From: Methylocystis rosea SV97 | GTDB lineage: Bacteria > Pseudomonadota > Alphaproteobacteria > Rhizobiales > Beijerinckiaceae | Direction of reading: 5' to 3' | Length of the DNA stretch: 64,000 bases | Assembly (NCBI RefSeq): GCF_000372845.1 | Contig: NZ_KB889963.1 | Span: forward strand, 1,112,146-1,176,145 | Shown: positions 1 through 64,000 of the stretch, piece by piece | Layout of the letters: every line of letters begins with the position of its first letter | How positions within the stretch are numbered: the stretch's first letter is position 1 | Translations under genes and position numbers: made by a program | Notes under the pieces: generated by a model | What the model was told of the DNA's origin: nothing | Database searches by the model: none | Seen by the model: only the letters and a program-made list of their open reading frames with translations

Positions 1-323
1 TTTTGCGCGTGAGTCTCCGACAGAGAGCCGCCGAAGACGGTGAAGTCCTTGGCGAAGACGAAGACGGCGCGGCCGTTGACCGTCCCCCAACCGGTGACGA
101 CGCCGTCGCCGGAGATTTTCTCGCCCTGATCCATGCCGAAATCGGTGCAGCGATGGGCGACGAACATGTCGAATTCTTCGAACGAGCCGTGATCGAGCAG
201 CAGTTCGATTCTCTCTCGCGCCGTGAGCTTGCCGCGGGCGTGCTGCGCTTCGATGCGCTTTTGGCCGCCGCCAAGCCTCGCGGACGCGCGCCGCCGTTCA
301 AGCCCGTCGAAAATATGTTCCAC
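1..323 (-). CDS. pccB: Propionyl-CoA carboxylase beta subunit, N-terminal part (cut by window edge)
   Basis: Read on the minus strand, the first 323 bases encode about 107 residues of the carboxyltransferase beta subunit that converts propionyl-CoA to methylmalonyl-CoA together with a biotinylated alpha subunit. The visible protein has [20 protein letters not shown], then [38 protein letters not shown] and [17 protein letters not shown], all typical of the N-terminal crotonase-like fold of PccB. The start is GTG at 323 or TTG at 326; an AAGGA lies just upstream, and a stop in frame further upstream limits the choice. About four fifths of the protein lies outside the window. In serine-cycle bacteria this enzyme serves glyoxylate regeneration through the ethylmalonyl-CoA route. 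A methylcrotonyl-type carboxylase is less likely. Confidence 0.9.
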
Positions 324-898
324 CAAATATTGTCCTTATGCATTTCGTAGCGAAGATCGCACGGACAAGATTACGACCGCCGAAATCTCCTGAGATTCAA
401 CATATGTTGCGCAAGCCCGTCGCAAACGCTCTTCATTTGGCTTGCATCCTTCGTAGCGATGTCCGCTCTTTTGCTATTCGCGATTCATTCCAACCATTAC
501 TTTGGCGTCCGAGCGCGTAAAGGATTTCATGTCTTTGCCAGTCTAGGCGGATTTCCAACGTTGCAAAAATTCAAAATCTGTAAGCATTTGTTTCAAAAAT
601 AACTCGCTTTGTAACCGGCCCCAGTCTCGCTAAGACGCTCCATTCGGTGAAGAGAAAGTTCGATCTTCTGCGGATGCAGCACGCGCGGGCGCCTCTGTGC
701 GAAGATGCGAAGTCATGAGGTTGAAGATGGTCCGTCAATAGAATCGGTCTCGCAAGACCACAGATCCTCGTTCTGAAACGGCGCGTGACCGGCGTCACCG
801 GCGAAGCTTGCTCTTCGCCTCACGGAGAATCCTGCGCGGAAAGTGACACTGGGTCAGTGTCAACAGAAGATCCGGGAGTTAGGTATTCTCACAATGCA
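324..898. other. Gene-free stretch between pccB and the DUF6671 gene
   Basis: I see no convincing gene here. Open frames are short, lack ribosome sites and overlap one another on both strands. The stretch should hold the pccB promoter and the end of the bioD-pyrC-DUF6671 transcript, but no clear terminator hairpin stands out. Confidence 0.5.
407..425. promoter_or_regulatory. Inverted repeat TTGCG-N9-CGCAA upstream of pccB
   Basis: A perfect 5-base inverted repeat with a 9-base spacer lies about 85 bases upstream of the pccB start. Alphaproteobacterial pccB genes are often controlled by a divergently or nearby encoded ScfR/PccR regulator that binds TTTGCAAA-like sites. This repeat resembles such a site only loosely, so the assignment is a guess. 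Confidence 0.25.
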
Positions 899-1762
899 TC
901 ATGGGTTGCACAAAGGGCAGTGCTGAGCCGGCGCGCGCTGCAATCCAGCTCCTCGAAGGCGCTCTTCCGTATAATCGCATGCGGGACACCCTAATATCTC
1001 AGCAACGACCAACTCAGTGGGCGTGCCGCAGGCTTCGCAGAGCAAGCCGGCGCGAGATCCGGTCCGACCAAAACCCGGCGCGCCGCAGGCCGGGCATTGC
1101 CGCGCCAAGCGCTGCGCCAGGCGTTCGGCCAATATGGCAAGACTCCTCATCCGCGTCGGGTTGAAGTGGGCGCGCATGTCGGTCTCAATACGCGCTCGCC
1201 CATCCGATGATACAGCGGCGGCTGTTTCAATGGCGCGCCTTAAGCGGTCGGGGTCGACAATGCCCTTAGCGAGAGCAGACGCCACCTCACCTTCGTTCGG
1301 CCGCACGATCAGCCCATGGGTCGGATAACCGACCTTTTGCAGAAACGCGTCGGACGCTTCGCCGGGCGAAATGACCAGATGATCATAATTCGTTTTCTCC
1401 GTGATTAAGCTTTCGGTGACAACAATCCCCCTCTCGTCATTTACAAAAACCAGGAGCTCCATGCCCGCAGGAATATACGGAATGGCTGGATGCGGACCAA
1501 ATGAGCCTTCACTCGCAAGCCCAAGCGGCACACCTGCGGCGCTCATGCCCAGACGCGCTTTGCGCAGGGCAACGTCGAGCATCGTGCCATTGCGCGGAAT
1601 CTCTCCAGAAAACGTGCCAAGTTGATCAGTATCTAATCCAGGCGTTGAAGTGACGATTAAGCCGAGCGCAGACATGAGCGCGGGCGCCACGGCCTCCTCC
1701 TTGCGGTGCATCGTGGCGATCACAGCCGTTCGAGCCGCGTAGGGATGGCGCGATTCGGCCAT
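899..1762 (-). CDS. DUF6671 family protein with C-terminal zinc-ribbon-like Cys pairs
   Basis: The 287-residue product matches the DUF6671 pattern: an N-terminal RTAVIATMHRKEEAVAPAL, a central LDTDQLGTFSGEIPR, and ASEGSFGPHP. Its function is unknown. The last 70 residues hold four CxxC pairs (CPACG, CEACG, CPACD, CPLC), so two zinc-binding ribbons are likely. The start at 1762 follows the pyrC stop by one base and fits the conserved N terminus; a longer frame runs upstream inside pyrC but is unsupported. The tight spacing suggests co-transcription with bioD and pyrC, which by itself does not reveal the role. Confidence 0.8.
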   Translation of the reverse strand: MAESRHPYAARTAVIATMHRKEEAVAPALMSALGLIVTSTPGLDTDQLGTFSGEIPRNGTMLDVALRKARLGMSAAGVPLGLASEGSFGPHPAIPYIPAGMELLVFVNDERGIVVTESLITEKTNYDHLVISPGEASDAFLQKVGYPTHGLIVRPNEGEVASALAKGIVDPDRLRRAIETAAAVSSDGRARIETDMRAHFNPTRMRSLAILAERLAQRLARQCPACGAPGFGRTGSRAGLLCEACGTPTELVVAEILGCPACDYTEERLRGAGLQRAPAQHCPLCNP

Positions 1763-1763
1763 G

Positions 1764-2840
1764 CTAGTAACCGCCGATGGATCGGCCGCGGAACGTCCAG
1801 GCGAGGGTAGCGTTCGCCTGAAACGGTATGATGCGAGTGTTGGCGACAACCATGGTTGAGGGCACTCTTCTGGGTGTCTGTTCGAGGACGATGGCGCCCG
1901 TGTTGAGGGGAAGACCGTAGAAGCGGGGGCCATGTTCAGCGGCGAAGGCTTCCAGTCTCTCCAGCGCGCCTTCCTCCTCGAAAACCGCCGCGTAGGTTTC
2001 CAACGCCACGGGAGCGTTGAAAATGCCGGCGCATCCGCAGTCGGATTCCTTCTCGCCGACCGCGTGCGGCGCTGAGTCCGTGCCTAAGAAAAACTTCGGA
2101 TTGCCCGACGTCGCCGCGCGGCGCAGCGCCAGTCGATGCCGTTCTCGCTTGGCGACCGGAAGACAGTATAGGTGCGGGCGGATACCGCCTTCGAACAACG
2201 CGTTTCGATTGATGACCAGGTGATGCGGCGTGATCGTCGCGCCGAGGTTCGGCCCGGCGGTCTCGACGAACGCGACCGCCTCCTCGGTCGTTATGTGCTC
2301 CAACACCACTCGCAGCGCCGGAAACGCCGCGAGTAGTTTCGCAAGCACGCGCTCGATGAAAACAGCCTCGCGATCGAAAACGTCGACGCGATGGTCGGCG
2401 ACCTCGCCGTGCACCAGCAATGGCATCCCAATTCTTTGCATCAATTCGAGGACAGGAAAAATGCGCTCGATGTCGGTCACGCCGTGCGCGGCATTGGTGG
2501 TCGCGTGCGCCGGATAGAGCTTGACCGCCGTGAATACGCCCGATCCGAAGCCCCTCTCGATTTCGCCGGGATCGATCGTGTCGGTGAGGTACGCGGTCAT
2601 GAGCGGCGTGAACGCGAGACCGGGCGCGAGCGCCGCCTGAACGCGCGAGCGGTACGCCTCTGCAGCGGCAACCGTCGTCACCGGCGGAATGAGGTTCGGC
2701 ATAACGATAGCCCGCGCGAATTGCCGGGCTGTTTCGTTGACCACCGTCCTCAGCATGGCGCCGTCACGCAGATGCACGTGCCAATCGTCCGGCTGTCGGA
2801 TGACCAATCTGGTCGCCGCGCCGGTCGCCGTCTTAATCAT
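1764..2840 (-). CDS. pyrC: Dihydroorotase, type II (pyrimidine synthesis)
   Basis: The 358-residue protein is a class II dihydroorotase, which closes carbamoyl-aspartate to dihydroorotate in the cytoplasm. Zinc-binding HVH sits at residues 21-23 (DDWHVHLRDG). The lysine expected to be carbamylated is K107 in FTAVKLYPA. Further metal and substrate motifs are LLVHGEV, VLEHITT and GTDSAPH near the C terminus. I chose the ATG at 2840 because the length then matches the family (E. coli PyrC has 348 residues); an upstream ATG at 2912 would add 24 residues that look non-conserved. It lies between bioD and the DUF6671 gene on the same strand. Confidence 0.93.
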   Translation of the reverse strand: MIKTATGAATRLVIRQPDDWHVHLRDGAMLRTVVNETARQFARAIVMPNLIPPVTTVAAAEAYRSRVQAALAPGLAFTPLMTAYLTDTIDPGEIERGFGSGVFTAVKLYPAHATTNAAHGVTDIERIFPVLELMQRIGMPLLVHGEVADHRVDVFDREAVFIERVLAKLLAAFPALRVVLEHITTEEAVAFVETAGPNLGATITPHHLVINRNALFEGGIRPHLYCLPVAKRERHRLALRRAATSGNPKFFLGTDSAPHAVGEKESDCGCAGIFNAPVALETYAAVFEEEGALERLEAFAAEHGPRFYGLPLNTGAIVLEQTPRRVPSTMVVANTRIIPFQANATLAWTFRGRSIGGY

Positions 2841-2912
2841 CGCCGGGTCTCTAAAACCGGACATGGCAGTTGAACATGGTTGATGACCAAAGGACCTCGG
2901 CATCGCGATCAA

Positions 2913-3587
2913 TCACAGCAGCTTCACCAGGTCCCCAATGGCGGGCGGCGTCGCGGTTCGGTTCTCCTGATAGCGCAAGGCGACGACCTTGGACCGAGGA
3001 GCAAACTGTCGGATAGACGCGACTGCATCATCGAACGGCACGGAGCTGTCCGGCGATTCATCCACTATGACCGCGCAGATCTCGACGCCGTAGACGTCGA
3101 GAGCCTTCAATGCGCTCAAGGTGTGGCTTATGGCGCCAAGATAGCTTCCGACGACAAGGAGAGCCGGCACGCCGATCTGCGCCATCCAATCAAGGACCGT
3201 GTGTTGGTCATCCAGCGGCGCCATTATACCGCCGACGCCTTCGATCAGCACCACATCGGCGGAGGTCGCCTTGCTCCGCGAGTACTCGACGAGCGCCTCG
3301 AACTCGATCTGTCGACCCTCCATGCGTGCCGCGATATGCGGAGATAGCGGCGCCGTGAAACGCCACGGCGAAATACGATCGATTTCATCCGCAGTCACCG
3401 GACGAGCCATCGCGGAAAGCAAAATTCCTGTGTCGCTTTCTTCGGGAACAGCAGAATCGAAACCGCTGATGACCGGCTTGTAGGCCTCGACCTTTCGTCC
3501 ATTGTCCCGGAAATATCTGGTCAAGGCTGCGGTCAGATATGTCTTTCCGATTCCTGTCCCGCTGGAGGTGACGAACAGGGCGACCAT
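2913..3587 (-). CDS. bioD: Dethiobiotin synthetase
   Basis: The 224-residue product catalyses ATP-dependent closure of diaminopelargonic acid to dethiobiotin, the step before biotin synthase. The P-loop is at the very N terminus (MVALFVTSSGTGIGKT), followed by KPVISG, and LIEGVGGIMAPL marks the second nucleotide-binding loop. The ATG at 3587 places the P-loop as in known BioD proteins; an in-frame GTG at 3599 is an alternative. The gene heads the bioD-pyrC-DUF6671 run and is far from bioB at 49.7 kb, so the biotin genes are scattered. No BioR-like palindrome was seen upstream. Confidence 0.9.
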   Translation of the reverse strand: MVALFVTSSGTGIGKTYLTAALTRYFRDNGRKVEAYKPVISGFDSAVPEESDTGILLSAMARPVTADEIDRISPWRFTAPLSPHIAARMEGRQIEFEALVEYSRSKATSADVVLIEGVGGIMAPLDDQHTVLDWMAQIGVPALLVVGSYLGAISHTLSALKALDVYGVEICAVIVDESPDSSVPFDDAVASIRQFAPRSKVVALRYQENRTATPPAIGDLVKLL

Positions 3588-3873
3588 TATCGTGCGCACT
3601 CAAGTTGCACACGCCGGTTTTCACATATCCCGGTAGCGAGTTTCCACCGCCGGTTGCTGTTGACGCGTGAATCCGTAGCCAATTTGACCTCTCGCCAATC
3701 GCTTCGCTCGTTCGGATGGATCAAATCGTCGGCAGACCACAAGATCCAGGCTCAATCCCACCTTCGACGCGCATCGTGAAAGAATAAGAAAGGATGGGTG
3801 AGGCCCGCCCTTTCTATTCGCGGCAATGGAGTTATGGGGCAGGTAAAAAATTCTCTATGAGCCGCCGCTTCGG

Positions 3874-4164
3874 TCAAGCCTTCGGCGGTCCATAATAGCC
3901 GGGCTTGGAATGGGTCTCGTTCAGCAGCAGTTTCGCGCCTTCGACGACATGGGGCGCGAGGCCCGCGCCCCCCGTCTCGATCAGCGCCAGCAATTCGGCG
4001 CGCATCCTCGGATCCCAGTAGGTCCGCAGATGATTCCTGATGCCTTCCGCACGCCTTTCCGGCGGATAGGGCGCGAAGAAATCGCCGATCTGATTGGCCA
4101 TCAGAACGATGCGATCGAGCGCCATGACAGGAATGTCGACGCCCGGCGAAAACGACTGCGTCAT
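3874..4164 (-). CDS. fdsD: NAD-dependent formate dehydrogenase delta subunit
   Basis: This 96-residue protein matches the small delta subunit of soluble molybdenum formate dehydrogenases: IVLMANQIGDFFAPYPPE, GIRNHLRTYWDPRMR and the C-terminal SKPGYYGPPKA. The delta subunit is needed for assembly or stability of the enzyme. Its ATG overlaps the fdsA stop codon in an ATGA arrangement, indicating translational coupling; another in-frame ATG lies two codons upstream. In most relatives fdhD/fdsC sits between fdsA and fdsD; here it is missing. Confidence 0.88.
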   Translation of the reverse strand: MTQSFSPGVDIPVMALDRIVLMANQIGDFFAPYPPERRAEGIRNHLRTYWDPRMRAELLALIETGGAGLAPHVVEGAKLLLNETHSKPGYYGPPKA

Positions 4165-6317
4165 GCGCATTCCACCGGCTCCAGTTCCTCGATACGCGGC
4201 CTTTCCGCCTCCTGCACGCTGGCGGCGGCGCGGCCGTTGGTGCGAACGACATCGACCGCCGTGACCTTGTATTCGGGGCAGTTCGTCGCCCAGTCGGAGA
4301 GATCCGATGTGACGGCGTTGGCCTTCGACTTCGCGTGGTGGAACGTTGTGTAGACAACGCCCGGATTCACGCGCTCGGAAATCTTCGCGCGCAGCTCGGT
4401 CTGGCCGAAGCGGCTCGACAGCTTCACCCAGTCGCCGCTCTTCAGGCCGCGCGCCATGGCGTCCTGTTCGTTGATTTCGAGCACGTCTTCGGGATGCCAC
4501 ATGGAATTCGGCGTGCGCCGCGTCTGCGTTCCGACATTATATTGTGAGAGAATGCGGCCCGTTGTCAGCAGCAGCGGATATTTATCGTTGGTGCGCTCCG
4601 CTGTTGGCACATATTCGGTGAGCATGAAGGCGCCAAGCCCGTTGGCGCGCGGGAACTTCCCAATGTGGAGCACTTCAGTGCCCTCGGGCGCGTCCTCGTT
4701 GCAGGGCCATTGCGCGGAGCCGACGCGGTCGATCAGCGCGAAACTTATGCCGCGGTAGTTGGGCGACAGCCGCGCAATCTCGTCGAGAACCTCTCCGGGA
4801 TTGTTGTAGGCGACGTTGTAGCCCATGGCGTTCATGAGCTTTACCGTGATCTCCCAGTCCTGAAGGCCGGCCAGCGGCTCGATCACCTTGCGCACGCGCG
4901 AGACGCGGCGTTCCGCATTGGTGAATGTGCCGTCTTTCTCCAGCGACGATGAGCCGGGGAAGAAAATATGGGCGTATTTCGACGTCTCATTGAGGAAGAG
5001 ATCATGGAGCACGACGCATTCCATGTTCTTCATCGCGGTGATGACGTGGTGCTGGTTCGGATCGCTCTGCACCGGATCCTCGCCCATGATGTACATGCCC
5101 TTGAAGGACCCCGCGACGGCGGCGTCGAGCATGTTGGGCAGGCGCAGGCCGGGCTCGGCGTCGAGGGTCACGCCCCATTCCGCTTCAAAGCTCGAGCGGG
5201 TGGCGTAATCCGTCACGAAGCGGTAGCCGCTGAACACATGCGGCCAGCTGCCGAGACAGCTTCCCCCCTGCACATTGCCCTGACCCCGTAGCGGATTGAC
5301 GCCCACGCCCTCGCGTCCCAGCATGCCGCAGGAGAGGCCGAGATTGCCGAGGCACATCACGCCCGTCGAGCCCTGCGAATGTTCGGTGACGCCGAGGCCA
5401 TAATAGATGGCGCTGTTGGGGCCGCTGGCGTAGATTCTCGCGGCCTTGCGGATGTCTTCCGAATCGACGCCGGCGATAGGGCCGATGATTTCAGGCGCAT
5501 ATTTGTTGGAGCCGACCAGCGCCTTCCAGTTCTCGAATTCCTTCACTTCGCAGCGCGCGCGCACAAATTCTTCATTGTAGAGCTTCTCGCGCACCACGAC
5601 ATGCGCGATGCTGTCGAGGATCGCGACATTGGTGCCGGGACGGATCGCAAGATGGACGTCGGCCTTGCAATGGGCGGATTCCACGGTCTCGGTCTTGCGC
5701 GGGTCGATGACGATGAGCTTCGCGCCCTGGCGGATGCGCCGCTTCATCAGCGAGCCGAAGACTGGATGGCCCTCAGTCGGATTGGCGCCGACAACCATGA
5801 TGACGTCGGCCTGAAGGATAGAATCGAAGTGCTGGCTCGCCGCGCCCGCGCCGATCGTGTTGGTCAGGCCGAACTGCGTCGGCGAGTGGCAGATGCGGGC
5901 GCAGTTGTCGATATTGTTGTTGCCGAGCACAGCGCGCGCGAATTTCTGAACGAGGAAGATTTCCTCATTCGTGCAGCGCGAGCTGGAGACGGCGCCAACC
6001 GACTTAACGCCGTATTTGGCCTGGATGCGCCTGAACGCGCTCGCCGCGTAGTCAAACGCCTCCTGCCAGCTCGCGGGCTTCCAGGGGTCGTCGATCGAGG
6101 CGCGGATCAGCGGCGTGCGGACGCGGTCCGGCGCAATGTAATAGTCGTAGGCGAATCGGCCCTTGATGCAGCTGTGGCCATGGTTCGCCTTGCCTTCTTT
6201 CCATGGCGTCATGCGCACGATCTTGCCCGCGCGAGTCTCGGCCTTGAAGCCGCAGCCGACGCCGCAATAGGCGCAGGTCGTGACGACCGATTTCTCAGGC
6301 TTCAGCGGGTTCGGCAT
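4161..6317 (-). CDS. fdsA: Formate dehydrogenase alpha subunit, molybdopterin-binding part (C-terminal 718 residues, frame-split)
   Basis: This frame carries the bis-MGD catalytic part of FdsA, which oxidises formate to CO2. It begins with the 4Fe-4S motif CAYCGVGCGFKAE and HGHSCIKGRFAYDYY, and contains NNNIDNCARICHSPT with the Cys that ligands molybdenum. The molybdopterin guanine dinucleotide-binding C terminus (YPLLLTTGR, RFGQTELRAKISERV, YTTFHHAKS) is present. The iron-sulfur N terminus is encoded in the preceding frame, which overlaps this one by 23 bases. A GGGAG-like site precedes the ATG at 6317, so separate translation is possible. Together the two parts give 962 residues, close to the usual single FdsA of about 960, which points to a one-base frameshift near 6297 or a real split gene. 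Confidence 0.9.
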   Translation of the reverse strand: MPNPLKPEKSVVTTCAYCGVGCGFKAETRAGKIVRMTPWKEGKANHGHSCIKGRFAYDYYIAPDRVRTPLIRASIDDPWKPASWQEAFDYAASAFRRIQAKYGVKSVGAVSSSRCTNEEIFLVQKFARAVLGNNNIDNCARICHSPTQFGLTNTIGAGAASQHFDSILQADVIMVVGANPTEGHPVFGSLMKRRIRQGAKLIVIDPRKTETVESAHCKADVHLAIRPGTNVAILDSIAHVVVREKLYNEEFVRARCEVKEFENWKALVGSNKYAPEIIGPIAGVDSEDIRKAARIYASGPNSAIYYGLGVTEHSQGSTGVMCLGNLGLSCGMLGREGVGVNPLRGQGNVQGGSCLGSWPHVFSGYRFVTDYATRSSFEAEWGVTLDAEPGLRLPNMLDAAVAGSFKGMYIMGEDPVQSDPNQHHVITAMKNMECVVLHDLFLNETSKYAHIFFPGSSSLEKDGTFTNAERRVSRVRKVIEPLAGLQDWEITVKLMNAMGYNVAYNNPGEVLDEIARLSPNYRGISFALIDRVGSAQWPCNEDAPEGTEVLHIGKFPRANGLGAFMLTEYVPTAERTNDKYPLLLTTGRILSQYNVGTQTRRTPNSMWHPEDVLEINEQDAMARGLKSGDWVKLSSRFGQTELRAKISERVNPGVVYTTFHHAKSKANAVTSDLSDWATNCPEYKVTAVDVVRTNGRAAASVQEAERPRIEELEPVECA

Positions 6318-7029
6318 GTTTGTACTCTCCCTCGAAGAGGCTCTTCTCGACCAGCGCATGGCTCGGGCAGGCCTGCACGCAGGCGCCGCAACTCACGCAT
6401 TCGGATTCGAAGAACGGCTGATCCTGGCTTGCGACGACTTTGGATTCGAAGCTGCGGCCGGCGATCGTGATCGCGAAGGTCCCCTGCACCTCGGCGCAGG
6501 CGCGCACGCATCGGCTGCAGACGATGCACTTGGCGGGATCGAACAGGAAGTAGGGGTTGGAGGCGTCGACGGGCGCGTCGAAGTGATTGGCGCCGCCCTT
6601 GCCGTATGGATGGGATGCGACGCCTTCGGCCTTCAGCGTTTCGTGGAGTTCGCTCCACCCCTCCACCATCTCGCTTTCGGGGAAGTCGGAAAGGTAAAGC
6701 TCCAGAACGCCCTTGCGCAGGCGCTGCAGCGTTTCGGTCTGGGTCTTGACCTTCATACCCTCGACCACCGGCGTGGTGCAGCTAGCCGGGAACCCGCCGC
6801 GGCCTTCGATCTCTACGAGACAGACGCGACAGCTGCCAAAGGGCTCGAGCATATCGGAGGCGCAGAGTTTCGGGATTGCGCGGCCCGCTTTCGCGGCGGC
6901 AAGCATGACCGAACTGCCGGCGGAAACCGTGACGGTAACGTCGTCAATATCAAGCGTTACGGGCGATCCATCTCGTGGCGGGGTGCCAAAATCGATCTCG
7001 TCTTTCAATCCACGCAGTTCAGACCACAT
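6295..7029 (-). CDS. fdsA: Formate dehydrogenase alpha subunit, N-terminal iron-sulfur part (244 residues, frame-split)
   Basis: This encodes the electron-transfer N terminus of FdsA: a plant-type 2Fe-2S domain (KLCASDMLEPFGSCRVC and PASC), the linker with further iron-sulfur ligands, and two 4Fe-4S motifs (CIVCSRCVRAC and CVSCGACVQAC). In ordinary FdsA this continues directly into the molybdopterin domain. Here it stops with AEPAEA and a TGA at 6295-6297. Dropping a single base there would give AEPAEAEKSVV and rejoin the downstream frame. I chose the ATG at 7029 because GAGG lies six bases before it. Upstream, where fdsG and fdsB are expected, there is only non-coding DNA duplicated at 35 kb. 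Confidence 0.88.
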   Translation of the reverse strand: MWSELRGLKDEIDFGTPPRDGSPVTLDIDDVTVTVSAGSSVMLAAAKAGRAIPKLCASDMLEPFGSCRVCLVEIEGRGGFPASCTTPVVEGMKVKTQTETLQRLRKGVLELYLSDFPESEMVEGWSELHETLKAEGVASHPYGKGGANHFDAPVDASNPYFLFDPAKCIVCSRCVRACAEVQGTFAITIAGRSFESKVVASQDQPFFESECVSCGACVQACPSHALVEKSLFEGEYKHAEPAEA

Positions 7030-7081
7030 TCGCTGCCTCGCCAATCCAAAGCTGCCTTTTCTTGTTCCTTCAAGAGGTCAC

Positions 7082-7102
7082 AACCCACTTCAAGAGTGGG
7101 TT
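7082..7102. promoter_or_regulatory. Hairpin in the fdsA upstream region
   Basis: A perfect 8-base stem AACCCACT / AGTGGGTT with loop TCAAG lies 53 bases upstream of the fdsA start. Read on the plus strand it is followed by TTTT and could terminate a plus-strand transcript; read on the minus strand it would sit in the fdsA leader. In copy 2 the stem has one mismatch. Confidence 0.5.
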
Positions 7103-7351
7103 TTCCTTCCCTCGCACAGTTGCTCGATCTGCGACGACCTCAACGTCGCAACATGACGCAACCAGCTGGCATGGTCGCAGAGCTCAGCGCCTTTAGTGCT
7201 TCCGGCAGGGCCAGGAGCATGGCGTCAGGGTCCCAAGCCCTGCGACGTCGCGATCGGGATCGGGTCGGCGAGGCAAAACTGCCATCGCCGAAAATATGCC
7301 AACGGCGCTATATTTAGTCGAACGCGAACATCTCTCAATTTCAATTTGTCG

Positions 7352-7367
7352 AATAGCTCGTTCTATT
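7352..7367. promoter_or_regulatory. Palindrome AATAG-N6-CTATT upstream of fdsA, possible LysR-type site
   Basis: The palindrome has the ATAG...CTAT shape common in LysR-regulator boxes and is kept in the duplicated block at 35522-35537 although the six central bases differ. FDH operons of the fds type are often preceded by a LysR gene (fdsR), but no such gene is in the window. Confidence 0.4.
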
Positions 7368-7710
7368 ATGGCAAACGCCAGCGACCATCCGGATTTCGCC
7401 GAAAATTATGGACGTTCTGGCGACTCGGGGTGGACCTACCAAACGGGGGCGACATGACGTTCGCCAGAAGCGACCGGGCAATGGCGCAGGTATGGACAAA
7501 GCTTCATAGCGACATAGCGACATATTACCCGTCTTGATCGACGTGGCGCGCCGCCACAATACTACGACTATACAATATACTCTGCAAGTAAACGTCGCCA
7601 CTAAGTTGTGTAACAGTCGGGTGCGAAGCTGGCTCATGGTAGTTAATACTACATAGTTTAAGCTCTCGCAGAGTTTCCAGCTGAGCTATCGTAATTGTAA
7701 TTCTATCAAT

Positions 7711-7727
7711 TACTGTATATAACAGTA
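7711..7727. promoter_or_regulatory. Perfect palindrome TACTGT-ATATA-ACAGTA before the 7766 gene
   Basis: A 6-base perfect inverted repeat with a 5-base AT spacer lies 38 bases upstream of the next start codon, in locally AT-rich DNA. Another perfect palindrome, GTAGT-TAAT-ACTAC, lies at 7639-7652. The position suggests an operator over a promoter. It resembles a shortened enterobacterial LexA box, but alphaproteobacterial LexA sites are different, so the regulator is unknown. Confidence 0.4.
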
Positions 7728-7765
7728 TAATTCTGACGGGTGCGATGAAAAGACAGAGGACGCAC

Positions 7766-8164
7766 ATGAGCGACATCTACGAAGACTTGCTTAACCGCCA
7801 TCGCTGGGTTCGCGTTATGGCCGACTATTCTTGCGATGGCGTGTGGGACATCGAGGGAAATTCCTGTGGGGCCGAGGATTTGCCGATCTCACCCGCGCTC
7901 GTCGAGCGGCTTCGCCGCTGGCAGGCGCACTACGAGGCGATCGAGGATGCGGTCGAAGAAGAAGGCCGGCCCTACCGAGAAAGCGACTGGACGAATTTTT
8001 CCGCCGAAGGCCTCGCCATTGCTCGCGCCGTCAAGGCCGAATTACCGGGCTGGACGGTGTTCTACTTCGATGAGGCCAGGGCGTGCGTCGTTCCCTTGGA
8101 CAGGAAGCACCGGCTACGGAGTACCGTTGAATACGAAATTCTGCTCGACGAATCTTGCGACTAA
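7766..8164 (+). CDS. Hypothetical protein, acidic, 132 residues
   Basis: I do not recognise this protein. It begins MSDIYEDLLNRHRWVRVMAD, is rich in acidic and aromatic residues and has no membrane segment or signal peptide, so it is probably cytoplasmic. The start at 7766 is preceded by AGAGGA at good distance; an in-frame ATG at 7745 lacks such a site. It stands alone downstream of the palindromes at 7639 and 7711, and convergent with the DUF5681 gene. Its placement at the edge of a mobile-element-rich region makes an accessory or phage-derived origin plausible. Confidence 0.65.
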   Translation: MSDIYEDLLNRHRWVRVMADYSCDGVWDIEGNSCGAEDLPISPALVERLRRWQAHYEAIEDAVEEEGRPYRESDWTNFSAEGLAIARAVKAELPGWTVFYFDEARACVVPLDRKHRLRSTVEYEILLDESCD

Positions 8165-8332
8165 CAAAACATTTTTCCCTCGGAGAGGGCCAAAGGAATG
8201 TCGCCGCTCTCTGAAAAAAAATCGTCGCACTGTGGTGCCGCTTACGTCCAAAAAGATGCGCGAGTGCTATTGATCATGCGAACTAATATCAGACGGCACG
8301 ACTCTATTCGATCTCCAGAGAAACGAATCTCT

Positions 8333-9286
8333 TCAATTTTCTTCAGCCTCATTGGCGCCCTTGAACCCTTCGACGATCGCACGAGCAATTTCGAGCCTGG
8401 GGAATATTTTGCCACGCGGGACATGAAGGCCGGCGGCGCTCCATGCTGCGCGGGTCGATTTAAGGAGTGTGCGCTTCGGGATATTCTGAAAATACATAAG
8501 CCTGATCGTAAAGTCGGTATCGCTCAGTTGGAGCCGCTTTGGCAGCGTCCCGTTCAGGAGCGCCACGAATATTGTCGCAGCGTCGGCGCATCGGAGTCCT
8601 GCCTCTATATTTTCTGGCAAAGCGCATCGCTCATTGACGGCAATTTGCATGATGAAGGCGTCCATCAGTTTGATGCGTTCTTCCATATCCGTGAGTTCCG
8701 TCTCACATATGGGTCCTCTGAAGAGAGGCGGCTTCCCATATCGGATGATAATGTCGTCTGGGTGTGGAAGATGCAGCGGTGGCGCCTCGCCCTTTGATTC
8801 AGCTTCCCTGATTTCTTCCCGACATTGCTGCTGATAGACCTCCCAAAGTTCATTCTCAGCCTTGATCTCGATCGCCTTCTCTCGTTCGATCCGCTCATGC
8901 AGGAGGAGCCAGGTTCTCTGCGCGTGAGGGTTGCCTTTTAGGGCCGCATTCTGCAACGCGCGAATAAGAGCCTGTTTCGCTGGAATGACAGAGACGCTAT
9001 CGCCCTCACGGATGGTGACGCCGCGCTCGGCCTCTTTCAGGATCAATTCCTGTATGGGAAGCGGCTCAATCCGGGGATGAAACGGAGAGCTTGACGTTTT
9101 CTTCGGCCTTCCTTTTGGATTGCCTGATTGCCCTTTTTGGAAACGCGTTGTTTTTGGCAGGGTTGGAATCGGCTCGCCAAATGTAATCGCGCTCTTCAAA
9201 CGATCCACCATTTCGTCGGAAAATAAGCGTTCCGACTGCTCAGAGGCATCTTCGGTCGAAGATTTGTTGGCGCGACGCTTTGTCAT
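8333..9286 (-). CDS. DUF5681 domain-containing protein
   Basis: The 317-residue product carries the DUF5681 signature near residues 45-63 (TTRFQKGQSGNPKGRPKK), a basic motif found in proteins of integrated phages and mobile islands. A charged helical middle (HERIEREKAIEIKAENELWE) follows. No catalytic motif is visible and the function is unknown. It lies 58 bases downstream of the ParB/methyltransferase gene on the same strand; these two families often occur together next to phage terminase genes, but no terminase is present here, so this looks like a leftover of a larger element. Confidence 0.75.
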   Translation of the reverse strand: MTKRRANKSSTEDASEQSERLFSDEMVDRLKSAITFGEPIPTLPKTTRFQKGQSGNPKGRPKKTSSSPFHPRIEPLPIQELILKEAERGVTIREGDSVSVIPAKQALIRALQNAALKGNPHAQRTWLLLHERIEREKAIEIKAENELWEVYQQQCREEIREAESKGEAPPLHLPHPDDIIIRYGKPPLFRGPICETELTDMEERIKLMDAFIMQIAVNERCALPENIEAGLRCADAATIFVALLNGTLPKRLQLSDTDFTIRLMYFQNIPKRTLLKSTRAAWSAAGLHVPRGKIFPRLEIARAIVEGFKGANEAEEN

Positions 9287-9344
9287 GAGTCATGATTCTC
9301 GGGCAAGGAGCGGTTTATCAATTGGGGTCGGGACGCGATCGAAC

Positions 9345-10736
9345 TCAGTCGACGAGCGCTCTACGCTTCCGGCCCTGCCGATCTCGCCTCGTTCGAGACG
9401 CCATGCGCGCCATTCCTGCCGATCGAGCGGTCGGCAATCGCTCGGCCGCAATGTCTTCGAAGCGTCGGGTCGTTTCGGCGTGGACGGCCGACTTGCCGGT
9501 CAGTCTCTCCCAGCGAGAAACGATGACGTCGCAATAGAGAGGGTCATATTCGATAAGCTTTGCTCGTCGTCCGCATGTCTCCGCCGCCATCAGGGTCGAG
9601 CCGGAGCCCCCGAAGATGTCCAGGACGATCTCCCCGCGCCGAGAGCAGTCCTTGATGGCGTCGGCCACGAGGGCCACTGGTTTGACCGTCGGATGCATCG
9701 ACAACGCCTCGGAACGACCTGATCCAAGACTGCTCACGCCGGGGTAGTCCCACACATTCGTGCGATAGCGTCCCGTTTCGCCGAGCCCAAAGTTGTTGGT
9801 GTGGGGAGCGGTCCCGACTTTGTAGACGAAGATCAATTCGTGTTTGGAGCGGTAGAAGCTGCCCATGCCGCCATTGGTTTTGTTCCAGATGCAGAGGTTC
9901 TTGAAGTCGGTGAAGGCGGCTTCGCCTGCTTCCGTCATTTCACGGATGTGCCGCCAGTCCATGCAGGCGAACGCGATCGCCCCGTCCTTGCATACTGAAG
10001 CCGCGTTGGAGAGGGTTATGGTCAGGAACTCGGTGAAAGCCTCGCGAGACATCTCGCCCGAGGCCATGGCGAATTCCCGGTGGCTGTGGCGTCCGAGGCC
10101 GGTGACATTGCCGTCGATCTCGACGTTGTAGGGCGGATCCGTGAAGATCAGATCGGCTTTCTCTGCGCCAAGCAGAACGAAGTAATCACGCTTCTCCCTC
10201 GCGTCGCCGCACAGCAGCCGGTGTTTTCCCAGGATCCAGAGATCGCCCAAGCGTGTTACAGCTGCTTCGGGTAAATCTGGGATGACGTCGAGCCCATCCG
10301 GCGTCTCGACCGAAGCCTCCCGCGCCTGATCGAAGGTGAGATCGATCTCCGCCAAAGAGAAGCCGGTGAACGAGAGGTCGAACTCCGTATCGATCAGCGC
10401 CTGAAACTCGATCGCCAGCATTTCCATATCCCAGCCGGCGTTAAGGGCGAGCTTATTGTCCGCAATGACATAGGCGCGCACTTCCTCGGGCGTGAGATGC
10501 GACAACTTCAACGTCGGGACCGTTTCGAGACCCAACTCCTGCGCCGCCAAAACCCTGCCATGGCCAGCGATAATGCCGCCGTCGTCCCTGATCAGGACCG
10601 GATTAGTGAAGCCGAAGCGGCGAATGCTCTCCGCAATTTGCCGGATCTGTTTCTTCGAATGACGCCGCGCGTTGTTTGCATAAGCCTTGAGGGAGGGGAC
10701 GGGCCGTAATTCGATGGCGGGCGGAGTGGTGTTCAT
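9345..10736 (-). CDS. ParB-domain / site-specific DNA N6-adenine methyltransferase
   Basis: The 463-residue protein has a ParB/sulfiredoxin-like N terminus (residues 10-110, with GIIAGHGRVLAAQELG), then an amino-methyltransferase domain. Motif IV DPPY is at residues 200-203 (LIFTDPPYNVE) and the AdoMet-binding motif DIFGGSGSTLMAAE lies near the C terminus, giving the beta order of motifs. This suggests N6-adenine or N4-cytosine methylation of double-stranded DNA. The ATG at 10736 has GAGG six bases upstream and is preferred over an in-frame start at 10808. No restriction endonuclease lies nearby, so it is an orphan methylase typical of phages and integrative elements. Confidence 0.88.
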   Translation of the reverse strand: MNTTPPAIELRPVPSLKAYANNARRHSKKQIRQIAESIRRFGFTNPVLIRDDGGIIAGHGRVLAAQELGLETVPTLKLSHLTPEEVRAYVIADNKLALNAGWDMEMLAIEFQALIDTEFDLSFTGFSLAEIDLTFDQAREASVETPDGLDVIPDLPEAAVTRLGDLWILGKHRLLCGDAREKRDYFVLLGAEKADLIFTDPPYNVEIDGNVTGLGRHSHREFAMASGEMSREAFTEFLTITLSNAASVCKDGAIAFACMDWRHIREMTEAGEAAFTDFKNLCIWNKTNGGMGSFYRSKHELIFVYKVGTAPHTNNFGLGETGRYRTNVWDYPGVSSLGSGRSEALSMHPTVKPVALVADAIKDCSRRGEIVLDIFGGSGSTLMAAETCGRRAKLIEYDPLYCDVIVSRWERLTGKSAVHAETTRRFEDIAAERLPTARSAGMARMASRTRRDRQGRKRRALVD

Positions 10737-11933
10737 GGTCTGCCTCAACAGCAATTTCGGTGGGAACGGCTTGAGCGCTTCGCGCAACGAGCCGATCGAA
10801 TTATGCAAAGGCTTTCACAGAGAGATTCCAGTCGTCAATATTCGGAATGGGGATAAGCTTGGGGAAAGCGCCTTTAAACACCGATTTAATGGTATTCCAC
10901 GTATAGATTTACCCTACAAAGGCTATTGCTGTAGCAACAAAATTTCGCAGCGGAGGAGGGGCTTTCAAAGGCCCTTCAATGCCCCTTTAAGGGCCGTTTA
11001 AGAACCGGCGCGTTTCAGAGGGCGATTTATACTCGTCCGAATGCTTGCAAAATACTGGCGTTGCTTCGAGCGCAATGCCGCCTCGATCGGGTTGGGACGC
11101 CCCGCATAGCAAGCACCCCGCTCAAGAGGTCGGTCGAGGGCCAATTCAGACCCTGGGGACGGGCTCGAAATCCCGAATCATCCCGTTCGATTCGCAATAC
11201 GCAAGGCGTTGTCGCAGTCCGACAACATCCATCCGCCTTACGGCGCCGCCATTCCAGATAGCGACTCGCATATCCCGCCTATTGGCGCGGTCATCCCGCT
11301 CAACGGCAACCGAAATCCAGATAATGGCAATCGAATCCCGGCTAGGGACAATCCGATCCCGGTTAACGACAAGAAATTCGCCTGATAAAAGGCCCGCGTC
11401 CCGTGTTCCTGGCTACATGCCTCCCTTTTTTGCAGCAGGGAATCGGCGTCAGGACACTGAAATCACGTGGGTTTCGTCACAGACGATGGGGGTGAAGCCT
11501 GAATTTTTGAAAACCTCCCTGATTTTCCCGTAGTCAGGGAGGGGAGTGAGGCGAGACGGGTTCGCAGGAGACTGCGTCGTCAGCCAGGCATTCCTGGAAG
11601 TTCAGACCGGACGCGGACTTTGGAATAAGGGCCGGGGTTTCGGGGCGTTTGCGTTAGGAGCGGCGGCTCAGAGACTTTCCTGAGTCGGAAATCCCGGTCT
11701 CAATGGCGTGATTCCGGCCACAGTCTCAGTCGGCGATATTCCAATGTCCGGGATTTTTCAACGGACGCCACCTGAGACGGGTTTCGCTTTGCGCGCAGAC
11801 TGGTTCGCTTCGACGCCGTTCGGCTAGCGAACCCGGATGGTTCTTCCTGTGTCACCGCTCCGGGATCGAAACGCACCGGAGGCACGAGACGGTACTCGTG
11901 GGTCACAATCGGACAAGATCGTGATTGGGGATT
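10737..11933. other. Gene-poor stretch of about 1.2 kb between methyltransferase and recombinase fragment
   Basis: No recognisable gene fills this stretch. Frames present are short and mixed in strand. It contains one notable item, the 21-base tandem repeat at 11251-11376, and short self-complementary runs around 10966-11000. Its position between element-type genes suggests decayed mobile DNA. Confidence 0.5.
11251..11376 (+). repeat. Six imperfect 21-base tandem repeats encoding proline heptads
   Basis: Read from 11251 in frame, the DNA gives six 7-residue units without a break: IPDSDSH, IPPIGAV, IPLNGNR, NPDNGNR, IPARDNP, IPVNDKK, then FA and a TGA at 11383. Each unit has Pro at position 2 and mostly Ile at position 1. 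The open frame runs back to 11110 but has no ATG or GTG; the only candidate start is TTG at 11209, giving 58 residues. It may be the tail of a decayed gene or a small repeat protein. Confidence 0.55.
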
Positions 11934-12233
11934 TTAGCCGAGGCCGAGCAGTCGCTCTTGATCCGCCCAAGCATGGGGCAGAGCCTGTGTCAGGCTGGAG
12001 ACTGTCACACCCGAGGGAGCAGCGCCGTCGGCGATCGCCTGAATGACTTTTGGCGACAGGAACGCCAGGACGGCCAAGCGCCGGACATGACGTTCGGCGA
12101 GACCTTCGCTCGAGGCGATCTCTTCGAATGATGCGGGCTTACCCGAGAGGATCATCTCCATCCATCCGTGTGAACGTGTAATCGCCTTGAGGAGCGCCTC
12201 TCGCGTTTCGGAATCGATCGTCCTCTGGTTCAT
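11934..12233 (-). pseudogene. C-terminal fragment of a large serine recombinase
   Basis: The 99-residue frame reads like the last part of recombinase-family proteins: EALLKAITRSHGWMEMILSG, SFEEIASSEGLAERHVRRL, AFLSPKVIQAIADG, and a final WADQERLLGLG. The catalytic resolvase domain and the zinc-ribbon middle are absent from the DNA upstream, so this is a remnant. It has its own ATG at 12233, overlapping the stop of the small frame 12230-12325 in ATGA fashion, so translation is conceivable. It marks a site where an integrative element once inserted. Confidence 0.7.
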
Positions 12234-12325
12234 TGGCGCATGCACAAACGAAGATCGGCCCTGATCTTTTCCCACGTTTTGCGAAGCTGTCGCGTGCGGC
12301 CGCACCAGCCTTCGCCTCTTCTCAT
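12230..12325 (-). CDS. Small basic ORF (31 residues) coupled to the recombinase fragment
   Basis: The frame MRRGEGWCGRTRQLRKTWEK continues as IRADLRLCMRQ and ends in an ATGA overlap with the next ORF. The open frame extends upstream through SDPSDHDEAIYFV without a start codon, so the gene may have lost its 5' end. I do not recognise the family. Gene order and overlap suggest it belonged to the same element as the recombinase. Confidence 0.35.
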   Translation of the reverse strand: MRRGEGWCGRTRQLRKTWEKIRADLRLCMRQ

Positions 12326-12617
12326 GACAAAGTAGATCGCTTCGTCGTGATCTGACGGATCGGAAATGTCCGACGGCGCCGGCGCGGCGTCGCACCACTA
12401 CAATCAAAAATCAAATAGCCGTCCGAATCCGCGCCGAATGGCGTGAAGTTTTAATCCAGAGCCGTCCTGCCGAGGCTTTGGTCAAGCAGACGCGCAGCGC
12501 AGGTGGCCAAGCCCGCGACCTCGCCTTCAATATGAGCGGTGATCTTGGCCCAGTTTGGCGCGTCCGGACCGAGGGCCGAGGTGTCGCCACACACTCGGAA
12601 AGCGCTTCTTCCTGCGC

Positions 12618-12750
12618 TCCGGGACGACCAGAAGGATGCGCGCATCAATCGGCGCTGCCGCCTCCTACCGCTGCATCCGCATGTTGAACGAGGTGATTGA
12701 TCTCTTTGATCGCGAAAGTGTCGGTGCTCCGGTAATCATGAGGCCATGAC
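12618..12750 (+). pseudogene. Decayed 3' end of an L,D-transpeptidase gene
   Basis: The DNA matches the last 130 bases of the intact transpeptidase gene at 25531-26100, including RMRASIG, CIRMLNE, VIDLFDR and PVIMRP and the shared bases just after the stop. The catalytic motif SYGCIRM has become SYRCIRM, and one codon of NEDVID is lost. The rest of the gene is missing, so this is a remnant. Confidence 0.85.
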
Positions 12751-12778
12751 GGTCAGGAATTTCTTTGTGCGAGGCGGA

Positions 12779-13022
12779 TCAACCTTTAGATCGTAATACG
12801 CTCATACTCGCCCAGGCGCTCGTCGACACGGTCCGGGATTCCTCTGCTCCTGCTTAAGTCATCTCGCTGTAGCGCAGCTAGCCGGTCCTTTTTCCGTAAT
12901 TTTGCGTTCACTCCCGAAGAGGTCATCGGACGTTCGGTTTACAAGATTTTAGACGGCTCGAACTGGCGTCGCACAGCCTTCACCGATTGAAAATAGGATC
13001 GGCGAGGCGTTGGCAGAAAATT
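12779..13022 (+). pseudogene. Decayed remnant of the PAS/HisKA_2 kinase gene
   Basis: The bases following the transpeptidase remnant match the start of the kinase gene at about 26455-26650 (PAS region, with the DNA for VDTVRD, ASRSFF and GRSVY-KILDG), with stops and indels. Then the match jumps to the DNA just after the kinase stop (GGCGAGGCGTTGGCAGAAAA type sequence at 12993, compare 27541). The kinase core has been deleted internally. Confidence 0.75.
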
Positions 13023-13204
13023 GGCGGGGGAGCATCTCACAGCGCTCCTAATCGAGCAGAGCGGTCCAGAGGTGGCCATGACACGCCAAGTCGTCGCCAA
13101 CGGATCATTGGAAAGCTCGGCCTTGTCCGAAACGCCAGATAGGCCCATATTTTTCGCAAGGTCGGCCGCCATTTGGGCAGTGTCGGCTTGTTGGAGACAT
13201 GACA

Positions 13205-13456
13205 ATGATCGAAACATTGATAGGACTCATCTTTCTCGTCATCGTCATCGGGGTTTTTTGGTGGGCCGCGACAACCTTGCTCCGTGTCATTCCTCTCGCG
13301 GAGCCATTTCGGACAGTTGTTAACGTGCTCGTCGTTCTGGTCGGGGTGTTCATAGTTCTTTATGTGGCGCAGATGTTCCTGGAGGCAGCCGGCATTAAAG
13401 TGCCATGGCCAAAGTTTGGCGAAGCGAAGTCAATCCACTTGGTCATTCCTACCTAA
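13205..13456 (+). CDS. Small two-helix inner-membrane protein
   Basis: The 83-residue product has two hydrophobic helices: residues 3-26 (ETLIGLIFLVIVIGVFWWAA) and about 40-60 (VVNVLVVLVGVFIVLYVAQM), with a short positive loop between. It resembles the small Thivi_2564-type membrane proteins of proteobacteria, of unknown function. The ATG at 13205 has GGAG eight bases upstream. A shorter protein with a similar pattern is at 29396-29581. It follows the decayed transpeptidase/kinase copy. Confidence 0.65.
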   Translation: MIETLIGLIFLVIVIGVFWWAATTLLRVIPLAEPFRTVVNVLVVLVGVFIVLYVAQMFLEAAGIKVPWPKFGEAKSIHLVIPT

Positions 13457-13834
13457 GCGATCTGTTCGTACGACATGTGCTCGCCCAGCTGCAATCGCTC
13501 GAGTGCTGGTTCACATGTCTCCTAGCCCAGGTCGTCGGGAGTTATGGCGCACCCCTCCGGAAGGCGTGCGACGAGTCGACTATCTGATACGCATCAAGGA
13601 AATTCTTCCGGGCGCCGCACTTCCGAGATCGCCTCGTCATCAACGCTTTGCTTCGTCATCTTGAGCATGGACGCGGATCGCGTCGATGAATCGCATTCCA
13701 GCGAAAGGAACTTCACGCCGCCGCCGACATTTCCCGCGCGCGCAAGCGAGCCAAGATGGATTAAACTTCAGTGCGGTTGCGCCAAAATTCACTAAACCTG
13801 CATTATCCGCGAGGGTTCGAGAGGAGAAACGATC
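13457..13834. other. Intergenic stretch, nothing recognised
   Basis: Short frames on both strands lack ribosome sites and family resemblance. The last 30 bases hold the AGGAG ribosome site of the next gene. Confidence 0.4.
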
Positions 13835-14380
13835 ATGTCGTCACCGTTGGCGCGCATGGCGCTCGGAGCTGTCGTAGGCGCGGCGGGCGTCGCGCTATTG
13901 GGCCCGCACATCGCGCGACGCGCACGTCCGGCCGCGAAAGCCGCGCTGAAAGCAGCGCTGGCGGCAATGCACGAGGCGCGGATACGGGGCGGCGAAATCG
14001 CCGAAGCCGCCGAAGATCTCTACGCCGAGGCAAAGGCGGAAGCGGAGGCCGAAGCCGCGGGGGGCGCGGCGCCTGTCGAAGAGCCCGCGGCCGTTCTTGA
14101 AAAAATCAATTCCCCGATGAGTCGTGATGACGCATTTTCCCATCCACCCGAGGAAACGGTCATGACAAAGCAACCGGGACTCGACGGCCGCCATCGAGAC
14201 AAGAACGGCAGAATCAGCAAGAAACATGGCAATACGCTCATATCCACATTGCGTCAGACCTATGGGGCCGGATTCGCTCCGGGGCGGGCTGACGATGAGA
14301 GACTGGCAGACGTTCTGCACGACCTAGACGAGCCGTCTCTCAGTCATCTGATCCATGACGTGCAAAAGCAATCGACTTGA
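13835..14380 (+). CDS. Hypothetical protein, Ala-rich helix joined to a conserved small C-terminal domain
   Basis: The 181-residue frame has two unlike halves. Residues 1-95 begin with a glycine/alanine membrane-like helix (GAVVGAAGVALLGPHIA) and continue as an Ala/Glu-rich helix (EIAEAAEDLYAEAKAEAEAE). Residues 110-181 (MTKQPGLDGRHRDKNGRISK, ISTLRQTYGAGFAPG, LADVLHDLDEPSLSHL) look like a small free-standing protein of Rhizobiales. A GAGGAAA sits eight bases before the ATG at 14161, in frame, so either a fusion or two overlapping products from one frame is possible. AGGAG precedes the ATG at 13835. Function unknown. Confidence 0.6.
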   Translation: MSSPLARMALGAVVGAAGVALLGPHIARRARPAAKAALKAALAAMHEARIRGGEIAEAAEDLYAEAKAEAEAEAAGGAAPVEEPAAVLEKINSPMSRDDAFSHPPEETVMTKQPGLDGRHRDKNGRISKKHGNTLISTLRQTYGAGFAPGRADDERLADVLHDLDEPSLSHLIHDVQKQST

Positions 14381-14622
14381 TTCGTGTTTGATGACGGACG
14401 ACCTCGACACCCATCATTGGATTGAGCAGCTGCAAATTGCTTTCGTCGCTTTTTGGCGCTGCTGAAGGAGTGTTGCTGACGTTTGTGGTCAATAATTCGC
14501 CGACATATTATTGTTACGAAATTCACCGACTTCTTTTTTTGTCCGTCGGCGTCTCCATATGATGGGCTCGACAGATATTGCCGACAAGCCAAAGCCGCCA
14601 TCGCACTGAAGGAATGGACATC

Positions 14623-14709
14623 ATGGATATTCAGACGCTGCTCCTCATTATTATTGTTGTTCTCCTGCTTGGCGGAGGCGGTTGGTACGGCCGAGGACGT
14701 TGGTTTTAG
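14623..14709 (+). CDS. Very small membrane protein, 28 residues
   Basis: MDIQTLLLIIIVVLLLGGGG followed by WYGRGRWF is a single hydrophobic helix ending in a Gly/Trp/Arg tail. Peptides of this pattern are frequent in Rhizobiales and resemble the start of DUF3309 proteins such as the one at 20419. A GAAGGA ribosome site lies about nine bases upstream of the ATG at 14623. Confidence 0.6.
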   Translation: MDIQTLLLIIIVVLLLGGGGWYGRGRWF

Positions 14710-15241
14710 GCGTGAGGTAGGCGCCCGCCGCGGATCATGTTTGAATTTAATAACGCGCCTCCTGGCGTTATGACCGATCGTGCGGCAAGGATTAGCCGTT
14801 GGCCTGGGCGCGACCCCATCACCGGATCGCGCCCCAGCAGCGAAAAACCGAATTTAGATTTTCCAGGAACCTTCTCGATGGCCTCCAGGCGAAGCGCGAC
14901 AACTCGCCCGCCTTTTTTCACCGGTTTGGCCGCGCTCGGATAGGCGCGGTTGTTGTAACCGAGATGGTTTTTGGCGTTACAGTGTGAAATTGCTTCAAAG
15001 TCCTTCCGAACGAACAGCTGAGTTGTGACCGTATCCAGTCTAGCGCCGAGGGGAGTTCGATTCGAGGTAAAGATAGCTTCGTCAACGGTTGACCTTGATG
15101 TACGCTCGTCCACCCGCCATGGCCATTAAGCGTATTATTAAAACTATTCGCGGCGAATTAATGCGCGTGACGCTGGCTTTGTCATATCAACCGGCTAATC
15201 TTGATGCTGCTTAGCCGCCCATCACCAGTGAGGATATCGCC
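14710..15241. other. Gene-poor stretch, one unassigned minus-strand frame
   Basis: A 135-codon minus-strand open frame (15113-14706) covers most of it, with plus-strand frames overlapping. None shows a known motif or a good ribosome site. I leave it unassigned; the 3' end holds the ribosome site of the cupin gene. Confidence 0.4.
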
Positions 15242-15637
15242 ATGAAGGGCTTTGTCGAAGACATTGAGGAACTGACCGAGGAGAACAAGGACTTCCGACG
15301 CGTTCTCTATACGGGCAAGCACCTTCAATTAGTGCTGATGGCTCTAAAACCCGGGGAGGAAATCGGAGAGGAAGTCCACTCGGACCACGACCAGTTTTTC
15401 CGGGTCGAAAAAGGCAAGGGCGAAGTTCTGATTGACGGAGTCCGTACGAAGATTAAGAGCGACGATGCGATCGTCGTGCCCGCAGGCGCGCGCCACAACG
15501 TCATAAACACGGGTGAAAAGCCTTTGAAGCTCTATACGATCTATGGCCCGCCGGATCACCGGGACGGCGTCGTCCGCGCCACTAAGGCGGAGGCCGAAGC
15601 TGGTGACGAGCACTTCGATGGCAAGACGACGGAGTAG
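15242..15637 (+). CDS. Cupin-domain protein
   Basis: The 131-residue protein is a single cupin barrel. Motif 1 is visible in the GEEVHSDHDQFFRVEKGKGE region with metal-ligand candidates His and Glu, and motif 2 in VVPAGARHNVINTGEKPLKL. Close relatives are small stand-alone cupins of unknown substrate, annotated at best as isomerase-like or stress proteins. GAGGA lies upstream of the ATG at 15242. No signal peptide, so probably cytoplasmic. Confidence 0.85.
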   Translation: MKGFVEDIEELTEENKDFRRVLYTGKHLQLVLMALKPGEEIGEEVHSDHDQFFRVEKGKGEVLIDGVRTKIKSDDAIVVPAGARHNVINTGEKPLKLYTIYGPPDHRDGVVRATKAEAEAGDEHFDGKTTE

Positions 15638-15807
15638 CCGCTCAAGGTTGTGCGCGGCAAACCGATCGCCCCTTTTTGCCTGCTGCCTCGAGCATCGGCT
15701 GGGCCCCAACCTGACTGCGGCCACCGCGAACTCTCGGCAGACAGGAGCGCAAAAAATTCAGGTCAAGGATTTGATGTCGCGCGCGGACGTGTTCGTCCTT
15801 CATCGCT

Positions 15808-16920
15808 CTACTTTGCGTTATGGTCCACATTAAGGAAGTCGCGGAAAGCGGCAATCATTGACGGGATCAGCTTTGCCCATCCGGCATAGTCCTCTTTCAC
15901 CCTTTCGGTTGCAACTTTAGCAGCGCCGTGCAGCCAATCGACCGGACGCGCGTCGAGATCATTGCGAATGGCTGGCGTTTGCTCTTCGCTGGCGGCGTGG
16001 ATTGCGCCGAGGTCGAAGCCCATGGCCTCGAGCAATTGGAGGTTCAACTTAGCGCCTGCGTTGTCGCCGAGGTCAATCTTTCGGGAATCGGCCGCAATCC
16101 GCCGTAAGATGAAACCGTCATAGATATGAAGGAAGGGATCAGGCGATCGATATTTTCCCGTGGCTAGATCGATAAAAGAAGGCGGGCGCGCGTCTCCGCC
16201 GTGGGCCCACTGCCACGCGGACGGCGCCAGCGCCTTCGCCTCCCGTATGACGCTCCCGCCGCGCCAGTCCGCGACCGCCACGAAGCGTCGTCGCCCCAAC
16301 CCTCCGCTGCCCTTTCTACGAGACGCGAACCTCTCGACGACGGCACCCGTGGGAAGACTCGAACGAAGAGCGCTCTTGACCTCATCCGGCGGGATAGCCG
16401 CCGGATACTTCCTGACCTCGCCCCAGAATTCTTCACGCTCTTCGTCGGTGCAGGCCACGAACGGCAGCATCCAGCCTGCATTCTCATCGAGCAGCGTTGG
16501 CCTCGGTTGGTTCAGACCCTTTCGGTACCCAGCGGCAATCGCGCTGGCGGCGTCGTGGTTGCTGAACGCCACGCCCGGAGCGAGCCGCACGCTTGTCGCA
16601 AGTCGGACAAGGTCAAGGGGATATGGAATGACCGCCGCCTCATCGAAATCATTCACGCCCCACACCAAACGACCTTCGGCGTCGCGCCACGTCCCGAAGT
16701 TTTCGACATGAGTATCACCAACGCTAAGAACGGCTGGCGCATCACTTAGATCGGAGCAAATTTTCTCAATTGTCTTCGCCCATCGGAAGAATGTGGCGCG
16801 AAGGAAGGTGAAGGCGTCCTTCTTCATCTTCTCGTGTTTATGCTCAAGGTCTGCTTCCACCACCTGGCATTGGTTACGAAGCCACGCCTCGTATGCATCG
16901 TTGTCAGCCCGAAAGGACAT
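15808..16920 (-). CDS. DUF2252 family protein
   Basis: The 370-residue protein matches the DUF2252 family, a kinase-like fold of unknown substrate. Landmarks are FLRATFFRWA, SVGDTHVENFGTWRDAEGRL, WGVNDFDEAAVIPYPLDLVR, and ATSVRLA; the GDTHVENFG and NDFDEA motifs resemble the catalytic and metal loops of aminoglycoside phosphotransferases. GAGGAG lies seven bases before the ATG at 16920. It is followed on the same strand, upstream, by the MltF-like gene, separated by about 125 bases. Confidence 0.88.
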   Translation of the reverse strand: MSFRADNDAYEAWLRNQCQVVEADLEHKHEKMKKDAFTFLRATFFRWAKTIEKICSDLSDAPAVLSVGDTHVENFGTWRDAEGRLVWGVNDFDEAAVIPYPLDLVRLATSVRLAPGVAFSNHDAASAIAAGYRKGLNQPRPTLLDENAGWMLPFVACTDEEREEFWGEVRKYPAAIPPDEVKSALRSSLPTGAVVERFASRRKGSGGLGRRRFVAVADWRGGSVIREAKALAPSAWQWAHGGDARPPSFIDLATGKYRSPDPFLHIYDGFILRRIAADSRKIDLGDNAGAKLNLQLLEAMGFDLGAIHAASEEQTPAIRNDLDARPVDWLHGAAKVATERVKEDYAGWAKLIPSMIAAFRDFLNVDHNAK

Positions 16921-17045
16921 ATCTGTTCTCCTCGCTCAATCATCGCCGAATGTCTCGCGGAGCTTGGCTCGAGGGAATGTGGCGTCGGCTCAGATCAATG
17001 TTTCGAGCTGAGAGTTCAGTTCGCGACACATCGCTCAAAGTGTCA

Positions 17046-18506
17046 TCATTTCGCGGCGCCCATGCCCTCCCGAGCTTTTCCGCCCGCTTCGAGACGCTGG
17101 GCGGCGAGCCGGTAGGATATGTAATATTTATAGATGTTGCTGGCGTATTGAACGGGCGTGAGCCCCGACACTTTAGCCGCGCCCACCTCGACATTATTGA
17201 ACCAGACGTTCGGATCGAGACCCGCCTGCTGCGCGACAGCGCGGAACTTGCGCAAGGTGCCAGGGCCGGCATTGTAGGCGGCGAAGCTCATCAACGTCCG
17301 ATTCACCGGATCAATCGCAGGATCCGAAACATACGTATCGGCAAGATAGCGGAGATAGGCGACCCCGGCGTGAACGTTGCGATCTGGGTCACGATCGACC
17401 CCAGTGATTCCGATGGGTGCGCCGGCCGCGGTCGAGGGCTTGATTTGCATGAGGCCCACCGCGCCAGCCGAGCCGCGTCGGGACTGGTCGAGGTGAGATT
17501 CCTGATAGGCTTGAGCGACGATCATCAGATAGTCGAAATTGTATTGCGCGCCGTAACGGCGAAAGAGGTCGATAACAGCGGCAAATTTTCTGGCCTCGCT
17601 CTCGTCAAGAGCGTTCTTCACAATCCGCTTGTCCGAGAAATAGCGTCGCCGGACCGTGGCGCCGAAGCTGGTGATCGCGCGATGCGCCCCGATGAATGCG
17701 TTTAGCGCGGACTTGAGCTCCGGGCTGTTCTTACGAATCGCCCATGCGACCTCCCCGCCTTCGCTAACGACGAGGTCGTTGCGTGGGAGCGCTCTGGGAA
17801 AGATCTGGGACCATATTGTGGCTTTGTGATCGTCGACGACAACATAAGGTAGCAGTCCGGCGTTCACCATCTCGATCAGATCTTCATCCTCAAGGTTCTC
17901 ATCAATCGGGATGCTTACAATCGGCTTCAGGCCTTTGGCCACAAATGTGTCGCTTAGCCTCGCAAGATGGTCCGCATAGCTGCTTGAAAGGCGCACGTGG
18001 ATCTCGCGTCCGCTGAGGCTCTCAATCGTGTCCAGCCTCGGCGAGGTGGGGCCGGTGACGACAATCTCCTTGACGTTCTTCAACCACGGATCGACGAAGT
18101 CGACGTCGGCCAGACGCGCGGGCGTAATTGTCAAATTGGCTCCGACGGCGTCTCCTTTGCCCTCGTTCAACGCCTGTAAGAGGCGATCGCGGGCCGTGGG
18201 AAGGAAGGTGACATGGAAGCGACGCGTCTCGGATTTGTGTCGCGCATTGATCCAATCCTCGAGTGCGCGACCGAATTCCGCAATGACGCCCATCTGACGG
18301 CCGCGGTCCATGAAAAAGAGGGTCTTGCTGTAAGGAACAAGAATCCGAAGCGTCCTTCGCTTCAACATCGCAGAAAAATCGCCTGTCCAGTCGCGGGCTC
18401 TTGGAAGCGTTAATCGCTGACCGGTCACGGTTTGCGCCTGCGCAAACGAAGTCGATCCGATCGCTAAAGCGAAAAGACACAGCAACGTGACGATCCGCGT
18501 AGGCAT
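17046..18506 (-). CDS. MltF-like lytic transglycosylase with solute-binding domain
   Basis: The 486-residue protein has a signal peptide (MPTRIVTLLCLFALAIGSTS), an N-terminal type-3 solute-binding domain (about 50-290, with LRILVPYSKTLFFMD and GDAVGANLTITPARL), and a C-terminal SLT domain with the catalytic Glu in VAQAYQESHLDQ, GAVGLMQIKPSTA and SFAAYNAGPG. This is the domain order of MltF, which cleaves peptidoglycan glycan strands and is controlled by its binding domain. The start at 18506 is chosen because it opens the signal peptide; the frame extends 35 codons upstream. It acts in the periplasm or at the outer membrane, though no lipobox is evident. Confidence 0.88.
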   Translation of the reverse strand: MPTRIVTLLCLFALAIGSTSFAQAQTVTGQRLTLPRARDWTGDFSAMLKRRTLRILVPYSKTLFFMDRGRQMGVIAEFGRALEDWINARHKSETRRFHVTFLPTARDRLLQALNEGKGDAVGANLTITPARLADVDFVDPWLKNVKEIVVTGPTSPRLDTIESLSGREIHVRLSSSYADHLARLSDTFVAKGLKPIVSIPIDENLEDEDLIEMVNAGLLPYVVVDDHKATIWSQIFPRALPRNDLVVSEGGEVAWAIRKNSPELKSALNAFIGAHRAITSFGATVRRRYFSDKRIVKNALDESEARKFAAVIDLFRRYGAQYNFDYLMIVAQAYQESHLDQSRRGSAGAVGLMQIKPSTAAGAPIGITGVDRDPDRNVHAGVAYLRYLADTYVSDPAIDPVNRTLMSFAAYNAGPGTLRKFRAVAQQAGLDPNVWFNNVEVGAAKVSGLTPVQYASNIYKYYISYRLAAQRLEAGGKAREGMGAAK

Positions 18507-18916
18507 CGACGGCCTCAGACGAATGGCGACGGTTCGAGCTTGCATCGGCGCGACGTCCGACGCCAAATGCTTGCAATATATTGTGCCGGAGTGCTCGAGC
18601 GCGAAAGTCATGTGTCGCCATTGGCGACGACAATCGAGTTTAGAGCAGCGAAAGCTTGGCCGATGCGAATTGAACGTCAGAATTCTGCATCTCTTCGCGT
18701 CAGCAAAGCGCGCCTGTTGAAGGGCGCGAGAAAATGAGCATCACGAGCGACGCGACGTGATTGAGGCTTGCAGCTAGGGCGAAAGGCTGGCGCGGCCTTA
18801 TGTCTCAATCATTGCGCTACCGAGCTTTTCCGTAATCGACTATCATCACGCTATTAACAAATCGGGAGACGCAATGCGGAATACCGCGTTGCCGACCGTA
18901 ATTGAGGAGACCGACC
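18507..18916. other. Divergent intergenic region between mltF-like gene and csbD
   Basis: The stretch should carry both promoters. GGAGAC at 18865 and CGTT at 18887, 16 bases apart, are a weak match to the EcfG stress promoter (GGAAC-N16/17-CGTT) upstream of csbD; the -35 differs from consensus, so this is only suggestive. Confidence 0.35.
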
Positions 18917-19108
18917 ATGGGGAGCACAACCGACAAGATCAAGGGTGCGGCAAATCAGGCTGCGGGGACAGTCAAGCAAGGGGTCGGCCAAGCAGTGGGC
19001 AATCCGAACCTTGAGCTCGAAGGCGCCGTGCAGGAGCTCAAGGGCGAAGCTCAGGAGGCCGTCGGGAAGGCTAAGGACGCCGTGAAGAAGCTCGTCGACA
19101 AGGCTTAA
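18917..19108 (+). CDS. CsbD family stress protein
   Basis: This 63-residue protein is a CsbD-like protein: MGSTTDKIKGAANQAAGTVK, then GVGQAVGNP, and Ala/Lys/Glu-rich amphipathic repeats ending KDAVKKLVDKA. CsbD proteins accumulate under general stress control in many bacteria; their molecular role is unknown. The ATG at 18917 has GAGGAG in front and fits the family N terminus better than the earlier start at 18902. A strong terminator follows directly, so it is a single-gene transcript. Confidence 0.92.
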   Translation: MGSTTDKIKGAANQAAGTVKQGVGQAVGNPNLELEGAVQELKGEAQEAVGKAKDAVKKLVDKA

Positions 19109-19131
19109 CCTGACCTCATCATGAGCGTGAA

Positions 19132-19160
19132 AAAGGCGGCCCTACAGGCCGCCTTTCTTA
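19132..19160 (+). terminator. Rho-independent terminator after csbD
   Basis: A 10-base perfect stem AAAGGCGGCC / GGCCGCCTTT with loop CTACA is followed by a short T-rich run, 24 bases after the csbD stop. Confidence 0.85.
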
Positions 19161-19331
19161 TTTGGTCGTTTGACCAGCCCCTGAGGGCTGAGGGCCGGAG
19201 CGGAGCCTGTCGCGGCAAGGTGGCCGATCAACTTGGGATTGGCCATGCCAGTATGCACAGGTGTTGAAGACGGCGAAAAGGCGGCATAATCCCTCGGCTG
19301 CGGGCGTTGATATCCATCAGGGTGATGCGTG

Positions 19332-19631
19332 ATGGCCAAGGAACCAAAAACTTCGATTAAGGATAACCCGCTGCTCCGCGCCTTATCCAGATGGGAAAAC
19401 GAGGGCGGTCGAACCGATGCGGATCGGGAAAAGCGGGCTGATCTTGCCAAGGAAGAAGAAGCGCTCATTTTGCAGTGCTTGGGAGCGGCGGTCATCAGCC
19501 GCTGGAATAATCTACCGACGGAAGTCCAGCGGGAACTTTTCGCGAGCGCCGCTTCTGTCGGCGAGCCGCTCCCGACAGCGGACCTGAAAGAGCAGATCGC
19601 CCGCTTTCTTCACAGCCACAAAGATTTGTGA
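19332..19631 (+). CDS. Hypothetical protein, 99 residues
   Basis: The product MAKEPKTSIKDNPLLRALSR continues as a charged helical protein with KRADLAKEEEALILQCLGAA and STRWNN-like LPTEVQRELFASAAS, ending in a short helix. No membrane segment is present. It looks like a real cytoplasmic protein by composition and codon use, and similar short proteins occur in Rhizobiales, but I cannot name a family. It is convergent with the VIT-family gene. Confidence 0.6.
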   Translation: MAKEPKTSIKDNPLLRALSRWENEGGRTDADREKRADLAKEEEALILQCLGAAVISRWNNLPTEVQRELFASAASVGEPLPTADLKEQIARFLHSHKDL

Positions 19632-19696
19632 CGGCGGGGATAGGACCCTGCGTTTCGCGAATGACCGGGCGTTTTTTTCTTCTACCGTCAGAATGC

Positions 19697-20398
19697 TCAA
19701 ACAACCGCGCCGAATATTTCCCCGATGCCGGCCGTTATAGCCATCGCCAAGGCGCCCCAGAATGTCACTCGGGCTGTGGCGCGCAAAACATTCGCCCCGC
19801 CTGCTCTCGCGCCAATGGCGCCAAGAAGAGCGAGAAAACACAAAGACGCGCCGGAAACGATGGGAACAAGATCGCCAGCAGGCGATACCAGAACCATGAG
19901 TAAGGGCATGGCGGCGCCGACAGAAAATGCTGCAGCCGATGTCAGTGCGGCTTGCACAGGACGCGCCGTGGTGATTTTCGAAATCCCCAGTTCATCGCGC
20001 GCGTGAGCGGTCAGGGCGTCTTTCGCCATCAACTGTTGGGCGACCTGCCGCGCAAGAGCCGGATCGACGCCGCGCTGGACGTAAATTTCGGCAAGCTCGT
20101 CAAGTTCGGCCTTGGCGCTCTCGGTCAGTTCGCTGCGTTCCCGAGCGAGATCCGCCCTTTCGGTATCGGATTGCGAACTAACGGACACATATTCGCCAGC
20201 GGCCATCGACATGGCGCCAGCCACCAGTCCCGCGACGCCAGCGATAAAGACGCCGCCCTCAGTCGTATGGGCTGCGGCCACGCCGAGGATCAAGCTCGCA
20301 GTTGAAACAATGCCGTCATTGGCGCCGAGCACTGCGGCTCTTAGCCACCCGATACGCCCGACCAGATGGTTTTCCGGGTGCAGTCGCAGACGACTCAT
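19697..20398 (-). CDS. VIT family (Ccc1-like) transporter
   Basis: The 233-residue protein belongs to the VIT1/CCC1 family, which moves Fe2+ or Mn2+ across membranes. Typical are the N-terminal LRAAVLGANDGIVSTASLIL with the conserved Asn-Asp-Gly, MSMAAGEYVSVSSQSDTERAD, and the cytoplasmic helical domain ELDELAEIYVQRGVDPALA. Five membrane helices can be seen, two before and three after that domain. The DUF3309 gene lies 20 bases upstream on the same strand, suggesting a two-gene operon. Confidence 0.9.
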   Translation of the reverse strand: MSRLRLHPENHLVGRIGWLRAAVLGANDGIVSTASLILGVAAAHTTEGGVFIAGVAGLVAGAMSMAAGEYVSVSSQSDTERADLARERSELTESAKAELDELAEIYVQRGVDPALARQVAQQLMAKDALTAHARDELGISKITTARPVQAALTSAAAFSVGAAMPLLMVLVSPAGDLVPIVSGASLCFLALLGAIGARAGGANVLRATARVTFWGALAMAITAGIGEIFGAVV

Positions 20399-20418
20399 CC
20401 GAAGTTCCGATTCTCAGA

Positions 20419-20583
20419 TTAAATCCGCCCAAGCAACATGAGAACGACAAGAACGATCAGGATGAGGCCGATCACGCCGACGCCGCCATGCCCGTACCCA
20501 TAGCCGTAGCCGCCAAAACGTCCACTAAAACCGCCGAGCAAAACGATGATGAGGAGGATGATGAGCAATGTTGAGAGTGACAT
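20419..20583 (-). CDS. DUF3309 family small membrane protein
   Basis: The 54-residue product begins MSLSTLLIILLIIVLLGGFS, has a Gly/Tyr-rich loop (GGYGYGYGHGG) and a second hydrophobic helix ending LVVLMLLGRI, the standard DUF3309 layout. The function is unknown. The ATG at 20583 fits the family; the frame extends upstream without support. It lies directly upstream of the VIT-family gene. Confidence 0.85.
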   Translation of the reverse strand: MSLSTLLIILLIIVLLGGFSGRFGGYGYGYGHGGVGVIGLILIVLVVLMLLGRI

Positions 20584-20733
20584 TAAGCAATCTCCGTCGC
20601 AGGGAATTTCACTTTTAAGCTTATCACGGCCGCTTCGCCGGTCCACATCCTATATCTTTTCAAGACATTCAAATTGAAAGGAGCGGCAACGCGCCGAATA
20701 ATGACCCCTTTCGAAAGTCAGCAATGGTCGGGT

Positions 20734-22452
20734 TCATGATGGGGATCTCGCATGGAGCTGTATCTCGCGGTCGTAGAAGCGCTTGTCAACATTGCGGCGC
20801 GCGGCGTGGATGATGGTCGAGCCTGGCGCTTCCTCGCAGAGCAGCTCCATCAGCCGCATCTGACTGAGGTCGTCGAGCGCTGAGGTGGGCTCGTCCATGA
20901 TGATGATGTCTGGCGGCCTCAGCAGCGTGCGCGCGAAGCCGAGCTGTTGCTGTTCGCCGTCGGATAGCACATCGGACCAGCTCTGCTCCTCGTCCAGGCG
21001 CGGTACGAGATGAGCCAAGCCGCAGGCGACGAGGATTCTTGCCGCGCGCGCGGGGTCGGGCGGCGTGTCGCCACGTGGATAGTCGAGCGCCTCGCGCAGC
21101 GTGCCTCGCGGCATATACGGCTGCTGCGGCATGAAAGCGATGCGCGCATCCTTCGGACGCAGAATGCGGCCGCTTCCCCACGGCCACAACCCCGCCATGG
21201 CGCGGATCAGCGTGCTCTTGCCGGCGCCAGGATCTCCCTTCACGAGAACCTTCTCGCCGCGTCCGATCGTCGCATCGGTGTCCGCGAGCATCAACGCGCC
21301 GTCATGCTGGGCGATGGAAAGCCCGCAAAGATGCAATGCGTCGTCGTCGCTGAAGGCGAGATCAATCGTCTTCTCCTCGGCTCCGATCGCGAGCTCGTCG
21401 AGGTCATCGAAGAAGAGGTCAAGGGCGGCGACGCGCCGAGCCGAGGCAAACCAGTCCGCGAGGCGCAGCGAATTGTCGGCGAGCCAATTGAGCGCCAATT
21501 GCACCTGTATGAAGGCGGCGGCCGCCTGCATGAGATCGCCGAGCGACATTTCGCCGGCGAGATATTTCGGCGCGCCCAGCATGAGCGGTATGGCGGGCGC
21601 GAGCACGTTATTGCCGCTCGACAGGAAGAGCATGCGCGCCTGTCGTCCAATCACCGCAACCCAGCGCAGCGCAACCTGACTGAATCTCGCATAATGCCGC
21701 TCCCGCTCGGCGTCGTCGCCGCCGATAAGCGCGATTGTTTCGGCGTTTTCGCGAGTGTGCGAAAGTTCAAAACGAAAGTCGGCCTCTGCGGCCGCCTTCG
21801 CCTCGACGCGCGCGACGAGTGGGCGACCCAAAAGAAGCATGCCGAAGGACGTCGCGGCGGAATAGCTGACGACCGCGATCACAAGATAGCCCGGGATCGT
21901 CACGCCCCCAATCGTCAGCGAGCCGCCGATGAACCACAGCACGCTGACGAACGAGACCGCCATGAGCAGAGCATTCGTGACGCCCGTCGCAAAGTCGACG
22001 AAGAGCTCGATAGCGATCCGCCCGTCCTCGGCAATGCGCGCTTCCGGATTGTCGACGAGCCGAAGGACGCTGAGCTGATAAAAGCGGCGGCGCTCCATCC
22101 AGCGCCGCACGAGCGTCTGAGTCAGCCATTCCCGCCAGCGCAACTGAAAACGCATGCGCATCTGCAGCAGCGCGACGCTTGTCAACGCAGAGGCGAAGGC
22201 CAGCGCCAGCATCAGGCCGATGCTGAGAAAGATCAGCCGCTGGTCCTTATTCTGCAGGGCGTCGAAGAAAAACTTGTTCCATCGGTTGACCGCGATGGCC
22301 GGGACGAGATTGAGCAGCAGGCAGGCAAAGAGCCCTGCCACGAACAGTTTCGCTTTGCGGCGCGTCGGGCCGGTCCAGAAGCCAAAGGAGAGGTTCGTAA
22401 AGTGGCGCAGGAGCCGCGCATCGACCGCGGTTGGAACAATGCCGTTATTCAT
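20734..22452 (-). CDS. SbmA/BacA-like ABC transporter, fused permease and ATPase
   Basis: The 572-residue protein has an SbmA/BacA-type membrane domain (RWNKFFFDALQNKD, RWREWLTQTLVRRW, NPEARIAEDGRI) and a C-terminal ATP-binding domain: Walker A GDPGAGKSTLIRA, Q-loop FMPQQPYMP, signature LSDGEQQQLGFART, Walker B IIIMDEPTSALDD. This is the YddA/ABCD group related to peptide and very-long-chain fatty acid transporters. In alphaproteobacteria relatives affect envelope lipids and uptake of peptides; the substrate here is unknown. It probably works as a homodimer in the inner membrane. Confidence 0.88.
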   Translation of the reverse strand: MNNGIVPTAVDARLLRHFTNLSFGFWTGPTRRKAKLFVAGLFACLLLNLVPAIAVNRWNKFFFDALQNKDQRLIFLSIGLMLALAFASALTSVALLQMRMRFQLRWREWLTQTLVRRWMERRRFYQLSVLRLVDNPEARIAEDGRIAIELFVDFATGVTNALLMAVSFVSVLWFIGGSLTIGGVTIPGYLVIAVVSYSAATSFGMLLLGRPLVARVEAKAAAEADFRFELSHTRENAETIALIGGDDAERERHYARFSQVALRWVAVIGRQARMLFLSSGNNVLAPAIPLMLGAPKYLAGEMSLGDLMQAAAAFIQVQLALNWLADNSLRLADWFASARRVAALDLFFDDLDELAIGAEEKTIDLAFSDDDALHLCGLSIAQHDGALMLADTDATIGRGEKVLVKGDPGAGKSTLIRAMAGLWPWGSGRILRPKDARIAFMPQQPYMPRGTLREALDYPRGDTPPDPARAARILVACGLAHLVPRLDEEQSWSDVLSDGEQQQLGFARTLLRPPDIIIMDEPTSALDDLSQMRLMELLCEEAPGSTIIHAARRNVDKRFYDREIQLHARSPS

Positions 22453-22678
22453 ATTCGTTCTTAAAGCTCAACTTGGGATGACCGGCAAGGCGGCATAGAT
22501 GGCCCTGCATCTTGGCGCGATCGGCGCCCTCATGTGAGACTATCGCTGTCTGGCTGCGAACTCTTATGTGATCGTCTTTCTCATGTCATTTTGATGGACG
22601 CCGTCTGGCTCCGCGTGAAGCAAGGCCGAGAGGCAGACTAGCGACGTTCGCCTACAACGATCGCAGATAGGACCGTGA

Positions 22679-25441
22679 GTGACCTGGGACGCGAACGAAA
22701 CTCCCTACTGGAGCCATGATGCTTCCGACCTGGCCGCAGCTTTGGAGTCGGGTCCAGACGGGCTGTCGTCCGATCGCGCCGCTGCGCGGCTCTTAAGCGT
22801 CGGTCCCAACAGCGTCGAGGATGCGCCGCGCCTGAGCGCGCTTCGCCTCCTTCTGCGTCAGTTCCAAAGCCCGCTCGTCCTCATCCTGGCGTTCGCCGCC
22901 GCAATCTCGCTGGCGCTTCAGCAATGGGTGGACGCCGCCATCATCCTGGCGATCGTCCTGGGCAGTTCGCTCCTCAGCTTCTTTCAGGAATATCGGGCGT
23001 CCACCGCGGTCGAGGAACTGAAGAAGCGCCTGGCGCTGACGTGCCGCGTGGTGCGGGATGGGGTGGAGCAGACAGCGCCGGTCAGCGCGATCGTGCCCGG
23101 CGACCACATCCTTCTCTCGGCGGGCAATCTAATCCCAGCTGATGGGCTCGTGATCGAGGCGCAGGATTTCCTCGTCAGCGAGGCGAGCATGACCGGCGAG
23201 TCGTTTCCGGTCGAGAAGCGGGCCGGGATAGTTCGCCCCGACGCGCCAATCACTGAACGGACCAATGCCGTCTTTCTCGGCGCTTCGGTGCGCAGCGGCA
23301 CGGCGAAGGTCCTTGCCGTGAGCACCGGCCGCCGGACCGAGTTCGGCGCTATTGCGGCGCGGCTGGGGGCGCGCCAACCCGAGACCGACTTCGCCCGCGG
23401 CGTGCGGCAGTTCGGTTATCTCCTCGTTCGCGTGATGATTGTCATCGTTCTCTTCGTGCTGACTGTGAACTTGTTGCTCCACCGCCCGGTGATCGAGTCC
23501 CTGCTGTTCGCCGTGGCGCTCGCGGTCGGTCTGTCGCCTGAGCTCTTGCCGGCGATCATCAGCGTGACCCTTTCGGCCGGCGCGCGGGCCATGAGCAAGC
23601 GCGGCGTCATCGTCCGCCGGCTCGACGCCATCGAGAACCTCGGCAGCATGGATATCCTATGCACCGACAAGACGGGCACATTGACCGAAGGCGCCATTGT
23701 TCTGCGCGACGTTCTCGACGCCGGAAGCCAGCCTTCGGATGAGGTGCGACGGCTCGCCTTTCTCAACGCCGCCTTCGAGACCGGCATCGAAAACCCGCTC
23801 GATGAAGCGATCGTGACTGCGGGCAAGGACATTGGGCTAACGACCCGTGGCGCCGCCAAGATCGACGAAATCCCCTACGACTTCATGCGTCGCCGACTCA
23901 CCATCGTCGTGGCGGAGGATGGAGCGCCGTCACAGCGCCTGTTCATCACCAAGGGGGCGTTTTCGAACGTGCTCGACATATGCACATCCTTGGACCGCGA
24001 TGGCGTCGAGGTTCCGGCGAACGCCGAGCGGCGCGCGGAACTCGAGAATGTCTTCAAGGCCAAGAGCGCTGAAGGCTTCCGTGTTCTGGCCGTTGCAACC
24101 CGCAAGGTTCCAGTGAAGGCGGACTACGACCGCGACGACGAACGGGAGATGACCTTTCGTGGCTTCCTTGTCTTTTACGACCCGCCCAAGGCGGACGCGC
24201 GGCGCACGATCGACGATCTCAATCGGCTAGGCATCCGCATCAAGGTGATCAGCGGCGACAACCGCTATGTGACGGCGCATCTGGCGAAGGCTGTGGGACT
24301 CGATGCAACGTCGATGCTCACGGGCGAAAAGCTCGTAAAACTCAAGGACGAGGCTTTGTGGCATCTCGCGCCACGGACAGACCTCTTTGTCGAGATCGAT
24401 CCCCAGCAGAAGGAGCGGATCGTCCGCGCCCTGCAGCGGATGGGTCACTCGGTCGGATATCTCGGCGACGGCGTCAATGATGCGCCGGCCCTGCATGCGG
24501 CCGATGTTGGCATCTCGGTCGAGACGGCGGTGGACGTCGCCCGCGAAAGCGCCGACATCATCCTGCTCGACCGCGACCTGGACGTGTTGCGCTCTGGTGT
24601 GGAGGATGGTCGGCGGACCTTCGCCAACACGCTAAAATACATCTCGATCACCACCAGCGCGAATTTCGGGAACATGGTCAGCATGGCGCTGGCGGCGCCG
24701 CTGCTGCCGTTCCTGCCGCTCGCCGCCAAGCAGATTCTGCTGAATAACTTCCTCTCCGACGTGCCGTCGATCGCGATATCCAGCGACAATGTCGACGCAG
24801 ACCGGGTCTCACATCCGCAGCGCTGGAGCATCAGCGAGATCCAGAAGTTCATGATTGTCTTCGGCCTGATCAGTTCGGCCTTTGATATGTTGACCTTCGC
24901 GGTGCTGCTCCTGGTTTTCCACGCCGGCGAGGCGACGTTCCAGACCGCATGGTTTATGATTTCGCTGCTGACCGAACTCGCGGTCGTCCTCGTCCTGCGA
25001 ACCCATAAGCCGGCTTTTCGAAGCAGCCCGAGTCAGTTGCTGTTGTGGTCAACGCTTGCGGTAGCGGCCGCGACCTTCGCCATCCCCTTCCTCGGGGCGC
25101 TGAGTTCGGTGTTCGGCTTCGTGCCGCTCTCGGCGATGGAGATAAGCGCCGTCGTCGCTATCGTCCTCGGCTATATCGTGGCGACGGAAGTGGGCAAGAT
25201 ATGGTTTTTCAGGTCCATCAATACTGCAGGTCTTTCGAAGCCGATCAGAGCTCGAAAGACCAAGGCGTCTGAGCCCAGACCGCATCCTCTTGGGCCTTTC
25301 ATAAGCGCGCTCGTCGCTACGGCGTTGGTCGTGGCGGGAGCCCTCGTCTTAACGGGAACGCTCATCTTGATCGGAACGCTTGTCCAACTGGGCCTTCAGC
25401 CGCATGAAGCGTTAAAGCCGGTCTTCTGGCCAAGCAAATAA
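22679..25441 (+). CDS. mgtA: Magnesium-transporting P-type ATPase
   Basis: The 920-residue protein is an MgtA/MgtB-type P3B ATPase that imports Mg2+. It has the actuator motif MTGES, the phosphorylation site CTDKTGTLTEGAIV, the hinge YLGDGVNDAPALHAADVG, and the family-specific end of the catalytic region KQILLNNFLSDVPSIAI. Ten membrane helices are arranged as usual, and a hydrophobic extension closes the C terminus. The start is GTG at 22679 with AGGA six bases upstream. No leader resembling the enterobacterial mgtA riboswitch is visible in the 226 bases upstream. A second Mg2+ carrier, mgtE, is at 54.3 kb. Confidence 0.92.
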   Translation: MTWDANETPYWSHDASDLAAALESGPDGLSSDRAAARLLSVGPNSVEDAPRLSALRLLLRQFQSPLVLILAFAAAISLALQQWVDAAIILAIVLGSSLLSFFQEYRASTAVEELKKRLALTCRVVRDGVEQTAPVSAIVPGDHILLSAGNLIPADGLVIEAQDFLVSEASMTGESFPVEKRAGIVRPDAPITERTNAVFLGASVRSGTAKVLAVSTGRRTEFGAIAARLGARQPETDFARGVRQFGYLLVRVMIVIVLFVLTVNLLLHRPVIESLLFAVALAVGLSPELLPAIISVTLSAGARAMSKRGVIVRRLDAIENLGSMDILCTDKTGTLTEGAIVLRDVLDAGSQPSDEVRRLAFLNAAFETGIENPLDEAIVTAGKDIGLTTRGAAKIDEIPYDFMRRRLTIVVAEDGAPSQRLFITKGAFSNVLDICTSLDRDGVEVPANAERRAELENVFKAKSAEGFRVLAVATRKVPVKADYDRDDEREMTFRGFLVFYDPPKADARRTIDDLNRLGIRIKVISGDNRYVTAHLAKAVGLDATSMLTGEKLVKLKDEALWHLAPRTDLFVEIDPQQKERIVRALQRMGHSVGYLGDGVNDAPALHAADVGISVETAVDVARESADIILLDRDLDVLRSGVEDGRRTFANTLKYISITTSANFGNMVSMALAAPLLPFLPLAAKQILLNNFLSDVPSIAISSDNVDADRVSHPQRWSISEIQKFMIVFGLISSAFDMLTFAVLLLVFHAGEATFQTAWFMISLLTELAVVLVLRTHKPAFRSSPSQLLLWSTLAVAAATFAIPFLGALSSVFGFVPLSAMEISAVVAIVLGYIVATEVGKIWFFRSINTAGLSKPIRARKTKASEPRPHPLGPFISALVATALVVAGALVLTGTLILIGTLVQLGLQPHEALKPVFWPSK

Positions 25442-25530
25442 CGTAGGTCGACCGGAAAGCGCCCGCCACCATCGCCATATTTGCGGCGACGCAATCGCTC
25501 GGCTGCCTCTAACCTTCAGAAAAAGACGCC

Positions 25531-26100
25531 ATGAGTAGCTTATCGTCTCAAATACGCGCTCCGGCACTTACGGAACGTTTCGCTCGCTTGTTGCGCACAC
25601 TCATCGTCGGCGTGGCGCTCGTCGTTGGCGCCGCCGCCTTGCCGTCGGTCAGCGCCGCTCGGGATATGGTGGCCTTTTCGTCATCCGTCGAGCCGGGCAC
25701 GATTGTCATCGACGCGCGCCGCCGCAAACTTTTTTTCGTTGAGGATGAAGGCGTCGCAATTCGCTATCCGATCGCCGTGCCCAAGAGCAGCGAGGAATGG
25801 TCCGGCTCCGCCACGATTATCGGTAAATACGTCAATCCCGACTGGGCTCCGCCATGGATTGTAAAACGCGACCATCCGGAATTGCCGGACCTCATTCGCG
25901 GCGGTGCGCCGAACAATCCCATGGGCGCTCGCGCTCTTACCCTCAGCCGCTTCCAGGTGGCGATTCACGGGACGACCAAAAGGATGCGCGCGTCGATCGG
26001 CTCCGCCGTCTCCTACGGCTGCATCCGCATGTTGAATGAGGATGTGATTGATCTGTTCGATCGCGTAAGCGTCGGTACGCCTGTTATCATGAGGCCATGA
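25531..26100 (+). CDS. L,D-transpeptidase (YkuD domain)
   Basis: The 189-residue periplasmic enzyme forms or remodels 3-3 peptidoglycan cross-links or protein anchors. After an N-terminal hydrophobic export segment (LLRTLIVGVALVVGAAALPS) the YkuD domain starts at GTIVIDARRRKLFFVEDEG. The catalytic motif is complete: His in VAIHGTTK, and SYGCIRMLNEDVIDLFDRV with the nucleophilic Cys. It is followed 284 bases later by the PAS/HisKA_2 kinase on the same strand. The pair is repeated in decayed form at 12.6 kb and in another version at 61.6 kb. Confidence 0.92.
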   Translation: MSSLSSQIRAPALTERFARLLRTLIVGVALVVGAAALPSVSAARDMVAFSSSVEPGTIVIDARRRKLFFVEDEGVAIRYPIAVPKSSEEWSGSATIIGKYVNPDWAPPWIVKRDHPELPDLIRGGAPNNPMGARALTLSRFQVAIHGTTKRMRASIGSAVSYGCIRMLNEDVIDLFDRVSVGTPVIMRP

Positions 26101-26384
26101 CGGTCACGATCTTAGTTGTCCGCGGGCGGCCGATTTTTAACGTGTTATGCAGACCATAAGAGTTTTGGACGCTTCGACTGTCGGCATTGGCCGCGTTTCT
26201 CGACCACCGGGCACGGCGACATGACTCGGAGCGTTGGAATTGCTATATTCCTAGCGTAGGAAAGAAAAATTATAGGAGGGGCCTCGACCCGCGACCGCTC
26301 TAGACACCCGCGTTTGTGGTGTGAGTGTAGCAGCGACGCAGTCGGAATTTCGCGCCGGCCTTAGGCCAACGCGCCTGAGCCAAA

Positions 26385-27518
26385 TTGGACCAAGATTTTT
26401 TCGTACCAATTGCGCGTATTAAAAAGCGCCAGGAAGGATATTTCGAAATCACAGTCGAACCTTTAGATCCGCAATACGCGCCGGTGCTTGCCCAGGCGGT
26501 CGTCGACACGGTCCGCGATCCTCTGCTCGTGCTTAATTGTCATCTCAGCGTTACCGTAGCTAGCCGGTCCTTTTTCCATAATTTTGAGGTCAGCCCCGAA
26601 GAGATTATTGGACGTCCCGTTTATGAGATTTTAGACGGCAGTTTCAATATAGCGCGCCTAGCTTCGCTCTTAGATAAAATCCTGCCCGAGCACGCCGTCG
26701 CCGAAGATTTTGAGATAGATGCCGAGTTTCCTCGCATCGGACAGCGCGTCGTGATCGTGAACGCGCGAGAAGTGTTCTTCACCAGCAACGCTCACAAAGC
26801 TATTTTGCTCTCCTTCGTAGATGTGACCCATCGACGTTTCATAGAGAAGGAGAAGGAGTCTCTTTTCAATGAAACCAGGACGCTGCTACGGGAGAAGGAA
26901 GTGCTGCTCCTGGAAATGCAGCATCGCATTTTCAATAGTTTGCAAATCATCGCGAACATCATCATGATGAAGACTCGGGTCACGACCTCGGAAGAAGCGC
27001 GCCGACACCTGCAGGACGCCTACTCCCGCGTTATGTCGGTGGCGACATTGCAGCGGCACATCGACACGGCAGGCCGCACTGAACTCGTCGAAGTCGCTCC
27101 CTATTTGACCACGCTATGCGACGGCCTCGCGGCCTCTATGATCGGCGAGGAGAAACAAATATCCCTGAAATATGCCTTCGACCGCGCTCTCATTCCCTCG
27201 ACGGAAGCAGTGAGTCTTGGCCTGATCGTGACCGAGCTGGTTATCAACTCCGTGAAATATGCATTTCCGCAAAGCCGCCCCGACGCGGAGATCCTCGTCA
27301 AATACGAGACATCCGGCTCCAACTGGCAGCTCACGGTGTCCGATAATGGCGTGGGCAGGCCGGAAGGATACAATACAGCTGCCCCTTCTGACGGCTTGGG
27401 CAGCACGCTTGTGAAGGCGCTCGCACAACAGATCAAGGCGCAAATAGAAATGGCGAACAGTCCCCACGGACTCGTTGTGTCGCTCGCGCATGCGACGTTT
27501 AGCCCAAGGCCTGCATAG
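26385..27518 (+). CDS. Soluble PAS / HisKA_2-type sensor histidine kinase
   Basis: The 377-residue kinase has no membrane segment. A PAS-like sensor spans residues 35-145 (DPLLVLNCHLSVTVASRSFF, GRPVYEILDG), a short charged helix follows, and the dimerisation/phosphoacceptor helix has H180 in LLLEMQHRIFNSLQIIANI. The ATPase domain (about 250-377) shows GLIVTELVINSVKYAFP, SDNGVGRPEG and DGLGSTLVKALAQQ. The HRxxNxLQ H-box places it in the HisKA_2 group, many of whose members feed the PhyR/NepR/EcfG stress cascade. The start is uncertain: TTG at 26385 gives the longest frame, and conserved sequence begins near FEITVEPLDP. Confidence 0.88.
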   Translation: MDQDFFVPIARIKKRQEGYFEITVEPLDPQYAPVLAQAVVDTVRDPLLVLNCHLSVTVASRSFFHNFEVSPEEIIGRPVYEILDGSFNIARLASLLDKILPEHAVAEDFEIDAEFPRIGQRVVIVNAREVFFTSNAHKAILLSFVDVTHRRFIEKEKESLFNETRTLLREKEVLLLEMQHRIFNSLQIIANIIMMKTRVTTSEEARRHLQDAYSRVMSVATLQRHIDTAGRTELVEVAPYLTTLCDGLAASMIGEEKQISLKYAFDRALIPSTEAVSLGLIVTELVINSVKYAFPQSRPDAEILVKYETSGSNWQLTVSDNGVGRPEGYNTAAPSDGLGSTLVKALAQQIKAQIEMANSPHGLVVSLAHATFSPRPA

Positions 27519-27826
27519 GTCTCGCCAATTCAGAATAAGGTCGGCAAGGCGTTGGCAGAAAAACGTCGCGCATTACGGCATCACCAGGAGCAATCCATAT
27601 AAATTGGACGGACAGGTTAGCGCTGGATCAGAGTCCAAAGGCTGAGAACCTGCCGAGGGCATCACTGTCGCTGTGACAACATTTTGTCGATGCAACCGCA
27701 ATCGAAAGGAGTAGGGCACGCTCAGCGTCCTTAATCCCACCGAAGTCGCCCCCACTGGGTTCAACGCGAAGCCGATAGCTGTTGCGGCCTCGCGTCGAAT
27801 TGCGGCACAGGAATAAGGCGCGCGCT
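27519..27826. other. Intergenic stretch after the kinase gene
   Basis: About 300 bases with no supported gene. The first 50 bases, just after the kinase stop, recur at 12975-13025 as the far end of the decayed copy, which shows that the duplication extended past the kinase. Confidence 0.5.
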
Positions 27827-28183
27827 TTATTGGCAGGCCCACACCCAACCAGCGACGGGGTCCCACTGCCAGCACGAACTGCCGCCATAGCCGTAGCCGG
27901 GATAGCCGTAGCCCGTTGCGCCCGCGATTCCCGCGCCCAAAACGCCGGCCGCGGCGCCCGCGACGCCAGCCGCTGCGCCAACCGCGGCGCCCGGAATGCC
28001 GTAGCCTCGGCGATAATAACCGCGGCGATAGCCCCGATAGTAAGCTTGTTCGAACGACGTCGTTAGTCCAACGCTCGTTGGACTCGTGGCGCTCATGGGG
28101 CCAGCCAAAACTTCCGTCGGTAGAGCCGCCAGCGCGGTCATCCCGCATAACGCGGCCAGGACCGATTTCACACTCTTACACAT
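27827..28183 (-). CDS. Exported Gly/Tyr-rich small protein
   Basis: The 118-residue product has a signal peptide (MCKSVKSVLAALCGMTALAA, cleavage after VLAG or nearby), a Tyr/Arg repeat (YYRGYRRGYYRRGYG), an Ala/Gly helix able to span or associate with the membrane (AAVGAAAGVAGAAAGVLGAG), and a C-terminal YGYPGYGYGGSSCWQWDP with two Cys. Such glycine-zipper-like exported proteins are common in Rhizobiales and of unknown role. A longer frame on the same strand, 28148-27573, is out of phase and lacks a signal sequence. Confidence 0.7.
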   Translation of the reverse strand: MCKSVKSVLAALCGMTALAALPTEVLAGPMSATSPTSVGLTTSFEQAYYRGYRRGYYRRGYGIPGAAVGAAAGVAGAAAGVLGAGIAGATGYGYPGYGYGGSSCWQWDPVAGWVWACQ

Positions 28184-28660
28184 TTCGACATCCCTTTTTT
28201 AGAAACACAGATTTTGAGAAACACAGAGTCGAGTCCGCCCCAATGCAGGTGTGCCGCGCGCTGCTTCTGCGTCCCGAGAGGATCAACTAGGCCCAAATGT
28301 GAAGTTGTCGAGGCCTCGGTGTAAATCAGATTTCAATTGTGGCCCCTTTCGAAAACTTTCACGACAGTAAAATCAGCGCCCTGAGCATGTGACCTTACGC
28401 GGTATTACGGCCGGGAATTCGTCGCCAACTGATTTCGACTATATGGCCATCATGTTGATCGTCGTAGGCTTGTTATGCGTGGCGGAGCTGGCTGCCTCAT
28501 TGCGCGCGCCAACTGCGGCGTGGGAAGCGACCAATGTGGATCCATGACAATCGGCCGATACAATTTGCCGCATCGCTTCTCGGCGTTCGACTGAAATTCG
28601 CCGAAGTGAAGAATTATGTCGTATTGATACAGATCCGCGGAAAATACAGTGAGGCCCTCA
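28184..28660. other. Intergenic stretch between divergent genes
   Basis: The 480 bases should hold the promoters of the exported protein gene (minus) and cytochrome b561 (plus). I see no further gene; small frames on either strand are unsupported. Confidence 0.45.
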
Positions 28661-29221
28661 ATGCAGTGGCGCAATTCTCTGGGAGGCTACGGCGCAGCCG
28701 TCCAAATCGTTCATTGGTTTTCCGTGCTTCTTGTTGGCGTCGCATGGGTGCTCGGGACCGTGGGTGAAGATCTGCCACGTGGGAGAGCCCGCGATCTCGG
28801 GGAATTAATCCATGTTTCTGCGGGAGAGCTGATCGCCATCCTTTTGATCTTTCGTGTCGGCTGGCGTCTAATCAACGCGCCGCCGTCTCCAGAACCGACG
28901 CCGCTGGGGAGATCGGGCGATTTGGCCGCCAAAATCGTCCACCTTGCGCTTTACGCGCTGCTTGCGGCGGTTGTCGCCGTTGGCGTCGCGACGCAATTTG
29001 CGGATGGCGACGCGCTTTCCGTGCTTGGCATTTTCGATATCGCATCGCCGTGGACGAAGAACAAACCGTTTGCACACGACATGAAGGAAATTCATGAAAC
29101 TCTAGCGAATGGACTTATCATCCTCGCCACGATCCATGCTGGAGCAGCGTTGGTCCACCACTTCGTTTTCCGCGATCGCACTCTGAGACGTATGCTGCCA
29201 GGGGTTTCGGAGCCCCGCTAA
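28661..29221 (+). CDS. Cytochrome b561 family protein
   Basis: The 186-residue inner-membrane protein is a bacterial cytochrome b561: four hydrophobic helices with heme-ligand His candidates in VQIVHWFSVLLVGVAW, ELIHVSAGELIAILLIFRVG, VHLALYALLAAVVAVGV and KEIHETLANGLIILATIHAG-AALVHH. These proteins pass electrons from quinol or reduce superoxide in the membrane. The ATG at 28661 has GAGG seven bases upstream; a GTG four codons earlier is less likely. No partner gene is adjacent. Confidence 0.88.
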   Translation: MQWRNSLGGYGAAVQIVHWFSVLLVGVAWVLGTVGEDLPRGRARDLGELIHVSAGELIAILLIFRVGWRLINAPPSPEPTPLGRSGDLAAKIVHLALYALLAAVVAVGVATQFADGDALSVLGIFDIASPWTKNKPFAHDMKEIHETLANGLIILATIHAGAALVHHFVFRDRTLRRMLPGVSEPR

Positions 29222-29395
29222 TCCTGCGCTCGCTGCTCTAAAGTGACGCTGTGATAGCTTCGGCTTCGTTGCGGCCTTTCGGCGACCCGAGCGCGAATGC
29301 ACTGCGGGCAATCCACCCGCTGAACATGGCGTTTCAAGGGGAATTCCATCCAGGAAGTTCCTTAGCCCTTCGGGATTTTCGTTTACTTGATGCTG

Positions 29396-29581
29396 CTATA
29401 GAAATGAAGGAGACCCAAGTAGCGGAAGCACCCGGGCTATGATCGCTCCCAAACAGACTAGCACCACTAGCAGCTTGAGTAGCTGTGCTAGCCGCGCATC
29501 GGGACAGAATTTATCGATCACCCAAAACAAGATCGCCCCAAGGACGACGATAATAAGGATTCCAATTATGAGCGTTAGCAC
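29396..29581 (-). CDS. Small two-helix membrane protein, 61 residues
   Basis: The peptide MLTLIIGILIIVVLGAILFW is followed by a short loop (VIDKFCPDARLAQ) and a second helix LLKLLVVLVCLGAIIARVLP. It resembles the protein at 13205-13456 in size and helix arrangement, possibly the same family of small membrane proteins. The start is GTG at 29581 with GGGAG six bases before it. Confidence 0.65.
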   Translation of the reverse strand: MLTLIIGILIIVVLGAILFWVIDKFCPDARLAQLLKLLVVLVCLGAIIARVLPLLGSPSFL

Positions 29582-30059
29582 CGCAGTCTCCCGGTAAATT
29601 TACGGCAATGTCCAAAACTCATTGCATTTTCGTCGATATTTGGTGACGCGCGCTTGGGTCAGCCCTCGGCTCTCGCCTAATGAAGAGCTTTCCTCAAACC
29701 TGTTTCAAAATTTCGCATTTGCGTTGAGTTTTGGCAACAGGAATTCGTGAGGCACCGATGCGCTTCGGCAAAAGGGCTCAACTCGAAAGATCGGACGCGC
29801 TCACCACTTCGTTCCGTTCGACTTAGCAGAATGGATATGCCAAACGCTTGATCTGTCCGGCGCGAGTGCGCTGGTCATTTAATTGCGTTCAACGCGCGGA
29901 TCGCCTTGCGAAAAGCGCCGCTTATTATAACGAGGCGTGACGCATCGGAGACGTGGTCCCTCATCCAATCCTTGGCAGGCCACTTTGTCGGTTCGCACGA
30001 ATCTAGATCGCGGAAGCGACACCTCCTCCCACCCCCACTGACGTGGATACGCGTCGAGG

Positions 30060-30165
30060 CATTGGACACATCCCATCGTCGCACGGTCTCGTAGGAAACC
30101 GCGACGCCCCGTTCAGCAACAGATCTTCCACGTCGCGCAAGCTCAGGGCACAGCTGAGTTTGGTC
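30060..30165 (-). pseudogene. Remnant of an IS6-family (IS26-like) transposase
   Basis: On the minus strand the text CALSLRDVEDLL is followed, after a frameshift, by GVAVSYETVRRWD. Together these are the well-known start of IS6-family DDE transposases (LSLRDVEELL...GVxVSYETVRRW). The match is lost soon after, so only the N-terminal part remains. Confidence 0.65.
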
Positions 30166-30304
30166 ATCTTGGCCGATACGAGCGGGACGTCAGCAACGGT
30201 AAGCGCCTAATGTGACAATGCGCCAGAGACTCGCCCCGACCAAGGTGATTTCTCGAGACGCCCTGGATAGTGCGAAAAACGCCTATGATCAGGCGCAGGT
30301 TGGA

Positions 30305-30436
30305 CTGAACGAGGCCACGATCGACTCTGCAGTAAGTCCCCTCGGTCACGCCGATCGCGCGAACAGCGTCCGCGACTTGTCGTTGTGAGGTCGATACATC
30401 CGCCTGTCGCAACTTGGCGACGATTCTCGGGCTTGT
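30305..30436 (-). pseudogene. Remnant of an IS3-family OrfA transposase
   Basis: The minus-strand frame reads IVAKLRQADVSTSQRQVADA, VRAIGVTEGTYCRVDRGL. This matches the helix-turn-helix start of IS3-family OrfA (KLRxADVxxSQGxxVADAxRxIGVTExTYYRW). The remainder of OrfA and all of OrfB are missing. Confidence 0.7.
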
Positions 30437-30532
30437 GACGCCTGCTCGGCATTGCGATCATCGTCCCGTCGCAGTCGGCTAACGCATGGCGGGTTTTAAA
30501 ATGCGGGTCAGCGAACGCTCGGGAGGGTTTTA

Positions 30533-33500
30533 GTGCCAGATGCTTCCTCAGCCCTCCACTCGGCTCCCGGCCTCAGTGAAGCAAACGCGCAGGCCAGGCT
30601 GAAGAGCGAGGGGTACAACGAGCTGCCGCGGCCGCAACGGCGCACGCCGTTGCGAATCGTTCTCGAGGTCCTGCGCGAGCCGATGCTCGCGCTGCTCATC
30701 GGCGGCGGCCTGATCTACTTGCTGCTGGGGGATTTGAAGGAAGCATTGATTCTCCTCGTCTTCGCAACGATGTCGGTCGTCATCACGGCGGTGCAAGAGA
30801 CCCGCACCGAGCGCGTCCTCGAAGCGCTGCGCGATCTTACGAGTCCGCGCGCGCTGGTTATTCGTGACGGCGTACGTAAGAGAATCGCTGGGCGCGAAGT
30901 CGTGCGTGGCGATGTCGTCGTGCTCAGCGAAGGCGACCGGGTTCCCGCCGACGCGGCGCTCAGCGAATGCCAGGACCTACAGATCGACGAATCGCTGTTG
31001 ACGGGAGAGTCGGCGCCCGTTCGCAAGATCTCTCGCGCCGATGCGCCTCTCGGAAGCCGCCGACCGGGGGGCGACGACCTGCCATATGTGTTTTCCGGCT
31101 CGCTGGTGGTGCGCGGAGCCGGAATCGGCGAGGTGATCGCGACCGGCGCACTTAGCGAAATCGGCAAAATTGGCCAATCGCTCAGCACGCTCGAAACTGA
31201 GCCGCCGCGTCTGCTGGCGCAGACACGGCGTCTTGTGGGGGTGTTTGCTCTCGCGGGAGGCGCCGTAAGCGTGTTGGCGGTGTTGCTCTACGGCCTGTTG
31301 CGCGGAGGATGGCTCGATGCGGTGCTCGCGGGCATCGCGCTCGGCATGTCGATGCTGCCCGAAGAGTTTCCCGTCGTGCTCACCGTATTCATGGCGATGG
31401 GGGCATGGCGGATTTCGCGGGCGCGCGTATTGACCCGTCGCGCCGCGGCCATCGAATCTCTGGGTTCGGCGACGGTCTTGTGCACTGATAAGACCGGCAC
31501 CCTGACCGAGAACCAGATGTCGATTGCCGAACTACGCCTCAAGGGCGGCGAGGCATTACGAGCCGGCCAGATATCCCGCTCAATGCCTGCAAGCTTCGAT
31601 CATCTGGTCCAGTTCGGAATTCTCGCCAGCGCGCCTGATCCATTCGATCCGATGGAAAAAGCGTTTCACGATTTCGGCCGGATCCATTTGCCCAAGACCG
31701 GAACTCTGCTTGGTCCAGATTGGAAACTTTTGCAGACCTACGGTCTTCGTTCCGATCTCCTTGCGATGTCACAGGTCTGGCAAAGCGACGCCACGCCGGA
31801 ATTCGTTGTCGCGGCCAAAGGCGCGCCGGAAGCCATCGCTACCCTCTGCCGATTGAACGAGACGGAGTTTGCTGCAGTGAAGCGGTCCGTTGAGGGCATG
31901 GCTGCCGAGGGACAGCGCGTTCTGGGAGTGGCCAGCGCATCCTTCGCGCAGAAAGCATTGCCGGACTCCCAGCGAGACTTCACGTTCGAATTTTTGGGGC
32001 TCGTCGGACTCGCCGACCCGTTACGCTCGGCCGTTCCAGCCGCCGTGAGCGAGTGTCGGTCGGCAGGCATCAGGGTGATCATGATCACGGGCGACTACCC
32101 AGCGACGGCGAAGGCCATCGCTCGCCAGGCGGGTCTAAATACCGACGAAGTCGTGACAGGACAGACACTCGAAAGCGAGAGCGAGCCACAGCTCGCGCAG
32201 CGCATGCGGACAGCGAACATATTTGCGCGAATCCTGCCTGATCAGAAGCTCCGAATTGTGAATGCGCTCAAAGCAAACGGCGAGATCGTCGCCATGACGG
32301 GAGACGGCGTGAATGACGCCCCCTCTCTCAAGGCCGCGCACATTGGCATTGCCATGGGCGGACGCGGAACGGACGTGGCGCGGGAGGCCTCCTCAATCGT
32401 CCTTCTCGATGACGATTTCGGTTCGATCGTCAAGGCGATCCGGCTTGGCCGCAGAATCTACGACAATCTGCGAAAGGCGACAGGTTTCATCTTCGCGGTG
32501 CATGTGCCCATCGCGGGATTGGCGATATTGCCGCTGTTGTTTGGCCTGCCGCTGCTATTTGGGCCGATGCACATCGCATTTCTGGAAATGGTGATCGATC
32601 CGGTCTGTTCGCTCGTCTTCGAAGCCGAGATCGAGGAAGACGATGTGATGCGCCGCCCGCCACGTCCCACTGACGAGCCTCTATTCTCCGGTCCCGTGAT
32701 CGCGTGGGGCCTTCTACAAGGAGCGTTCGCATTCGCGCTTGTCGCCGGCATTTTCCTCATCGCGCTGAAGCGGGGCATGCCAGAGACGGAAGTGCGCGCG
32801 TTAACTTTCTTCTCATTGGTCCTCGCGATCGTCGGCCTAATCTTTGTCAACCGCACCTTCAGCGCATCGCTGCTAACAGCGCTACGTCGACCAAACACGG
32901 CGCTTGCGTGGGTACTCCTTGCCGTCGTGGCGATGCTGACTCTGACGCTCCTTTCGCCCCCCATTAGCGCTCTCTTCCGCTTCGGGCCCCTACACCTGGA
33001 CGACCTGTCAGTCACGCTCGGCGCCGGCGTGATCGTGTTGGTGCTGCTTGAAGCGCTCAAATACGTTTGGCGCGGCGCAGGACTTAACGGAGTTCGTTGG
33101 CTCCGTCGGATATTCGTACAAGGTCGCGTGAACGTGAGGGCCTGTGTCGGATGGACGGCAGCCGCGGCGATGGCGATTTCATTTGGCTGGCTTCTTATCG
33201 CTTATGCGCCAAAGCTCATCACGCCGCGAGAGACTGGGTCGTCTCGAGTAGAGAGGATTGAAGCCCCGCCCGCGCAACAAGGCGCTCCCACTCCGTCCAA
33301 GGAAACGAAATCCGCCGTGGAGGAAGCCCAGCCAAGCGGCCGAGAACAGGAGATCAGCACGAGAACGGCGGCTGGCGGGTCTCCTAAACTTTTAAGCAGG
33401 AAGCTGCCCAGCGGTCTCATACTAAATGTTCCGAGCTCCGGCATGGAGGCAAATCTGCTCGCGTTTCTCGAGCGTGAAGCGAAGATAGAAGGAGTGACCT

Positions 33501-33838
33501 GGTTCGACTTCGACCGCCTCCAATTCGAGACGGGCAAAGCAAAACCGCAAGCCGCATTTCAGGATCAGTTAAAAAACATCGCAGACATCCTGGCGGCCTA
33601 TCCGAACGTCATATCCGTGATTGGCGGTTATACGGACAGCGTCGGCGCCCGGAGCGCAAATAAGAGATTGTCAAAAGCGCGCGCAGACTCGGTGATGCGC
33701 GAGTTGACGAGAATGGGCGTGGACGCTTCACGCCTCAACACGAAAGGTTATGGCGAAAGCCATCCGGTCGCAACCAATGACACTGAGGAGGGACGGACAA
33801 AAAATCGACGAATCTCGCTAGGCGTAACTCGAAAGTAG
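30533..33838 (+). CDS. P-type cation ATPase fused to a C-terminal OmpA-like peptidoglycan-binding domain
   Basis: The first 870 or so of 1101 residues form a P-type ATPase of the P2-like group: actuator LLTGES, helix-4 motif MSMLPEEFPVVLTVF, phosphorylation site CTDKTGTLTENQMS, hinge MTGDGVNDAPSLKAAHIGIA and the usual ten helices. The transported cation is unknown. An extra hydrophobic helix (872-896, TAAAAMAISFGWLLIAYAPK) is followed by a Pro/Glu/Ser-rich linker (897-956), a short segment KLPSGLILNVPSSG, and an OmpA domain (988-1101) with GGYTDSVGARSANKRLSKAR and GYGESHPVATN...NRRISL. The extra helix would put the OmpA domain in the periplasm. The GTG start at 30533 follows GGAGGG. I know no standard family with this architecture. 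Confidence 0.9.
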   Translation: MPDASSALHSAPGLSEANAQARLKSEGYNELPRPQRRTPLRIVLEVLREPMLALLIGGGLIYLLLGDLKEALILLVFATMSVVITAVQETRTERVLEALRDLTSPRALVIRDGVRKRIAGREVVRGDVVVLSEGDRVPADAALSECQDLQIDESLLTGESAPVRKISRADAPLGSRRPGGDDLPYVFSGSLVVRGAGIGEVIATGALSEIGKIGQSLSTLETEPPRLLAQTRRLVGVFALAGGAVSVLAVLLYGLLRGGWLDAVLAGIALGMSMLPEEFPVVLTVFMAMGAWRISRARVLTRRAAAIESLGSATVLCTDKTGTLTENQMSIAELRLKGGEALRAGQISRSMPASFDHLVQFGILASAPDPFDPMEKAFHDFGRIHLPKTGTLLGPDWKLLQTYGLRSDLLAMSQVWQSDATPEFVVAAKGAPEAIATLCRLNETEFAAVKRSVEGMAAEGQRVLGVASASFAQKALPDSQRDFTFEFLGLVGLADPLRSAVPAAVSECRSAGIRVIMITGDYPATAKAIARQAGLNTDEVVTGQTLESESEPQLAQRMRTANIFARILPDQKLRIVNALKANGEIVAMTGDGVNDAPSLKAAHIGIAMGGRGTDVAREASSIVLLDDDFGSIVKAIRLGRRIYDNLRKATGFIFAVHVPIAGLAILPLLFGLPLLFGPMHIAFLEMVIDPVCSLVFEAEIEEDDVMRRPPRPTDEPLFSGPVIAWGLLQGAFAFALVAGIFLIALKRGMPETEVRALTFFSLVLAIVGLIFVNRTFSASLLTALRRPNTALAWVLLAVVAMLTLTLLSPPISALFRFGPLHLDDLSVTLGAGVIVLVLLEALKYVWRGAGLNGVRWLRRIFVQGRVNVRACVGWTAAAAMAISFGWLLIAYAPKLITPRETGSSRVERIEAPPAQQGAPTPSKETKSAVEEAQPSGREQEISTRTAAGGSPKLLSRKLPSGLILNVPSSGMEANLLAFLEREAKIEGVTWFDFDRLQFETGKAKPQAAFQDQLKNIADILAAYPNVISVIGGYTDSVGARSANKRLSKARADSVMRELTRMGVDASRLNTKGYGESHPVATNDTEEGRTKNRRISLGVTRK

Positions 33839-34857
33839 CGAATGCTAAGAAAAGTGGTTTCAGCAAGTTTGAGGGCTATGGTGCAAATTCAAACGAACGG
33901 TCGCAAAAGCCGCGTTTGGGCGTTCGACGGGGGTCAAGCCGCAATGACCGTGTTCCAAAATCTCTAGCGCGGTTTTGCCCGTCACTGGAAGCTTGTTCGA
34001 TGCGAATTGACTTTTTTGATGCGATGCACGGATACCACCAAATTAACAGCTGCGGGGTATGGTGAAGCTACACCTGTTTTCGGCTTGTACATGCTGCGCG
34101 TAGCTCAACGACGGCCGCCGGACCGTGATGATCTTGGCGAACCCTCGAACCGGTAGGAGACGCGAACCTTCCCGGAAGGATGTGTCATGCAGTAGCTGGC
34201 CACTTCTGGAAAGAGCCGGGCCATTTCCAACTTCGTCGTCATAGAAAGCTTCATCATGAGCGCACATGCGATGACGGAGTTAATCATTTGTCCTCTCTGC
34301 GCATCCGAGCGCACGCTCGGCCTCCTTGGTCGAGCGGCGGAAGGAAGCCATGACGATGACGTTCATGAACCCTATAAGCCCAAGCTCTGTGAGAAATCCG
34401 GGCTAAGTCAAGTCCAATCGACGACCCACTCAATTTTCTGGGAGCGATCTCCAATCATTCGTTGATGCGGAAGCTCATGATCCGAGACGCAGCCGGACGG
34501 GCTCGGCCCACTCCTCGTCTTAGCTGCTCTTGCGTTCCCCGCACAGCGGGGGCGAGCTGACCAAGCCCGGGTGAACGGGAGCCAGTTTAACGCGCTTCAC
34601 ATTTCCGCCTTGAACGGCGCCGAGGCAGGCGCCATTGTCATTAACGTAACGGCGCAAAATCGAGCAGCCGGGCATTGCGCCCGCGGAGGGAGCTGGCGTC
34701 CTCCCCGTCACAATTCTCAACATTTATGGTTCAGGCACTCGACCTTGCAGGAGTGCGGGTGGTGCAGACGGGTCGCAGCGCATATCTAGCCGCAATGCGC
34801 TCTGGCGCGCGCACTTCTATGATTTTTTGATCTAGGGTGATCAATTTGGCGCCATCA
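33839..34857. other. Gene-poor stretch of about 1 kb
   Basis: Only short overlapping frames occur, none with known motifs. A single hairpin GTTCCCCGCAC-AGCGGGGGC at about 34533 looks like a type I-E CRISPR repeat but is not repeated. Given the decayed fds copy next door, this is probably eroded DNA. Confidence 0.5.
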
Positions 34858-35208
34858 TTATCGCTGCGCTCCCAGTTTTTCCGCTCGCCTATCGACGCGC
34901 TGAACGAGCGCGGTTTTCGATGTCTTGACCTTCATGCCCTCGACCACCGGCGTGGTGCAGCTAGCCGGGAACCCGCCGCGGCCTTCGATCTCTACGAGAC
35001 AGACGCGACAGCTGCCAAAGGGCTCGAGCATATCGGTGGCGCAGAGTTTCGGGATTGCGCGGCCCGCTTTTGCGGCGGCAAGCATGATTGAACTGCCGGC
35101 CGGAACCGTGACGGTCACGTCGTCAATATCAAGCGTTACGGGCGATCCATCTCGTGGCGGGGTGCCAAAATCGATCTCGTCTTTCAATCCACGCAGTTCA
35201 GACCACAT
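34858..35208 (-). pseudogene. Truncated second copy of the fdsA 5' end (2Fe-2S domain only)
   Basis: The 116-codon frame repeats the first 95 or so residues of FdsA with few changes, keeping all four 2Fe-2S cysteines (KLCATDMLEPFGSCRVC, PASC). It then runs into 21 unrelated residues (SKTALVQRVDRRAEKLGAQR) and a stop. The GAGG ribosome site and upstream region are also copied. It cannot encode a formate dehydrogenase, but it remains an open frame for a small ferredoxin-like protein. Confidence 0.85.
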
Positions 35209-35620
35209 TCGCTGCCTCGCCAATCCAAAGCTGCCTTTTCTTGTTCCTTCAAGAGGTCACAACCCACTTCAAGAGTGGCTTTCATTCCCTCCCACAGTTG
35301 CTCGATCTGCGACGACCTCAACGTCGCAACATGGCTCAACAAATGGCATGGTCGCGGAGCGCAGGCTCTTTTGCGCTTCCGGCGGCGCCAGGAGCATGGC
35401 GTCATGGTCCGGGGTGTTCGACGTCGCGACCGGGGTCGGGAAGACACGACTGCAATTGCCACAATATGCCAACGGCACTATATTTAGGCGAATGCGATTA
35501 TCTCTCAATTTCAATTTATCGAATAGTTCGTTCTATTATGGCAAAACGCCAGCGACCTCCCGATTGCGCCGAAAGTTCTGGCGACTCGGGGTGGACTAAC
35601 ATCGGGGGCGACATGACGTT
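34922..35620. repeat. Duplicated block, copy 2 (fdsA 5' end plus upstream region)
   Basis: Direct copy of 6743-7461. The leader hairpin (35261-35281, one stem mismatch) and the AATAG-N6-CTATT palindrome (35522-35537) are retained. The outer end of the copy stops 16 bases before the stop codon of the next minus-strand gene, so that gene now reads toward it. Confidence 0.92.
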
Positions 35621-35635
35621 TTCGAGAATTCAGAG

Positions 35636-36286
35636 CTAACTCACTTTGCTGTCCTTCAGCAGGCCGACGAGCGGATTTGGCGCCGGAGGCGCGATCCGGC
35701 GCAGCGTATTTGTGTCGTGGTGGTTGAACGCTGGCGTTGCGCCGCGTAGGGCGAGATCCGTTCGCGTCACATAGGTCCAGCTGCCATCGTCGTTGAAGGC
35801 GATGTCGATGCGGTAATAGTCGGTGCGAAACGCCTCTTCCAGGAAGGTCGTCGAGCAAATGCCGAAGCGGGTATCGCCGCGCCGCGCCTCGACGGAAATG
35901 CGCGCGTCGTCGGGCTTCGCCGTTCCACCCGCCAGCACAACTTGTCCGCGCGGGATCGCGATGGTCTGCATAATCAGGCCCGTGGCCGGCTCCCAGAGCC
36001 AGTACCCCACCTGGTCGTGAAAGGTGATCGCCTCCTCCGGCGTGTTGATATGGATGTGATAGCGCAATCCATAGAGGAGCTGCGGCCCGTTCGTCTGCGG
36101 ATCGATCGGATCCATCCTTATATGCTCGCGATACGCGCGTCTTTCTGGCCCTTCGGCCTTGGGATTGACGTCCACGCCTCGATCGGATTGCCACACGCCC
36201 GCCAAGCGGCGCAACGGACCCAGATTAGCCAGCGTATCAGGGGAGAACTCAGGCTCGGTAAAAATGTCTTCCGGAATGCTGCACAC
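35636..36286 (-). CDS. FABP/nitrobindin-like heme-binding beta-barrel protein
   Basis: The 216-residue protein has the pattern of the FABP/DUF1794 group, whose 10-stranded barrels include heme-binding nitrobindins: LANLGPLRRLAGVWQSDRGV at the start of the barrel, and QLLYGLRYHIHINTPEEAIT, FHDQVGYWLWEPATGLIMQ later. His residues available for heme binding occur, but I cannot prove heme binding. GTG at 36286 has AGAAGGGA eight bases upstream and removes 24 unsupported residues from the longest frame. It is cytoplasmic by sequence and stands alone between the fds remnant and a terminator. Confidence 0.78.
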   Translation of the reverse strand: MCSIPEDIFTEPEFSPDTLANLGPLRRLAGVWQSDRGVDVNPKAEGPERRAYREHIRMDPIDPQTNGPQLLYGLRYHIHINTPEEAITFHDQVGYWLWEPATGLIMQTIAIPRGQVVLAGGTAKPDDARISVEARRGDTRFGICSTTFLEEAFRTDYYRIDIAFNDDGSWTYVTRTDLALRGATPAFNHHDTNTLRRIAPPAPNPLVGLLKDSKVS

Positions 36287-36725
36287 TTTTTGTGTCCCTT
36301 CTTGCTCATCTGAGCGCTTGTGATTGAGGAACGTGTGCGCCCTGATTTCAAGCGGCAAATTTACTCAATCTGCTGCCGACATTCGTCGCAGCGGCTTGCG
36401 AAGGAGACCGAGCGACCATCGAGGCGACGAGACGTCGGCTTGGCGGACGCTTCGGACATGAATCGCGCCGCACGCACCGTGCGCGGGCGCACTGCGCGTT
36501 TCAACGAGACGCGCGATGATCCGAACGCTGCAAAAAACGCTTAGCTTTTCGAAGTGATCGGGGCCGGCCGGTGGGGCCGGCCCTTTTTTGTGGGCCTCTT
36601 GAGCGCAGCGCCCGGGTAAGCTGCTGTAATCACCCCGAAGATGGCTGATCTCAAGCCGATGCGTTGCGTTGCGGTCGTATTTGCTCTCAAATCGCAACCC
36701 TCACGCATCAGATCGGATCTCCCGT
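36287..36725. other. Intergenic stretch with an orphan plus-strand terminator
   Basis: No clear gene. A 28-codon plus-strand frame (36458-36544, MNRAARTVRGRTARFNETRD then DPNAAKNA) ends 16 bases before a strong terminator, so a short transcript encoding a small basic peptide or acting as RNA may end here. Confidence 0.45.
36561..36590 (+). terminator. Rho-independent terminator without an obvious gene
   Basis: A 9-base perfect stem GGGCCGGCC / GGCCGGCCC with a 5-base loop is followed by six T residues on the plus strand. The only upstream plus-strand frame is the 28-codon one at 36458. Confidence 0.85.
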
Positions 36726-37835
36726 ATGTTGAAGGTTTTCTGCGCTCCCGCGAGATATGTTCAGGGCCGCGATGCGACCATGTCGCTCGCATCGGAGCTT
36801 TCGCGGCTCGGCATTGCGGGAAAGGCGCTGATCATCGCGAGTCCGACTGCGCGCAAGGCGCTGGAGCCGGTTTGGCGCGAGACGTTCCCAGCCGCCGGAC
36901 TCGACTATGCGATTCTCGATTTCGGCGGGGAATGCTCCTTTGCGGAGATTTCCCGCGGGAGCGAAGAGGCGCGCCGGGTCTCGGCCTCGTCGATCGTCGG
37001 CGCCGGCGGCGGCAAGACATTGGACGCCGCCCGCGCCGTCGCCGCGGAACTTGAGCTTCCCGTCGCCTGCTGTCCAACGACGGCGTCGAGCGACGCGCCC
37101 TGCAGCGCGCTTTCGGTCGTCTACAGCGAGGACGGGGTATTCGAGAAATGCCTCTTTTACCGGCGCAACCCCGATCTCGTGCTTGTCGACAGCACGGTCA
37201 TCGCGCGCGCGCCGGTGCGCCTGCTGATCTCGGGCATGGGCGACGCGCTCGCCACTTTTTTCGAAGCGGACGCCACCATCCGCGCGCATCGCAAGAACGT
37301 CGCTGGCGGACTGAGCACGATCGCCGCCGCCGCCATCGCCGAGCTCTGCTACCAAACGCTCCTCAATGACGGGATAGCCGCCGTCGCCGCGGCGCGGGCC
37401 GGGTCGATCACGCCCGCTCTTGAGCGCATCATCGAAGCGAACACGCTGCTCTCCGGCCTCGGGTTCGAGTCGGGCGGCCTTGCGGTGGCGCATTCGGTCC
37501 ACAATGGACTGACGGCCGCGCCGGAAACGCATGATCGGCTGCATGGCGAAAAGGTCGCCTTCGGCACGCTGGTGCAGCTTGTTCTGGAAGGACGGCCGCG
37601 TTCGACGGTCGATGAGGCAATGGGATTTTGCCTCTCGGTCGGCTTGCCTGTGACGCTTGCCGAACTCGGACTCGAAAATCTGTCGCGCGAGACGGCGCGG
37701 GCGATCGCCGAGCGCGCCGTCGCCGCCGGCGAGAGCGCGCATAATGAACCCTTTGAGGTGACCGCCGCGACTCTCATGGACGCGATTTATGCCGCCGACT
37801 CCATGGGCGTCGCCTTCAAGGCGCGCGCTTCATAG
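36726..37835 (+). CDS. GldA-like iron-containing alcohol dehydrogenase (glycerol dehydrogenase family)
   Basis: The 369-residue protein has the NAD-binding GGG loop (SIVGAGGGKTLDAARAVA), the GldA-type motif CPTTASSDAPCSALSVVY, and metal ligands expected from the family in FFEADATIRAH, GLAVAHSVHNGL and THDRLHGEKVAFGTLV. GldA converts glycerol to dihydroxyacetone with NAD+; related enzymes act on other polyols or hydroxyketones, so the substrate is open. The start at 36726 gives the family N terminus MLKVFCAPARYVQG; a longer frame begins at 36669. It converges with the GMC flavoprotein gene, 21 bases away. Confidence 0.88.
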   Translation: MLKVFCAPARYVQGRDATMSLASELSRLGIAGKALIIASPTARKALEPVWRETFPAAGLDYAILDFGGECSFAEISRGSEEARRVSASSIVGAGGGKTLDAARAVAAELELPVACCPTTASSDAPCSALSVVYSEDGVFEKCLFYRRNPDLVLVDSTVIARAPVRLLISGMGDALATFFEADATIRAHRKNVAGGLSTIAAAAIAELCYQTLLNDGIAAVAAARAGSITPALERIIEANTLLSGLGFESGGLAVAHSVHNGLTAAPETHDRLHGEKVAFGTLVQLVLEGRPRSTVDEAMGFCLSVGLPVTLAELGLENLSRETARAIAERAVAAGESAHNEPFEVTAATLMDAIYAADSMGVAFKARAS

Positions 37836-37856
37836 GAGGCAGCTCCCGCGGGGCGA

Positions 37857-39482
37857 CTATTCCTTCAAGGATGAAAGAACGGCGTCGGCGGCGCGCAGGG
37901 CGAGCGCGGCGATGGTGAGCGTCGGGTTGGCGGTTCCGCCGGTCGGGAACACGGCGGCGCCAACCAGAAAAAGATTGCGGTGCGCGTGCGCGCGCAGGTT
38001 TTTGTCGACGACCGACGTCGCCGCGTCTTCGCCCATGCGCGCCGTGCCCATGATATGGCCGGCGCCTTGGGCGTCGTCCTTGTGCCAAAAGGCTTCCACG
38101 CCGATCTTCGCAAACATGTCTTCATGCAGATGTTGGGCGGCGGCAAGGGCGCGGTCGGTGTAGCGGTCGAGTTGAAAGAAGATCGCCGGGCGCGGCAGAC
38201 CAGTCCTTTCGATTTGCGTCCGATCCAACGTCACCCTGTTGCTCGCCAGAGGGAGTTGCTCCGTCAATGCGGCCACGCGAATGTGACGCGACGTCTGGTC
38301 TCTGAGCGCCGTGTCGAGCGCCTTCCCGCGCAGGCCGCTGAGCGCCAGTTCGCGCGCCGTCGATTCAGGCGCTCCGGTCGGCCAATTCCACCCTTCATTG
38401 CCAAATTCGAATCGCAAAGCCGAATTTGCGCCGCGGTCTTTCAGTTCTCGGAAATTCTCGATCCCCGATGTCGCCCCAGGTCCCCGATAAGGCCAGACGG
38501 GTTGACGCGTGAGGGCCCAGCTGAGCTGGATCGGATGATCCATCAGATTTCGGCCGAGCTGATCAGAGCGATTGGCGACGCCGCCAGGAAAGGACTCGGA
38601 GGCCGAGGTCAGCAGAAGTCGCGGCGTCTCGACGCCGTTGGCGGCGACGCAGACGACGCGCGCGAACACGCGTCCCGACGATCCGTCCGAGCGCACGAAC
38701 CTGACCGCTTCGACGCGCCCGTCCGGGCGGCATTCGACGAAATTGGCGCAGGTCTCCGTCAGCAGCTGTGCGCCGAAAGACTCTGCGCGCGCGACGTGAA
38801 TGGTCGCGTCATATTTCGCTTGGATCGGACAGATGGGAATGCAGCTGGCGCTGCCGTGACAGGCCGGTCGGTCGCCGGACGGTTTCGAGAGTCGCGCCTG
38901 CGGCGTTGGGCGGACCTTATAGTCGGACTCCTGCAAAGCGTCGCGCCATGCGAGATCAAGAAAACTCTGGGCGATCGGCGGAAACGGGTAGGGCGCGGAG
39001 CGTGGCGAGCCCAGATCGTCGTCATTGTCTCCGGCGACTTCGAGCTGCTGTTCCGCCGCGCAATACCATGGTTCGAGATCGGCATAGGAGATCGGCCAGT
39101 CAACGGCGAGGCCGAAGCGCGATTTCATCTCGAAATCGGCGGGAACCAGTCGAACGGCGGTGCCCAGCCAGTGCCATGTCGTGCCGCCGACCTGGCGCAA
39201 ATAGGTCGAGTTGAACGGGCGAGGCCCTTTCTGCGCGTAGAACGCATAGGGCTTGTCTGACTCCGGGTGCGGCGCGAACGCGTCCTGCTCATAGGCCGAC
39301 TCGGGCGTCTTTGCAGAAGCGCTCTGGAACCGTCTCACCGAGGCGGCGCGGTCGACGCGAGGGCCGGCCTCCATAATAATGACTGTCGCGCCTTTGCGCG
39401 CGACGCGAGAGGCGACCAACGCCCCGGCGACGCCAGAGCCAATGACCACTACGTCGGCGTGAAAATCCATGTGAGGCTTCAC
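37857..39482 (-). CDS. GMC-family FAD dehydrogenase with putative 3Fe-4S site
   Basis: The 541-residue flavoprotein has the FAD-binding VVVIGSGVAGALVASRVA, the GMC signature FNSTYLRQVGGTTWHWLG and the C-terminal GAGHIMGTARMGED and GTANPTLTIAALALRAAD. Cys208, Cys214 and Cys218 (CHGSASCIPIC, spacing x5 and x3) match the 3Fe-4S ligand pattern of bacterial FAD-glucose dehydrogenase alpha subunits. Its start overlaps the stop of the small-subunit gene (GTGA), so the two are coupled. Such complexes oxidise sugars or polyols in the periplasm, exported with the twin-arginine small subunit, and pass electrons to cytochrome c. The substrate is unknown. Confidence 0.9.
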   Translation of the reverse strand: MKPHMDFHADVVVIGSGVAGALVASRVARKGATVIIMEAGPRVDRAASVRRFQSASAKTPESAYEQDAFAPHPESDKPYAFYAQKGPRPFNSTYLRQVGGTTWHWLGTAVRLVPADFEMKSRFGLAVDWPISYADLEPWYCAAEQQLEVAGDNDDDLGSPRSAPYPFPPIAQSFLDLAWRDALQESDYKVRPTPQARLSKPSGDRPACHGSASCIPICPIQAKYDATIHVARAESFGAQLLTETCANFVECRPDGRVEAVRFVRSDGSSGRVFARVVCVAANGVETPRLLLTSASESFPGGVANRSDQLGRNLMDHPIQLSWALTRQPVWPYRGPGATSGIENFRELKDRGANSALRFEFGNEGWNWPTGAPESTARELALSGLRGKALDTALRDQTSRHIRVAALTEQLPLASNRVTLDRTQIERTGLPRPAIFFQLDRYTDRALAAAQHLHEDMFAKIGVEAFWHKDDAQGAGHIMGTARMGEDAATSVVDKNLRAHAHRNLFLVGAAVFPTGGTANPTLTIAALALRAADAVLSSLKE

Positions 39483-39916
39483 TTCCCGACTGGCGCGAGC
39501 GCCCAGCCGGCACCGTCATCTCTGGGAATGCCTCTTGGCCCGGCAAAGCCAATTGCATCCCACATGAGTGCCCCCGTGTAATCGACGCAAATCATGCGTC
39601 CAGAGTCGACGGTTTGACCGGAATACCAGTCCGCCACAATTCTTCGCGCAAGGCCGTCCGAGTCTTTATCTTGGAGAGGGTCCATGCTGCGCAATGCGCC
39701 GCGATCGAGTCCAAGACTCTGCAGATAAATCCGAGCCGAATCGACCGGAAGATGCGTGCGTCCAGTTAGCTCGGCGCTGAGGCGTAGAAAGTTTTCGAGA
39801 TCGGAAGCCTCCGCAAGTCCCGTCCGATCCGCAATGCAGGGCGTGAGCGCGCCGAGCGCGCAGCCGATCAGAAGCTTCCGGCGCGAGACGTCACGATCCT
39901 TTGCGCGCATTTGCAT
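39479..39916 (-). CDS. Twin-arginine small subunit of the GMC dehydrogenase
   Basis: The 145-residue protein has an N-terminal twin-arginine-type signal (DVSRRKLLIGCALGALTPCI) and resembles the FAD-SLDH/gamma-type small subunits: LENFLRLSAELTGRTHLPVD, ARRIVADWYSGQ and AIGFAGPRGIP. These subunits carry the cofactor-loaded large subunit through the Tat channel. It overlaps the GMC gene by four bases and lies just downstream of the transaldolase-like gene on the same strand. Confidence 0.82.
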   Translation of the reverse strand: MQMRAKDRDVSRRKLLIGCALGALTPCIADRTGLAEASDLENFLRLSAELTGRTHLPVDSARIYLQSLGLDRGALRSMDPLQDKDSDGLARRIVADWYSGQTVDSGRMICVDYTGALMWDAIGFAGPRGIPRDDGAGWALAPVGK

Positions 39917-39953
39917 TCTTGCTTCCTAAAAATTTCCGGGCCTAGCCCGCTCT

Positions 39954-40631
39954 TCAGCGCTCCGATGCGACCTTCTCGTCAAACGCCTTGATTGCATTCT
40001 GCGACAGTGAAGACGTCAGCAAGTCGTCGAGAACAGACGGCGGCGCCGTGATGTCGCGGCTATATCGAAGTCCAACTTCGACGGTCTGTCGATCAGGGAA
40101 ACTCGCAAGCAGCAAGGTCCGTTCGGCGCTCTTGACGATCGCGGCGACGCTTTCGAGCTGCTTCTCCCAATCTCTTTCATGCCGCATGAGCCTGCCGAGA
40201 TATACGGCGACGCCATCCGCGCCCGCCTCCATTGCGACATAGGCCTGCGCCGCCGTGAACACCGCCGTCGCCAGAGATGCGCACCCTATGTCTTTCAGCG
40301 CCCGGCAGCACGCGAGGCTCGTCGCCGTCGGCGCAAGTTTGATCCAGAGCTTTTTCTCGCGCGCGGCTTTCAGGTCGTCGACATAGCATGCCGCTTGCGT
40401 CAGCGCGTCGTCTGCGCTTCCAACCGCCTGAATCATCAGCTGCTGAATCGCGCCAATGTCGGCGGACATTCCGCAGAGCTTGCGCGCGGCGGCGACGTAT
40501 TCATCCAACGATAAAGCTTCCGCGCCGGCCGCGCGGGCCATCAGCGCCGGATTGGTGGTGAACCCCTGCACGCCTGGAAATTTCAGCGCGTTCAGGATAG
40601 CGTTTTGATCCGCCGTATCGACGAGAAGCAT
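39954..40631 (-). CDS. Transaldolase / fructose-6-phosphate aldolase family protein
   Basis: The 225-residue barrel protein has GFTTNPALMARA after the first strand, the Schiff-base lysine expected in KLWIKLAPT, and ATAVFTAAQAYVAMEAGADG, GVAVYLGRL. Its size matches the short transaldolase/FSA group rather than the 320-residue type. It may rearrange sugar phosphates or cleave a small aldol. Upstream of the small-subunit gene by 38 bases on the same strand, it may belong to the same operon as the GMC dehydrogenase. Confidence 0.85.
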   Translation of the reverse strand: MLLVDTADQNAILNALKFPGVQGFTTNPALMARAAGAEALSLDEYVAAARKLCGMSADIGAIQQLMIQAVGSADDALTQAACYVDDLKAAREKKLWIKLAPTATSLACCRALKDIGCASLATAVFTAAQAYVAMEAGADGVAVYLGRLMRHERDWEKQLESVAAIVKSAERTLLLASFPDRQTVEVGLRYSRDITAPPSVLDDLLTSSLSQNAIKAFDEKVASER

Positions 40632-40663
40632 CGCGTCTCACTTTATTCTGGCCGAGGCCGTGG

Positions 40664-41404
40664 TCACGCGGGCTTTTTCCTTGCGCTCAACACGACGCTT
40701 TTCGGATTGGCGAGAATTGCGTCCCAGAAGTTTTGCCCGTAACGCTCAATACCTTCCTTAGACACGGCGAACCGCGTCCATTCGGCGTCAACAAACCCCG
40801 CCTGCGCCAGCGCGTCCTCGTAAGCGCGACGGCTCCACTGGGTGAATTCGATCCAGAATTTTTCTTCGCCGACAAAGGTCATCCGCACGCGCAGGCGCAT
40901 GGGACCTTCCCCGATCTCCTCGAGAAAAAACCCATAAGGAAGCGTATCCTCGCGACCGTTGACGAAGTCCGGATTGGGCACGACGGCGACCAATCTGCCG
41001 TCGGGAATCACATTCGCCGCTACAGACCTGAACATTTGCGCAAGCGTCTGCTCGTCCTCGGCGTAGTTGAACAGAAAGGCTGCGGTAGCAATGTCGAATG
41101 AACCAAAAACGGCCATCGTCGCGGCGTCGCCGACTTCGTAGGTGACGCCAAGTGGATTTTGGACCTCTTCATGCCGCGCGGCTTCAATCATCGCGGACGA
41201 CAGATCCACGCCGAGCACATTATTTGCGCCAAGTCTTTTGAGAAGCCGGGAATAATGACCAGTCCCGCATGCGTAGTCGATGGCGCGCGCGCCTGAAACA
41301 TCGCCGAGAACCGATTGGACGGTTGGCGTTTCAAGGAAATTCGTATGGTCATCCTTCCGCGCTGCCGAATATTGCCTGCTGATTGTTCGATATTGGTCGA
41401 TCAT
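40664..41404 (-). CDS. Class I SAM-dependent methyltransferase
   Basis: The product (246 residues from ATG 41404) has the AdoMet motif AIDYACGTGHYSRLLKRLGA, an acidic loop VLGVDLSSAMIEAA, DAATMAVFGSFDIATAAFLF and a later VPNPDFVNGRED. It is a small-molecule or toxin-resistance-type methyltransferase of unknown substrate. The frame continues to 41461, but those codons overlap a palindromic repeat element, so I prefer MIDQYRTISRQYSAARKD as the start. It is 32 bases upstream of the transaldolase-like gene. Confidence 0.82.
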   Translation of the reverse strand: MIDQYRTISRQYSAARKDDHTNFLETPTVQSVLGDVSGARAIDYACGTGHYSRLLKRLGANNVLGVDLSSAMIEAARHEEVQNPLGVTYEVGDAATMAVFGSFDIATAAFLFNYAEDEQTLAQMFRSVAANVIPDGRLVAVVPNPDFVNGREDTLPYGFFLEEIGEGPMRLRVRMTFVGEEKFWIEFTQWSRRAYEDALAQAGFVDAEWTRFAVSKEGIERYGQNFWDAILANPKSVVLSARKKPA

Positions 41405-41821
41405 GCGCATGTCCCGGAAAGTCGCTGCTAGATCACGCTGCATTTGGGCGGAATCGCCCAAATGCAGATCACGTGATCGACTCGCAAAGTTTAGAGCGCG
41501 CTCTACGCGACAAACCGGTTCCCACTTTTTCGCGAGCCGCGCTCTAGGCCTTAAAATTGGAACTTATTCCTTCAGCTCGACAGTGGCCATGGGTTCGCCA
41601 AACGAGGAACGCTTTCTGCCGCGACGGCCTCTTGAGGCCATTTGGCGAGGCCTGCGCGTGCGAGCTGCTCGCTTCGTGTTCCAACCCTATCTCTCTTGGG
41701 ACGCTACTGCGTCGGCGACGCTGCCAAGCTCGCGTCAAGTGGGGAGATCGGTATGGAGAGAAGCGAACAGTCAAACGCAGCTCGCCCCCGATGCCCCGGC
41801 GCTGCGCGGCGGTGACGCCAG
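41405..41821. other. Divergent intergenic region with the palindromic repeat
   Basis: Besides the repeat element, the 270 bases before the cytochrome gene contain plus-strand open frames (for example MGSPNEERFLPRRPLEAIW from 41588) that I cannot assign to a family. They may be the shifted end of a lost upstream gene. Confidence 0.4.
41438..41548. repeat. Compound palindromic repeat element of Rhizobiales type
   Basis: A perfect 13-base hairpin CTGCATTTGGGCG / CGCCCAAATGCAG with loop GAAT is followed by GATCACGTGATC and a second imperfect palindrome from TAGAGCGCGCTCTACGCG through AACCGGTTCCCACTTTTTCG to GAGCCGCGCTCTAG. The second half is a pattern I recognise from intergenic repeats scattered in Rhizobiales genomes. 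Only one full copy is in the window. Confidence 0.65.
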
Positions 41822-42976
41822 GTGGCGGTCGCCGGTAAAACTCTACTCGCCGGCTTCGGGGTCGCCCTCGTTCTAGCTTTGGCAGTCCTGTTCTTCGCGT
41901 GGTCGGGTCTCTACAACGTCGCAGCCAGCCAGTCGCATTGGCCGCTCACACGCTGGTTCCTGGAATTTGGATTGCGCCGTTCCGTTGCGACGCACAGCGC
42001 CTCCATAACGCCGCCGACGCTCGATGATAAAAATCTGGTGATCCTCGGCGCCGGCCATTTCGACGGAGGCTGCGCGCCTTGCCACGGCGCCCCGGGGGGG
42101 CGCAGCGACCCGATCGTTGATCGCATGCTCCCAGAGCCGCCTGAACTCGACCGCGCTGCATCCAGCTGGTCGACAGAGCAGCTGTTCTGGATCGTCAAGC
42201 ATGGTCTGAAATTCACTGGAATGCCGGCGTGGGTCGCGCCGCAACGCGACGACGAAGTGTGGGCCGTTGTCGCTTTTCTACGCGCCCTTCCGCAGATGAG
42301 CGCGAGCCAATATCGGCTGTTCGCCATCGGCGACCCTGAGCCGCGGCCGAATGACGGCGCTGAGATCGCCCGGAATGGCATGACGATGGAGGCGCTGACC
42401 CGATGCGTGCGTTGTCATCGCGGCGATGGGCAGCCCAGAAGCGCGCTCGTGCCCCGCCTCGCCGGGCAGACGCAGGCCTATGTTGAACGCGCGCTGCGTG
42501 ATTTCGCCAGCGGTCTGAGGCCGAGCGGAATCATGGAGCCGATCGCCGTGGCGCTGGACGACGCCGCGATCACGGCGCTGAGCGCCTATTACGCCGGCGC
42601 GCCGAACCTCTCTTCAAGCGCGCCGCCGATAGAGTCGAACGCCGATCAAATCGCGCGCGGCAAAGAAATTGCGACTCAGGGCGTCGCGGAGTCGGGCGTC
42701 CCGCCCTGTCTGGTTTGCCACGGCGAAACACGCGCGCCGTCCTTTCCAAAGCTCGACGGTCAATTCGCGCCCTATATCGTCGGCCAAATCGAACTGTGGA
42801 AACGCGGGCTGCGCAGAAAGTCCGGATATGGAGCGATCATGGGGACGATCGCGTCGCGTCTGACCGACGCGCAGGCGCGAGACGTCGCCGCGTTTTTCGC
42901 CAGCATTGAGACGCCCGCCGAAAGGCCCGATCGGCCCATCCCACCGCCTCGCCGTGGAGGCCGCCGTGCGCGATAG
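41822..42976 (+). CDS. Membrane-anchored triheme cytochrome c
   Basis: The 384-residue protein has an N-terminal membrane helix (ALVLALAVLFFAWSGL) and three c-type heme sites: CAPCH at 84-88, CVRCH at 195-199 and CLVCH at 296-300, each with a downstream Met candidate ligand (for example FTGMPAWVAP). The last two domains resemble a cytochrome c4-like pair. It probably brings electrons to the oxidase subunit encoded next; the two genes overlap by 11 bases. The GTG start at 41822 has only a weak ribosome site. It could alternatively act as the triheme beta subunit for the GMC dehydrogenase at 37.9 kb. Confidence 0.85.
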   Translation: MAVAGKTLLAGFGVALVLALAVLFFAWSGLYNVAASQSHWPLTRWFLEFGLRRSVATHSASITPPTLDDKNLVILGAGHFDGGCAPCHGAPGGRSDPIVDRMLPEPPELDRAASSWSTEQLFWIVKHGLKFTGMPAWVAPQRDDEVWAVVAFLRALPQMSASQYRLFAIGDPEPRPNDGAEIARNGMTMEALTRCVRCHRGDGQPRSALVPRLAGQTQAYVERALRDFASGLRPSGIMEPIAVALDDAAITALSAYYAGAPNLSSSAPPIESNADQIARGKEIATQGVAESGVPPCLVCHGETRAPSFPKLDGQFAPYIVGQIELWKRGLRRKSGYGAIMGTIASRLTDAQARDVAAFFASIETPAERPDRPIPPPRRGGRRAR

Positions 42977-43964
42977 ACAGCGATCCTTGCGCATCGCGCG
43001 CGCCGCTCCAGCGTGCCTGCTGCTCGCGGGATGCGAGGGCGTTCAATCGACGCTCGCGCCGACCGGGCCGCAGGCCCAACATATCGCGCAACTCTTCTGG
43101 GTCATGGTCGCGGGGAGCGGCGCAATCATGCTCGTGGTCATTCTCGTGACGGCGATCGCGCTATTTGCGCCGGCGCGCCGACGAGCCTTCCTGACCGGGG
43201 ACACTGTCGTGCTTGCCGGCGGATTGATCTTCCCCGTCGTCACGCTCACCGCGCTCCTCGTCTACGGACTGGTTATGCTCGGCGCGGGGCCGGGAAAGAT
43301 GGCGGCGAGTCCAGTTAGACTAGAGGTGGCGGGCGAGCGCTGGTGGTGGCGCGTCGTCTATCGCGACGACGCCGGCTCCGCGGTCGAAAGCGCCAATGAG
43401 TTGCGAATCCCAGTGGGCCAGGCGGTCAAAATCGAACTCTCCAGCGACAATGTCATCCATAGTTTCTGGGCGCCGAAATTGGCCGGCAAGCTCGATATGA
43501 TTCCCGGCCGCAAGACCGCGCTGACGTTGAGCGCCGAGACAGCTGGCGTGAGCAGGGGCCAATGCGCGGAATATTGCGGCGGGGCGCATGCGCTGATGGC
43601 GTTCAACGTCGTGGCGATGCCGCTAAATGAATATGACGAATGGCGATTGCGGGAGGTTCAGCCTGCACAGGAGCCCACAACGCGGGAGACTCGAGAAGGC
43701 AAGGCGCTGTTTCTTTCGCGCGGCTGCGGCGCGTGCCACACAATTCGCGGAACTCCTGCGGCCGGCCGGCTCGGACCCGATCTAACACATGTGGGCGGCA
43801 GGATCTCGATCGGCGCCGCGATCCTCGCGACGGACGAAGCCTCCATCGCGCGATGGATCAAGCACAATCAAGACATCAAGCCCGGCAATCTGATGCCGGC
43901 CTTTGACATCTTCAGCGAAAGCGAACTGCTCGCCCTGTCGCGCTATCTCGCGAGCCTGCGATGA
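42966..43964 (+). CDS. Cytochrome c oxidase subunit II with fused cytochrome c domain, no subunit I nearby
   Basis: The 332-residue lipoprotein-like protein starts with a signal ending in LLLAGC (lipobox Cys23), has two membrane helices, and a cupredoxin domain with a complete CuA site: His in DNVIHSFWAPKLAGK and GQCAEYCGGAHALM. A C-terminal cytochrome c domain carries CGACH and GNLMPAFD. This is the caa3-type CoxB layout. The GTG at 42966 has GGAGG five bases upstream. Normally coxA follows; here a terminator and a convergent rhodanese gene come next, so the oxidase core is missing from this locus. Confidence 0.9.
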   Translation: MRDRQRSLRIARAAPACLLLAGCEGVQSTLAPTGPQAQHIAQLFWVMVAGSGAIMLVVILVTAIALFAPARRRAFLTGDTVVLAGGLIFPVVTLTALLVYGLVMLGAGPGKMAASPVRLEVAGERWWWRVVYRDDAGSAVESANELRIPVGQAVKIELSSDNVIHSFWAPKLAGKLDMIPGRKTALTLSAETAGVSRGQCAEYCGGAHALMAFNVVAMPLNEYDEWRLREVQPAQEPTTRETREGKALFLSRGCGACHTIRGTPAAGRLGPDLTHVGGRISIGAAILATDEASIARWIKHNQDIKPGNLMPAFDIFSESELLALSRYLASLR

Positions 43965-43995
43965 AGCTGCGCCGCCGTCCGGGCGCAGCTTTTTA
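43964..43995 (+). terminator. Terminator after the CoxB-like gene
   Basis: A 10-base perfect stem AAGCTGCGCC / GGCGCAGCTT is followed by TTT on the plus strand. It starts within the CoxB stop codon and ends at the convergent rhodanese gene. Confidence 0.8.
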
Positions 43996-44331
43996 CATGC
44001 CCTGGACGACAGGTTCGCCGGCGCTGAGCCAGGCGAGGATGCCGCCGCCAAAATGCGTGTTGGCGTCGCGACGTCCCAGGAGCCGCGCCTGCTCCATCGC
44101 CGACACCGAGCGCTTGCCGGAGCGGCAATAGATGATCACTTGCTGGCCCTCGCCGGCGACCGGCAGTTGGCTCGGATCGAATTTCGACAGCGGATTGAAC
44201 AGCGCGCCGGCGATGTGGCCCGCCGCATATTCGTCAGCCTCTCGCACGTCGACAAGCAAGACCCGCCCTGTTGCAAGGCCCGCTTTCAGCTCTTCGAGGC
44301 TGATGTCATTGAATGGATTACCTGTGCTCAT
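43993..44331 (-). CDS. Rhodanese-domain protein
   Basis: The 112-residue protein is a single rhodanese domain: VLLVDVREADEYAAGHIAGA at the N terminus and the active-site loop QVIIYCRSGKRSV with catalytic Cys. It transfers sulfur or acts as a phosphatase-like regulator; the acceptor is unknown. I chose the ATG at 44331 (MSTGNPFNDISLEEL); the frame extends 11 codons further. No signal peptide is visible, so it is cytoplasmic. Confidence 0.88.
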   Translation of the reverse strand: MSTGNPFNDISLEELKAGLATGRVLLVDVREADEYAAGHIAGALFNPLSKFDPSQLPVAGEGQQVIIYCRSGKRSVSAMEQARLLGRRDANTHFGGGILAWLSAGEPVVQGM

Positions 44332-44726
44332 GACGCTCAATCCTTCTATGATCCAGCATGACATTCTCGGCGCCGCGCGCTTAGAAATCCTGCGGCTGAC
44401 GCGATGCTTGCGTCTGACGATGCGCTATCGGGCCTATACCACGGTTCGCGGCGCGCTCCAGGCGTTCCGTCGCCATCTTTATTGCATACTCGATCCGCTT
44501 TACGGGCGGGCGGCCCCATTCTAGAAATTCTCGCTGCCGACTGGAACACCGAAAAACCGTAGCATTCATCTGACCGCCAAGAATGAAAAAGGGCGACCGT
44601 CAAAAGCTCGACCGAGCGCCGTCGCACGCGACGGTCGACGACTTTGAAATGTTGCGCATGCCGGGCACTCTTGAGGTTGCCGGGACAGAATCCTCTCCAT
44701 TGCCCTATGCACGGGAAACACAGATC

Positions 44727-45692
44727 ATGAGCATGGAACGCCGCGCCTTTCTTCTCGGAGCGTCGACTCTGGCTGCCGGCGCAGCCGCCACCGCTTCGCC
44801 GACGACAGGTGAGACGAGTTCGCGAGCCGCGGCGGATTACCAAGACGGCGCGCTGGCGCTCAATGGCGGCGAGAGCCTCTTCGCGCGCGTCAATGGCGTC
44901 AAGCTGCATTATGTGCGCGTCGGCGCCGGCCCTAACGTGGTCTTGCTTCACGGTTGGCCGCAAACCTGGTTTGCGTGGCGCTCCACGATGGAGCGCCTCT
45001 GCTGGCGGTTTACACTGATCGCCCCCGATCTGCGCGGCCTCGGCCTGTCCGAACGCACCGCCGCGGGATATGACAAGCAAACCATCGCGGGCGACGTTCG
45101 CGACCTCATCGACCAGACCGCGGGAGGGCGCGCCCATGTCATTGGCCACGATATGGGCGGGAAAGCCGCCTTCATGCTCGCCCATCTTCACCCTGAGCAT
45201 GTCGAAAAGCTCGTTCTGGTGGATTGCCTAGTTCCGGGCACGGAGAACATGGACTCGTTGCGCGGCGGCGCCTGGCATTACGGATTTCACATGGCGCCCG
45301 AGTTTCCGGAAATGCTGACCAAGGGGCGTGAGCGCGATTATATCGCGGCGCAGATCCGCGCCTGGTCCCACAAGAAGGACGCGGTCCCAGACGCCGCGAT
45401 CGCGGAGTTCGCCAAACATTACGCCTCAGAGGGCGGCATGACGGCGGGATTCAACTATTACCGGGCGCTCAAAGATGACGCCGCCGCGGCTGTATCCTTG
45501 AAGGGCCGCAAGCTCGACATGCCGGTGTTGGCGATCGCGGGGCGACACGGCGTTGGCGAAAGACTCGCGGACGCGCTCCGACCCCAGGCGATGAATTTGA
45601 GGTCTGTGATCGTGGACGACAGCGGCCACTTCGTCGCCGACGAAGCGCCAGAGCAATTTTGCGCGCAGATTGAGGGATTCCTGTCCGCTTAA
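44727..45692 (+). CDS. Exported alpha/beta hydrolase, epoxide-hydrolase-like
   Basis: The 321-residue protein has a twin-arginine signal (MERRAFLLGASTLAAGAAAT) and an alpha/beta-hydrolase domain: oxyanion motif VVLLHGWPQTW, nucleophile elbow VIGHDMGGKAAF with Asp as nucleophile, and catalytic His in DDSGHFVADEAPEQF. An Asp nucleophile with HGWPQTW points to epoxide hydrolases or dehalogenases rather than esterases. The start at 44727 opens the Tat signal; the frame runs 48 codons further upstream without support. Probably periplasmic; substrate unknown. Confidence 0.85.
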   Translation: MSMERRAFLLGASTLAAGAAATASPTTGETSSRAAADYQDGALALNGGESLFARVNGVKLHYVRVGAGPNVVLLHGWPQTWFAWRSTMERLCWRFTLIAPDLRGLGLSERTAAGYDKQTIAGDVRDLIDQTAGGRAHVIGHDMGGKAAFMLAHLHPEHVEKLVLVDCLVPGTENMDSLRGGAWHYGFHMAPEFPEMLTKGRERDYIAAQIRAWSHKKDAVPDAAIAEFAKHYASEGGMTAGFNYYRALKDDAAAAVSLKGRKLDMPVLAIAGRHGVGERLADALRPQAMNLRSVIVDDSGHFVADEAPEQFCAQIEGFLSA

Positions 45693-45742
45693 CGCCATTG
45701 CGGGATATCCCGAACGGCTCCGTAGCGCTCTGCGCGACTGGG

Positions 45743-48553
45743 TTAACCCGTGTTCCGCAACCCCGCCGCAATGCCGTTGATCGACATCAGGATCCCTTCG
45801 CGAATGTCGTCGCCGCGCTCGCCTGCGCGATGACGGCGGATCAATTCGACCTGCAGATAGTTCAGCGGCGCGATATAGGGGAAGCGGTGCCTCAGCGAGC
45901 GTGCGAGCGTCGGATTGTCGGCAAGCCGCTCCTTGGAGCCGAGAAGTTTTTCGAGCGCGTCATTCGCGCGCGCATGCTCGGCCTCGATCATGCCGAATAT
46001 GCGCGCGGCAAGCGCCTTGTCCTCGACAAGTCCGGCGTAATGATGCGCGATCGACATGTCGGTCTTGGACAGGATCATGTCGATGTTTGACAGCAGCGCG
46101 CGAAAGAACGGCCATTCTTCGCTCATCCGGCGCAGCAGGGCGAGCCGCGCTTTCTCGTCCACTTCGATGAAATGCGCGATCGCCGAACCAAAGCCGTACC
46201 AGCCCGGCAGCGCGACGCGCGCCTGCGCCCAGGAAAAGCTCCACGGGATGGCGCGCAGATCCTCGATGCGGCGCGACGGTTTGCGCGAGGCCGGACGCGA
46301 GCCGATGTTGAGCGAGGCGATTTCCGAAATCGGCGTCGACGAAAAGAAGAAATCGACGAAGCCTTCGGTGCCATAGACAAGGCCGCGATAGGCGGCCATG
46401 CCGGCCTGCGACAATTCTTCGGCGGCTTCCAGGAACTCCGGCGCCGGAGTCTTGTGCGCGGAGAGCAGCGTCGCCTCCAGCGTGGCCGCGACGAGCAATT
46501 CCAAGTTGACGTGGCCGATCTGCGGATTGGCGTATTTCGCCGCGATGACTTCGCCCTGCTCGGTGAGGCGGATCTGCCCGTTCACCGTGCCGGGCGGCTG
46601 CGCGAGAATGGCGTCGTAGCTCGGCCCGCCCCCGCGTCCGACGGTTCCGCCGCGTCCGTGGAAAAGCCGCAGGGCGACGTTCGGCAGTGGGCCGAAAAAT
46701 TCCGCAAGCGCGGTCGAGGCGCGGTAGAGCTCCCAGATGCTGGTTAGGATGCCGCCGTCCTTATTGGAGTCGGAGTAGCCGAGCATGACGTCCTGCTGCC
46801 CGCCGGAATTGACGACGAGCTTGAGGATGCCGGGCAGAGCGTAAAAATCCTGCATGATCGGCGCGGCGTTGCGCAGATCCTCGATGGTTTCAAAGAGCGG
46901 CACGATGATGAGATCGGCGACGACGGCCTGAGTGTCGCGCGGATCGAGCGTGCCCCGCATCAGGCCGCATTCTTTTTGCAGCAGCAGAACTTCAAGGAGG
47001 TCGCTGACTGTTTCGGTGTGGCTGATGATGTAATGGCGGATCGCCTCGTCGCCGTAGAGCCGGCGCATCTCCCGCGCGCGTTCCATGATCGTCAATTCGC
47101 TCGTGGCGCGGTCGCTGTATGTTACGCCCGGCAGGCGCGTCGGCCGCGGATCGCCGAGCAGCCTCAGCAGCAGCTGCTGCTTTTCGGCTTCCGGGAGCGC
47201 GGCGTAATCGTCGACGACGCGGGCGACGCCGAGAAGCTCGGCGATGGTCTCTTCGTGCCGGTCGGAGCTTTGCCGCAAATCGAGCGTCGCAAGGTGAAAG
47301 CCGAAGACTTCGACGGCGCGGATCAGCGGCTCGAGCCGCTGCGTGGCGATGACCTCGCTGTGATGCACGCGCAGCGATTCATCGATGGTGACGAGATCGG
47401 CGAGCAGCGCCCATGAATTGGCGTAGGGCTCGCCCGGCGCCACGGCGTGGCGCGCCGCCTGGCCGCCGGTCAGCTTCTCCAGTGTGCCGGCGAGGCGCGA
47501 ATAGACGCCGATGAGGGCGCGGCGATAGGGCTCGTCGTCGCGATGCGGATTGTCGTCGCCCGAGCGGGCCGCAAGCGCTTCTAACGCCTTCGTGCACCCG
47601 GCGTAACGCCGCGAAATCGAAAGCTCGGCGCCGAGTTCATGCACTTCGACGAGATAGAAGCGCAGCGCCGTTTCGCATTGCATGCGCAGGGCGGTCGAGA
47701 GCGACTCCGCCGTCACATTCGGATTGCCGTCGCGGTCGCCGCCGACCCACGCGCCCATGCGCAGGAACGGCGGCACCCGCAGTCCTTCGAGACGTTGTTC
47801 GATGTCGGCGTAAAGGCGCGGGATCTCGCGCAAAAAGGTGCTGCGATAATAGCTCAGCGTATTCTCGATTTCGTCGCGCACGGTCAAACGCGAATGACGC
47901 AACAGCTCAGTCTGCCAGAGCTGTGAGACGCGGGCGCGAAGCTGCATCTCGTTTTGCGCGCGCTCGGCCTTGCCGCGCATATGTTCGCGCGCGGCGAGCA
48001 GTTTGAAGATCGCGTGTTCGGCGTCGAGCAGGCTCTTGCGGCGCACTTCCGTCGGATGCGCGGTCAGCACCGGCGAAATCCAGCCGCGCGCGAGCGCCTG
48101 GGCGATCTTGCCGGCGCCGACGGCGGCCTTGCGCAGACGCGCGAAGGTCGTGGCGAGGCTCGGCGCGCCGGTGAAGGCGCCGCTCGCCTGGGCGCGGGCG
48201 CGCTGCTGCAGCGGATGCAGGTCTTCGGCGATATTGGCAAGATGCGAGAAATAGCTGAAGGCGCGGATCACGGTGCGCGCCTCTTCCGCCGTCAGCGCGC
48301 GCAGCAACGCGTCGAGATTCCTGTCGGCTTCGGCGTCCCCGTTGCGGCTGGCGGCGACGGAGAGCCGCCGGATCGTCTCGATGCGCTCGAACGCCGTAGG
48401 GCCCTCATGTTCGCGAACGGCGTCGCCGAGCAGGCGCCCGAGAAGGCGAATGTCGTCAATGAGGGATTCGTCGCCCTTCAAGGCTTCCGGATCGGCGCCC
48501 GCCGCCGGAGCGGTCGTAACGAGCTTTTCCTGCGCCTGCGCTTCAAGCTGCAT
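45743..48553 (-). CDS. ppc: Phosphoenolpyruvate carboxylase
   Basis: The 936-residue protein carboxylates phosphoenolpyruvate to oxaloacetate. The two classical motifs are intact: the catalytic His in [13 protein letters not shown] and the glycine-rich loop [20 protein letters not shown], with [15 protein letters not shown] following. The C terminus ends in GLRNTG, as in all functional enzymes. In serine-cycle methylotrophs this enzyme feeds C4 acids for assimilation of one-carbon units, which fits the formate dehydrogenase in the same window. It stands alone, convergent with the hydrolase gene. Confidence 0.96.
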
Positions 48554-48674
48554 ACTATCGCGACCTTTGAAACTTTCCGCGCCTCAGGGCGCGTCCAGGC
48601 AGCTATAGCAGGCTTCGGACGCCTTTTCGACGCGTCTGGCGTCCGGCGCGTTTTTCAACCGTCGCGCGCGGCTT

Positions 48675-48962
48675 CTAAAAGCCGAAGAAATCCGGCTCTT
48701 CGCCGTGATATTTACGAAAATCGGTGGGAGAGAGCTGCTTTCGGCACGATCGAGACAGGTACGGCATATACCGCTTGAGACAATTTTCCATCTCGAAAAT
48801 GAAGACGGTGTTGCCGCCGCAGAAGCGGTAAGCGTCGGGGGCGCAGGCGTCCTGCTCGACCGCCATATCGTCGGCCGTGCTGCCTGCCCAGGTGTTCACG
48901 GCGAGCGCAGGCGTAGCGCCGCTCATCGCGCATAGTAGCGCAATCAATATGGTTTTTTGCAC
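48675..48962 (-). CDS. Exported small protein with four cysteines
   Basis: The 95-residue product has a signal peptide (VQKTILIALLCAMSGATPAL) and a mature part with DACAPDAYRFCGG, MENCLKRYMP and SRSCRKQLSPTDFRKYHGEE. Four Cys residues likely form two disulfides. This is a conserved periplasmic protein type in Rhizobiales, of unknown function. I chose GTG at 48962, which has GGCGAGG upstream and opens the signal peptide; an ATG at 48998 would add a poor leader. Confidence 0.75.
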   Translation of the reverse strand: MQKTILIALLCAMSGATPALAVNTWAGSTADDMAVEQDACAPDAYRFCGGNTVFIFEMENCLKRYMPYLSRSCRKQLSPTDFRKYHGEEPDFFGF

Positions 48963-49147
48963 GGGAGCCTCGCCGCCAACAGGAACCGCAACTTCCAACG
49001 CCGAAACTGCGTCAAGCGGGACAGTTTGACAAGAGCGGATGCGCTTGCCGTAGCGCCCGAGACCGCGGCACTTGTTCGAGGCGGCTCTGCCGCTTATAGA
49101 CGTCGGCGACGATGCGATCCGCCTAATCTCCGCAATTTGCGGCGCTA

Positions 49148-49684
49148 ATGGTCAAAGCCATGCTCGATACAACCGAAATTCTTATCTTTGCCGGGGTCGG
49201 CCTGGTCTTTGCCTTGGGCCTCCTCGCGTTCTGCAAATGGTCGGGCGCGGCCGTCCAGCGGATCGCCGCCTATGCGCTGATCGCGCTGTGCTTCCTCTAC
49301 GTCGGCTTCGCCTTTCGCGCTGAAGAGTCCGGCCCCTGGGTCGGCGTCGAAATGACCGGCGTCGCCGTTTTCGGCACGCTCGCCGGCATGTCGATCATTG
49401 GCTCGCCGTGGTGGGTCGTCGCGGGCTTCGCGCTGCATCCGCTGTATGCGATTTACTTTCACTATATCGGCGCCGCCGCGCAATTCGCCCCCGCGCCCTT
49501 CGTCGTCGCCAATGCGGCGTTCGACGTCGCGATGGCGCTTTTCGTCGCTTATGCCGCTCTGCGCGGCGGGCGCAAGAGCGTGACGCGCACCGAAGACACG
49601 TCCGAGAAGGAGGCGCCGCAGCGCAGACTCGCCGCGCGCTCCCAGCATCGTTCGCAAAGCCGCGACGCCGGAGGTCCGGCGTGA
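49148..49684 (+). CDS. Multi-helix membrane protein upstream of bioB
   Basis: The 178-residue protein has about five hydrophobic segments ([97 protein letters not shown]) and a charged tail. I recognise it only loosely as a DUF6010-like protein. Its stop overlaps the bioB start (GTGA), so the two are translated together, which suggests a link to biotin or precursor handling, though this is inference only. Confidence 0.7.
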
Positions 49685-50664
49685 ACGCGCCCACGGACTT
49701 CTCCATACGCTATGACTGGGGCGTCGAAGAGATCGTCGCCATTCATGATCAGCCGCTGCTCGATCTCGTCGCGCAGGCGAACGCCGTTCATCGCCGCTTT
49801 CACGACGTCAATGACGTTCAGAAGGCGGCGCTGCTGTCGATCAAGACCGGCGGCTGTCCGGAAGACTGCTCCTATTGCCCGCAATCGGCGCATCATCGCG
49901 AAGTGAAGCTCGACCGCGTCGATCTCTTGGAGACGGCGGAGGTCCTCGGCGCCGCAAAGACCGCCAGAGAGGCCGGCGCCGATCGCTTCTGCATGGGCGC
50001 CGCCTGGCGCTCGGCGCCCGAGGGCAAGCGTTTTGACGCCGTGCTCGACATGGTGCGCGGCGTGCGCGCGCTCGGCATGGAGGCCTGCGTCACGCTCGGC
50101 ATGATCAACGAGTCGCAAGCGAAGCGCCTCGTCGACGCCGGACTCACCGCCTACAACCATAATCTCGACACCGGCCCTGAATTCTACAACGAGATCATCA
50201 CCACCCGCACCTATCAGGACCGCCTCGACACGCTCAAGGCCGTGCGCGGCGCGGGTCTCGAGATGTGCTGCGGCGGCATTATCGGCATGGGCGAAAGCGT
50301 GAAAGACCGCGCCGGCATGTTGCAGACGCTGGCGTCTTTCGATCCGCATCCGGAAAGCGTGCCGATCAACGCGCTGGTCGCCGTTGAGGGCACGCCGCTC
50401 GCGGGGCGCGCGCAGATCGACCCGCTCGATCTCGTGCGCATGATCGCCACGACGCGCATTGTCATGCCGAAGGCGCGGGTGCGGCTCTCGGCCGGCCGGT
50501 CGTCGCTGTCGCGCGAAGCGCAAATTCTCTGCCTCGTCGCCGGCGCCAATTCGATCTTCTATGGCGAGAAGCTGCTGACGACGGGCAACGCCGGCGTCAA
50601 TGAAGACGATGCGCTGTTCGCCGCGCTTGCGGCGCGCGAGGCGTGCGTTCCCACCGCGCCTTAA
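49681..50664 (+). CDS. bioB: Biotin synthase
   Basis: The 327-residue radical-SAM enzyme inserts sulfur into dethiobiotin. The cluster motif [14 protein letters not shown] is intact, the 2Fe-2S ligands fit [18 protein letters not shown] and [10 protein letters not shown], and [13 protein letters not shown] and [17 protein letters not shown] are typical. The GTG start at 49681 has GGAGG seven bases upstream and overlaps the upstream membrane-protein gene. bioD lies at 2.9 kb; bioF and bioA are not in the window. The stop overlaps that of the convergent lipB. Confidence 0.95.
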
Positions 50665-51398
50665 GAGTCCTCGGCTGGGCCGAAGATCGCCTCGAAATTC
50701 CTGCGCAGCGCGGCGTCGACGGCAGGCATGTCCGCAATGGCGCCGAGGTCCGCAAGGCTCGTGACGCCAAGATGCGACTCGCGCACGCCGCAGGGCGCGA
50801 TGCCGGAAAAATGCGTCAGATCCGGCGCGACATTGAGCGCGACGCCGTGGAAGCTCACCCATTGCCGCAGGCGCACGCCGATGGCGGCGATCTTGTCTTC
50901 CGCCATTTCGCCGCCCCGTCCTTTGGCCTTCTCCGGCCGCTCGACCCAGACGCCGACGCGCCCGGCGCGCCGCTCGCCCGTGACGCCGAAATCGGCGAGC
51001 GTCGCGATGATCCATGATTCAAGCGCGCAGACGAAGGCGCGCACGTCGCGTTGGCGTCGCGAAAGATCGAGCATGACGTAAGCGACGCGCTGCTTGGGCC
51101 CGTGATAGGTAAACTGCCCGCCGCGTCCGGTGCGATAGACGGGAAAGCGCGCCTCGAGCAGATCCTGCTCTTTCGCCGAGGAGCCGCCGGTGTAGATCGG
51201 CGGATGTTCCAGCAGCCAGACGCATTCGCGCGCCTCGCCGGAAGCGATCGCCGCGGCGCGCGCCTCCATAAAGGCCACCGCCTCCTCATAGGGCACGAGA
51301 TCGTCGCTGACGCGCCATTCCACCGGCGGCGCGCCAGGGCGCAGACGCATGACGGCGTCTAGGGAGTGGGGAGAAGGCGGACAAGGCGTTTCAGTCAT
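50661..51398 (-). CDS. lipB: Octanoyl-[acyl-carrier-protein] transferase
   Basis: The 245-residue enzyme moves octanoyl groups from ACP to lipoyl domains. It has [40 protein letters not shown], and the catalytic Lys and Cys region: [20 protein letters not shown] and FSGIAPCGV. The ATG at 51398 is likely, with an in-frame ATG at 51350 as alternative. Its TAA stop shares bases with the bioB stop in a TTAA palindrome, so the two genes converge with no space between. Confidence 0.94.
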
Positions 51399-51647
51399 TC
51401 GGCCGAACTAACCCCATCAAGCGCGCCGAGACGCGCATTCCGGCGAAACTGAATCTCGGCGATTGCTTCACGCCTAGAGCGTTTCGCGAGCAGCCTCTGT
51501 ATAAGGGCAAGAATTTCCCGAATAGCGACCGTAACCAGCGCGTTGAATTGGATGCCTGGTCGCGGCTCAGCTTCAATTCTATCCCCCTGTTCATTCACGC
51601 GCCGGTCGCAACTGCGTGCAATGATTAGCGCAAAGTAGGAGAACGCA

Positions 51648-51860
51648 ATGGTTTACTTGTTCGAGTTTTTCGCAATCGACGCTACCGGCCAACGCCTTTC
51701 TCTAAATGCGACGAAACGTCGTGTAAAGACGGCGGCTCTCGCGGACGCCTATGGGCAAACAATGATGCGCGATGTCTTCTATGATGATCAAAAGGCCACC
51801 ATCTGCGTCATTAAGGATCAAGTCGGGCATACCCTTCGTGAAGTGCTTGCGAACGCCTGA
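51648..51860 (+). CDS. Hypothetical protein, 70 residues
   Basis: The product MVYLFEFFAIDATGQRLSLN, TATKRRVKTAALADAYGQ-like middle and VIKDQVGHTLREVLANA end suggest a small soluble protein. I cannot place it in a family. AGGAG lies seven bases before the ATG at 51648, and the frame has normal composition, so it is probably real. The 250 bases upstream hold no other supported gene. Confidence 0.6.
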   Translation: MVYLFEFFAIDATGQRLSLNATKRRVKTAALADAYGQTMMRDVFYDDQKATICVIKDQVGHTLREVLANA

Positions 51861-52026
51861 AAGTCACAAAGAGAAATTCGTCCCGCCAAGGCGATCGGCG
51901 CGCCGCAAATGTAAGGCGCGTCGCTACGAGCGAAGAGCGGGCGGATTACGCGTTCGCCGCTTGTCATCTGGGAGCCGATTTGTTAGACGCAGCGCGCCGG
52001 CGCTTCGCGTTAAGCGGAGCGTCCTT

Positions 52027-52111
52027 GCGGCCGTGGCGGAATTGGTAGACGCGCTAGCTTGAGGTGCTAGTTGGGCAACCAGTGGAGGTTCGAGTCCTCT
52101 CGGCCGCACCA
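52027..52111 (+). tRNA. tRNA-Leu, anticodon GAG
   Basis: The 85-base sequence folds as a long-variable-arm tRNA. Acceptor arm GCGGCCG pairs with CGGCCGC, the anticodon stem CTAGC/GCTAG encloses TTGAGGT with anticodon GAG, the variable arm is TTGGGCAACCA, the T arm has GGTTCGAGTCC, and the 3' CCA is encoded. It reads CUC and CUU leucine codons. Confidence 0.97.
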
Positions 52112-52331
52112 AGGTTAGCGCCATAAAAGCGCCCCGAGTTCGCGCGGCCCATTACGGCGCCGCAGCGGGCAAACATCAGCCACATTCCCCGAGGCAATAT
52201 GGTTGCGCTGGCGCTTGGTCAGTGCAAGCCGCCTGCTCGATCTTCGCAAATGAGCGCGCTGCGCGCCTTTTTCGCAGACGCGAGGCGTTCGACGCCGCTC
52301 TTTTGGTTCGACGGCGCCCGGAGAGGGAAGC

Positions 52332-53192
52332 ATGGCTGTGTCGTTAAGAGACCGCAGGCCGCCGCCAAAGGCCGACACTATCGAGACGCGCGCCCGCTAT
52401 GCCTGGCGCGATATCGAAGGCGACAGGCGCATGGCGTCGCCGCGGCCGGCGGGTTCGCGCCAGTCCTACGCAACGGCGTCCGAGCGCAACTTCGAAAGGG
52501 TCGAGCGCTTCTTCTACATTGGCGCCGCGGCGCTTGTCGTCGTCGGCACCGCCATCGTCGTCGGCTCCGCCTTCTGGGGCGAGCTTCCGCAAAATGGCGA
52601 TCCCGCAGATTCAATGGCGCCTCAAAAAATAGCGCCTCCCGCGCCGCGCCAAGCGCATCCGGGGGCGCCGGCCGCCAATTTGCGATCGCATGAACAGCCG
52701 CCTTCGATCATCGCCGGACCGGTGGAGCCGACAGCGACGCCAGAACGCGCCGCACCCACGCAGGACGGCGTAGAATTGGCGCCGGGCGCCCAAGCGTCGA
52801 ACCCGCTCGCGTCATCCATCGCGAACCTCGAACTCGAGCCGGAATTTCTTAGCGACGGCATCGCGGGAAAGCGCAAAGCGGCGCGCCGGGGGGCGGAAGA
52901 TGAGGCGTCAGCGGCGGCGAACGTCGCGGGTGAACAGGAGCCGCCCCCCTCCGAAGCGCGAACCGGCAAATGCTACGTCAGAATTTCGGGACGCGTGCTC
53001 AACAGCGGCGTCTGTCAGATCTCGCGAAAAGGCGGCGCGGTGATCTTCCAATATTCCGGTCAGACGCTGACGCTTTCTCCGGCCAGGGGAAAAAGCTGGT
53101 CTGCGGCGCTCGGCGGCAAAAATCTCGGAAATGTTTACAAGAGCGGATCCTGCTGGGGTTCAAAGAGCACGTATATCTGCGATCGCGGCTAA
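52332..53192 (+). CDS. Single-pass membrane protein with proline-rich periplasmic domain
   Basis: The 286-residue product has a charged cytoplasmic start, one membrane helix (YIGAAALVVVGTAIVVGSAF, about residues 62-81), a long Pro/Ala-rich linker, and a C-terminal domain (about 212-286) with four Cys: GKCYVRISGRVLNSGVCQIS and SGSCWGSKSTYICDRG, likely two disulfides. I do not recognise a family. GAGGGAAGC precedes the ATG at 52332. It follows the tRNA gene and is not in an obvious operon. Confidence 0.65.
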   Translation: MAVSLRDRRPPPKADTIETRARYAWRDIEGDRRMASPRPAGSRQSYATASERNFERVERFFYIGAAALVVVGTAIVVGSAFWGELPQNGDPADSMAPQKIAPPAPRQAHPGAPAANLRSHEQPPSIIAGPVEPTATPERAAPTQDGVELAPGAQASNPLASSIANLELEPEFLSDGIAGKRKAARRGAEDEASAAANVAGEQEPPPSEARTGKCYVRISGRVLNSGVCQISRKGGAVIFQYSGQTLTLSPARGKSWSAALGGKNLGNVYKSGSCWGSKSTYICDRG

Positions 53193-53238
53193 GCGGCGCC
53201 TCGCGCAGCCTTAGAACGCGCTTCCCGATCACATTGCG

Positions 53239-54204
53239 CTAAGGCTCGCCGGATTTCGGCGGCTCTTGCGCGCCATGTTCATGATCATGCGCCTGCGGCG
53301 CCTGCTTGGCCTTTGGCCCAAGCGTTTTGGCGATGATCGGCTCTGTCGTGGAGGTCCAATCCGGACCGGCGGCGACGATCGGGGTCGGCGCGTCGCCGGG
53401 AACCATGTGGACAAGCGAATAGCCGCGCTTTTTCAGTTCGCGCAGAAATTCCGGCAGCATCTGCGCGGTGATCCCCTGCGAATCGTGGAAGAGCACGATG
53501 CCTTTGCGGTTCTTTTCAAGCCGCGACAGCACCAGGTCGAGTTCGGCCTTGGGCGTCATATGCGACCAGTCCGAGGCCCACAAATCCGAGCCGAAGATCG
53601 TGTAGCCGCGCGCCGTGAGGTCGGCGACGAGCGCGGGCGTATCAGCAAAACCGGGAAAGCGGAAGAAGGGCGCGGCCGTCGCGCCGAGCGCCTTGTTCAC
53701 GGCGGCGATCCCCTTGTCGATGTCGGCCTTGGCGGCCTCCTCGCTCATCAGCCTTAGGGTCTTGTCAGGATGGCTGAAGGAATGGTGAGCGATGGTGTGG
53801 CCGTCCGCGGCGGCGCGCTTCACCAGAGCGGGCAGGCTTTCCGCATTCCGGCCGATCAGAAAAAACGTTACGCGCGCGCATTCCTTGGCGAGCGCGTCGA
53901 GCACTTGCGGCGTGGGAGACGCCGGTCCGTCATCGAACGTCAGCACCACTTCATGGTCACGCAAATCGAGCGTGCGCGGATAGCTTTGCAGGCCGACCGC
54001 CGTTCCCTTGGAGCGGTCGACTTCGATGATTCGCGACACGCCAAGCGCGTCGGGTCCGCAGGTCCGTTCCACGGCGGCGGCGTCGCGCGGGGCGTTAGAA
54101 ACGCTGGCGGCGGATAAAACCCCCAGCAGCAAGAGCGCGAACCGCTGGAGGGGAGCGTCGACTGTCGCTTTAGATCTTTTCAGCAATGGAAAAATGGCGG
54201 TCAT
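53239..54204 (-). CDS. Exported polysaccharide deacetylase family protein
   Basis: The 321-residue protein has an N-terminal export helix (LQRFALLLLGVLSAASVSNA) and a NodB-type domain: motif 1 VVLTFDDGPASPTP, motif 2 HTIAHHSFSHP with the metal His pair, motif 3 FFRFPGFADTP, and the later GIVLFHDSQG. The catalytic Asp and metal-binding residues are all present. It deacetylates N-acetyl sugars in peptidoglycan or exopolysaccharide. I chose ATG 54204; the frame runs to 54276, the base where the divergent mgtE starts. The His/Glu-rich tail may bind metal. Confidence 0.88.
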   Translation of the reverse strand: MTAIFPLLKRSKATVDAPLQRFALLLLGVLSAASVSNAPRDAAAVERTCGPDALGVSRIIEVDRSKGTAVGLQSYPRTLDLRDHEVVLTFDDGPASPTPQVLDALAKECARVTFFLIGRNAESLPALVKRAAADGHTIAHHSFSHPDKTLRLMSEEAAKADIDKGIAAVNKALGATAAPFFRFPGFADTPALVADLTARGYTIFGSDLWASDWSHMTPKAELDLVLSRLEKNRKGIVLFHDSQGITAQMLPEFLRELKKRGYSLVHMVPGDAPTPIVAAGPDWTSTTEPIIAKTLGPKAKQAPQAHDHEHGAQEPPKSGEP

Positions 54205-54275
54205 GGCGGCTTGCCGGTTTGATTTCTCGCGCCCTCGGGTTAAGAGCGCGACCATAATATAGCGCGGGACCGCCA

Positions 54276-55688
54276 ATGCCGCTCGATCATGAAGATACGG
54301 CGACCGCCGCCGAGGACTTCCGCGACGGCGGAGAGGCGTCTCTCAGCCGGGAATTCGTTCTCGACGTCGAAGGCGCGATTGCGCTGGGCGACTCCGAGCG
54401 CGTTCACGAACTCGTCGGCGACCTCCATGAGGCGGACCTTGGCGCCCTGCTTGAGCGCTTAAGCCACGAAGCGCGACCGCGACTTGTCGAACTGATGGGC
54501 GCGGACTTCGACTTTACGGCCCTGATGGAGGTCGGCGAAGCGACTCGCGAGGAAATCCTCGACGAACTCCCGGTCGAGACCCTCGTTGAAGGCGTGCGCG
54601 ACCTCGAAAGCGACGACGCCGTCGCCATTCTCGAAGGTCTGCAGCCGAAAGAACAGGCGGAGGTCCTCGACGCGCTCCCGGCGCAAGAGCGGATCGTCCT
54701 GCGTCGCTCGCTGGACTATCCCGAGGATTCCGCCGGGCGCCTGATGCAGACGACTCTTGTCGCGGCGCCCCCCTTCTGGACGGCGGGGCGCGTGCTCGAT
54801 TTTTTTCGAGAATGCGGTGAAGAGAATCTGCCGGAGAGCTTTTTTGAAGTTTTCGTCGTCGATCCCGGCTACCGTTTGCTCGGGACCGTTTTCCTCGACG
54901 CTCTGGTGCGGGCCAAGCCGAGCGCGCGGCTCGACGAAATCATGCAGGAGGATCGGCGGCGGGTGAATGCGACCGAGGACGGCGCCGAGGCGGCGCGGCT
55001 CTTCGAGCGCTACAATCTCGTCTCCGTGCCGGTTGTCGATGAATCCGAACGGCTCGTCGGCGTTCTCACCATCGACGACATCGTCGACGTCATCCAGGAG
55101 CAGGCCTCGGACGAAATCCTGGCGCTGGGCGGCGTGAACCCCGAAGAAGAGCTGACCGACAATTTCTGGTGGATCGCGCGGAGCCGCTTCACTTGGCTCT
55201 CTGTCAATATGCTGACCGCCTTCATCACCTCCAGCGTGCTCAAGCACTTTCAGTTGCAGCTGGAGCAAATGGTGGCGCTGGCGGTGCTGGGACCGATCGT
55301 CGCGGGACAGGGCGGGAATTCCGCGACCCAGACCATGACCGTCGCCGTTCGGGCGCTCGCCACCCGCGAGCTGACTCGCGCCAACGCCATGCGGATTATT
55401 TTCAGGGAGCTCGCCATCGGCGCGGTCAATGGCGCGGCCTTTGGCCTGGTGACCGGCATCGTCGCCGCCAACTGGTTCAATAATGTTGGGCTTGGGCCTG
55501 TTATCGCCATGGCGATGTTCACGAATCTGGTCGCTGGCGCACTTGGCGGCATCGTTGTGCCGCTTGCGTTCGACAAGCTGAAGTTCGATCCTGCCGTTGC
55601 GTCGGGGCCTTTCGTGACGACCATCACCGACGTGGTCGGCTACGGGGCGTTCCTTACAATCGCCAGTATGTGGTTCCATTTGGGCTGA
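54276..55688 (+). CDS. mgtE: Magnesium transporter MgtE
   Basis: The 470-residue protein has the MgtE N domain of short helical repeats (LVGDLHEADLGALLERLSHE, GLQPKEQAEVLDALPAQERI), two CBS domains (about 145-270, with ERYNLVSVPVVDESERLVGV), and a five-helix channel domain with NSATQTMTVAVRALATREL and GIVVPLAFDKLKFDPAVASG. MgtE is a Mg2+-gated channel that opens when cytoplasmic Mg2+ is low. It stands between divergent and tandem single genes, with mgtA 30 kb away. Confidence 0.95.
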   Translation: MPLDHEDTATAAEDFRDGGEASLSREFVLDVEGAIALGDSERVHELVGDLHEADLGALLERLSHEARPRLVELMGADFDFTALMEVGEATREEILDELPVETLVEGVRDLESDDAVAILEGLQPKEQAEVLDALPAQERIVLRRSLDYPEDSAGRLMQTTLVAAPPFWTAGRVLDFFRECGEENLPESFFEVFVVDPGYRLLGTVFLDALVRAKPSARLDEIMQEDRRRVNATEDGAEAARLFERYNLVSVPVVDESERLVGVLTIDDIVDVIQEQASDEILALGGVNPEEELTDNFWWIARSRFTWLSVNMLTAFITSSVLKHFQLQLEQMVALAVLGPIVAGQGGNSATQTMTVAVRALATRELTRANAMRIIFRELAIGAVNGAAFGLVTGIVAANWFNNVGLGPVIAMAMFTNLVAGALGGIVVPLAFDKLKFDPAVASGPFVTTITDVVGYGAFLTIASMWFHLG

Positions 55689-55740
55689 GGCGCTTGGGGC
55701 GTTTACGCTCCGTTACCGCCTGCGGAGATAATTTGGAGAA

Positions 55741-56745
55741 ATGCGCTCGTTGAAATGTTTTTCCCTGCTTTCCTCGGCCCTCGTGTGCGCTGCATTCGCG
55801 GCGACGCTCACGGGCTGCGGCAGCTCCTATGATCCCAGCTTTTCGCGCCGGCCGCGGTTCCAGACCAGCGCGCCGCTGATCAATCCCAAGCGCGACCCGA
55901 GCTTTCTCGCCTACGCCGTGCCGGAGAACGATCTCCATAAATTCCCGGCGACGCGCAGCGCCGAATTCGCCGTCCACGGCATCGACGTGTCGAAATATCA
56001 GGGGAATATCGACTGGGAACAGGTCAAGGACTCTGGCGTCTCCTTCGCCTTCATCAAGGCCACGGAGGGCGGCGACCGGGTCGACTCGAAGTTCGCCTAC
56101 AATTGGGCCGCGGCGAAGGCCGCCGGCGTGCCGCGCGGCGCCTATCACTTCGTTTACTGGTGCCGCCGGCCGCATGAAGAGATTGGCAATTTCGCCAGCG
56201 TCGTGCCGAATGAGCCCGACGCGCTGCCGCCGGTGCTCGATGTCGAGGCGACGCCGACGTCGGGAACCTGCAAACGCACGCTCTATCGCGAGGAAGTGTT
56301 GCGCGACATGAAGGACATGCTCACGCAGATGGAGCGCCATTACGGCAAGAAGCCGATCATCTATTCCTCGGTCGACTTCTATCAGGCGATCCTGCACTCC
56401 GACGCGCTGTCCGAATATCCGATCTGGGTGCGTTCGACGAAATATCACCCACAGGTGCGTTACGGCGACCGCAAATGGACTTTTTGGCAGTATCGCTCGG
56501 ACGGGCGCGTGCCGGGCATCACCGGCGCGGTCGACCAAAACACGTTCAATGGCTCTGCCGATCACTGGCGAAGCTGGCTCGCGCATCAGACCGGCCTGGC
56601 GGCGTCGCCGGTCGCGGCGCGGCCCGCCGACGATCGCGGCGGCAAGCAGCTCATCGAGGAAGATCCGGCGATGCTGTCGGGCGGCGAAAAGAACGCCTAT
56701 GACAAGGCGGCGAGCGCTCCCGTCCCGCCGGCCGCCGTCCAATAG
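55741..56745 (+). CDS. GH25 muramidase lipoprotein
   Basis: The 334-residue protein has a lipoprotein signal (CAAFAATLTGCGSS, lipobox Cys) and a GH25 lysozyme domain (about 80-285): HGIDVSKYQGNIDWEQVKDS, FAFIKATEGGDRVDSKFAYN, LPPVLDVEATP with the expected acidic catalytic residues, and IIYSSVDFY, TFWQYRSDGRVPGITGAVDQ. It cleaves the MurNAc-GlcNAc bond and is anchored at the outer or inner membrane. The Pro-rich end is unconserved. Phage-derived GH25 enzymes lack such a lipobox, so a housekeeping role is likely. Confidence 0.9.
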   Translation: MRSLKCFSLLSSALVCAAFAATLTGCGSSYDPSFSRRPRFQTSAPLINPKRDPSFLAYAVPENDLHKFPATRSAEFAVHGIDVSKYQGNIDWEQVKDSGVSFAFIKATEGGDRVDSKFAYNWAAAKAAGVPRGAYHFVYWCRRPHEEIGNFASVVPNEPDALPPVLDVEATPTSGTCKRTLYREEVLRDMKDMLTQMERHYGKKPIIYSSVDFYQAILHSDALSEYPIWVRSTKYHPQVRYGDRKWTFWQYRSDGRVPGITGAVDQNTFNGSADHWRSWLAHQTGLAASPVAARPADDRGGKQLIEEDPAMLSGGEKNAYDKAASAPVPPAAVQ

Positions 56746-56883
56746 GGGAAAGCCGCAGCGCCCGACGCCCTGGTAAAAGCCCTCGCTGGGGTAGCCATCG
56801 GGCGAGATTTCGCGTATAGGCGCAACGCCAGTTTCCGCCGCGCGGCGCTCCCGTCCGCGGCCTTCCATTTAGAGAGAGAATAA

Positions 56884-57072
56884 ATGGCCGTTCCGAAGAG
56901 AAAAACCTCGCCGATGAAGCGGGGATTCCGTCGCTCCGCCGACGCCCTCAAGGCGCCGACCTATATCGAAGACAAGGATTCCGGCGAGCTCCGCCGGCCA
57001 CATCACGTCGACCTCAAGTCCGGCATGTATCGCGGCCGTCAGGTGCTGAAGCCGAAATCCGTCGAGGAATAA
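56884..57072 (+). CDS. rpmF: 50S ribosomal protein L32
   Basis: The 62-residue protein [20 protein letters not shown], with [20 protein letters not shown] and the basic [12 protein letters not shown], is ribosomal protein L32 of the alphaproteobacterial type without the zinc cysteines. It is a part of the large ribosomal subunit. A terminator follows 24 bases after the stop. Confidence 0.97.
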
Positions 57073-57095
57073 TCGCTCCGACGGGTGAGGAAATG

Positions 57096-57124
57096 AAAGC
57101 GGGCCGCGAGGCTCGCTTTTTTTG
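57096..57124 (+). terminator. Rho-independent terminator after rpmF
   Basis: A 10-base stem with one mismatch, AAAGCGGGCC / GGCTCGCTTT, loop GCGA, is followed by seven T residues. Confidence 0.88.
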
Positions 57125-57236
57125 TTTTCGAACAGTCGTGCGGGCCTTATTCATTCCAGGCGGTCGGAGATCGCTCAGGCTACGCGAAGTTTGCAAGGGC
57201 GTCCTTGCCGGGTAGGATCCTGCGGAGGAAATGCTC

Positions 57237-57998
57237 GTGAATAGCGTTGATATAGCTATAGTCACTTTTTTTGCGACATTGCTTGCAGGTATATTTGGAT
57301 TTTCCATTACACTACGGCTGAAAGAGAGCTGGCTTGATGGAATATCAAGGGATCAGTTCAAAGCAGTGAGAAATATGATTGCTTCACTGCTTGCGGTATG
57401 TCTCGGCTTTTTATTGGTAACGGCAAAAAACAATTTTGATAAGAAGGTTGACGAGGTCAGAACGCAAGCGTCCAAGGTTGTTTTGTTGCATCGCGTCTTG
57501 GATTTGTTTGGCGACGAAGCTAACGAAGCGAGAACAAAAATCATGCGCACTGTGCAAGGTCAGATTGATCTGTTGCAAGTCGCGAGCGGCAATAACATCG
57601 ATCAAAAGGAGGCTTTAAAAAAAGCCAAGATCGATTCATTTCGCGAAGCAGTGCTCAATTTAGATGCGAAAGATGAGAAAAAATCATGGGCGAAGACGGC
57701 CGCGCTCAATTTAACGCAAGAAATTTCCGGCATAAGATGGAAAATATATAACGACTTGAACGCCAATATACCGCTGGAGGTGGTCATATTCCTGATCGCT
57801 CTGCTCGTGACGGTTTTCTTTAATTTCGGCGTCATTTCGCACCATCATTGGACTGCGGCGCTTGGGCTTGTTACGGCCTCCTTATGCGTGTCCGGGGCAA
57901 TCTTTCTGCTGGTGGAGCTCGATCGGCCATTCCAGGGATTTTTCACCGTTCCCACAGACCCGCTGAAGTCGGCAGTCGATATCATTAAGATTGGGTAG
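57237..57998 (+). CDS. DUF4239-like membrane protein
   Basis: The 253-residue protein has four hydrophobic helices, two near the N terminus (DIAIVTFFATLLAGIFGFSI and AVRNMIASLLAVCLGFLLVT) and two near the C terminus (VVIFLIALLVTVFFNFGVIS, GLVTASLCVSGAIFLLVELD), with a large Lys/Asp-rich soluble part between them. FLLVELDRPFQGFF is typical of DUF4239 (bestrophin-like) proteins. The GC content is clearly below that of its neighbours, which suggests recent transfer. GTG at 57237 has GGAGG eight bases upstream; the ATG at 57231 is too close to it. Confidence 0.75.
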   Translation: MNSVDIAIVTFFATLLAGIFGFSITLRLKESWLDGISRDQFKAVRNMIASLLAVCLGFLLVTAKNNFDKKVDEVRTQASKVVLLHRVLDLFGDEANEARTKIMRTVQGQIDLLQVASGNNIDQKEALKKAKIDSFREAVLNLDAKDEKKSWAKTAALNLTQEISGIRWKIYNDLNANIPLEVVIFLIALLVTVFFNFGVISHHHWTAALGLVTASLCVSGAIFLLVELDRPFQGFFTVPTDPLKSAVDIIKIG

Positions 57999-58054
57999 GT
58001 AATACATATAAATATTTTCTTTTATCTTTGTCTGACAGATCTCGCGAGCGTGGA

Positions 58055-58840
58055 TCAGCGCCGCTGCTGAGCGGACGCGAGCAGCGGCAGCAGCAGCGCC
58101 CGCGGCGTCGCCGCCGCAGCCCAAACGAACATCCGGTTGACGAGGCCCGGCACGATGACGCGCTTGCCGGCCATGAGGCCCTCATAGCCCTGGCGCGCGA
58201 CTTCCGCCGACGGCAGCATCGCCGGCTTGATCGCCGTCATGAAGCCGGAGAGATCCATCCCGGCGCGCTCCTGGAAGCCGGTCTGCACCGGACCAGGACA
58301 CAGGCACGCGACCTTCACGCCCAGCGGCTTCAATTCCTGCGATAGCGCTTCGCTGAAGGAGCGCACATAGGCCTTGGTAGCGTAATAGACCGCAAAGCCC
58401 GGTCCCGGCATGAAGGCCGCCACCGAGGCGACGTTGAGCACGCCGCCCTTCGCCGCGACGATCGCCGGCAGAAAGCGCAAGGTCAGCGCGGTGAGCACGC
58501 GCAGGTTGAGATCGACGATCGCGAGCTGCTCGGCGGCGTCGAGCTCGATGGCGCGGCCCATGAGGCCAAATCCGGCGTTGTTGACCAGGAAGCGCGGCGT
58601 GAGGCCCGCCGCGCCCAAACGTTCCGAGAGCGAATCTACTGCACCCTCAGTCGTGAGATCGAGTTCGATGGGGAGCGGGCGGACGGCGCCATCGGCGGCG
58701 ATTTCGTCGGCCAGCGCCTCCAGCCGGTCGCCGCGACGGGCGACGATCGCAAGTTCATGGCCGTTGGCGGCGAAGATGCGGGCAAGCGCCGCGCCAATGC
58801 CGTCGGACGCGCCGGTGATGACCGCGACGGGGCGCGTCAC
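58055..58840 (-). CDS. Short-chain dehydrogenase/reductase
   Basis: The 261-residue classical SDR has the cofactor motif VITGASDGIGAALARIFA, VNNAGFGLMG, catalytic Ser in LNVASVAAFMPG and the YxxxK pair in AVYYATKAYVRSFSEA. The Arg-rich region AIVARRGDRLEAL suggests NADP as cofactor. The substrate is unknown. Its GTG start overlaps the stop of the upstream TerB-like gene (GTGA), so the two are coupled. The C-terminal hydrophobic part may contact the membrane. Confidence 0.9.
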   Translation of the reverse strand: MTRPVAVITGASDGIGAALARIFAANGHELAIVARRGDRLEALADEIAADGAVRPLPIELDLTTEGAVDSLSERLGAAGLTPRFLVNNAGFGLMGRAIELDAAEQLAIVDLNLRVLTALTLRFLPAIVAAKGGVLNVASVAAFMPGPGFAVYYATKAYVRSFSEALSQELKPLGVKVACLCPGPVQTGFQERAGMDLSGFMTAIKPAMLPSAEVARQGYEGLMAGKRVIVPGLVNRMFVWAAAATPRALLLPLLASAQQRR

Positions 58841-59340
58841 TGGCCATCACCCTTGCTCGGCGACCAGGGGCCGGTCGGCGCAGGGACGGCGGCCTCGCGG
58901 AACTCGCGGCGCAGCTCGACGCGTTCGCGGGTCGAGACGCCGAGCAATTCGGCGACGCGCCAGACGACGTTCTCCTCGAATTCATGCACCGCGCCATCGG
59001 CATGCGCCATGTCCCAGAGCATGCCGATGATCTGGCGGCGCCCGTCCTCATCGAGCCGGCGCTTCAGAACGCTGGTGAAGCGATAGAGGTCGACGGCGTC
59101 GCGCTCGCTCGCCTGCGCGGCGTCGATCAATTCGGCCGCCTCGTCCCCCTGGAGGTTGAAGCGCGCCTCGACGAGCTGCCGGATACGGGCCTTCTCCTTG
59201 TCGTCGAATTGCCCGTCGACCGAGGCGATATGGACGAGAAGCGCGGCGGCGGCGAGCTGATAGTCCGCGGCCTCAAAGGCCTTTGGACGCTCCGCCTCGC
59301 CGGTGAGTTCATTGATGAAGTTTTTGAGCGCTGAGAACAT
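58837..59340 (-). CDS. TerB family protein
   Basis: The 167-residue protein fits the TerB/tellurite-resistance-like helical fold: DYQLAAAALLVHIASVDGQF, DDKEKARIRQLVEARF and GMLWDMAHADGAVHEFEENV, with the twice-repeated VDG/ADG acidic loops that bind metal in TerB. Stand-alone proteins of this type are common and not linked to tellurite. I chose ATG 59340 (MFSALKNFINELTG); the frame extends 46 poorly conserved codons further. It is coupled to the SDR gene downstream. Confidence 0.85.
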   Translation of the reverse strand: MFSALKNFINELTGEAERPKAFEAADYQLAAAALLVHIASVDGQFDDKEKARIRQLVEARFNLQGDEAAELIDAAQASERDAVDLYRFTSVLKRRLDEDGRRQIIGMLWDMAHADGAVHEFEENVVWRVAELLGVSTRERVELRREFREAAVPAPTGPWSPSKGDGQ

Positions 59341-59576
59341 GGGCGGCGAAGCTAGCGGGACGGGAGCTGCGTTGCAAATCCGTAGAGAGCAGGGGCGGGG
59401 AAGAAAACCCTTGAAGCGGAACGCTCCGTCGCCTTCTAGAACGGGGAAAAGTTTGCAGATAATTCGACATGGATCCAAACGTCACGCTGAGGCTTGGCCA
59501 TGTATTTTTGCGCGGAGACGATTAAGATCTCTCGCGATGCTGCGGTTAAGTCCGCCAACGAACAAATTTATCGGCG

Positions 59577-61226
59577 ATGGCGAAGAAAAAGAAAAACGAT
59601 GGCTCTGGTCTGGTCCTCATACCGATCGCAGGACTTGTGGCTTGGGCGGGTTGGCCAAGCGACTTCAGTAAGATCATAGCGGGTCTTCTAGCGATAGCCG
59701 GACTGGGGATTATCACCGTTTGTATTACGGATTACGTGAAGTATTCGCGCGCCGTGAGACGTGTGGATAGTACGCTAAAAGAAGTTGTTGAAAGCAACAT
59801 TGAGGCGCTAGCGCGAAGGAGGTCTCAATTATTGCAGCTCGATCCATACGGCAATTTGAGGCCGGAAAAATGGTTAAAGGAGATAGATTACTTTATTTCG
59901 AATAACTTGTTCCTGGGACTGGACAGCGATTATGACCGCTTTGTTGCGGCTGAGCGAGCGCCCGAGCTAACTGATTATGTTGAGAGCAGGGTTGCTGCGA
60001 AAACAGAGCTCGAACCACGTCATCAGGCGTTTCGAGATGAGATGACGCCCATAGAATACGAGCATTACTGTGCCGAAGAACTTAAGCGCAGTGGTTGGGA
60101 CGCGCGGGTGACGACGGCCAGCCGTGATCAAGGCGTCGACGTGATCGCTCAAAAATCGGGAATTCGGCTTGCGGTTCAATGCAAACTTTACCGATCTCCC
60201 GTCGGAAACAAAGCAGTACAAGAGGTCGTTGCAGCCCGAGCTCATGAAGTGGCTGATTATGGAATTGTCGTAAGCAATAACAGTTATACTCCCGCCGCCC
60301 AGGAACTCGCACGAACGAACAACGTTATTTTGCTACACCATCGTGACCTCGCAAAAATCGATAAAATTCTAAGCTTGCCCAAAGAAGCCTCTGAACGGGT
60401 TTTTCTGCATCCAGCAAGTTCGTGCGAGGAGGTTCCTCGGGAAGCGGCTTTCGCAGACGCCGTTCGTCCGCTGCAGAGCCTTACTATTCTATTTTATACG
60501 ATGGCGGCGCTGGTATCTGTCATGATCATTTCAATCTTTCTTACCCGTGCTCCTCAGAATAAGATGAACTCCCGGTCCGTCCAGGACCAAAAACATACGG
60601 CGCAAAGAACTCTTGCATCATCCGGAACGTCGGCGCCGAGCGCATCAAGTCGCGGGACGTCATCGATCTCGGAGATGACCGCAAAGGACCCGTCGTCGCC
60701 TTCTGACGCAACCGCCCAAACACCTTCAAGGTCGAGCCCCGATCCAAGGGCGCCGCCATCTGCAACGTCCCGGGGTAATGTCGAGGCTGCCGTTGAAGAC
60801 GGGAACAAGGTGAGCCGTATGCCTCAGACAGGCGCGGCAGAAATTCCTCCACGTAATTTCGCGCTCGCTCTGCGTTGTTTACCGGCATCCACGGGAGATA
60901 CGACATCGATTGATATTTCGATCACAGGTGACAAATGGACGGTGCGACACCGCCAAAAAAAGGGCGCCGCCATTGAACGCCGCGCACAATATGACATCTT
61001 GGATACAAGCAGAGAGCGCGAACTCTCTTGGCAAGGCGTGCATCGTCGGAATCGCGAATTAAAGATGGTCGCTAACTTGAGCCATCGAAGCCCAAATGGA
61101 ACTCGCATTTACAAAGAAGAGCTGATCGACGCCAACGTGGGCAGGGTCATGGAAATGACTGCAGTGTGCGAAGAACTGCGCACCTGGCCCACTCCCCCTC
61201 GTCGTGGTCATTACGAGCAGAACTGA
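59577..61226 (+). CDS. Membrane-anchored Mrr-type endonuclease domain protein
   Basis: The 549-residue protein has two N-terminal hydrophobic helices (GLVLIPIAGLVAWAGW and IIAGLLAIAGLGIITVCI), a restriction-endonuclease-like Mrr domain (about 155-265) and a third helix near 303-323 (LTILFYTMAALVSVMIISIF), then a Ser/Thr/Pro-rich linker and a C-terminal domain (about 425-549). The nuclease motif is complete: DQGVDVIAQKSG with D188 and VQCKLY with Q201-x-K203, as in Mrr. By helix count the nuclease faces the cytoplasm and the C-terminal part the periplasm. The start at 59577 lacks a good ribosome site. GC is lower than in neighbours. A defence role is possible but unproven. Confidence 0.8.
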   Translation: MAKKKKNDGSGLVLIPIAGLVAWAGWPSDFSKIIAGLLAIAGLGIITVCITDYVKYSRAVRRVDSTLKEVVESNIEALARRRSQLLQLDPYGNLRPEKWLKEIDYFISNNLFLGLDSDYDRFVAAERAPELTDYVESRVAAKTELEPRHQAFRDEMTPIEYEHYCAEELKRSGWDARVTTASRDQGVDVIAQKSGIRLAVQCKLYRSPVGNKAVQEVVAARAHEVADYGIVVSNNSYTPAAQELARTNNVILLHHRDLAKIDKILSLPKEASERVFLHPASSCEEVPREAAFADAVRPLQSLTILFYTMAALVSVMIISIFLTRAPQNKMNSRSVQDQKHTAQRTLASSGTSAPSASSRGTSSISEMTAKDPSSPSDATAQTPSRSSPDPRAPPSATSRGNVEAAVEDGNKVSRMPQTGAAEIPPRNFALALRCLPASTGDTTSIDISITGDKWTVRHRQKKGAAIERRAQYDILDTSRERELSWQGVHRRNRELKMVANLSHRSPNGTRIYKEELIDANVGRVMEMTAVCEELRTWPTPPRRGHYEQN

Positions 61227-61571
61227 TTGTTCTGGGCATTCCACAACGAGCCGCTGAGTAAGTGGGGCGACAGCACAATGCCGCCGGCCTTCGATCGCAA
61301 GTCGGATTGCTCGGAAAGGGCGAGCGTCGTCGCGCGATCAGCCTGAACAGACTAACCCAGTGACAATCCAGCTGTATTGCTGAGCGCTCAAACGACTGCC
61401 CATCGCCATTGGCGATCGGCGCCACGAAATGACCGAAATTGCCGGGCAAAGGCGACATTCTTTACATTCCGAAAAGCAAGTGATGGCAAGGTCTCGGCTC
61501 AGCAAAGACGTTCGGCGGGTTTAGGCCGGAGCATTCTCTGGTCGGCAACAGGACATGGGAACTCCAAAATT

Positions 61572-62282
61572 ATGATCATGGACGATGGGATCGCCGATGC
61601 CGGCGAAAGAAACGAGGAAGCTCCGCTTGGGCTTCGGTCGGGGCGTCTCAACCGCCGGTCGTTTCTGGTCGGCTCCGCCGCCGGTCTCGGCGCGGCCGGG
61701 CTCGCCGGTTGCGTGTCTTCCGACGACATGATGCGCGCCGAAGCGGCGAAGCTTTACGGGCCGGTGCCCAACGACAAATTCGCGATCCCGGCGGTCGACA
61801 TCAGCAGGGTCGATCCGAGATATTTTCGCCAGAAAGTGCGCTACGACAGCAAGGAAGCGCCCGGCACGATCATCGTCGATCCTGGCAAATTCCATCTTTA
61901 CCGCATCGAAGGCGACGGGATGGCCACCCGCTATGGCGCCAATGTCAGTCGCCCCGGGTTCCTGTGGAGCGGTGAAGTTTATGTCGGGCGCAAGGCCGAG
62001 TGGCCCACTTGGACGCCGCCCAAGGAGATGATCGCGCGCCAGCCGGAGGCGCGCAAATATGCCGGCGGCATGCCGGGAGGTCTGGAGAATCCGCTCGGCG
62101 CCCGCGTGCTGTATCTCTATAAAAACGGCGTCTACACGGTCTACACGATCTACAGCACCAGCGACCCCGATACGCTCGGGCAGGGCATCACGAGCGGCTG
62201 TACTGGCCTCCTCAGTCAGGACATGCTCGACCTTTACGCCCGAACCCCGGTCAAGACCAAGGTGGTGATGCTGCCGGCGTAG
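61572..62282 (+). CDS. L,D-transpeptidase-like lipoprotein lacking the catalytic His
   Basis: The 236-residue protein has a twin-arginine-type signal with a lipobox (NRRSFLVGSAAGLGAAGLAG then C) and a YkuD-like domain: APGTIIVDPGKFHLYRIEGD, GLENPLGARVLYLYKNG and GITSGCTGLLSQDMLDLYAR. The nucleophile Cys region SGC is kept, but the usual IHGT is IYST and the Arg after the Cys (GCIR) is Gly (GCTG). It may be inactive, or a divergent transferase. It precedes a PAS/HisKA_2 kinase frame as in the 25.5 kb locus. Start ATG 61572; the frame extends upstream without support. Confidence 0.85.
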   Translation: MIMDDGIADAGERNEEAPLGLRSGRLNRRSFLVGSAAGLGAAGLAGCVSSDDMMRAEAAKLYGPVPNDKFAIPAVDISRVDPRYFRQKVRYDSKEAPGTIIVDPGKFHLYRIEGDGMATRYGANVSRPGFLWSGEVYVGRKAEWPTWTPPKEMIARQPEARKYAGGMPGGLENPLGARVLYLYKNGVYTVYTIYSTSDPDTLGQGITSGCTGLLSQDMLDLYARTPVKTKVVMLPA

Positions 62283-62559
62283 GTAAGGGCCTGAGCTCCA
62301 GTCCACCCGCCGGCGGCGCCGCGGCCCGCGCAAAGAACAGGGCCGCAACATTTTCAAGTTAAGATTGAATCACCGCTGCTTCTCAATGAGGTCCGAGTTT
62401 CGCAGCAGGCCAAACGATCGCTCCCCTTACGAAGCGCCCGTTGCTAATTCGCTCCATTTCCCGCAGGGTCTCGCTCCTAACGGCGTTCCCTGCCGCTTTT
62501 GAAGCACTCCAAGGCTTTTCGATATCACGACCGAACCCTTAGATCCCCAATATAGCGCA

Positions 62560-63592
62560 GTGCTCGCGCAGGCGATCGTGGACACTGTGCGCGACCCTTT
62601 GCTGGTGCTTGACTGCCATTTCGGCGTAACCGCGGCGAGCCGATCTTTTCTCCATGTTTTTGAGGCGCGGCCCGAAGACGTCATCGGACGTTCCGTTTAT
62701 GAAATCTTGCACGGCTGTTTCAAAATCCCGCGCCTGGTTTCGCTATTAAATAAGGTCTTGCCTGAGCACGCCGCCGCGGAAGACTTTGAAATCGACGCCG
62801 TCTTTCCGCGCGTCGGGCGGCGCGCCCTGATTGTGAGCGCGCGAGAAGTCTTCTTTGTCGGCAACACTCACAAAGCTATTTTGCTCTCTTTCGCAGACGA
62901 GACCGATCGGCGCAAAATTGAGAAAGAGAAAGAGTCCCTTCACAACGAAACCCGGAGGCTGCTTCGCGAGAAAGAAGTGCTGCTGCTGGAAATGCAGCAC
63001 CGCATTTTCAACAGTTTGCAAATCATTGCGAACATTCTCATGATGAAGACCCGCATCACGACGTCCGAAGAGGCGCGGCGCCATCTCGAGGAGGCCTATT
63101 CCCGCGTGATGTCGGTGGCGACGTTGCAGAGGCATATTGATACTGCCGGCCGATCGGAGCTGGTCGAAGTTGTTCCCTATCTGACGACGCTATGCGATGG
63201 TCTTTCGGCCTCGGTGATTGGCGAGGAGAAAAAGATATCCCTCAAATATGCCTTCGACCACGCCATGATTCCTCCGACGGAAGCGGTCAGTATCGGCTTG
63301 ATCGTGACGGAGACGGTTATCAACGCGGTGATATGCCTTTCCTGAGAATCGTCCCGAGGCGGAAATTCTCGTCAGATACGAGACCTCCGGGGCCGACTGG
63401 CGGCTCACGGTGTCGGATAACGGCGTCGGCAAGCAAAAAGAGAATGGCGTCGCGCCTCCCTCTGAGGGCCTAGGCAGCACGCTCGTGAAAGCGCTGACAC
63501 AACAAATCAAGGCGCAGATCGAAACAACAAGCGGTCCGAAAGGACTGACCGTGGCGATTAGTCATACGACTTTCAGTCCGCGTCTCGCATAG
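62560..63592 (+). pseudogene. PAS/HisKA_2 histidine kinase broken by a frameshift
   Basis: The sequence parallels the intact kinase at 26385-27518 almost throughout: PAS part with DVIGRSVYEILHG, phosphoacceptor EMQHRIFNSLQIIANILMMK, and ATPase parts. At about 63331, in the N-box, the codons for VKYAFP read GTGATATGCC, two bases short of GTG AAA TAT GCC, so the frame ends at 63345. The rest (SDNGVGKQKENGVAPPSEG, GLGSTLVKALTQQI) continues in another frame to 63592. The upstream start is also unclear: only GTG at 62560 is available. Either a pseudogene or a sequencing error. Confidence 0.85.
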
Positions 63593-63648
63593 TTCAGTTC
63601 GGCGACCCGTGAGCATTCTCAGAACGGTTTGGCGCCGTCAGAGCTTAT

Positions 63649-63831
63649 TCAGGTTCGTCTGCTGGCGTGCAGCTCGACGAGCAGATCAGCTATTCCCTCG
63701 GGCAGCGGCTCCGTGAGGATTTTGTCGAACTTGGCTCGCAGAAGCTTGCCGACCTTCTCAAGAGCATCGGACTGCGCTTTCTGGGCGGAAGTGTCCAGCT
63801 TCCGCCTGTTGTCCGGCGGATTGTGGGGCAT
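63649..63831 (-). CDS. NepR-like anti-sigma factor
   Basis: The 60-residue protein (MPHNPPDNRRKLDTSAQKAQ, then EKVGKLLRAKFDKILTEPLP, EGIADLLVELHA) has the two-helix pattern of NepR, which holds sigma factor EcfG inactive until phosphorylated PhyR binds it. AAGGAG lies eight bases before the ATG at 63831. The gene is convergent with the kinase frame at 62560, a kinase type that often signals to PhyR. No phyR or ecfG is visible before the window ends. Some residues differ from core NepR, so a paralogue is possible. Confidence 0.65.
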   Translation of the reverse strand: MPHNPPDNRRKLDTSAQKAQSDALEKVGKLLRAKFDKILTEPLPEGIADLLVELHASRRT

Positions 63832-63854
63832 GATGTATGCTCCTTGAAGGCAGG

Positions 63855-63881
63855 TAAACTCCTACCCACCAGGATTGTTCC
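63855..63881 (-). promoter_or_regulatory. Possible EcfG-type promoter of the NepR-like gene
   Basis: On the minus strand GGAAC (63881-63877) is followed after 16 bases by AGTTT. The EcfG consensus is GGAAC-N16/17-CGTT, so the -35 is perfect and the -10 has one mismatch. It lies about 25 bases upstream of the NepR-like start, the place expected for an autoregulated anti-sigma gene. Confidence 0.45.
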
Positions 63882-64000
63882 TAAAAGGAAAATATTGAAA
63901 AAATCAAATGTTAGCAGTGACTGAAGTACAGGCTTGAATTTAAGGAACAGGATACGTTCGCCATCCGGTTAGGCATTCCCAAGGCGGATTAATCGGAAGC

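Follow-up and report, generated by a model that had tools for sequence, protein, structure and literature searches.

A P2-type ATPase of Methylocystis rosea SV97 carries a portable OmpA module, a putative peptidoglycan anchor

The window, the 64,000-nucleotide stretch of M. rosea SV97 DNA analysed here, contains a gene in which a P-type ATPase is fused to an OmpA domain (Table 1). The original prediction described a complete P-type ATPase, with all its catalytic motifs, that continues in the same frame into an extra helix, a linker and an OmpA domain. Both statements are borne out by the intact frame, on which Pfam and AlphaFold2 agree. Pfam matches above cut-off are Cation_ATPase_N (residues 10-61), E1-E2_ATPase (102-296), Hydrolase (316-603) and Cation_ATPase_C (673-845), and the OmpA profile (PF00691) scores 65.6 bits against a cut-off of 27.2. 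The ATPase motifs lie at residues 157 (TGES), 276 (PEEFP), 319 (DKTGT), 429 (KGAPE), 519 (TGD) and 590 (GDGVND), and we take Asp319 to be the phosphorylated Asp of P-type ATPases. The fusion is confirmed as an observation. Upstream of the gene are a YkuD L,D-transpeptidase, a histidine kinase and cytochrome b561, and downstream are a 2Fe-2S protein and metabolic enzymes; a scan of ten neighbours found no RND efflux-type genes. A second P-type ATPase is encoded in the window at 22679-25441.

Table 1. Positions of the fusion gene and its parts in the window
Feature	Position	Strand	Basis or remark
Complete fusion gene	30533..33838	+	GTG start 30533, stop 33836-33838; 1101 aa; uninterrupted frame
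P2-type ATPase part, residues 1-845	30533..33067	+	Pfam PF00690, PF00122, PF00702, PF00689
Asp319 of DKTGT	31487..31489	+	motif position
Arg-rich stretch, residues 846-869, taken as cytoplasmic	33068..33139	+	beyond the C-terminal stop of plain relatives
Predicted eleventh membrane helix, residues 870-895	33140..33217	+	hydropathy peak 871-889; low model confidence
Pro/Glu/Ser/Thr-rich linker, residues 896-951, predicted disordered	33218..33385	+	AlphaFold2
Conserved module lead-in, residues 952-997	33386..33523	+	alignment; 247 modules
OmpA domain, residues 998-1092	33524..33808	+	PF00691, 5.4e-18
Asp1035, equivalent of the diaminopimelate-binding Asp in A. baumannii OmpA	33635..33637	+	alignment to 3td3; conservation
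Arg1050, equivalent of the diaminopimelate-binding Arg; spacing of 15 kept	33680..33682	+	alignment to 3td3; conservation

The A, P, N and membrane domains, the motifs and NCBIfam TIGR01494 (269.8 versus 62.3 bits) place the protein in the P-type ATPase superfamily, and the nearest solved chain to its ATPase part is the Listeria Ca-ATPase lmo0841 (9euq, E 1.2e-111). Naming it a Ca2+ ATPase of the PMR1 or SERCA type was rejected because the equivalog cut-offs were missed (TIGR01522, 423 versus 798.3; TIGR01116, 358.2 versus 703.4). At the M4, M5 and M6 positions compared with lmo0841, presumably the ion sites of the Ca2+ ATPase, Glu277 and Asp689 are conserved and two Asn are replaced by His657 (M5) and Glu685 (M6). 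The sequence leaves the pumped ion unsettled, and we regard the protein as a candidate cation pump.

Most close relatives of this ATPase lack the tail. Of the best 120 of 8000 relatives, one, P0001 (97%; 32 member sequences), is tailed; the remaining 119, all ATPases with lengths of 849-881 aa, have no OmpA family. The nearest plain relatives are up to 80% identical, two of them being listed as Bradyrhizobium, and in the three whose C-termini were inspected the chain ends shortly after TM10. Among the matches listed, a second whole-tail copy in the same genome (C1:3455790-3459092) is 97% identical, and whole-tail orthologues in G004, G015, G016 and G018 are 96-97% identical. The gene is thus present in 5/39 genomes of the genus including its own, or 4/38 others. 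A stop or frameshift that would break the tail was sought and none occurs across the six copies from five genomes, so an assembly or frameshift artefact was dropped as an explanation. Pooled dN/dS, calculated from six sequences in 15 non-independent pairs, was 0.134 for the ATPase, 0.70 for the helix segment, 0.68 for the linker (896-955) and 0.31 for the OmpA part. By these values, purifying selection acts on both folded parts, and only loosely on the helix and linker.

Structure prediction, which had been proposed as a check, gave the same layout. In the AlphaFold2 model (41 alignment rows; mean pLDDT 70, pTM 0.61), helices that we interpret as the ten expected of a P2 ATPase are followed by a helix at 870-895, an unstructured stretch at 896-951 and an OmpA fold, but pLDDT falls below 50 across 850-951, the stretch that includes the extra helix. 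Assignment of this helix therefore relies mainly on hydropathy and on similar helices in other fusions.

Such fusions proved numerous. We searched with residues 850-1101 (best 120 of 332 matches) and with the tail of an MFS fusion (best 120 of 637). Among the matches listed, the module is also C-terminal on P1B heavy-metal ATPases, FeoB, MFS and EamA transporters and an ICMT/PEMT-like protein, and is further carried by P0241, a membrane protein with no Pfam match, and by membrane pyrophosphatases of Bacteroidota. Most Cu-type P1B fusions, as well as those of MFS, EamA and ICMT-like proteins, are database proteins on metagenome contigs, whose host may not be Methylocystis. In the genomes of the genus, the module is joined to P2 ATPases (the own genome, G004, G015, G016, G018 and G023), P1B ATPases (G015, G026, G028) and FeoB (G020), and also to a lipoprotein-like DUF6692 protein (G028) and a single-helix protein (G017). 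Its profile exceeds 100 bits in 11/39 of these genomes, and in nine it lies in an open frame of at least 700 aa, so the putative anchor is dispensable. Across Pseudomonadota, 22 of 398 genomes match at E <=1e-28, with a frame above 500 aa in the own genome only; besides that genome, G009 alone represents the genus among the matches listed. In a search of 347 genomes of the order, the listed matches above 140 bits belong to the own genome or, elsewhere, to frames of 495 and 482 aa. The occurrence on unrelated transporters suggests that the tail is a mobile module, a swappable wall anchor, and it is this portability, rather than a single odd pump, that is the point of the case.

A tree of 50 modules requires repeated changes of partner label. 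Its well-supported branches force at least four changes of label for P1B, two for P2 and two for FeoB; these counts are rough as the bootstrap was not settled, and a change may be gain or loss. Outside its own P2 clade, the window module is nearest to those of the MFS proteins and P0241. The P2 fusions of M. hirsuta sit elsewhere in the tree and their ATPase is 35-37% identical to that of the window, so the simplest reading is that the module was joined to P2 ATPases on two separate occasions.

We compared the partners to place the OmpA domain relative to the membrane. P-type ATPases, MFS and EamA transporters and FeoB are taken to end in the cytoplasm and pyrophosphatases outside. All 32 examined partners taken as cytoplasm-ending have a hydrophobic helix ahead of the module; this set was hand-picked from 247 module proteins, contains such near-copies as the window protein and P0001, omits others such as P0131, P0247, L155 and L160, and assumes a cytoplasmic end for the ICMT-like protein. 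The pyrophosphatase fusions (102/102) add no helix, the one nearest the module being the last of the enzyme itself. The other 113 proteins (mostly of the DUF937 type), with P0241, P0249, L161-L163 and L165, belong to neither class. Lys and Arg are more frequent before the helix than after it in 25 of the 32 partners and equal in two (P0122 and P0238), with totals of 165 and 91, and the bias is opposite in five (P0121, P0125, P0135, P0246 and L164). In addition, L161, with a lipobox-like signal recognised by eye, carries the module and, apart from its signal sequence, contains no helix. A location of the OmpA domain outside the cytoplasm would explain the presence or absence of the helix, the charge bias and the lipoprotein-like L161 together. 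The comparison thus supports a periplasmic domain behind an extra helix, as originally predicted, since the helix matches the end of the partner throughout, but the five opposite charge biases do not fit.

The OmpA domain is related in the PDB to YiaD, A. baumannii Omp38 (3td3), OprF and PomB, and MotB chains match it too. In A. baumannii OmpA, Asp271 and Arg286 bind diaminopimelate, as stated in parts of PMC5974059. Asp1035 and Arg1050 align to this pair in 3td3, and both are kept in 244/247 modules, a count that is not an unbiased estimate because the modules were gathered by similarity with near-copies included, so that conservation is favoured. The three exceptions are P0249, whose end departs from the module, P0250, a cut protein, and L163, a degenerate copy. 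The most telling single case is a FeoB of M. hirsuta (G023:C3, L158:9696-12977), which is 70% identical to the FeoB-OmpA protein P0129 through the helix and linker and then continues into LysM (PF01476, 23.0 versus 20.9 bits). Among the matches listed in a LysM scan of 39 genomes, this was the one LysM in a frame above 620 aa (G023:C3:110722). LysM and OmpA are unrelated folds that share peptidoglycan binding, and we know of no other role common to them. The Asp/Arg pair, the helix rule and the LysM swap favour a predicted periplasmic peptidoglycan anchor, and comparison thereby lends support to the earlier proposal that the domain binds diaminopimelate in the wall. None of these results speaks for or against the further suggestion that the protein senses wall distance.

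A periplasmic OmpA domain might instead pair subunits or dock on another envelope protein such as an RND adaptor, and bind the wall secondarily or not at all. P1B-OmpA genes do adjoin HlyD/CusB- and AcrB/CusA-type genes. In M. rosea BRCS1, the P1B-OmpA protein encoded by plasmid NZ_CP044329.1, annotated as a heavy metal translocating P-type ATPase, has as neighbours an ATP-binding protein, a response regulator, PepSY, an RND adaptor, CusA/CzcA, TolC and nikR, and in L155 kinase, HlyD and AcrB-type genes adjoin the P1B-OmpA gene. The placement of these two genes next to kinase and RND efflux genes also counts in favour of the wall-anchor reading. Moreover, related ATPases of the genus bear HlyD-type adaptor tails instead. 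One in the own genome (L181:1164-4805, 1213 aa) consists of a P-type ATPase, an added helix and a HlyD-type adaptor (HlyD_D23, 7.8e-16), and HlyD families were found in 5/7 scanned tailed ATPases, L186 and L187 giving none at 1e-3. By a hand count from equal frame lengths, a lower bound, single P-type ATPase-HlyD frames occur in at least 24/39 genomes; the genus is therefore in the habit of extending P-type ATPases by a periplasmic tail. The HlyD tail of L181 had no match to named plasmids at 1e-25. Among 121 genomes of the order, 14 match it at 1e-15, and in the 13 others the identity is 27-31% in frames of 360-742 aa, so none of these is a large fusion. A HlyD remnant just upstream of the window gene was also considered and dropped, as seven HlyD-type tails compared by tblastn with 29200-30600 gave none at 1e-3. 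The docking explanation seems unlikely to us, given that the ligand Asp and Arg are kept in nearly all modules and that what the LysM replacement has in common with OmpA is wall binding.

It is also conceivable that the tail is a near-neutral decoration which recombination has spread on metal islands and plasmids, and that the pump would work unchanged without it. The OmpA part has changed faster than the ATPase (0.31 versus 0.13), tail-less relatives are many, an untailed EamA gene (L155:5255-6340) and a tailed one share 71% identity, and degenerate or divergent tails exist (L163 and L164). Against this stand the frame kept intact in six copies, the purifying selection on the OmpA part, the many partner families and a topology suited to the periplasmic end of the module, and we judge such neutrality to be quite improbable. 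That the OmpA domain is cytoplasmic or the fusion artefactual can hardly be credited, despite the low-confidence helix and the charge bias reversed in five fusions, in view of the intact copies in five genomes, the 102 pyrophosphatases without an added helix and the lipoprotein-like carrier L161.

The reading that we prefer, and consider probable from the sequence comparisons, is that a P2-type cation ATPase has acquired, behind TM10, a portable wall-anchor module that binds diaminopimelate in the periplasm and holds the pump in wall-facing membrane. The module's own helix would carry the chain across to the periplasm, and the flexible linker of 56 residues would bridge some of the distance to the wall. 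There, the OmpA domain would bind diaminopimelate of peptidoglycan, as do the OmpA domains of MotB and Pal. Once bound, it would hold the pump in the wall-facing cytoplasmic membrane.

As for the benefit, our preferred conjecture is that metal and cation transporters would be kept near trans-envelope pumps and out of intracytoplasmic membranes. Methylocystis forms its intracytoplasmic membranes by invagination. For Methylococcus capsulatus, PMC9445010 describes such membranes as showing continuity with the cytoplasmic membrane and as arising in this way. As they presumably hold no wall, a wall tie would hold the pump back from them. We raise only tentatively the wider idea that Methylocystis places a combinatorial set of periplasmic tails behind an added C-terminal helix of its cation transporters to set the location and coupling of each pump, with OmpA or LysM tying transporters to the wall and HlyD-type tails tying P-type ATPases to outer-membrane export, and that the wall tie is a sorting signal away from the methane-oxidising intracytoplasmic membranes. 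How particular transporters are placed within a continuous bacterial membrane is largely an open question, for which primary pumps with a portable, covalently attached wall anchor offer a clean, testable case. Such an anchor may explain how proteins are separated between the continuous cytoplasmic and intracytoplasmic membranes, and the module could serve as a ready-made tag to pin membrane proteins.

Among known systems, MotB and PomB are the peptidoglycan-anchored part of an inner-membrane ion-conducting machine, with a C-terminal OmpA-like domain after a helix and linker. MotB, the partner of MotA, has a single N-terminal helix that bears the ion-binding Asp. The window protein resembles them as an ion machine with the same C-terminal arrangement, and PomB and MotB chains match its domain; it differs in carrying the anchor on an entire P-type pump. 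With ATPase membrane and catalytic domains preceding the module, it is not a stator B subunit, but it may work similarly. Plain bacterial P2-type ATPases correspond to it over residues 1 to about 850 and lack the tail. Acidobacteriota DUF937-helix-OmpA proteins share the helix, lead-in and OmpA domain (L078 and L080 are 54-55% identical over the module) and have DUF937 where the window protein has a transporter. Membrane pyrophosphatases with a C-terminal OmpA-like domain, from Paucibacter and others, are described in parts of PMC11210485, where their role is said to await elucidation. They too are primary ion pumps, and among the matches listed the Bacteroidota tails are 43-57% identical to the window tail over the matched part, but they have no added helix. 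A literature search of limited scope found no P-type ATPase-OmpA fusion, transporter-exchanged module or LysM replacement. The earlier statement that no family with this layout is described thus stands for P-type ATPases within that search and needs qualifying for ion pumps at large, as OmpA-ended pyrophosphatases are in print (parts of PMC11210485). Wall-anchored ion-conducting proteins such as MotB and OmpA-ended pyrophosphatases are therefore already known, and the anchored P-type ATPase, the module shared by many families and its replacement by LysM are apparently new.

Most matches listed for the homologous tail of an MFS fusion are proteins in which a DUF937 domain is joined through a helix to OmpA (L078 and L080 among them). 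Wherever the host is named, these DUF937 proteins belong to Acidobacteriota, and their OmpA module is close to that found on transporters. The module of the transporters also follows a helix in the database protein P0296 (513 aa), behind PAS and LuxR-type HTH domains; this protein is possibly a wall-anchored, membrane-bound transcription regulator.

In M. hirsuta, a FeoA-FeoB protein carries the same added helix and linker as the OmpA-ended fusions, with a LysM domain at its end. An added helix likewise joins a P-type ATPase to an HlyD/CusB-type membrane-fusion domain in the M. rosea SV97 chromosome and in other members of the genus. Equal frame lengths place such ATPase-HlyD frames in at least 24 of the 39 genomes, a lower bound, and this architecture suggests that a P-type pump is coupled to outer-membrane export. 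A frame on another contig of the M. hirsuta genome, in which a P2 ATPase lacks its first half but has the OmpA tail, is perhaps a broken copy.

A distance of 4.4 kb separates the gene of the putatively anchored pump from a YkuD L,D-transpeptidase gene upstream, whose product belongs to a peptidoglycan-linking enzyme family. Two stretches of the window have second copies elsewhere in the chromosome. A segment of ~105 bases shortly downstream of the putatively anchored pump's gene falls within the unbroken match to one of these copies (L154) and is missing in all four other genomes compared (L167-L170).

Coordinates of the fusion frames and of features in the window
Feature	Location	Details
Duplicated stretch	window 20683-25859	99.5% to L153; contains another P-type ATPase and part of the YkuD gene
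YkuD gene	window 25531-26100	
Duplicated stretch	window 30330-34212	96.9% to L154
Downstream segment	window 33994-34100	
ATPase-HlyD/CusB-type fusion	L181:1164-4805	G000:C1:2231663-2235304
FeoA-FeoB-LysM	L158:9696-12977	G023:C3
Partial P2 ATPase	L157:9937-12054	G023:C4; 705 aa, second half only
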